Shown: in pieces, positions 1 through 20,824 of the stretch | Numbering within the stretch: position 1 is the stretch's first letter | Layout: each line of letters begins with the position of its first letter | DNA from: a virus | Virus record (IMG/VR): IMGVR_UViG_3300010150_000240 | Coordinates: 1-20,824 of that record | Strand: one strand, 5' to 3' | DNA length: 20,824 nucleotides | Translations under genes and position numbers: made by a program | The notes under the pieces: model-generated | What the model was told of the DNA's origin: nothing | Databases searched by the model: none | The model's input: the letters and a program-made list of their open reading frames with translations, nothing else

Positions 1-472
1 CATCAAATCCGTATTGCTCCCTGTAGAAGTCACACTGTTTGATTCCTGCGATCTTTGCGATTGCGTATGCGTCGTTAGTAGGCTCAAGAGCCCCCGTAAG
101 GAGTTCATTTTCTTTTAGTGGGTGTTGGCGTCCAGCTGGATAGATGCAAGATGTTCCTAAGAATAGGAGCTTCTTAACACCTGAATAATATGATGAGTCA
201 ATTACATTACACTGCATCATTAGATTGTCGTGTAAGAACTCTGCTTTGCGAGTCTTGTTAGCCATAATACCACCAACTAGGGCAGCAGCTAGGATAACAT
301 AATCAACCTTATTAGTCTTAAACCATGCACGAACATCTGCTTGTTCACGTAAATCTAGGTCTTTGCTGCGAGGTAGAAGTAGTTTATGTCTTTTGTTTAT
401 AAACTGTCTGGTGATTGCTCCTCCAGCTAAACCACCAGATCCAAAAATAGCTATTGTAGAATTATTGTCCAT
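1..472 (-). CDS. fcl: GDP-L-fucose synthase, N-terminal part (3' end cut by window)
   Basis: This gene converts GDP-4-keto-6-deoxymannose to GDP-L-fucose (epimerisation plus NADPH reduction), the step after Gmd. The first 157 residues are visible. They show a Rossmann glycine-rich loop ([10 protein letters not shown], residues 11-20), the conserved [11 protein letters not shown] stretch (about 62-72), catalytic Ser108 in LGTSCIYP, and Tyr136/Lys140 in AYAIAK. These positions match the E. coli Fcl Ser/Tyr/Lys triad almost exactly. The ATG at 470-472 lies inside the end of gmd, an 11-base overlap that suggests coupled translation. It reads off the left edge with no stop. Family assignment is secure. 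Whether the sugar decorates the virion, alters host surface glycans or serves another role is not shown here. Confidence 0.95.
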
Positions 473-1463
473 TAAGTACCATCTCTTCAACTAGTCCATC
501 AAATGTAAATTTAGGCTCCCATCCCAAAACTGTTTTTGCTTTGGTTGGATCACCGAGAAGAGTTTCCACTTCTGCTGGTCTGAAATATTTAGGATTGACT
601 TTCACAACTGTTCTGTTGGTGTTTAGGCAATAACCAAACTCTTCCATTCCTTCACCGCGCCACTCAATATTGAACCCAAAGTATGGGGCAGCAGCATCTA
701 CAAATTGCTTGACTGAATACTGCTCACCAGTTGCGATAACATAATCATCAGGCTTCTCCTGTTGGAGCATCAACCACATAGCTTCTACGTAGTCTTGTGC
801 GTGTCCCCAGTCACGTCTTGCGTTGAGGTTTCCAAGTTGGAGATCACTTTGGAGTCCCACACTAATTCTGGACAAGGCTCGGACGATCTTGCGCGTGACG
901 AACGTCTCTCCACGGCGGCTGCTCTCGTGGTTGAATAGAATTCCGCTAGAAGCATGTAGGTCATAACTCTCTCGGTAGTTCTTAATGATCCAGTATCCAT
1001 ATAGTTTAGCAACTCCGTAGGGAGAACGTGGATACATCGGAGTGGTTTCTGTTTGTGGTGTCTCCTGTACTAGCCCGTAAAGCTCACTGGTGCTCGCCTG
1101 ATAGATTCGTACTGAATCCTCCATACCAAGTAAACGGACGGCTTCTAGGACACGTAGAGTGCCTAATGCGTCGGTATTAGCGGTATACTCTGGCTGATCG
1201 AAGGAAACCTTGACGTGACTCTGGGCACCTAGGTTATAAATCTCTTCTGGTTGGACTTCCTTAATGATCCTAACAATACCTAGGGCATCTGTTAGGTCAC
1301 CGTAGTGAAGTGTAATACGGTCAAAAATATGGTCAATTCTATGGGTGTTAATCAGAGAGGAACGACGGACAATACCGTGAACTTCATATCCTTTTTGTAG
1401 GAGGAGTTCGGCTAGATATGATCCATCCTGCCCTGTGATACCCGTAATAAGTGCTACTTTCAT
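462..1463 (-). CDS. gmd: GDP-mannose 4,6-dehydratase
   Basis: This is an SDR-family enzyme that converts GDP-D-mannose to GDP-4-keto-6-deoxy-D-mannose, the first committed step to GDP-fucose and related deoxysugars. The 333 residues are close to the usual family length (about 340-370). Seen: nucleotide-binding TGITGQDG (residues 7-14), [12 protein letters not shown] (77-88), catalytic Thr125/Glu127 in STSELYG, Tyr149 and Lys153 in YGVAK, and the substrate-binding [13 protein letters not shown] stretch near 178-190. It overlaps fcl by 11 bases. Upstream lie a terminator and an extended -10 promoter motif, so the gmd-fcl pair probably has its own transcript. Such pairs are known auxiliary genes in cyanophages. 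Confidence 0.97.
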
Positions 1464-1486
1464 TACAAATGGAATACTTAAAATAC

Positions 1487-1495
1487 ATTATAGCA
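1487..1495 (-). promoter_or_regulatory. Extended -10 promoter motif for gmd-fcl
   Basis: The minus strand reads TGCTATAAT, 24 bases upstream of the gmd start. No good -35 box is seen 16-18 bases upstream, where the terminator hairpin lies. TGC immediately before TATAAT is the extended -10 form that can dispense with a -35. The same nine bases occur at three other sites in this window. Confidence 0.5.
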
Positions 1496-1496
1496 T

Positions 1497-1518
1497 AAAA
1501 AAACCCCTTTCCGAGGGG
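1497..1518 (-). terminator. Rho-independent terminator before gmd
   Basis: On the minus strand CCCCT and AGGGG (1514-1518 and 1504-1508) form a GC-rich stem with a 5-base loop, followed directly by seven T residues (1503-1497). It ends transcripts arriving from the small genes upstream. Its T-tract is immediately followed by the TGCTATAAT promoter motif. Confidence 0.8.
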
Positions 1519-1544
1519 GGTCATCAAAAAATTGATAGGGTATA

Positions 1545-1661
1545 TTATATGCTCGCCATACGATCTTTAAATGGAATCGCAAAACCATGCGATGAAATCA
1601 TCCGCACCAACCATTCTTTAAGGGAGAATAGTAAACCTTGCCACGACGCGCCAGTCGGCAT
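1545..1661 (-). CDS. Very small protein, 38 residues, unknown
   Basis: An ATG at 1659-1661 opens a 38-codon frame ending TAA at 1545-1547. The product begins MPTGASWQGLLFSLKEWL and ends FKDRMASI. It has a hydrophobic/aromatic, possibly amphipathic middle (about residues 6-23). A GGTGG sequence about 8 bases upstream could serve as a ribosome site. It fills the gap between the membrane-protein gene and the terminator, on the same strand. A longer version from GTG at 1685 (46 residues) is possible and would start just after the TAG of the upstream gene. No family was recognised. The frame and position make a real gene likely, but it is short. Confidence 0.5.
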   Translation of the reverse strand: MPTGASWQGLLFSLKEWLVRMISSHGFAIPFKDRMASI

Positions 1662-1668
1662 ATTTAAT

Positions 1669-1687
1669 GTGCCACCGACAGGCACAA
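1669..1687 (-). repeat. Hairpin in front of the 38-residue gene
   Basis: TGTGCC and GGCACA form a perfect 6-bp stem with a 7-base loop, 8 bases upstream of the ATG at 1661. The proposed ribosome site GGTGG lies in the loop and 3' arm, so folding could reduce translation. No T-tract follows, so it is not a terminator. Confidence 0.4.
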
Positions 1688-1691
1688 CTAA

Positions 1692-1928
1692 CTATGAAGT
1701 TATAACTTGAATTAGTTTAGTAACATCCATAGAACCAAAGACTAACTCCAAAGCAACTACGTCCCATAAGGCTAAACCTATAGCAAAGGGAAGAATGAGC
1801 GCACCGCCAATGATTTTGATAATTAATGCGGGTTCTGTACTTCCCCAGAGTAGTGTGAAGTGTCCTATTACAAGTAATGTATTTCCAATGTAGCGTAAAA
1901 AAGATGTAGCTTTCATTGTAGATACCAT
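1692..1928 (-). CDS. Small membrane protein, unknown
   Basis: The 78-residue product has two hydrophobic segments (about 13-30 and 34-62). The first contains TLLVIGHFTLLWG and the second ALIIKIIGGALILPFAIGLA, so it is probably a double-pass inner-membrane protein. A second ATG at codon 5 (1916) is an alternative start; neither has a clear ribosome site. It belongs to the small-gene run between def and gmd. Small membrane proteins like this are common in cyanophages and usually unassigned. A holin-like role cannot be excluded, but nothing here shows it. Confidence 0.65.
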   Translation of the reverse strand: MVSTMKATSFLRYIGNTLLVIGHFTLLWGSTEPALIIKIIGGALILPFAIGLALWDVVALELVFGSMDVTKLIQVITS

Positions 1929-1968
1929 AAAGGGACTTGGTTAGGTCTCTTTTATAGTCTTACCGAGA

Positions 1969-2208
1969 CTAGTTATATGGACTAACAATTACATCCCTTA
2001 CATATGCGGGATCTCCGCATAACCATTTAGCATACTCTATGTCTTCCATAGCAGTACTACACTGCATTTGATTATCAAAGAGATATTCATCGTTCCAACG
2101 CTTCGTATAGAAGTCTTGTTTTTGGAGACGATAGTCAGGCTTACCGTTTAGTTTGATAATACCAGCTTCAACAAATCTGTAACCTTCACGTACTAATAAT
2201 GTTTTCAT
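1969..2208 (-). CDS. Unknown protein, 79 residues
   Basis: The start chosen is ATG at 2206-2208 (MKTLLVREGY...), because it overlaps the TGA of the upstream gene as ATGA. The frame is open further upstream, but that would run deep into the neighbour. The product is soluble, rich in Tyr, Asp and Lys, with two Cys and a WLCGDP motif near the C-terminus. No family was recognised. The ATGA overlap indicates co-translation with the gene at 2205-2423. Confidence 0.65.
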   Translation of the reverse strand: MKTLLVREGYRFVEAGIIKLNGKPDYRLQKQDFYTKRWNDEYLFDNQMQCSTAMEDIEYAKWLCGDPAYVRDVIVSPYN

Positions 2209-2423
2209 TGGATAGCACCTGCGGTTAAATCTTCTTGAATGCATTCTAAAATAATTTGATAGTCTTCAACGGAGTCACCTGTAAAGCGAACTCCTTCATC
2301 TTCATAAAAGCGTTTTACTTTCTTATATAGCTTTGGTTGAGAGTAGTCTAACTCAATGGTTCGACTAACAGCGTCTTGAAAAATCCCGATAGACTTACGG
2401 AATTTTGATCTGAGTTGGCTCAT
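2205..2423 (-). CDS. Unknown protein, 72 residues
   Basis: The product begins MSQLRSKFRKSIGIF, with a basic N-terminal part and an acidic C-terminal part. It is predicted soluble and mainly helical. It is the first gene after a sigma70-type promoter (2446-2474). The AAGGAT just before the ATG is very close to it. It ends in an ATGA overlap with the next gene. No known domain was recognised. Confidence 0.65.
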   Translation of the reverse strand: MSQLRSKFRKSIGIFQDAVSRTIELDYSQPKLYKKVKRFYEDEGVRFTGDSVEDYQIILECIQEDLTAGAIQ

Positions 2424-2445
2424 ATCCTTGGTTGATTACCTAATT

Positions 2446-2474
2446 ATTATAGCAGGTTGGTGGGGGTTTGTGAA
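2446..2474 (-). promoter_or_regulatory. Sigma70-type promoter for the 2205-2423 gene
   Basis: The minus strand has TTCACA (2469-2474), a 17-base spacer, and TATAAT (2446-2451) preceded by TGC. Five of six -35 bases and all six -10 bases match the bacterial consensus, plus the extended -10. The start codon is 23 bases downstream of the -10. This suits an early promoter read by the host polymerase. Confidence 0.7.
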
Positions 2475-2491
2475 GGGGGTGTGCCAGTTTA

Positions 2492-2525
2492 TGAAGCGAA
2501 TACTATGTGATAATCGCTTCACATA
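2492..2525. repeat. Two overlapping inverted repeats
   Basis: Pair A is TGAAGCGA (2492-2499) with TCGCTTCA (2514-2521). Pair B is TATGTGA (2504-2510) with TCACATA (2519-2525). They share bases 2519-2521, so both stems cannot form together. They lie just after the stop codon of the 2534-2857 gene and before the next promoter. There is no T-tract. Confidence 0.5.
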
Positions 2526-2533
2526 ATTAAGAC

Positions 2534-2857
2534 TTACTTAAGTGGGTCGTCAAAGTGTGGGTCTTCACCATACTCTTCTTTGAAACGTGCTCTCTGGTCT
2601 TCCATACGGTCACGCTTCGCATCAAAACCAACTTTAAGGTCTCCCTCACGGACTGCCCAAGTATCACCACTCTCATCTCCACGTAGTGGGTTGATACACT
2701 GGGAGTCACCTAGTTTATTACAGACAAGACCGGCAAGGTCTGCTTCACTTCCTTTGTTGCCAGTATGCCACATATGTTGACCGTTGATCCAAGTGGCGCC
2801 ACATTTGCCACACTCTTTGCGTTCCATTTTCAGGTCGCTAAATTCACGTTGTTCCAT
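2534..2857 (-). CDS. Small zinc-ribbon-like protein, unknown
   Basis: The product has 107 residues, or 97 from an alternative ATG at codon 11. It has ECGKCGATWINGQHMWHTG near residues 15-33 and later Cys residues in LVCNKLGDSQC (about 44-54), which could give a four-Cys zinc site. The C-terminal part is acidic and ends PHFDDPLK. No enzyme motif is seen. It is a small conserved-looking phage gene standing alone between an AT-rich dyad region upstream and a promoter downstream. The metal-binding idea is inference from Cys spacing. Confidence 0.65.
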   Translation of the reverse strand: MEQREFSDLKMERKECGKCGATWINGQHMWHTGNKGSEADLAGLVCNKLGDSQCINPLRGDESGDTWAVREGDLKVGFDAKRDRMEDQRARFKEEYGEDPHFDDPLK

Positions 2858-2879
2858 TTAAGTATTTAATAATGGTGTA

Positions 2880-2897
2880 GGTAGTATATAGTCTACC
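2880..2897. repeat. AT-centred dyad GGTAG-N8-CTACC
   Basis: The inverted arms GGTAG (2880-2884) and CTACC (2893-2897) flank a TATATAGT core, 23 bases upstream of the ATG at 2857. On the minus strand the core includes TATACT, a possible -10, but the corresponding -35 is poor. It could be an operator or weak promoter. Confidence 0.3.
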
Positions 2898-2914
2898 ATA
2901 AAAAATGTATGTAT

Positions 2915-3058
2915 CTATTCGTACTCTTTAAATCTTAACTCAACACGATATGATTTCTCAAGGTGTTGAATTCTGCCACGAAGTGTAATAGTTTCAGCTC
3001 CATCATAATTATCTGGGATAGTCTCCCACTCTTCAGTTTCTAATTCCCAATAACTCAT
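2915..3058 (-). CDS. Small unknown protein, 47 residues
   Basis: ATG at 3056-3058 overlaps the TGA of def as ATGA, and the frame ends TAG at 2915-2917. The product starts MSYWELETEEWETIPDNY and continues into a short alternating segment (AETITLRGRIQHL...YRVELRFKEYE). That pattern suggests a small beta-sheet protein with an acidic N-terminus. Tight coupling to def supports a real gene. No function is known from the sequence. Confidence 0.65.
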   Translation of the reverse strand: MSYWELETEEWETIPDNYDGAETITLRGRIQHLEKSYRVELRFKEYE

Positions 3059-3492
3059 AATCTTTCAGTCATTAAAATACCATCAAGATGATCATACTCA
3101 TGAAGTAAAACACGCGCATCCATTTTGTTGAGACACCAATATTTAAATTTACCATCACTTGTTTGAAATTTCACTCGCACTTGTTCAGGTCTATTGATCC
3201 TCATAATTTTTTTAGGAATACTTAAACATCCCTCATCACTCCACTTTCTTTCATCAGAAGTCCAGCTAATTCTAGGATTTATCATCTCTTGAATTTTACC
3301 AGTACTTAAGCGGACTATGATAAGACGGATGTTGTGACCTACTTGTGGTGCTGCTAATCCAATACCACCCCATTCAACCATCTTCACTTTCATTCTTTCT
3401 GAAAGGTCAATGATGTCTTTGGTTATATTCTCAATTGGGATTGATGGCTCAGTGAGGCAAGATTCACCTACAATTTTAAGATCCAAACCCAT
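3055..3492 (-). CDS. def: Peptide deformylase
   Basis: This metallohydrolase removes the formyl group from the initiator Met of new proteins. All three family motifs are present: GIGLAAPQVG (43-52), EGCLS (87-91, metal ligand Cys89), and HEYDH (131-135, ligands His131 and His135, catalytic Glu132). At 145 residues it is shorter than most bacterial deformylases (about 165-190): it stops soon after motif III and lacks the C-terminal extension, as reported for cyanophage enzymes. Its start lies within the end of the upstream gene (17-base overlap), and its stop overlaps the next ATG. In cyanophages it is thought to help process proteins, notably photosystem proteins, during infection; that role is known for relatives, not shown here. 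Confidence 0.95.
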   Translation of the reverse strand: MGLDLKIVGESCLTEPSIPIENITKDIIDLSERMKVKMVEWGGIGLAAPQVGHNIRLIIVRLSTGKIQEMINPRISWTSDERKWSDEGCLSIPKKIMRINRPEQVRVKFQTSDGKFKYWCLNKMDARVLLHEYDHLDGILMTERL

Positions 3493-3637
3493 TCCTTTCT
3501 TCTCGTAAAAATTCTTGTTTTGATTCTGTTAGTGAACGAAGTTGTGTTTTCATAAAACGAATCTCTTCTTCACTGTAAAGCTGTGGCTTGGAAATTGCTT
3601 CTTTTAAATTTTTTAAGATTTGATCGTAACGTGACAT
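3476..3637 (-). CDS. Small coiled-coil protein, 53 residues, unknown
   Basis: ATG at 3635-3637 opens a frame ending TAA at 3476-3478. The product starts MSRYDQILKNLKEAI, carries LYSEEEIRFMKTQLRSL and ends EERNGFGS. It is highly charged and probably a single helix or coiled coil. The end overlaps def by 17 bases. Similar short proteins with an LYSEEEIRxMK-like segment are, from memory, common in cyanophages, without known function. Confidence 0.65.
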   Translation of the reverse strand: MSRYDQILKNLKEAISKPQLYSEEEIRFMKTQLRSLTESKQEFLREERNGFGS

Positions 3638-3642
3638 AATAA

Positions 3643-4026
3643 TTAATCGCTATTTTTATTCCAAGGTGATCTTAGTCTCATTTCCCCACCCAAAGGAGTT
3701 TCTCCTTCAGGTGTTTCTGTGAATACTGGAGGTTGAGGCTCATCTAATTCTACCATACTATTGTATTCTTCAATAGCCTTATCAATCTCCCTGTCAATTC
3801 TTCCTGACAAAAGTTCTGGAACAGACAGGATTAAAGTATTGATAAGTTTAATTTTATACTTCTTTCCTATCTCATCAATAATAGCCCAAAGATCTTTCTT
3901 ATCAGCTTTAGTATAATGAGATAATAAATTAACTGCCAGACTTAAAAAGATGGCAGTTACGTATAGATTAAATGTTTTTACTGGTCGGATACCAAAGTAA
4001 AATTCAACCGCATACTCAGTTTTCAT
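3643..4026 (-). CDS. Unknown protein with one membrane segment
   Basis: The product has 127 residues. Residues about 18-36 (FNLYVTAIFLSLAVNLLSHY) are a likely membrane helix. A basic/helical middle follows, then an acidic Pro-rich C-terminus (ELDEPQPPVFTETPEGETP). It starts at ATG 4024-4026, about 20 bases downstream of a late-promoter match (4047-4054) that overlaps the stop of the lysozyme gene. Late timing and a membrane anchor next to lysin genes make a lysis or virion role conceivable, but no family was recognised. Confidence 0.65.
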   Translation of the reverse strand: MKTEYAVEFYFGIRPVKTFNLYVTAIFLSLAVNLLSHYTKADKKDLWAIIDEIGKKYKIKLINTLILSVPELLSGRIDREIDKAIEEYNSMVELDEPQPPVFTETPEGETPLGGEMRLRSPWNKNSD

Positions 4027-4046
4027 AAAAAAATATAATTTTTTAT

Positions 4047-4054
4047 TATTTATG
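4047..4054 (-). promoter_or_regulatory. Late promoter (CATAAATA)
   Basis: The minus strand reads CATAAATA, fitting the NATAAATA form reported for cyanophage late promoters (T4: TATAAATA). It lies 21 bases before the ATG at 4026. It shares its TAA with the stop codon of the upstream lysozyme gene (4050-4052). Confidence 0.5.
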
Positions 4055-4664
4055 AGATCGGTACCTCAATGCTAGTAAGTCTAGCAGCATATTGTATAGC
4101 GTAATTAGTACGGTTACCGTGTACGCCCCAGCCAAGCCAATAATATGCCTTTCCCATATAGAAGCTAATACTTTGACCCCCGGTTTTAAAGGAGGGCTCG
4201 ACCCCTCTCCACTGTCTTTCAGTAAAGAGGAATGAAACTTGGGCGTCAGTTGTTGATGGGTCAAGCCCAATTCGGGCAGCGTGTCTCCCAAGACCATGGT
4301 ATCTATCTGAGGTGGTCCATTGAATGAGTCCATAGCCACCACTACGACAGCCGTGGTAAGACACCCTAGCACCACCTTCGCAAATGTTCGCATTAAATTT
4401 CGACTCTTGTTTAATGTTACCCATAACTGTAGCTATGGCATTTCGATCTTCAATTCCACGTTCTTGTAATGCACTAAGAACTTTCTTTTCTGTGAAAGAA
4501 GCTGTGGGTAATGCCCACTTTGTTTCCATCTTAACGACAGGCTTTTCTGGAACAGGTGACTTTTCTTCATCAATTTTTACAGTAGTATCAATTGGTACTG
4601 CCTGAGACAATTGAGAAGTTAGCAAAGTCATTGCTGTTACAGCAAAGGATGTAATAAGTTTCAA
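4050..4664 (-). CDS. Exported phage tail-lysozyme-type muramidase
   Basis: This is probably a peptidoglycan hydrolase. Residues 1-22 look like a Sec signal peptide (MKLITSF, hydrophobic AVTAMTLLTS, then SQA before VP). A Pro/Lys/Glu-rich linker (about 23-50) follows. From about 57 on, the sequence fits the phage tail lysozyme family: NAIATVMGNIKQESKFN (75-91, candidate catalytic Glu87), then GGYGLIQWT (109-117) and a C-terminal YYWLGWGV region. No ATG precedes the signal peptide, so a TTG start at 4664 is proposed; the next ATG (codon 12) would cut the signal short. A sigma70-type promoter lies 80 bases upstream. It may be a secreted endolysin or a virion lysozyme; the signal peptide favours the former. 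Confidence 0.75.
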   Translation of the reverse strand: MKLITSFAVTAMTLLTSQLSQAVPIDTTVKIDEEKSPVPEKPVVKMETKWALPTASFTEKKVLSALQERGIEDRNAIATVMGNIKQESKFNANICEGGARVSYHGCRSGGYGLIQWTTSDRYHGLGRHAARIGLDPSTTDAQVSFLFTERQWRGVEPSFKTGGQSISFYMGKAYYWLGWGVHGNRTNYAIQYAARLTSIEVPIS

Positions 4665-4743
4665 ATTAATTAATAGAATTCAACATAGGTTTGAGGCTGT
4701 ATTGCCTCTACCTCACACGCGCTCAAAAATTAAGAGCACATAA

Positions 4744-4773
4744 ATAGTAGCACAGACAAAGACTAAAAGTCAA
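4744..4773 (-). promoter_or_regulatory. Sigma70-type promoter for the lysozyme gene
   Basis: The minus strand has TTGACT (4768-4773), an 18-base spacer and TACTAT (4744-4749), each one base from consensus. It sits in the 200-base gap between cpeT and the lysozyme gene, giving a leader of about 70 bases. The same gap contains GACTAAAAGTC, a short dyad at 4761-4771 that overlaps the -35. Confidence 0.55.
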
Positions 4774-4801
4774 TACTGTACCACTCACATAACTGTCTAC
4801 T

Positions 4802-4951
4802 ATGTTAGTTTCCTATAAGGATATAAAAAACTTAGACGATTGTATAAGGTATTTAGAAACCAAGATTAAGTCCTATCAAACTCATAAAAGTTGTCCCCTT
4901 CAAGACCCCAAATTTGTTTACCAGATTTTAGATCAAAGCCTTGATCTTTGA
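4802..4951 (+). CDS. Possible small plus-strand ORF, antisense to the end of cpeT
   Basis: ATG at 4802-4804 opens 49 codons to TGA at 4949-4951. The product starts MLVSYKDIKNLDDCIRYLE. The first 21 codons lie in the intergenic gap; the rest is antisense to the cpeT 3' end. A plus-strand CATAAATA lies at 4739-4746. All confident genes are on the other strand, so this could be chance. Confidence 0.2.
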   Translation: MLVSYKDIKNLDDCIRYLETKIKSYQTHKSCPLQDPKFVYQILDQSLDL

Positions 4952-5285
4952 CGTGATAGTATTGTTCTCCTAGGTATGCTTCGTTAATGTAACGGACACC
5001 TCGATTAACAAAATTTGATTTAGTTACAAAACATCCATTCTGAACATAAAACAAAATATCGTGTATTGGATTCTTCAATACAACACTACCATCATTATCA
5101 TGAAGGGTGGCTTCAAAGTACCTATAGGGATTCCTCTGTCTTCTATAACGATAAGAACATAGATATCTATCAACATCAAATTCATGTATGACATGAACTA
5201 ATGCTTGACCTCGGGGATCATTGTATGCTTGGCGCTCATTGTTCCAGAATCCCTGGAACCTCTCTTTAAACAGTGGTAATAACAT
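4866..5285 (-). CDS. cpeT: CpeT/CpcT-like phycobilin lyase
   Basis: CpeT/CpcT proteins attach a phycobilin chromophore to a cysteine of a phycobiliprotein subunit. The 139-residue product (start ATG 5285, 2 bases after the stop of the upstream lysin) keeps the family order. Near the N-terminus is FWNNERQAYNDP, matching the family pattern of Asn-(Lys/Arg)-x-Gln-Ala followed by Asn/Asp-Pro; mid-protein is the Pro-Tyr-Arg stretch. The C-terminus is YYHVKDQGFDLKSGKQIWG followed by an aromatic/Phe end. It is at the short end of the family, and the central Gly-Cys region looks reduced. Identification is by recalled motifs. It sits between two lysin genes, which is functionally odd but may reflect shared late expression. 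Confidence 0.7.
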   Translation of the reverse strand: MLLPLFKERFQGFWNNERQAYNDPRGQALVHVIHEFDVDRYLCSYRYRRQRNPYRYFEATLHDNDGSVVLKNPIHDILFYVQNGCFVTKSNFVNRGVRYINEAYLGEQYYHVKDQGFDLKSGKQIWGLEGDNFYEFDRT

Positions 5286-5286
5286 T

Positions 5287-6483
5287 TTAAGAATTCCAAA
5301 GATCACCTTCGGCAATACGGCGTCGAGACAAACCTGCCTCTACGCTAGTGCCTGGGTTACGGTATAAGTATAATGCATCTGGGACTTTTGACCACTCTTT
5401 CTCCTTCAAAACACGACTGATTGTGTTGAAATTGGGACTTCCGTAGAATCTAGCACCTAAGTTATAAGCAAAACTAACCAATGCTCCGTGCTGATTGTCG
5501 TTCATCTCATCCCAGAATGGGATTGTTTTTTCTAATACATCAAGATAGTTATACTTAACCTGCTGATCCAAGAGTAAGTCAGCCTTTTCCCTAGAGATTT
5601 TATCTCCAAGCTCAAATCGGGAGCCATCAATATCTTTAGTAGAACCCCAGCCAATAGTAATTGGGAGGTTTCCTGATAGTGGATCTGGGTATGCTTCTAG
5701 ATGTAGTCCTTCAAATTCTTTAATGAGTTCCATACCAGCAGCAGGAAGCTTACCAGAGGAGCTAGGAGAGGTTTCAACTTTCGCATAGAACACACGTCCC
5801 CAACCAGTGCTAGGACCATCAACAGTCCACCTAGCCTCTAGTACGTGCCTCTCATAGATGGCAGAGCGTCCGTTGTATACAGAACTAGTGTAGCCATCGT
5901 AAAGGTCTCCATATGGGTCGTGAACGATATACTGACCCTTTGCGTTCTTTCCTATGAGAACGATCATATGACCGCCTGTGGGTGCTGATAGGGTGCCTCT
6001 ATGAAGAATGCCTAGCACAACAGGTCTTTTTTCTTCTAACTCCTTATCTAGATCATCAAAGGATAGATTGTATTTAAATTCAGAATCAACACCATAGTCT
6101 TTTAATACTTTGGTTTGTACTGAGTGATCTGTTGTATCTCCAACAGCAAATACCTTACGGATATAATCATCATCACCTTTGGGACCCCGCAGAGTGCCTG
6201 GGCGAAAATACTCCAAAGTCATAGCACAGGAAGATGAGTTACACGTTCTATCTGGTTCAGTGTAGTTATCTGTCTGTGGATAGAAAGGAACTGGAAGAAG
6301 TAACTCCGCAGGTTCTGGGTTTGGTTCTGGTTTATTGCGATATGTCTCTACCCATTCAGACTCATCTTCTAATAATTCTGGCGCTGCCTTTATTAATGCG
6401 GCTTCAAGTTCAGCGACAGCTTCCCTATGGTGAGAGAGTTTATCATCATAAAACTTGAAAAAGTTGCTAAGTTCTATTCTCAT
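5287..6483 (-). CDS. C39-like peptidase / GH24 lysozyme fusion (bifunctional lysin)
   Basis: This 398-residue protein joins two hydrolase domains. Residues about 62-235 look like a papain-fold C39-family peptidase: VPFYPQTDN, Cys81 in TCNSSSCAM (candidate nucleophile), His172 in GGHMIVLIG and Asp189 in VHDPYGD. After a Ser-rich linker (238-246), residues 250-398 are a T4-type lysozyme: ELIKEFEGLHLEAYPDP with Glu258 and Asp267 spaced as Glu11/Asp20 of T4 lysozyme, Thr276 in ITIGWGST, and the terminal GLSRRRIAEGDLW. There is no signal peptide. Cutting both peptide cross-links and glycan would suit an endolysin or a virion-borne wall-degrading enzyme. A late promoter lies 19 bases upstream. Catalytic assignments are by motif only. 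Confidence 0.85.
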   Translation of the reverse strand: MRIELSNFFKFYDDKLSHHREAVAELEAALIKAAPELLEDESEWVETYRNKPEPNPEPAELLLPVPFYPQTDNYTEPDRTCNSSSCAMTLEYFRPGTLRGPKGDDDYIRKVFAVGDTTDHSVQTKVLKDYGVDSEFKYNLSFDDLDKELEEKRPVVLGILHRGTLSAPTGGHMIVLIGKNAKGQYIVHDPYGDLYDGYTSSVYNGRSAIYERHVLEARWTVDGPSTGWGRVFYAKVETSPSSSGKLPAAGMELIKEFEGLHLEAYPDPLSGNLPITIGWGSTKDIDGSRFELGDKISREKADLLLDQQVKYNYLDVLEKTIPFWDEMNDNQHGALVSFAYNLGARFYGSPNFNTISRVLKEKEWSKVPDALYLYRNPGTSVEAGLSRRRIAEGDLWNS

Positions 6484-6501
6484 AATATATCCGAGACGGT
6501 T

Positions 6502-6509
6502 TATTTATA
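6502..6509 (-). promoter_or_regulatory. Late promoter (TATAAATA)
   Basis: This is a perfect T4 late promoter octamer on the minus strand, 19 bases upstream of the C39/GH24 lysin start. It includes the TAA stop (6505-6507) of the upstream oxygenase gene. Confidence 0.7.
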
Positions 6510-7572
6510 CTGCCCACGTGACGATAGCATATCTAATACCACTTGTTATCTCCTCAATTTTATGAGGGAACATAAAATTAGCTGGAAATATACAAATATC
6601 ACCCATATTCAAATGAGTAATGTACTTATCATAACAGTGACGTAAGGCTCCACCTTCATAGTCTTCATTCAATTGAATGATAATAGTAACTTCTCTATTA
6701 TACTCTGAGAACTGATCGGTATGGTAGTCATATTTTCCTCCAGGAGTATACCTTAGACAATTATATCCTGCATCCATAGAGACCTTAAAATCATCAAACT
6801 CTCTACAAAAATCACGCAGCGCTTTCCTAACATACATATTGATTGTCGAGTCAATAGAATCATCGGGAGTTAAATTTAAATCATCACATAATCTACCTAT
6901 ATCTGTACAAGTTTTACCAGAAGAAACTTCAGCCCTTTTCCATCTGCTTGAGTATTCATCACTAGTTATAACATCCACAATTTCTCCACAAACTTTACGT
7001 GGAACCATACTCCTATAAACTTTAATATAGTCACTCAAATTACCAGTTTTGTTTTGAAATTGACTTTCACATTCTCCACCTAGGAAAACATAATGGTGAA
7101 ATGTTTGAAAATACTCTTCTCCACAGTACTCATCTCTCCAATGAACAGCATTGGGTCCGTCATATATAACTGCGTCACCTGGCTCTAGGTCAATTGATAC
7201 ATCTTTCCCATCTTTATTTTCAATATAAAATTTAGATTCAGCATCTCCATCTAGGTGGATGCTTAAAGATACCTCACAGGCATCTCTATCAGTATGCTTC
7301 TTTAGATCAGACTTATTCCCATAAATTCTACTGTAAGTATATGTTGGTAATAATTTTGGACCACCAATATATTCATTTAAGAACGCAACTTTTTCAGAAG
7401 CAATAGCAGACATCTCACTAAGATTATAGAATGCTCGTCTATTGGGTTCTTCTTCATCAATCACCTCCTTACTATTCCTCATAGAATCAGCTAGCTGAAG
7501 TGCTGTTTCACGTGACAAATATCCTCTAACAACTTTATAAGTGTCACCGATAACTTCTTGTAATTTTGACAT
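6505..7572 (-). CDS. Tandem double-domain 2-oxoglutarate/Fe(II) oxygenase
   Basis: The 355 residues hold two dioxygenase-like domains in series. The N-terminal copy (about 10-165) has the iron motif His93-x-Asp95 (KKHTDRD) and His144 in AVHWRDEY; the usual distal Arg for 2-oxoglutarate is not obvious. The C-terminal copy (about 183-355) is canonical: His284-x-Asp286 (YDYHTDQ), His337 in PHKIEEI and Arg347 in GIRYAIV. Such enzymes hydroxylate proteins or small molecules using O2, Fe(II) and 2-oxoglutarate; the substrate is unknown. The start shares one base with the TAA of the upstream gene. The two copies look like different subfamilies joined together rather than a recent duplication. Confidence 0.85.
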   Translation of the reverse strand: MSKLQEVIGDTYKVVRGYLSRETALQLADSMRNSKEVIDEEEPNRRAFYNLSEMSAIASEKVAFLNEYIGGPKLLPTYTYSRIYGNKSDLKKHTDRDACEVSLSIHLDGDAESKFYIENKDGKDVSIDLEPGDAVIYDGPNAVHWRDEYCGEEYFQTFHHYVFLGGECESQFQNKTGNLSDYIKVYRSMVPRKVCGEIVDVITSDEYSSRWKRAEVSSGKTCTDIGRLCDDLNLTPDDSIDSTINMYVRKALRDFCREFDDFKVSMDAGYNCLRYTPGGKYDYHTDQFSEYNREVTIIIQLNEDYEGGALRHCYDKYITHLNMGDICIFPANFMFPHKIEEITSGIRYAIVTWAV

Positions 7573-8000
7573 TAATCTTCCCAGTAGTGCTTTTTAAAAT
7601 AGCGTCCAAGTATATTATCATTATAGTACATTGGGCTTCCATTGTCCATCTTTTCTCTTAAGACATTGTACTTGAAGAGTGCTTCCGTCTCCGCATAGTT
7701 TGTCTTACCAACGGTCTTATGTAAAGACAATATTTTTCTACTAAAGTTTTCTTTACCAAACTCTTTAGCATCAGACTTTAACTGTTCGTTAGAACCATAA
7801 TATTTCTTCCAATCACTTTCAGAAGTTACTCTACGCTTACCACCTTTAGGCTTTCGCTTCTGAACGAAGTACTTTCTACCCACATACTTTCTACCAGTGA
7901 GCTTATTCTCAATAAGGTATAAGAACCCATAATAATCTTTAATCTTTTTAGAAGTAAAAGGTTTCCCTCTATACATCCATGGGTTCTCATAATCTACCAT
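7572..8000 (-). CDS. GIY-YIG-like protein (possible endonuclease)
   Basis: The 142-residue basic protein has GFLYLIENKLTGRKYVGRKY at residues 25-44, i.e. a G-(F)-x-Y ... YVG variant of the GIY-YIG nuclease core. A Lys/Arg-rich stretch, ESDWKKYYGSN (61-71), ENFSRKILSLHK and a later Glu in YAETEALFK follow. In this superfamily Tyr, Arg and Glu cut DNA. Related proteins occur widely in T4-like phages as free-standing genes, sometimes considered homing or degradative nucleases. No partner intron or interrupted gene is visible here. It overlaps the double-oxygenase start (TAATG). Confidence 0.65.
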   Translation of the reverse strand: MVDYENPWMYRGKPFTSKKIKDYYGFLYLIENKLTGRKYVGRKYFVQKRKPKGGKRRVTSESDWKKYYGSNEQLKSDAKEFGKENFSRKILSLHKTVGKTNYAETEALFKYNVLREKMDNGSPMYYNDNILGRYFKKHYWED

Positions 8001-8029
8001 TGAAGTGGTTTACCGCTTCTTTATATATC

Positions 8030-8185
8030 CTATTCTAAAATCTCTTCCCAGTGATTGGGTTGATGACCACACGTGGCTAATTGTACCTGATAATATACCC
8101 GAACTTCTTCCCAAGTCTTTAATACTACACTCTTTAATGGTGAATGCCAAATTCTATAAGCCATATTATTGAGAGCTATTATCAT
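8030..8185 (-). CDS. Small unknown protein, 51 (or 44) residues
   Basis: ATG at 8183-8185 (or the second ATG at 8164) opens a frame ending TAG at 8030-8032. From the second start the product begins MAYRIWHSPLKSVVL, continues with TWEEVRVYYQVQL and ends QPNHWEEILE. It has Trp/Tyr/His-rich composition, unlike random sequence. It is the first gene behind a strong sigma70-type promoter (8228-8256). No family was recognised and no ribosome site is clear for either start. Confidence 0.5.
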   Translation of the reverse strand: MIIALNNMAYRIWHSPLKSVVLKTWEEVRVYYQVQLATCGHQPNHWEEILE

Positions 8186-8213
8186 TTATTTAGTACTTAG
8201 AGTGACTTATCAC

Positions 8214-8224
8214 CCTTGACAAGG
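8214..8224. repeat. Operator-like palindrome at the predicted transcription start
   Basis: CCTTG-A-CAAGG is a perfect 11-base dyad starting 3 bases after the -10 of the promoter at 8228-8256, so it covers the expected start site. This placement suits an operator; no binding protein is known. Confidence 0.35.
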
Positions 8225-8227
8225 CTG

Positions 8228-8256
8228 ATTCTACACAAAAAAAGACCCCCTGTCAA
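8228..8256 (-). promoter_or_regulatory. Strong sigma70-type promoter nested in a terminator
   Basis: The minus strand has TTGACA (8251-8256, perfect -35), a 17-base spacer, and TAGAAT (8228-8233, one base from consensus). The -35 is in the loop of the terminator at 8237-8269, and the spacer contains its 3' arm and T-tract. Confidence 0.75.
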
Positions 8257-8269
8257 GTAGGAGGTCTTT
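8237..8269 (-). terminator. Rho-independent terminator
   Basis: On the minus strand AAAGACCTCC (8269-8260) pairs with GGGGGTCTTT (8250-8241), with one G-T pair and a 9-base loop. The 3' arm runs into seven T residues (8243-8237). It lies immediately after the stop of the 8273-8716 gene. Confidence 0.9.
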
Positions 8270-8272
8270 ATA

Positions 8273-8716
8273 TCACTCAGTAGCTTCTGTGTCAGATAGC
8301 AAGTAATCAGCAATAGTATCTAGATCAGCAGCAGCGATAGACATTTTAGCCTGAACCCACGCTGGTAGCTGTAGCATCTTGTCCCCATCAATGTATGTCT
8401 TGATGCGTAAGCAAGCATTCTCTGCGGTGGCTATCTGGCGCAGTACCATATATCCTTCTGGATCAGCCTCTAATCCCTGCGCGATGGCTTTAGCCGCCTC
8501 TGAGAGCGGCTGAGTGCCCTCTAAGGCATCTAGAATACCAGAAGCGGACTCTACGGTCATTCCTCTGAGGATTAGATCAATCTCACCGATTGTAGATGCG
8601 TGACCTAAACCAAGTAAGTGCTCTGCGATATCAACATAAATGTCCGCAGATTCTTCATTTTGCTCAGCAATAACTGAACCTTGTAGTGCCAATTCAATAA
8701 GTTCTTCCCTAGACAT
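8273..8716 (-). CDS. Acidic unknown phage protein with C-terminal LPAWVQ segment
   Basis: Start ATG 8714-8716 (MSREELIELALQGS) gives 147 residues. The frame is open further upstream, but that part runs back through a terminator. The body is acidic and helical (IYVDIAEHLLGLG, GMTVESASGILDALEG). The C-terminal 35 residues include CLRIKTYIDGDKMLQLPAWV followed by QAKMSIAAADLDTIADYL. From memory, a similar LPAWVQxK...A...YL tail recurs on marine T4-like phage proteins, possibly as a structural or assembly module. Terminators flank it at both ends (8754-8779 upstream, 8237-8269 downstream), but no clear promoter is seen between 8717 and 8753. Function unknown. Confidence 0.75.
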   Translation of the reverse strand: MSREELIELALQGSVIAEQNEESADIYVDIAEHLLGLGHASTIGEIDLILRGMTVESASGILDALEGTQPLSEAAKAIAQGLEADPEGYMVLRQIATAENACLRIKTYIDGDKMLQLPAWVQAKMSIAAADLDTIADYLLSDTEATE

Positions 8717-8753
8717 TATTTTAAGTAATACTTCATAAAAGTATTTAGACAAT

Positions 8754-8779
8754 AAAAAAGCTCCCCTATTAAGGGAGCT
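8754..8779 (-). terminator. Terminator overlapping the end of the oxygenase gene
   Basis: On the minus strand AGCTCCC (8779-8773), a 7-base loop, GGGAGCT (8765-8759) and six T residues form a strong terminator. The 5' arm encodes the last residues of the upstream oxygenase, and its TAA stop (8769-8771) lies in the loop. Confidence 0.9.
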
Positions 8780-9350
8780 CATACATAGTGAACGCAATAG
8801 TCTTTCTATACGCTTTAGCTAAAGAATTTGGGGCTGACCCTCGATGGTCTCTATGTGCTGCGCATAAACACCCACAGTTAGGTATAAATGGAACATAGTA
8901 ATATTCACCTTCTGTGGTATATACAAATTCCCCTCCCCATAGTGAATCCCAGTTGGTATTAAGAAAAATGACAAACGTCCAACACCCCTCAATTCCATCT
9001 TGATGAAAGGTATTTTCCATACCAGGATATTGTATATTTGTATTGATACGAACTAGAGATAATTTTCTTTTTAATATTTTTTCCGACATTAATTTTATAT
9101 TACTACCAATACGAATAAACGTTAGGTTATCTCCTAACAAATCATCGTTATATGTAATATTAATATTTTTATAGTGATATGGTTTTGATATCGCTAGTCT
9201 TGGTAATATATCAGATGAATCAATTGAATTATTTTTAACAAATAAATTATTGTAGCTGAAATTAAATTCATCATTTATAAGAGTAAAATCAGATATTGAT
9301 AGCACATCCTTAATTTTATATAAGGACGTGCTTATTTCTTTACACTTCAT
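8769..9350 (-). CDS. 2-oxoglutarate/Fe(II) oxygenase, prolyl-hydroxylase-like
   Basis: The 193-residue protein has the double-stranded beta-helix oxygenase signature in its second half: His116-x-Asp118 (TFHQDG), WGGEFVY, the distal iron His (probably His169 in HRGSAP) and Arg182 in KAYRKTIAFTMYE. This pattern resembles prolyl 4-hydroxylase-type enzymes. The N-terminal half is unusual: very rich in Asn, Ile, Lys and Ser, and the DNA is clearly more AT-rich than nrdB next door, hinting at a different origin. The ATG overlaps the TGA of nrdB as ATGA, so it is translated with the reductase. Substrate unknown. Confidence 0.8.
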   Translation of the reverse strand: MKCKEISTSLYKIKDVLSISDFTLINDEFNFSYNNLFVKNNSIDSSDILPRLAISKPYHYKNINITYNDDLLGDNLTFIRIGSNIKLMSEKILKRKLSLVRINTNIQYPGMENTFHQDGIEGCWTFVIFLNTNWDSLWGGEFVYTTEGEYYYVPFIPNCGCLCAAHRDHRGSAPNSLAKAYRKTIAFTMYELP

Positions 9351-10501
9351 AAACTAAATCCAGAGAACTGATCTTCTTTCATATCCTGCTTTAATCCCCC
9401 AACAATATAGGAGGTAATTTCTGTTTCTTGGGGAGCAACCTGTACGCTCTTGGAGTTGAGCCAGTGCTCTGTCCAAGGTAGTGGATTATTCTTGGCTGGC
9501 ACATCAAAGATAGGATCTAAACCAATAGCTTTCATACGGCGATTAGCAACCCACTCAACATAGTTTGCTAGTAGCTTTTCATTAAGACCGATCATAGAGC
9601 CATCTTTGAATAGATACTCTGCCCATTCTTTCTCTTGCTGAACAGCAGCACGGAATGTATTGATGACCCACTCCTTTTCTTCTTTAGCAATCTCAACCAT
9701 CTCGGGATCATCACCCTTATCCCAGTTTTTTAGGATATTCTGAGTGATAACAAGGTGTTGTGACTCATCACGAGCAATTAAACTAATGATTTTAGCAGAA
9801 CCTTCCATCTGCTTTAGCTCACCAAAGGCAAAACTACAAGCAAATGATACGTAGAAACGAATACCTTCTAGGATATTGACGTTAGCAACAGCACGGTAGA
9901 GCTTACGCTTCAACTCACGGCGCTCTTCCTGAGCAACATATACATCTTCCTGTGCCTGCTCATAGACCTTACGGCTGTCATAGTCGTGTGCCGCATTGAT
10001 AAACTCATTGTAGGCTGCTGTGACGGCAGTAGCACGTTCTATGATGCGATCATCCTTAAGGATAGTATCAAATACTTCAGAAGGATCTGAATAGATATTC
10101 TTAATAATATATGTGTAGGAACGTGAATGGATCATCTCCATAAACTCCCACGCTTTCATACAACCTTCTAGTTCAGGTAGGGAGCAGTATGGGGCAAAAG
10201 CCATACTAGGACCACGCCCTTGTACTGAGTCTAGGAGGATTTGATATTTTAGATTACTGGTAAATATATGCTTCTGCTCTGGACGCAACTTATGATAGTC
10301 GGAACGATCTTTCTGAAGAGAGACTTCTTCTGGCTTCCAAAAGAATCCTAACTGCTGTTGAGTTAGCTTTTCAAAAATTGGATACTTATATGAGTCATAC
10401 CTCTGAACTCCTAATGGTTGTCCAAAGAACATTGGCTGTTTTTTAGTGTCAACTTCGTTAGAATTAAAAACAGTCATTCCTTCGATACTTTGCGTGGTCA
10501 T
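9347..10501 (-). CDS. nrdB: Ribonucleotide reductase class Ia, beta subunit
   Basis: NrdB carries the diiron-tyrosyl radical that starts ribonucleotide reduction in NrdA. The 384-residue protein aligns throughout with E. coli NrdB: Asp91 in LLDSVQGR, Glu122 and His125 in EMIHSRSY, radical Tyr129, Glu212 in NILEGIRFYVSFAC, and Glu246/His249 in ARDESQH. All iron ligands and the Tyr are present, so it should be active. The C-terminus (KEDQFSGFSL) is the part expected to dock to NrdA. It has a promoter of its own (10523-10551) within the 79-base gap after nrdA, and overlaps the next oxygenase gene by ATGA. It supplies dNTPs for phage DNA synthesis. Confidence 0.98.
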   Translation of the reverse strand: MTTQSIEGMTVFNSNEVDTKKQPMFFGQPLGVQRYDSYKYPIFEKLTQQQLGFFWKPEEVSLQKDRSDYHKLRPEQKHIFTSNLKYQILLDSVQGRGPSMAFAPYCSLPELEGCMKAWEFMEMIHSRSYTYIIKNIYSDPSEVFDTILKDDRIIERATAVTAAYNEFINAAHDYDSRKVYEQAQEDVYVAQEERRELKRKLYRAVANVNILEGIRFYVSFACSFAFGELKQMEGSAKIISLIARDESQHLVITQNILKNWDKGDDPEMVEIAKEEKEWVINTFRAAVQQEKEWAEYLFKDGSMIGLNEKLLANYVEWVANRRMKAIGLDPIFDVPAKNNPLPWTEHWLNSKSVQVAPQETEITSYIVGGLKQDMKEDQFSGFSL

Positions 10502-10522
10502 ACGTTCCTACGAGATTTTTTT

Positions 10523-10551
10523 ATTATAGCAGAAATGGGGAGCAGTGTCTA
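10523..10551 (-). promoter_or_regulatory. Sigma70-type promoter for nrdB
   Basis: The minus strand has TAGACA (10546-10551), a 17-base spacer and TATAAT (10523-10528) preceded by TGC. It is 22 bases upstream of the nrdB ATG. The -35 lies inside the hairpin at 10537-10564. Confidence 0.7.
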
Positions 10552-10564
10552 TGACACTCTCCCC
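10537..10564. repeat. Long hairpin between nrdA and nrdB
   Basis: GGGGAG-(C)-AGTGTC (10537-10549) pairs with GACACT-CTCCCC (10553-10564): 12 base pairs with one bulged base and a 3-base loop. It lacks a T-tract in the minus direction (ATTTCT follows), so it may be a weak terminator, an mRNA-stabilising structure or an operator. It covers the -35 of the nrdB promoter. Confidence 0.7.
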
Positions 10565-10580
10565 ATAATTATATATCCTA

Positions 10581-12884
10581 TTAGATTGCGCAGCTGTCGC
10601 AGGTGTCTTCGTCAGCATTATCTAAAGTAGCCAGGATATCATCCATAGTTTCTTCTTTCACTTCTTCCTCTTCACCATCACTTGAAGTGTCATATGTGTT
10701 CTGATAGTAGCTAGTCTTCCATCCCATTTTGTAAGTGGTGAGCCAGTCTTTGACCATAACAGATACGGGGACTTCTCCATCTGGATAGTTCTCTGGGTTG
10801 TATGACCAGTTGCCAGAAATGGCTTGGTCAAAGAACTTCTGCATGACAGCTACGATGTTAATGTAGCCCTCATTACTCTTCATATCCCACAATAAAGTGT
10901 AATGTTGCTTAAGAGTTTGGAAGGAAGGAACAATCTGCTTGAGAGGTCCTTTCTTACTCCTCTTAGTGGAGATGTATCCACGGGGTGGTTCGATACCATT
11001 AGTTGCGTTACAGACCACAGAGGAGCTTTCAGAAGGCATCTGTGCGCTCAATGTGGAGTTGCGTACCCCATACTTGATACAGTCGGCTCGTAGAGCTTCC
11101 CAGTCTAGTGAGAGATTGTTGGGAATTATATCATCAACATCAGTCTTGTATGTGTCAATAGGAAGAATACCGTGATGATACTTGGTGCGATGAGACCAAC
11201 CACAAGCTCCTTTCTCTTTGGCGAGATTAGTTGTAGCTTTGATGAGGTAGTACTGGAAGTGCTCTGTAAGATCGTGAACTAGCTGTAGTGCCTCTGTATC
11301 GGAGTAGTTGATGTGGTGCTTGGCTAGGTAGTGTGCTAGTCCAATATAACCAATGCCAAGACTACGGCGGTTCTTGGTGGCAATCTCTGCGGCTTTGATT
11401 GGATACCCCTGGAAATCAATGAGCTCATCAAGTCCACGGACTGCTAGATCACATAGCTCTTCCATCTCTTCAAGGTTACGTAGCTTACCTACGTTGACTG
11501 CTGAAAGAATACAGAGAGCAATCTCACCTTCAGTATCATCAATATGGGTAAGTGGTTTTGTTGGAAGTGTAATCTCTTGGCAGAGGTTAGACATCTCAAC
11601 CTTATCAATGAATGATGAATGACTATTACAGTGGTCAAGGTTCATAATATAGATACGACCTGTCTCCGCACGTTCCTTAAGGATGTCTAGGATAAGTTCC
11701 TGTGCCTTAACGGTCTTCTTAGGAGTCATATCATTGAGTTCGTACATCCTGTATAGAGTATCAAAATCCTCTGTACCAAATGCTTCATATAACCCAGGAA
11801 CATCGTGTGGGGAGAATAATGTAATAACATCATTCTGAATAAAACGCTCATAGAAGAGCTTACTGAACTGAATAGAATAGTCTAGCTTACGTACTCGGTT
11901 ATCCTCAGTGCCTTTGTTATTCTTAAGGACCATAATGTCCTCAATCTCTTGGTGCCAGATGGGAAAGTGAACAGTAGCAGATCCACCACGAATACCATTC
12001 TGGGTACAGCAGCGGACAGTAGATTCAAACTTTTTAAGGAATGGAATTACCCCGGTATGGCTGACCTCGCCACCACGGATCGTACTGTTGAGTCCACGGA
12101 TTCTGCCAGCGTTGATCCCGATTCCAGCTCTTTGCGCAACGTATCTGCCAATAGCCATATCAGAGCTAAAGATAGAATCGAGACTGTCGTCGGAATCAAT
12201 AAGAACGCAGCTAGCGTACTGCCTAAGGGGCGTTCTAACACCTGCCATAACAGGCGTTGGAATATTGATACGGTGCTTTGATGTTGCGTCATAATAACGT
12301 TTTACGAAGGACATGCGGGTTGCTTTAGGATAGCGCGAAAACATAGTCGCGGCAACCAAAAGGTACATAAATTGTGGAGTCTCATACATAGTATCAGAAC
12401 TTCTGTCCTGTACTAGGTACTTGTCAATTACTTGACGGAGACCTGCGAATGTGAAGATATAGTCACGGTCATGATCAATGATGCGATCAAACTCAGCAAA
12501 CTCTTCATCTGAATATAGGGAAAGGATTTCCTCATCATACACACCAAACTCAACACAACGCTCTACCTGCTCCCTCACGGAGATTAGTTCATGGAGCTTA
12601 CCATAAACCTGCTTACGTAGAGCAAACAGCATTAGACGGGCAGCCACGAACTGATAGTTGGGGTGCTCCAAGTCAATTAGATTGGAGGCAGAACTGACAA
12701 GAATACGTTGGATCTGATCAGTAGTAATACCATCAAAGAACTGAATCTCTGAAGTCATTTCAACTTGAGATACAGATACGCCAGCCAATCCTTCACAGGC
12801 AGCTTCTACCATTACATGTAGCTTATTGATATCAAGAGGCTCACTAGCACCAGATCTTTTAATTACCTTGATGTCGCTGTTCAT
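10581..12884 (-). CDS. nrdA: Ribonucleotide reductase class Ia, alpha subunit
   Basis: NrdA is the catalytic subunit reducing ribonucleoside diphosphates. Start chosen: ATG 12884 (MNSDIKVIKRSG), which overlaps the primase TGA as ATGA and aligns with the E. coli N-terminus; the ATG at 12896 adds four residues. The 767-residue product has an N-terminal ATP-cone (about 1-90, allosteric), Cys226 in ASCVLIDS, the radical Cys435 in NLCQEITLPTKPL with Glu437, Cys458 in ALCILSAVN, the YYQNT region, and C-terminal Cys762/Cys765 (CDSCAI), which relay electrons from thioredoxin or glutaredoxin. The C-terminal pair is spaced CxxC, tighter than CxxxxC in E. coli. All catalytic residues are present. Confidence 0.98.
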   Translation of the reverse strand: MNSDIKVIKRSGASEPLDINKLHVMVEAACEGLAGVSVSQVEMTSEIQFFDGITTDQIQRILVSSASNLIDLEHPNYQFVAARLMLFALRKQVYGKLHELISVREQVERCVEFGVYDEEILSLYSDEEFAEFDRIIDHDRDYIFTFAGLRQVIDKYLVQDRSSDTMYETPQFMYLLVAATMFSRYPKATRMSFVKRYYDATSKHRINIPTPVMAGVRTPLRQYASCVLIDSDDSLDSIFSSDMAIGRYVAQRAGIGINAGRIRGLNSTIRGGEVSHTGVIPFLKKFESTVRCCTQNGIRGGSATVHFPIWHQEIEDIMVLKNNKGTEDNRVRKLDYSIQFSKLFYERFIQNDVITLFSPHDVPGLYEAFGTEDFDTLYRMYELNDMTPKKTVKAQELILDILKERAETGRIYIMNLDHCNSHSSFIDKVEMSNLCQEITLPTKPLTHIDDTEGEIALCILSAVNVGKLRNLEEMEELCDLAVRGLDELIDFQGYPIKAAEIATKNRRSLGIGYIGLAHYLAKHHINYSDTEALQLVHDLTEHFQYYLIKATTNLAKEKGACGWSHRTKYHHGILPIDTYKTDVDDIIPNNLSLDWEALRADCIKYGVRNSTLSAQMPSESSSVVCNATNGIEPPRGYISTKRSKKGPLKQIVPSFQTLKQHYTLLWDMKSNEGYINIVAVMQKFFDQAISGNWSYNPENYPDGEVPVSVMVKDWLTTYKMGWKTSYYQNTYDTSSDGEEEEVKEETMDDILATLDNADEDTCDSCAI

Positions 12885-13858
12885 AGTCGTTTCCATTCGT
12901 TATACTTAATTGTTGCTGTGAGTGATTGGTATGTATTTGATTCTAGCATAGAATTAACGTCTATGCCTTGTAGAACCATATCGTTTAAGTCTTTCTCTAT
13001 AATACGTGACGGGAAAATAACAACCTTTTTACCTTGTTTAATTGCCTTCTCAATACGGGCACAGATTTCTTTGTTTCTTGGTTCGTTATCGTAAACGTAT
13101 ACTAGATCTTTTATTTGTAGAGTATCTAGGTCAACATCAGCACCACACATTGCGATACCGTTATTGACAAAAGTAGAGTCAAATGGACCCTCTACCACAT
13201 AGACCGTCTTGTTCGTGTCTACTGTATCCATCCCATACACTTTGGGATGGTCATCATTGAGCATGATGGTAATATATTTAACCTTACTAGGACCAAGGGC
13301 TCTTCCTTGGAAACCAAACAAGTCTCCTTTGGCTGTATATAGTGGGATTATAATACGTGCGTCATCATATTGAGTGCTATCGAATGCCTTAGTAAGTGTG
13401 TTTGCCCACTTCTTAAATGTTGGGGTGTAGTAAAACTTGTTTGGGTCTAACTTACGTTTCTCTAAGTATTCTTTTGCAGCTATATTCTCTGATGCTTTGG
13501 GTAATCTAATCTTTGTCTTTCTAGTGAAAGTGGGTGCCTTGAAGTCAAGTTTAGGAGTTGGTGTAGAGAAGTTTTTTCCTGCGTGACCTTCCTTAAACTT
13601 CTCCATAACATATTGCTTATGAAGGATTGTATCAAGCTTTTTAATGAAATTGTTTAGTGACATACTAGCGCCACAGTTATGACACTTAAAATTTGTGTTG
13701 TTCTTTACTGTGTAAAGGTATCCTCTAGTCTTGGTCTTGTTTTTAGAAGAGTCCCCACAGATGGGGCAGCGGAAATTAAAAAGATCAGGCTTTACTCTTT
13801 TAAACTTCTCAAGACGAGAGGATACTAGATTCACATATTTAGAGTCAACAAAATCCAT
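12881..13858 (-). CDS. DNA primase, T4 gp61-like
   Basis: This enzyme makes RNA primers for lagging-strand synthesis with the replicative helicase. The 325-residue protein has an N-terminal zinc ribbon (CPIC 31-34 and CHNC 59-62, ligands Cys31, Cys34, Cys59, Cys62) and a TOPRIM catalytic domain (YVVEGPFDS with Glu223; VYVYDNEP with Asp257). Length and domain order fit T4 gp61 (about 340 residues). It is the first gene of a primase-nrdA set joined by overlapping ATGA, linking primer synthesis and dNTP supply. An extended -10 motif and a palindrome lie just upstream, inside the end of the preceding gene. Confidence 0.92.
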   Translation of the reverse strand: MDFVDSKYVNLVSSRLEKFKRVKPDLFNFRCPICGDSSKNKTKTRGYLYTVKNNTNFKCHNCGASMSLNNFIKKLDTILHKQYVMEKFKEGHAGKNFSTPTPKLDFKAPTFTRKTKIRLPKASENIAAKEYLEKRKLDPNKFYYTPTFKKWANTLTKAFDSTQYDDARIIIPLYTAKGDLFGFQGRALGPSKVKYITIMLNDDHPKVYGMDTVDTNKTVYVVEGPFDSTFVNNGIAMCGADVDLDTLQIKDLVYVYDNEPRNKEICARIEKAIKQGKKVVIFPSRIIEKDLNDMVLQGIDVNSMLESNTYQSLTATIKYNEWKRL

Positions 13859-13871
13859 TGAAATACTAGTC

Positions 13872-14264
13872 TTAGTTCCTTGGAACTATTATAGCAGGTC
13901 TTTCTTCAACGAATACAAGTTCTGTGACAAAAGGGGAAATAATCATAAGTGTCACAAAGAAAAGACTAATACCACCCATTCCCATCCAAACTTTACGTTC
14001 GATGGTATTGATTCTAGTAATAGCATCTTCTACTCTACCTTCAAGTTTGTCCCCAAGATCCTCAATATCTCTAGCATTTTCAGCTAAAGACTCTCTGGTA
14101 AAGTCTAGCTTCTCTTCATGAACTGCCAACATTCTGCTGACACTTACACTTAGATCACTTAACTTTTCTATAGTTGTGTCTAACCTGGATAGAACTTCTA
14201 CCATGTTACCCAACTTCTCTTCAAGGACTGCTAACTTAATGTTATCGGGGTCCTTTTCTGGCAT
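13872..14264 (-). CDS. Coiled-coil protein with C-terminal membrane anchor, unknown
   Basis: Of the 130 residues, about 8-90 form a long heptad-like coiled coil (LAVLEEKLGNMVEVLSRLD... and EDLGDKLEGRVEDAITRI). A hydrophobic segment (about 93-112, WMGMGGISLFFVTLMII) follows, then a short tail. The topology resembles small tail-anchored phage proteins found near lysis or tail genes, but no named family can be assigned. The first 23 bases overlap the previous gene, and the last codons contain the predicted primase promoter. Function unknown. Confidence 0.75.
   Translation of the reverse strand: MPEKDPDNIKLAVLEEKLGNMVEVLSRLDTTIEKLSDLSVSVSRMLAVHEEKLDFTRESLAENARDIEDLGDKLEGRVEDAITRINTIERKVWMGMGGISLFFVTLMIISPFVTELVFVEERPAIIVPRN
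13874..13896 (-). promoter_or_regulatory. Extended -10 promoter plus palindrome upstream of primase
   Basis: TGCTATAAT (13888-13896, minus strand) is followed directly by the dyad AGTTCC-N2-GGAACT (13874-13887), which covers the expected start site. No good -35 box is seen. Both lie within the last codons of the upstream gene, about 30 bases before the primase ATG. Confidence 0.45.
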
Positions 14265-14505
14265 TTTTTGCTCCTTTGCTTGGTTTTACTGCTTGTCTGT
14301 AAAACATATTGAGCTTCTTATACTTGCGCTTGCGAAAGTCTACTGGCGCATCATATCCAGCAACTGGACCTTTGGAGTCAGCAGCACCAGAAAAACCAGG
14401 CTTCCCAGGAGAGGATTGAGTAGTCATACCACCAACGGCACCACCACCCATTTCTTCTTTAAGACGCCTATAGCATTCTAGTATTTTGTCTACCTTATTC
14501 TCCAT
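14242..14505 (-). CDS. Small basic Gly-rich protein, unknown
   Basis: The product has 87 residues: a helical N-terminus (MENKVDKILECYRRLKEEMG), a Gly/Ser/Pro-rich flexible middle (GGGAVGGM, SPGKPGFSGAAD), and a strongly basic C-terminus (DFRKRKYKKL ... KPSKGAKNARKGPR). The basic tail may bind nucleic acid or DNA in the head; that is inference. Its ATG is inside the end of the upstream gene (11-base overlap), and its end overlaps the next gene by 23 bases. It looks like a conserved cyanophage gene of unknown role. Confidence 0.7.
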   Translation of the reverse strand: MENKVDKILECYRRLKEEMGGGAVGGMTTQSSPGKPGFSGAADSKGPVAGYDAPVDFRKRKYKKLNMFYRQAVKPSKGAKNARKGPR

Positions 14506-14875
14506 CGATATTCTCCAGTTGGTCCAAACAGTATTGGTCTAGCACTATATCATCAATTACACTTCTAGGAAACTCTGGGAGTTTATGTAAGAAGACGAGA
14601 AAGCTTTTAATGGAAGACCATAAGTCTTTCTCTAAATTGAAAAATAATAGTGGGACTGCCGCATCTCCAAATACATTGAATAGCACTGTCAAATGATTAA
14701 GAATTAAATGTGTCTTCAGAGTATTGTTATTAACGTAACGTCTTAAAAGACGTTTCACATACTTAATCTTTTTCAAGTCTTCTTCAAAGTCTTCACGTGT
14801 AACCGCGTGAGGATTCTCATAATACTTGATAGCAAATAGGAGATAATTATCATCATTTAGTTCTTTGAATTGCAT
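14495..14875 (-). CDS. Conserved phage protein, helical, unknown
   Basis: The 126-residue product begins MQFKELNDDNYLLFAIKYYE and has YVKRLLRRY and a hydrophobic helical middle (LILNHLTVLFNVFGDAAVPLLFF). That middle is probably a buried helix bundle rather than membrane-spanning. A strong ribosome site (TAGGGG) precedes the ATG. From memory, similar small proteins occur in T4-like marine phages near structural genes. It overlaps the following gene by 11 bases. No catalytic motif is seen. Confidence 0.7.
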   Translation of the reverse strand: MQFKELNDDNYLLFAIKYYENPHAVTREDFEEDLKKIKYVKRLLRRYVNNNTLKTHLILNHLTVLFNVFGDAAVPLLFFNLEKDLWSSIKSFLVFLHKLPEFPRSVIDDIVLDQYCLDQLENIDGE

Positions 14876-14906
14876 AATCCCCTAAGCATATGTCACATAT
14901 ACAATA

Positions 14907-15422
14907 TTAAGTAGTGGGGTACGGACGATTACCTGTCGCAATTCCAGATTGAGCAACAAAAGTTTCTGTCTTTGTGCGAAGATTGCCATGCATATCAACA
15001 TAAGTCATAATACCAACCCAACCAGCGTGGAATCCACCAGTAGTTGTTGTTAGTCCAGCGGCAGCAACACCAGCAGTAGATACACCAGCTAGAACTTGAG
15101 TACGACCTAGGCTTCCATCAGCAGAACTAGGAGCATAACCTGGATCATTCTTTAGACTAATAGGCTGTGTCGCATATGTGGCAGGATAGGTTCCAGCTGC
15201 TACAGCAGACATCTTACCTACACGATAAAGATCTGTAGAGATTTCGGCTTCTAATGTTACGAAACCAGATTCGCCACCATCTAGGATAGCAGAAGTTCCT
15301 GTTGCAATACCACTAGCACTTAGTCCCGCTGCTGATGCGGTCCAAAACTCAGAGCTAGCTGTACCGACAACGGTTACTGGGCTAGGTCCGGTTATATTAT
15401 CTTGAGTTCCCCAGAGTGACAT
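14907..15422 (-). CDS. Probable virion structural protein (MSLWG family)
   Basis: The 171-residue protein is very rich in Gly, Ala, Ser and Thr, with no charged helices, typical of beta-rich virion surface or fibre-like proteins. It begins MSLWGTQDNITGP and ends with WVGIMTYVDMHGNLRTKTET and VAQSGIATGNR. From memory, both ends recur in cyanophage proteins starting MSLWGNxD, found with structural genes. The promoter at 15458-15465 is a perfect late octamer, supporting expression with virion genes. Exact location in the particle is unknown. Confidence 0.75.
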   Translation of the reverse strand: MSLWGTQDNITGPSPVTVVGTASSEFWTASAAGLSASGIATGTSAILDGGESGFVTLEAEISTDLYRVGKMSAVAAGTYPATYATQPISLKNDPGYAPSSADGSLGRTQVLAGVSTAGVAAAGLTTTTGGFHAGWVGIMTYVDMHGNLRTKTETFVAQSGIATGNRPYPTT

Positions 15423-15457
15423 GTTCTGTTCCTTTTGTAATTTAATTACCGTAGTTT

Positions 15458-15465
15458 TATTTATA
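15458..15465 (-). promoter_or_regulatory. Late promoter (TATAAATA)
   Basis: A perfect T4 late promoter octamer lies on the minus strand 36 bases before the structural gene at 15422. It is placed just 2 bases after the T-tract of the preceding terminator. Confidence 0.75.
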
Positions 15466-15467
15466 AT

Positions 15468-15496
15468 AAAAAAAAGACCCAGTTTTTTGGGTCTTT
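15468..15496 (-). terminator. Rho-independent terminator
   Basis: On the minus strand AAAGACCCA (15496-15488) pairs with TGGGTCTTT (15481-15473), with a 6-base loop and eight T residues (15475-15468). It ends the transcript of the two small genes at 15500-15846. Confidence 0.92.
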
Positions 15497-15499
15497 AAA

Positions 15500-15673
15500 T
15501 TACTTAAAAAATATTCTTCGCATAGAGCGGAGAATGTATTCAAGTATATCTAATAATAATGATAGTACTCCATTTGCCTTCACAAGTTTTGTTTTACCTA
15601 GAGCTTCAGATAGAATCAGAAGTCCTGTAATAATCCAAAATGTAGTATGTGATAAGGCAAAACATTCAATCAC
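15500..15673 (-). CDS. Small membrane protein with GTG start, 57 residues
   Basis: The frame starts at GTG 15671-15673, which overlaps the TGA of the upstream gene as GTGA, and ends TAA at 15500-15502. The product starts MIECFALSHTTFWIITGLLI, giving one membrane segment (about 9-22). KLVKANGVLSLLLDILEYIL and a basic tail (RSMRRIFFK) follow. Tight coupling and the terminator right after it support a real gene. It is a holin-sized protein, but a single segment is not proof of that role. Confidence 0.65.
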   Translation of the reverse strand: MIECFALSHTTFWIITGLLILSEALGKTKLVKANGVLSLLLDILEYILRSMRRIFFK

Positions 15674-15846
15674 TTAACTTCGCTAGGAAGTAGTGCTTTA
15701 CGGACGGTAGCGACAACTAGGTCATCGATATCGTTATCGGTGGAGGCAGCATAACGCTCAAGTAGCTCAACTACTAGACGCTTTACTTCAGCAGAATCAC
15801 GGAGCCACATAAGAACGGGCTTGAATAGTTCTACTAGCTTAGACAT
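15670..15846 (-). CDS. Small unknown helical protein, 58 residues
   Basis: ATG at 15844-15846 gives a frame ending TGA at 15670-15672. The product starts MSKLVELFKPVLMWLRDSAE and continues through VKRLVVELLERYAAS to an acidic DNDIDDLV and ALLPSEVK end. It is probably all helical. It is the first gene behind the late promoter at 15872-15879 and is coupled by GTGA to the small membrane gene, so the two may act together. No family is named. Confidence 0.7.
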   Translation of the reverse strand: MSKLVELFKPVLMWLRDSAEVKRLVVELLERYAASTDNDIDDLVVATVRKALLPSEVK

Positions 15847-15871
15847 AGGGGTTACCTATAAACTGCACCTT

Positions 15872-15879
15872 TATTTATA
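15872..15879 (-). promoter_or_regulatory. Late promoter (TATAAATA)
   Basis: This perfect late octamer lies 26 bases upstream of the ATG at 15846. It shares the TAA stop codon (15875-15877) of the 586-residue gene. Confidence 0.7.
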
Positions 15880-17635
15880 CACCAGATCCGTTAGGAACGG
15901 TTCCCTTATCGAAAGGCAACTCAGGACCATCTGGAGCATTAGGTCTACGGTCTCCAGGAGCTTCACCAGCATTCTTATAACGCTTGGGCTTACCCTTTGG
16001 ATTCATTACTCCAGGCTCACCTTCAGGATCTTTCTCAGGATCAATCATTTCCTTCGTAGGACCTGTTGCGTTGTTACGACTATATTCTAGGATAGGCATA
16101 CCAGACTCATCAATCTTTGCCTTTTTCTTTTTGGGCTTCTCCTCTTTCTTGTCTTCACAGACACACTCAGGAGTTCCACACTTAGGGCAGCATTCTTCAG
16201 AAACTAGGTTCCTGATCTGACTACGTAACTCTTCACTTACAGATGTACCACGTAGGCGACCCTGTGCGACACTTTGATTGTGATCAGTGATGATAGATTC
16301 ATCAATAACAGGCATCAACTTTATGTTTGACTTGTTATCAACACCCTTGCCTGTTAGCTTTTTCCTTTCACGCTCACCCTGGTTCTCACGACCAGCGTCA
16401 ACTAAGTCAGCTTCAGATACAAAGTCTTCACCAATAGAAGACTTCTTCTTCTTAAAGTCAACCGCCATACGACGCTTGTAGAGGTCTTTGATCTTGTCCT
16501 CGTCACGTCCATACTTTTTGGACTTTCCTCTCTCAATTTCCTCCTCTCTGCCTAACTTAGCACCCTTGGCTTTACGCTTTTCGGTGGGGTCAGGCTTCCA
16601 CTCTTCTTTAGTCTCTACTTTTTTTTTTGACTCTGCTCTCTTGTAAGCGGGGTTGCCTGCTTTGAGACGCTTGTATGCTTCGGTATTACCTCTCTCGTCA
16701 GCATCAGTGACTTCATATCTTTCAGCCAACTTAGCAGCACGAAGTTCTAGGTACTGTTCCCAAGCAGACTCCTTCTTTACACCAGGCTCTTTAGCTGGGC
16801 GATCCTTCATACTATGTGTAAAACTGGATCTGTGATCTTCTGGGGGATGAGTGCCGTCCTTACCAGTTCTCTTACCACCGTAAGTATCGCGGCGGGGGTC
16901 TTCACCGCGCTCAATAGCACCACGGATGCTAGACATTTTAAATGACTTGTTCTTAGCATCGCCTCTTCCACCACCTTTTTGGCTAGTGGATTTCTTCATA
17001 TGCTTGTTTTCTTGGTCCTTCATTTTCTGTAGGTTGGCTTCTTTCTTGCCTTCCTCTAGCTCAAACTCTTCCTTACGAGTGTCCTGTCCGTCAGGCTTAC
17101 CACCCATCTTGCGTTGAATGGCGTTGTGGACTACACCAGCGTGCTCTTTAGAAGAAGACTCAACTTTACCGTCTCCATCGCGGTCACCACCACCACCTTT
17201 AGCAGCTGCTGTCCTGCTACCATCATTGTCTTCCCCAGTTGCGCCGTGGTCAGTCAACTCAACAGAAGCAATATTGGGGTTGGCACGTAGCTCAGCAATT
17301 TTCTGACGAGTAGCGTAGCGGACATAGCTTGAGTTAGAACTACGATCCTTCACACGAACCTTATACTTTGTTCCTTCTCCAGTCTCTTTAGTATCAACTT
17401 CATGGATATCTTCTACTCCAGTTACGAATATCGCCTTAAATGCGCTAGTCAATGAGTCTTCAGCCATTTCTTTCAAGGTATAATCCTCAAAGAAGGCAGC
17501 CTTTAGAGCAGCAGCATCTTCAATGCTCATATCAGCTTCATAAAAGAAGGCAGTCAATGCTTCGGTATGAGTTAGATTTTCAGTCTCGGCAAGAGTTTTT
17601 ACTAACTCAATTGCCTCAGTGATTTGGAATTCCAT
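15875..17635 (-). CDS. Large charged, probably virion-associated protein with Cys cluster
   Basis: The product has 586 residues. The N-terminal about 90 are acidic and helical (ELVKTLAETENLTHTEALTA, FFEDYTLKEMAEDS). A compact segment follows with KYKVRVKDRSSNSSYVRYAT and then RQKIAELRANPNIASVELT. Most of the rest (about 140-470) is low-complexity Lys/Glu/Arg/Gly sequence, likely disordered. Near residues 478-491 is CCPKCGTPECVCE, a possible zinc knuckle. The end is Pro/Gly-rich. Its late promoter (17676-17683) and neighbours suggest a late, possibly internal head or scaffold-type protein; this is inference. Similar proteins occur in cyanophages without known role, from memory. Confidence 0.75.
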   Translation of the reverse strand: MEFQITEAIELVKTLAETENLTHTEALTAFFYEADMSIEDAAALKAAFFEDYTLKEMAEDSLTSAFKAIFVTGVEDIHEVDTKETGEGTKYKVRVKDRSSNSSYVRYATRQKIAELRANPNIASVELTDHGATGEDNDGSRTAAAKGGGGDRDGDGKVESSSKEHAGVVHNAIQRKMGGKPDGQDTRKEEFELEEGKKEANLQKMKDQENKHMKKSTSQKGGGRGDAKNKSFKMSSIRGAIERGEDPRRDTYGGKRTGKDGTHPPEDHRSSFTHSMKDRPAKEPGVKKESAWEQYLELRAAKLAERYEVTDADERGNTEAYKRLKAGNPAYKRAESKKKVETKEEWKPDPTEKRKAKGAKLGREEEIERGKSKKYGRDEDKIKDLYKRRMAVDFKKKKSSIGEDFVSEADLVDAGRENQGERERKKLTGKGVDNKSNIKLMPVIDESIITDHNQSVAQGRLRGTSVSEELRSQIRNLVSEECCPKCGTPECVCEDKKEEKPKKKKAKIDESGMPILEYSRNNATGPTKEMIDPEKDPEGEPGVMNPKGKPKRYKNAGEAPGDRRPNAPDGPELPFDKGTVPNGSGV

Positions 17636-17675
17636 TTATCTAAAATAAGCAGGGCGTGGGGTTTCTTCGTAGTTT

Positions 17676-17683
17676 TATTTATA
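17676..17683 (-). promoter_or_regulatory. Late promoter (TATAAATA)
   Basis: This perfect late octamer lies in the 60-base gap after the nucleotidyltransferase gene, 41 bases before the start of the 586-residue gene. Confidence 0.7.
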
Positions 17684-17695
17684 TAAGTTCTTAAT

Positions 17696-18967
17696 CTATG
17701 AAAACTTAGATAAAAATTGTGTAAAGCTATTAACTTTAGATTGGGGTGTATTAGTTGGATTGTTATAACTAACATCCTGTGTCCAGGTCTTAAACATCTT
17801 ATCATCCTCTGTAACACAAATTAGATAATTAGCTCCTGTCCTAACAATTTCAGCATACATTCCAGTGGTATCGTGAGTTATCATATCGCCAATATTAAAT
17901 ATATTGCCATTGACATACTCTTCTCTCAATTCCAATAAGTGTAACTTCGGCGCTATTTCCCAGTTTTCGGAAACGGCAGCTTCCTTTGGAGTAACTCCCA
18001 TAGCATCTTGAAGCTCGGTAAATATTCCAAGTAGAACTTCATTGCCTAGAGATTTAGGCATACCTTTCTTAAAGGAAACAAAGTCATTGTCTTTGGCTGC
18101 CTTACGCATCTTAGAGGCAGACATCCCATCAGTATCATCTGAATCGGGATCGCGATCACCAGCATTTATAACTTCAATATTATCAAATTGATAAGTAGAT
18201 CCATTATACTTATTGGCTAGCTTCTCAAACTGACCAACTCGGTCTCCGCCCCCAACAATGCGCACATTAGCATAGCCATCGTTGTGTGCCTTACGCATAA
18301 CATCAAAAATGGTACGGTTTGCCGCATCATTTACAATTTTTTCTGCGTGGTCTGGATATAGCTGACGCATCATAGCAGCTTTACGATCAACTCCTAATGG
18401 ATTTTTTTTCTTGTCCTCAGAACGAGAAGGGATAATCATATAGTCATTATCATCAGAGCTAGAAGCCACCTTATCCATAAGCTTCTGGTGTCCCACGGTA
18501 GGTGGGTTGAAGCGCCCAAAGGCAAGAGTGAGTGTGCCTTTAGTCTTGGGAACATCAGCGGGGTACTGTTGCTCTGTGGGAGCAGCAGCGGCAGGTTGAG
18601 CTGCTTGCTGAGCTTGCGCTGGGGCGGCAGCAGCATCCTGTGCGGTTACTTCGGGCGCTACTGCTCCTTTATCAGCTTGGGCTTGTGTAGCGCCTTCTGT
18701 GTCCTTTACACGGGTGCCTAGGGCAGCACCACCAGCAGCTTCTTCACCAGAAGTAGCTTTATCAGCTGCACTCTGATTTGGGTCTCTACCGTCTGGGTTT
18801 TGATTGGAGTTAAAGAACTCCAGCCCATCACCTTTAGTCTTGGCAACAAACTCACCGCGCTCATCATACCAGCCACCGTGACCGTCACTACGCAAACCCA
18901 TCTTAGTGGCTTGCTGAACGGCTTTGGATTGCTTGGCTTCAAATAGAAAACTTAGGAATGATTTCAT
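17696..18967 (-). CDS. Nucleotidyltransferase with phage head-type N-terminus
   Basis: The 423-residue protein has three parts. Residues 1-52 begin MKSFLSFLFEAKQ and include SDGHGGWYDERGEFVAKTKG, a module I recall from other cyanophage proteins. The first residues resemble T4 capsid-targeting peptides (MKTYQEFIAEA), and LFE fits the gp21 protease site (I/L-x-E). Residues 53-140 are an Ala/Gln-rich linker. Residues 145-325 are a nucleotidyltransferase fold: GRFNPPTVGH (151-160, TxGH in place of HxGH), VGGGDR (238-243) and SASKMRK (283-289, the ISSTxxR-like motif). Residues about 335-423 hold a small beta domain (GNIFNIGDMITHDTTGMYAE). Such enzymes join NMP groups, e.g. in NAD or CDP-compound synthesis. 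Substrate unknown. Confidence 0.85.
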   Translation of the reverse strand: MKSFLSFLFEAKQSKAVQQATKMGLRSDGHGGWYDERGEFVAKTKGDGLEFFNSNQNPDGRDPNQSAADKATSGEEAAGGAALGTRVKDTEGATQAQADKGAVAPEVTAQDAAAAPAQAQQAAQPAAAAPTEQQYPADVPKTKGTLTLAFGRFNPPTVGHQKLMDKVASSSDDNDYMIIPSRSEDKKKNPLGVDRKAAMMRQLYPDHAEKIVNDAANRTIFDVMRKAHNDGYANVRIVGGGDRVGQFEKLANKYNGSTYQFDNIEVINAGDRDPDSDDTDGMSASKMRKAAKDNDFVSFKKGMPKSLGNEVLLGIFTELQDAMGVTPKEAAVSENWEIAPKLHLLELREEYVNGNIFNIGDMITHDTTGMYAEIVRTGANYLICVTEDDKMFKTWTQDVSYNNPTNTPQSKVNSFTQFLSKFS

Positions 18968-18968
18968 C

Positions 18969-19436
18969 TCAATTAGATTTTAATTTATCCAGTTCGCCCT
19001 GTGCTAATCGAATGCTTAGGAATGCTATCACAAATGCATCGATATAATCAGAGTTGTCGAAAATCACTGTAGTAATAATCTTTATATATTTATCACTACT
19101 AATTCCATAATAATTTGACTTCGCATTTTCCTTAAAATTAGTTTCTACAAATTCAATATATTCTTTTGCGGTTGACTTTGGGACTGCTAAGAAAGTTCCT
19201 TTATCGACCTTCTTCCCAAAATAAGATGCAAAGCTTGAGCCAATGTCGATACTGAAGAGATTATCTTCCCTGGTAATAATGTCTCTGAATTTTTTACACT
19301 TATTAACAGCAGCACTAGCTCTGCGAATATGTGGAGCAATCTTAAATTTCCTATGAATTGGAAGTTTAGATGATGCATCTTTCAATAATTTAATTGGATC
19401 CTCTTTGGTGAAGAGGGCATACTCAAAGTCAAGCAT
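18969..19436 (-). CDS. Unknown protein, 155 residues
   Basis: Start chosen: ATG 19434-19436 (MLDFEYALFTKEDP), just after the stop of the oxygenase gene; a longer frame would need a TTG start and a 32-base overlap. It has a basic, helical N-terminal half (KFKIAPHIRRASAAVNKCKK) and later YGISSDKYIKIITTVIF and ALSIRLAQGEL-like helical stretches. It looks like a soluble mixed alpha/beta protein with no motif I can name. It ends one base before the nucleotidyltransferase ATG, so the two are probably co-translated. Possibly a virion or baseplate-related protein by position only. Confidence 0.6.
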   Translation of the reverse strand: MLDFEYALFTKEDPIKLLKDASSKLPIHRKFKIAPHIRRASAAVNKCKKFRDIITREDNLFSIDIGSSFASYFGKKVDKGTFLAVPKSTAKEYIEFVETNFKENAKSNYYGISSDKYIKIITTVIFDNSDYIDAFVIAFLSIRLAQGELDKLKSN

Positions 19437-19443
19437 AATGAAT

Positions 19444-19977
19444 TTAACGTAATTGTGGTCCGTGTGCCCAGGCAACTATAGCATATCTCTCACCTTCTGT
19501 GATTGGTTCAACCTTATGGGCGACACGAGAATCAAAAACCAATACACTACCAACTTCTTTAGACATAGTTGACTGTAGATTCTGCCAATCAAGAATGTGT
19601 AATTCACCACCATTGTAATCCCAAGCATCACTAAGTTGTATAGACATACTCAACTTCCTATCACCTTCTGGATTAGCAGATAAACCATAATCACAGTGCC
19701 ATTTATATTGACCACCTGGGGTATATCTCAATAATTGAATTTCAAAAGTACCATATAAATCATAGTTATAATACTTTTTATTAATTGTAACCATCGATCG
19801 TACAATATGACGTTCAATTGGATGGGCGTGTGGTATTGGATGTACATCAACAGAATGATACTGATGACCCATATACTCTTGACTAACTGGTACGTAATTA
19901 TCAGCTTGATTTGCGTATGATTGAAGTTCCCCCACAATTTCAGAATTTAAAAGACTCTCGTAAAATGCTTCAGCCAT
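19444..19977 (-). CDS. 2-oxoglutarate/Fe(II) oxygenase, single domain
   Basis: The start ATG 19977 (MAEAFYESLLNSE) follows the previous stop by 26 bases; a longer in-frame start would overlap that gene. The 177 residues show a full set of catalytic residues: His94-x-Asp96 in KWHCDYG, His154 in AHKVEPI, and Arg164 in GERYAIVAW. RYTPGGQYKWHCD, NGGELHI and the buried VGSVLVFDSRVAHK are typical of PiuC/prolyl-hydroxylase-like phage enzymes. It is closely similar in motif layout to the C-terminal half of the double oxygenase at 6505-7572 (RYTPGGKYDYHTD, HKIEEI, RYAIV). Substrate unknown. Confidence 0.88.
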   Translation of the reverse strand: MAEAFYESLLNSEIVGELQSYANQADNYVPVSQEYMGHQYHSVDVHPIPHAHPIERHIVRSMVTINKKYYNYDLYGTFEIQLLRYTPGGQYKWHCDYGLSANPEGDRKLSMSIQLSDAWDYNGGELHILDWQNLQSTMSKEVGSVLVFDSRVAHKVEPITEGERYAIVAWAHGPQLR

Positions 19978-20003
19978 GGTAATAAAAATAGTAGTTGGTG
20001 GTA

Positions 20004-20321
20004 TTAATCTCTCTGTCTCCAATCATCGGAGTCGTCTCTACTGAACCACTCAACGATTTCTTCAGGTGTATCAAAGCCGCTTCTGTGATTGCTTGGATCT
20101 GGATCACCCAGGTCCATCCGATTTAAAAAATCATCTAACCCACCCTCTGGCGTCTCACCAGATAATGCCTTTCTTCTAGCTCTTCTCAAGATCTCACCAG
20201 CTGATTTATTTGCTTTGGCTAGCTTATCTGCCCAAATCATTTCGGTTAATTCAACAGGCTCACCTTTTTCAATGCGAGCTGCTACAAATTCCAATCGTAA
20301 TCTCAACTTGGTTGATAACAT
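20004..20321 (-). CDS. Conserved T4-like cyanophage protein, unknown
   Basis: The 105-residue product has a basic helical N-terminus (MLSTKLRLRLEFVAARIEKG, then EMIWADKLAKANKSAGEILR). The acidic C-terminal part carries GDPDPSNHRSGF and a terminal DDWRQRD. From memory, this start, the WADKLAKAN segment and the DPDPSNHR end recur in many cyanophage genomes, always as a hypothetical protein. It is the first protein gene after the tRNA cluster and may be read from the promoter at 20525-20553. Helical, basic and acidic halves could suit a nucleic-acid or polymerase-binding protein, but that is speculative. Confidence 0.75.
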   Translation of the reverse strand: MLSTKLRLRLEFVAARIEKGEPVELTEMIWADKLAKANKSAGEILRRARRKALSGETPEGGLDDFLNRMDLGDPDPSNHRSGFDTPEEIVEWFSRDDSDDWRQRD

Positions 20322-20361
20322 AATATTTTTTCATACACCATATTTAGTGGTGGACTTGAAA

Positions 20362-20434
20362 CTGGCGCGGTAGGACTCGAACCTACGACCACAGAGTTAA
20401 CAGCTCCGCGCTCTACCAACTGAGCTACGCGCCA
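20362..20434 (-). tRNA. tRNA-Asn(GTT)
   Basis: A 73-base cloverleaf: 7-bp acceptor TGGCGCG/CGCGCCA fully paired, D stem GCTC/GAGC, anticodon stem CGGAG/CTCTG with loop CTGTTAA (anticodon GTT), T arm GTAGG-TTCGAGT-CCTAC, discriminator G. No CCA is encoded. It starts one base after the CCA of tRNA-Arg. Confidence 0.95.
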
Positions 20435-20435
20435 A

Positions 20436-20510
20436 TGGTGGAGAATAACGGAATCGAACCGATGACATCCAGTATCGGAAACTGGCGTTCTGCCTCTGAA
20501 CTAATCCCCC
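20436..20510 (-). tRNA. tRNA-Arg(CCG), CCA encoded
   Basis: The acceptor GGGGGAT/ATTCTCC pairs with two G-T pairs. D stem GTTC/GAAC; anticodon stem CCAGT/ACTGG with loop TTCCGAT, giving anticodon CCG (codon CGG). The T arm ATCGG-TTCGATT-CCGTT has one T-T mismatch. Discriminator A (20439) is followed by an encoded CCA (20436-20438). The CCG anticodon is unusual for a phage of this base composition. Confidence 0.85.
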
Positions 20511-20524
20511 ATTCTTTGGTATTT

Positions 20525-20553
20525 AGTATACCGGGTTTGACGTAAAACGTCAA
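20525..20553 (-). promoter_or_regulatory. Sigma70-type promoter inside the tRNA cluster, with dyad
   Basis: The minus strand has TTGACG (20548-20553), a 17-base spacer and TATACT (20525-20530). Transcription would start about 8 bases before tRNA-Arg. The -35 is half of a perfect inverted repeat TTGACGT-N3-ACGTCAA (20537-20553) that begins directly after tRNA-Asp. Confidence 0.7.
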
Positions 20554-20627
20554 CGGGATTGAGGGGACTCGAACCCCCAACTTCCACTTAGACAGAGTGG
20601 CACTCTAACCAATTGAGTTACAACCCC
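20554..20627 (-). tRNA. tRNA-Asp(GTC)
   Basis: The acceptor GGGGTTG/CAATCCC pairs with one G-T pair. D stem ACTC/GAGT; anticodon stem CCACT/AGTGG with loop CTGTCTA (anticodon GTC); T arm GGGGG-TTCGAGT-CCCCT; discriminator G. No CCA is encoded; an inverted repeat follows at once. Confidence 0.95.
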
Positions 20628-20702
20628 TGGAGCCTTCGACAAGATTTGAACTTGCGACCTGAGACTTACAAAATCCCTTCTCTACCACTGAGCTACAAAG
20701 GC
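20628..20702 (-). tRNA. tRNA-Thr(TGT), CCA encoded
   Basis: The acceptor GCCTTTG/CGAAGGC pairs with one T-G pair. Anticodon stem GGGAT/GTCTC with loop TTTGTAA gives anticodon TGT; T arm GCAAG-TTCAAAT-CTTGT. Discriminator T (20631) is followed by an encoded CCA (20628-20630) that abuts the first base of tRNA-Asp. Confidence 0.95.
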
Positions 20703-20705
20703 ATA

Positions 20706-20824
20706 ATGGAAACTGTGCTGTGGCGCTACCAGCTTCCAACTGAACTTGTTGTTTATAAACAGGAGTTAACGAGGAGGATTAAATCCCCGTTCCACTTGTT
20801 CAAGGTGGAATACCTGAACCTGGA
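20706..20824 (+). CDS. Possible plus-strand ORF start, cut by the right edge
   Basis: ATG at 20706-20708 opens 39 codons with no stop before the window ends; the product would start METVLWRYQLPTELVVYKQE. Several codons end in G or C (CTG, GTG, AAG), unlike the rest of the window. A 39-codon open stretch can occur by chance, and the region is also full of inverted repeats. If real, it would be the only clear plus-strand gene here. Alternatively, the minus strand has 18 open codons ending TAA at 20766-20768. Confidence 0.25.
   Translation, partial: METVLWRYQLPTELVVYKQELTRRIKSPFHLFKVEYLNL
20707..20819. repeat. Cluster of four inverted repeats
   Basis: (1) TGGAA..GCTG / CAGC-TTCCA, 20707-20738, nine pairs with a bulged side. 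(2) Palindrome TGTTTATAAACA, 20750-20761. (3) AACGAGGA / TCCCCGTT, 20768-20791, eight pairs including one G-T, 8-base loop. (4) GTTC(A)AGGT / ACCTGAAC, 20798-20819, eight pairs, one bulge, 5-base loop. No tRNA fold was found. Confidence 0.5.

Follow-up and report, generated by a model that had tools for sequence, protein, structure and literature searches.

A putative sigma-70-type promoter nested within a predicted intrinsic terminator at a gene boundary of a cyanophage genome fragment

Can a single short stretch of phage DNA carry the signals both for ending one transcript and for starting the next? The question is raised by a 42 bp composite element at positions 8228-8269 of a 20,824-base viral record that we analyzed over its whole length (the window), a fragment of a marine cyanophage; its nearest relative, Synechococcus phage S-CAM7 of the Kyanoviridae, aligns to 76% of the window at 85% identity. 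A first-pass annotation had described a promoter nested inside a terminator here, and all of its coordinates hold, with the element on the minus strand. The element lies in the gap between two genes that are also on the minus strand. Upstream is a gene of unknown function (8273..8797, phrog_32745; the listed ORF is 174 aa long from a TTG, and the PHROG profile spans its residues 28-174) whose stop codon abuts the terminator, and downstream is a small gene (8030..8164) that encodes 44 aa, or 51 aa if the ATG at 8185 is its start, and whose S-CAM7 homologue matches phrog_3371. The next gene (7572..8000, minus strand) belongs to the SegE-like GIY-YIG endonuclease family and is annotated "NAD synthetase" in relatives.

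Anatomy of the composite element

The predicted intrinsic terminator hairpin (8241..8269, minus strand) has an 11 bp stem (5' arm 8269-8259, 3' arm 8251-8241) and a 7-nt loop, ACTTGAC (8258-8252); its folding energy is -15.1 kcal/mol (0/200 shuffles were as stable), and its stem is the longest among the 30 terminator-like sites found by a scan of the window. The T7 tract at 8237..8243 is the putative RNA release zone, and its first three T's are also paired in the stem. The -35 hexamer TTGACA (8251..8256) had been placed in the terminator loop, which is right for five of its six bases (TTGAC) but not for the final A (8251), which pairs to close the loop in the minimum-energy fold. The spacer of 17 bp (8234..8250) reads GGGGGTC, T7 and GTG; as first described, it is thus made of the 3' arm and T tract (followed by GTG) and ends in the -10 hexamer TAGAAT (8228..8233). 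That hexamer is one base off consensus, which counts against a dual function, and it is TATAAT in sequences L001, L003 and L008.

At the sequence level TTGACA-17-TAGAAT is a sigma-70-like promoter that scores 11/12, one of four matches of that quality in a promoter scan of the window. A joint pattern in which the -35, T6 and -10 stand at fixed spacing, with up to 1 mismatch, is seen once in the window where 0.01 is expected, and a looser test for nested composites also finds one, compared with 0.025 in 200 Markov shuffles, five of which had at least one. An Rfam search returned no family above its gathering score, the best being Phe_leader at 23.4 bits where 55 are needed.

Two other composites were seen on the minus strand of the window. 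One (1518-1487) consists of a short hairpin (CCCC..GGGG), T7, ATGC and TATAAT and precedes a 333-aa ORF (462-1463); it has no good -35 and is of the extended -10 form. The other (15496-15458) is a strong terminator with a T tract that leads directly into the late-promoter motif TATAAATA, a terminator-late promoter composite.

The leader and the gain and loss of genes at the element

Between the -10 hexamer and the 44-aa gene lies a leader (8187..8227, minus strand) that ends in CTAAATA (8193-8187) and a large part of which is repeated in S-CAM7, in four copies. This box lies between the promoter and the 44-aa gene in 14/14 rows and is close to the late-promoter consensus NATAAATA that passages of PMC2984593 report for S-PM2. 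The palindrome CCTTGACAAGG (plus strand; CCTTGTCAAGG on the minus strand) at 8214..8224 had been pointed out as sitting on the predicted start. It does lie over that position (~8221) and is part of the dispersed leader, but a functional role at the start site is unsupported, and the dyad is imperfect in S-CAM7 (where it reads CCTTGTCGAGG) and in others. Within a seven-row alignment of the locus (the window, three S-CAM7 records and three viral contigs) the palindrome is perfect in the window, L006 and L007 only; it is also perfect in L660 and L663, the latter being the L006 contig. Because S-CAM7 and others do not keep the dyad intact, we rejected a conserved operator or 5' hairpin, and the palindrome is better read as a partly conserved piece of the repeated leader. 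In the DYDEVF family (below) its AGG half resembles a Shine-Dalgarno sequence ahead of the ATG.

A segment that extends from the -35 up to and including CAGCCTTGTCGAGGTTGATAAGACACTCTAAGTACT is present, with small changes, four times in S-CAM7, at 155141, 209614, 111857 and ~64090. Only the copy at 155141 has a terminator within its spacer; the other three have no T tract there. A promoter-leader thus need not include a terminator, and a mobile promoter-leader may have acquired one or shed it. At ~209570-209690 of S-CAM7 (NC_031927; our L341) a leader copy is followed by the hairpin CTCTAAGTACTTAGAG and a terminator, which together look like a small RNA of ~70 nt. The copies at ~111857 and 64090, both on the minus strand of NC_031927, lie on the strand opposite their annotated neighbours, and one of these two is just before the late sigma gene.

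Whole ORFs have been inserted at the foot of the element (8269-8277) in S-CAM7, L006 and L007. In S-CAM7 a 444-bp tail-collar gene separates the element from the gene that is its immediate neighbour in the window, with the alignment breaking at 8269-8275, and in L006 and L007 a 45-aa ORF (44 residues) is inserted at 8273-8277. There is a second insert in L007, an ORF of ~109 residues at 8185-8207, and L008 has an inserted ORF of ~217 residues at 8000-8012. Our best reading of these alignments is that the foot is probably a tolerated joint for the gain or loss of whole genes. Elsewhere in the window, a gene matching phrog_274 (labelled endonuclease V; 8769-9350, with 8758-8780 on the minus strand) is absent from S-CAM7, and its alignment edge (8768) coincides with another terminator. 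A hairpin, GAAGCGGTAAACCACTTC, stands just ahead of the GIY-YIG start codon (8002-8019; z -4.3) and is the same in S-CAM7; the ORF insertion in L008 falls at its site.

Might the element then be chiefly a recombination joint, its near-identical copies being crossover points that shuffle gene modules, and its transcription signals serving to make inserted modules viable? The insertion boundaries at the foot, the further one just downstream in L007 and the four promoter-leader copies in S-CAM7 all favor this idea. But in the stretches examined the inserts are not flanked by another near-identical copy, the other S-CAM7 copies share ~44-68 aligned bases with the window element, and any neutral intergenic gap would give the same boundaries; we consider the idea possible, though rather unlikely.

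Conservation at the locus and recurrence in other genomes

TTGACA, T7 and GTG are common to all seven rows of the locus alignment, in which the -10 is either TAGAAT or TATAAT, and the 11-bp stem is kept throughout (10 bp in L006 and L007). Stem pairing is retained in 97% of cells across 6 distinct orthologues. One stem pair differs among the rows (C-G, U-G, U-A), and covariation measured at this locus only, with few rows and one pair changed on both sides, is not significant (100/500 shuffles reach it).

It is the 44-aa gene, rather than the GIY-YIG gene, that the composite accompanies. Each of the 11 homologues of the 44-aa gene on viral contigs (55-100% identity) has a nested composite 69-104 nt upstream, and these composites are built on three unrelated stem types: five (L660-L664) have the window's stem type (GACCTC), another five (L665 and L667-L670) have the stem GGGGGGTGG or GGGAGGTGG with TTGCCA as the -35 (TTGTCA in L670), and L666 has the stem GAGGGGGC with TTGACG. 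This set overlaps the locus rows, L663 and L664 being the L006 and L008 contigs, respectively, and the L660 protein being 100% identical. The ACG-2014f genome carries the second stem form (GGGGGGTGG/GGGAGGTGG type). In a set of seven homologues the composite lies 92-96 nt upstream in six and is displaced by the inserted ORF in the seventh (L007). A link to the GIY-YIG gene was rejected, as only 2 of its 75 relatives with at least 300 bp of upstream sequence have a composite within 500 bp; in L007 and L008 the composite is farther from this gene, behind the inserts.

Comparisons of this kind, in which the architecture is kept on unrelated stems (11/11 homologues) and nested composites in other cyanophages far exceed those in shuffles, give good support to the proposal that RNA folding for termination and a new start use a common set of 42 bases, and a dual use of the DNA appears probable. 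Composites with the -35 in the loop number 4 in S-CAM7, 3 in S-PM2, 4 in P-SSM2 and 7 in ACG-2014f, and there are none in Syn9, a null result that counts against dual function; shuffle averages for these five cyanophages are 0-0.17 (six shuffles per genome). The non-cyanophage T4-like genomes of T4, KVP40 and RB49 have 0, 0 and 1, respectively, and shuffle averages across all eight genomes are 0-0.33.

IMG/VR was searched with the pattern TTGACA-N7-T6-N4-TATAAT and, as a control, with A6 replacing T6. The -35 is inside a hairpin loop in 54 of 112 distinct T6-pattern sites and in 1 of 117 control sites; a stricter count, limited to stems of 6 bp or more whose loops hold four bases of the -35, gives 16/112 and 0/117. 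A slightly different script found 55 hairpin sites; for 50 of these, the other proteins on the contig have their best matches in cyanophages. By a simple nearest-ATG rule the ORFs downstream of the IMG/VR hairpin sites form 19 clusters. When the pattern has T7, a hairpin is present at 4/117 sites in bacterial and archaeal genomes as against 32/47 in the viral subset with T7. Among 60 elements of one large family that are in register 0, 6/8 stem pairs lie beyond all 500 shuffles, a figure that is uncorrected for relatedness.

We rejected a contrast of at least 120 to 0 as a sign of wide recurrence, since it traces to one homologous small-protein family (80 distinct sites). Acidic proteins of 50-80 aa (MDKEKLKLI..DYDEVF; L091, L106, L409 and others) are widespread in cyanophage-like contigs, and their genes often stand behind a nested terminator-promoter.

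These counts bear on whether the element could be a terminator only, its likeness to a promoter being a by-product of a T-rich tract beside an A/T-rich start region. T-rich tails do make TATAAT-like hexamers likelier by chance, and a good -35 is missing from most cyanophage terminator-TATAAT composites (many have 3-5 mismatches), so that the form with the -35 in the loop is a minority. Nevertheless, a TATAAT-like hexamer directly follows 42 of the 134 strong terminators in the five cyanophage genomes, whereas three control positions give 11, 8 and 9 (the pooled figure for T4 and KVP40 is 8/99, with 8, 6 and 5 at the controls); TTGACA, TTGCCA or a close variant stays in the loops of unrelated stems at promoter spacing; and the spacer is 17 in 79/80 elements of one family. 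A terminator without a promoter is, in our judgment, quite improbable. The converse, a promoter only, whose hairpin is a feature of the DNA or RNA that does not terminate transcription, is suggested by the three S-CAM7 leader copies that have no T tract in the spacer (209614, 111857 and 64090) but is very improbable, given the U7 tract and stem kept in every locus row and the orthologues in another genus that bear a new stem with the same T7.

Relation to known systems and proposed mechanism

Promoter early stem-loops (PeSLs) of T4-type phages, reportedly described by Arbiol in 2010 and Comeau in 2014, join a sigma-70-type early promoter to a stem-loop that is an effective terminator; they lie in intergenic gaps, in several copies per genome, and mediate modular gene exchange at sites of gene gain and loss. 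We take RB49 to be their type case. The window element is like them in being intergenic and in joining a predicted sigma-70-type early promoter to a stem-loop with the fold and T7 of a predicted terminator, and its phage, being nearest to S-CAM7 (Kyanoviridae), is T4-like, as cyanomyoviruses are termed in passages of PMC2984593. With regard to copies per genome, S-CAM7 has 4 nested composites and 4 promoter-leader copies, one with a terminator in the spacer. In RB49, however, the promoter follows the T tract and the -10 is 31-45 nt from the stem (11 hits), and T4 has the same side-by-side arrangement (5 hits), whereas in the window the loop holds the -35, and the -10 starts ~8 nt past the 3' arm. 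KVP40 (Schizotequatrovirus) composites resemble the window element in that the hairpin is inside the promoter and the -10 is directly past the stem (4 hits), but their -35 (TTGAC or TTGCA) is stem-paired in the 5' arm. The best reading, drawn from the RB49 and T4 scans, is that the cyanophage nested form resembles PeSLs in kind but probably differs from them in geometry. Passages of PMC4503421 report few PeSLs in S-PM2, and passages of PMC3037559 predict cyanophage promoters and terminators but do not speak of any overlap between them. Among the papers within reach of our literature searches, we recognized no account of cyanophage terminators that carry a -35 in the loop.

We think it quite likely that the element is a gene-block boundary that would end the upstream transcript and start the next one with host sigma-70 polymerase. 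As polymerase arrives from the nrdB side, the 11 bp RNA hairpin and U7 tract would release the transcript at ~8243-8237. As a double helix, the same DNA would be a strong promoter of the sigma-70 type, recognized by host RNA polymerase without modification; the new transcript would begin near 8221 and run into the 44-aa gene and then the GIY-YIG gene, and the downstream CTAAATA box would probably take over the 44-aa gene late. The hairpin loop can carry the -35 because a loop needs no particular sequence, and since a spacer needs only length, its 17 bp can consist of 3' arm, T tract and GTG. According to passages of PMC2984593, cyanomyoviruses have no homologues of alt, modA, modB, motA or asi, and their early promoters should for that reason resemble host sigma-70 sites.

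What the sequences show directly is the anatomy of the element, its conservation and recurrence and the insertion boundaries; actual termination and initiation, their timing and any competition between them are what we infer. A promoter-bound polymerase has a footprint of ~-55 to +20 and would cover the whole hairpin DNA, so termination and initiation should exclude each other in time on any one DNA molecule; competition between the two uses is plausible on this ground. A further idea, which we regard as unlikely, is that of a polymerase hand-off, in which nesting would let the polymerase that releases its RNA, with its footprint over the next -35 and -10, restart at once. The same polymerase would keep or recapture sigma, and each block would pass transcription on to the following one; a polymerase bound at the promoter would in turn stop the next polymerase before the hairpin forms. 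If this is true, the terminator would act as a promoter loader. Passages of PMC6978380 (Kang et al. 2020) report that polymerase, once released, restarts in vitro at a promoter close by after 37% of terminations (55% with added sigma), which makes such a relay testable, although the E. coli units described there are separate and the promoter is not inside the terminator.

If the element is such a boundary, the phage would pack end and start signals into 42 bp by using an otherwise free hairpin loop for the -35, a nested solution that has been retained while the stem sequence was replaced. The element would be a natural substrate for asking whether the next promoter reuses the polymerase that has just terminated, and it may mark fixed joints for gene entry in cyanophages and so help to predict gene blocks in uncultured viruses.

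Follow-up and report, generated by a model that had tools for sequence, protein, structure and literature searches.

The closest described systems are found in T4, whose sequence record shows that ipII and ipIII both start MKTYQEFIAEA. Residues 4 and 7 of T4 IPIII serve targeting and residues 8 and 10 serve processing, and the gp21 prohead protease cleaves following L/I-x-E (PMC9026906); T4 also packages an enzyme in its head, the ADP-ribosyltransferase Alt, which enters the host by ejection (PMC9026906). In cyanophages, orthologues of the core gene T4-GC190 have been detected experimentally in the virions of S-SM1, as listed by Sullivan et al. (PMC3037559), of S-SZBM1 with 2 peptides (PMC9146016), of S-CREM2 with 3 peptides (PMC10665884) and of S-SCSM1 (PMC9602691), where the note in the sequence record agrees. 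The virion association of the family is thus already known from four published proteomes, and the authors of the S-SCSM1 (PMC9602691) and S-CREM2 (PMC10665884) studies left cargo versus carry-over undecided. Our literature search for a capsid targeting sequence in cyanophages returned only the T4 review (PMC9026906).

The window analysed here is the whole of a 20.8-kb virus record, which, judged by gene likeness, is a cyanomyovirus near Synechococcus phage S-CAM7. Its other genes include a primase, the alpha and beta subunits of ribonucleotide reductase (RNR), a SegE-like GIY-YIG protein, 2OG oxygenases and a GDP-mannose dehydratase; an endolysin at 5287-6483 (minus strand) combines a C39-like peptidase domain with a phage lysozyme domain. 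The protein under study, of 423 aa, starts with ATG and fills the ORF at 17696-18967 (minus strand) exactly; only four in-frame codons separate this ATG from the preceding stop. The features of this ORF and its neighbours are as follows.

17696 to 18967, minus strand: T4-GC190/phrog_395 nucleotidyltransferase, whole ORF, 423 aa (phrog_395, E 7.7e-100; PF01467)
18938 to 18967, minus strand: capsid-targeting-like peptide, residues 1-10, MKSFLSFLFE, predicted cut before Ala11 (T4 ipII/ipIII match; 64/66 homologues; S-CREM2 association)
18800 to 18931, minus strand: GHGGW module, residues 13-56, 44 residues (N-terminus of phrog_3561, E 3.5e-13)
18542 to 18799, minus strand: disordered Ala/Gln/Pro-rich linker, residues 57-142 (AlphaFold pLDDT <50 over 54-133)
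17993 to 18541, minus strand: nucleotidyltransferase domain, residues 143-325 (PF01467; AlphaFold core; Foldseek to CoaD, NadD, NadM)
18488 to 18499, minus strand: TxGH motif, T157-H160 (H160 invariant, T157 and G159 at least 90% in the family)
18101 to 18121, minus strand: SxSxxR motif SASKMRK, S283-K289 (nearly invariant in the family)
17762 to 17938, minus strand: C-terminal beta domain, residues about 344-402 (model strands; phrog_4808, E 2.3e-11)
15875 to 17635, minus strand: 586-aa neighbour, T4-GC191-like (36% identity to P-SSM2 gp195)
14907 to 15422, minus strand: 171-aa protein, homologue of the S-SCSM1 virion protein gp277 (33% identity, E 2.8e-14)

Both the profile match and the conserved gene position place the protein in the T4-GC190/phrog_395 family: it scores 33 bits against PF01467 (CTP_transf_like), above the curated cut-off of 21, and the T4-GC190 gene is flanked by mazG and primase/RNR genes in S-CAM7, P-SSM2 and S-SM1. 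The orthologue in S-CAM7, which starts MKSFLNFLFEA, shares 84-87% identity with the window protein. A tblastn search with the protein matched 554 phage records, mostly of cyanophages, with shorter relatives in enterobacterial jumbo phages.

The N-terminus of the protein, MKSFLSFLFEAKQ, bears out the likeness to the T4 capsid-targeting peptide proposed in the initial annotation: M1, K2, F7, E10 and A11 are identical to those of ipII and ipIII, and S/T3, F/Y4 and L/I8 are conservative. The reading of LFE as a gp21-type site is equally sound, as LFE/A (the slash marks the cut) conforms to the published L/I-x-E rule. Among the ORF starts of the window, the pattern M..[FY]..F[IL].E occurs only in this ORF; the core motif has a frequency of about 1e-4 per position in S-CREM2 proteins, real tags counted in, so that about 0.003 chance matches are expected over the window's gene starts, which number roughly 25. 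The search for further proteins with this peptide that the initial annotation suggested thus yields none among the ORF starts of the window; the related S-CREM2 has others. Over 73 kb of T4, the same strict pattern returned ipII, ipIII and the small protein 61.1; the last (54 aa, T4 genome 18966-19130, minus strand; L027) starts MKTFKEFIKED, a full tag match.

The tag is also conserved at the positions that matter in T4. We gathered 66 distinct homologues with search patterns lying outside the tag, drawn from the best 80 matches to the whole query and hence ranked by similarity to it. The tag was present in 64 of these 66, with F7 and E10 invariant in all 64, position 4 either F (61) or L (3), position 8 L, I, F or V, and position 11 A, S or T in 62; positions 5, 6, 9 and 12 varied. 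The conserved positions 4, 7, 8 and 10 are those of IPIII targeting (4, 7) and processing (8, 10). The two exceptions carry shortened tags, MKTFINFIES and MKSFFQFLES. Homologues consisting of the enzyme domain only (P-HM2 gp163, S-CAM4 gp167 and those of Escherichia phage SHEFM2K and an Erwinia phage) are without the tag, and we therefore reject the possibility that the tag is part of the enzyme fold. Next to the untagged P-HM2 enzyme lies gp164 (L225, 3065-4381), which carries a relative of the nucleotidyltransferase's C-terminal domain; gp164 starts MKSLSDFTKKSKVAEA and there resembles T4 ipI (MKTFKEFTSTTTPVSTITEA).

All four virion-detected orthologues are tagged, with the N-termini MKKFSAFLNEA, MKSFLQFLKEA, MRFRQFIIEA (one residue shorter) and MKNFSSFLTEA. 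The tag also tracks virion detection among unrelated proteins, as seen when the complete S-CREM2 genome was compared with the published list (52 virion-detected ORFs and 167 others). The strict pattern, taken from T4 and the window, matched 3 of the 52 virion ORFs and none of the remaining 167 (p 0.013). A relaxed version, M..[FYL]..F[ILMF].E, matched 5/52 versus 0/167 (p 6.5e-4); it was written after the S-CREM2 N-termini had been seen, and the strict-pattern p is therefore the cleaner value. S-SCSM1 has two tagged ORFs, one of them flagged as a virion protein, which is too few for a separate test; pooling the two phages gave 6/97 versus 1/~403 (p 2.8e-4), with approximate denominators for S-SCSM1. 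The tagged S-CREM2 proteins are these.

S-CREM2 gp6: SAM lyase (PF23780, E 2.3e-19)
S-CREM2 gp14: kinase
S-CREM2 gp154: nucleotidyltransferase (T4-GC190)
S-CREM2 gp13 and gp136: no assigned function

In a further S-CREM2 virion protein, gp12 (L023, 7704-10313), a Trp-rich leader precedes the tag, which reads LRFASFMAEA (residues 17-26); the S-H34 counterpart of gp12 shows AGFSSFLKEA at the corresponding place. The label 'Cas9' deposited for gp12 finds no support in Pfam or NCBIfam; read by eye, the protein appears HNH-like. The structural genes of S-SCSM1 (44215-44535), S-SZBM1 (122311-122628) and L144 include one for a conserved protein of about 105 aa that bears the tag; this protein, of 105-106 aa, was undetected by mass spectrometry in S-SCSM1 and S-SZBM1 virions.

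The form of the tag is close to that of the capsid maturation sites of the same phages. The junctions of the major capsid proteins read RTFLSE/T in S-CAM7, GSFLAE/A in S-SCSM1, GLLTE/A in S-CREM2 and GILTE/A in S-SZBM1, the cyanophage cut positions being assigned by analogy with T4 (gp23, GSFLTE/A), and LSFLFE/A of the window tag is a close match to this form. S-CAM7 codes for a gp21 homologue; the window is without head genes. An 87-aa protein of the window (14242-14505, minus strand; phrog_696, E 1.2e-6) has a stretch, GFSGAADSKGPVAGYD, like the post-junction segment of cyanophage major capsid proteins, and similar stretches occur in the virion-detected S-CREM2 gp160 and in a tagged ORF in L067.

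The neighbouring genes also have counterparts among virion proteins. The genes at the position of the 586-aa protein encode virion proteins in S-SCSM1 (gp280) and S-SZBM1 (139), which share with it the position only, no homology to either being detected; gp21-like sites inside the 586-aa protein show only a mild excess (11 versus 5.5 expected, P 0.016). The 171-aa protein corresponds to S-SCSM1 gp277, which is marked as a virion protein in its sequence record. On the strength of these counterparts, 14907-18967 looks like a small virion-protein cluster amid replication genes. The late-promoter core ATAAATA was found 7 times in the window against 6.7 expected, with no enrichment; the genes for the 586-aa and 171-aa proteins are preceded by copies at a distance of about 35-40 bases, which we do not count as evidence.

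Behind the tag, the architecture is largely that described in the initial annotation: the long Ala/Gln linker is predicted with pLDDT <50, the TxGH and SASKMRK motifs are both present, and the domain bounds given there as 145-325 become 143-325 in the AlphaFold model, whose core is confident (mostly pLDDT 80-93) and whose N-terminal helix is of low confidence. The GHGGW module and the C-terminal beta domain had been overlooked. The structural comparison suggested for the domain gives a Rossmann-like fold matching CoaD, NadD and NadM alike (top Foldseek ranks, E from 4e-5), and it does not single out one substrate class. The NMNAT class is not assigned to the protein, which scores 23.5 bits against TIGR00482 NadD (cut-off 112.45) and 21.9 bits against TIGR01526 NadR (cut-off 341.15), far under both curated cut-offs. 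Against PDB sequences, phmmer with the window protein returned nothing and a profile search returned weak matches only. The NARP1 enzyme Namat was set aside as a counterpart because, like Nampt, it couples ADPR-PP to nicotinamide and does not belong to the adenylyltransferases.

The tag is not confined to this enzyme. A degenerate DNA pattern for MKxFxxFLxEA matched at least 120 IMG/VR contigs, whereas a permuted pattern with identical specified bases gave 11 matches over the full IMG/VR, three of which were tagged nucleotidyltransferases. Among the matches listed, 116 of the 118 contigs examined had the pattern at the start of an ORF that was at least 60 aa long or open-ended. There were 108 tagged ORFs with a length of at least 60 aa, of which 71 match the nucleotidyltransferase motif and 35 do not. 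The latter include, among the matches listed, DUF6267, DUF5661, DUF192 and WYL_2 proteins, and one tagged ORF is possibly an M78-type peptidase. In L031, L064, L073 and L133, the tag sits directly on the nucleotidyltransferase, which is followed by a P-loop kinase-like domain in a NadR-like arrangement. Across the whole S-CREM2 proteome, the GHGGW profile found only the gp14 kinase (two copies) and gp12, both virion-detected; the module also occurs on ACG-2014f gp190 and, in S-H34, on a kinase and the next large ORF.

Taken together, we favour the joint reading, to which we give a probability of roughly 0.75, that the window protein is a head-packaged enzyme with a T4-type capsid targeting sequence (CTS), cut at Glu10, ejected with the genome and forming an NAD-like product. 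Packaging is well supported for the family: of the head packaging proposed in the initial annotation, presence in the particle is supported at the level of the family, and location inside the head, cleavage between Glu10 and Ala11, ejection into the host and an NMN-like substrate would be consistent with the T4 precedent. Residues 1-10 would act as the targeting sequence, Phe4 and Phe7 binding the prohead core; a gp21-type protease would cleave after Leu8-Phe9-Glu10; and the mature enzyme, from Ala11, would remain in the head alongside the DNA and be ejected together with the genome at infection. A dinucleotide, most probably NAD+ or a relative made from an NMN-like substrate, could then be produced before any phage gene expression, and related phages may load other, unrelated enzymes by means of the same tag.

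The enzyme might instead be a phage protein that is abundant inside the cell and is carried along when virions are purified, its conserved peptide binding, for example, a phage or host partner. Such carry-over was raised by the S-SCSM1 and S-CREM2 authors themselves, RegA is likewise flagged as a virion protein in S-SCSM1, and the peptide counts of 2 to 3 in S-SZBM1 and S-CREM2 are low enough to leave room for contamination. We consider this unlikely, as the family was detected in four separate phages by several laboratories, most of the abundant replication enzymes are missing from the S-CREM2 virion list, and the tag both tracks detection across unrelated proteins and copies a known targeting signal at its functional positions. 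Less likely still is a part of the virion or of the assembly core in which the domain is kept structurally and enzyme activity is no longer relevant. A few tagged homologues do have degraded SxSxxR and TxGH motifs (L122 and L141), but elsewhere in the family the catalytic motifs hardly vary, and the existence of untagged enzyme-only homologues indicates that the domain is retained on its own account.

Packaging by the tag could also be combined with a substrate other than NMN or NaMN, such as phosphopantetheine, a CTP-dependent lipid-head or sugar substrate or another nucleotide, an alternative that we take seriously at somewhat under even odds. CoaD is the best Foldseek match (target-normalised TM up to 0.74 among CoaD structures), sequence records say cytidyltransferase, and the NadD and NadR scores are low. 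On the other side, NadD and NadR are the only named substrate-specific profiles to match, a conserved KNPL segment aligns weakly with ENPF of MJ0541 (1f9a; E 0.82), and a P-loop kinase fusion like that of NadR occurs in some of the tagged homologues. Since these profiles match, though under their cut-offs, NMN/NaMN adenylylation is our first choice only and not a result, and we would put it at about an even chance.

We lean slightly towards a broader proposal, namely that marine T4-like phages possess a general cargo system in which an interchangeable T4-type CTS, often together with GHGGW, loads varying unrelated enzymes for injection, so that counter-defence and takeover would start before transcription. 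The proposed cargo set comprises the adenylyltransferase, the SAM lyase, the protein kinase, the HNH-like protein and the P-loop kinase fusions. Enzymes in cyanophage virion proteomes have repeatedly been ambiguous between packaged protein and contaminant, and the tag gives a testable rule; cargo would become readable from genomes, including those of uncultured phages. If packaged, a SAM lyase and an NAD-type adenylyltransferase would be plausible first-minute counters to restriction and to NAD-depleting defence.

The new element, which we have not found in print, is the tag as a packaging signal spread over unrelated virion enzymes, and it would extend T4 head targeting from the small internal proteins of coliphages to enzymes with metabolic and regulatory roles in ocean viruses. 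With T4 IPI, IPII and IPIII and their CTS, the window protein shares a ten-residue N-terminal peptide with an aromatic residue 4, F7, I/L8, E10, A11 and L/I-x-E; the T4 proteins are small and without a recognised enzyme domain, whereas the window protein is a 423-aa enzyme whose homology to them is limited to the tag. It would have in common with T4 Alt the role of an enzyme as head cargo, and differs from it in fold, reaction and propeptides. The adenylyltransferases CoaD, NadD and NadM have the same fold and TxGH/SxSxxR motifs at 11-18% identity, and the window protein adds to these the tag, the GHGGW module, the linker and the C-terminal domain. Finally, it is a member of the cyanophage T4-GC190/phrog_395 family, described as 'cytidyltransferase' or 'NMNAT', with orthologues in virions; within the literature searched, those descriptions mention neither the targeting-like peptide nor the GHGGW module.
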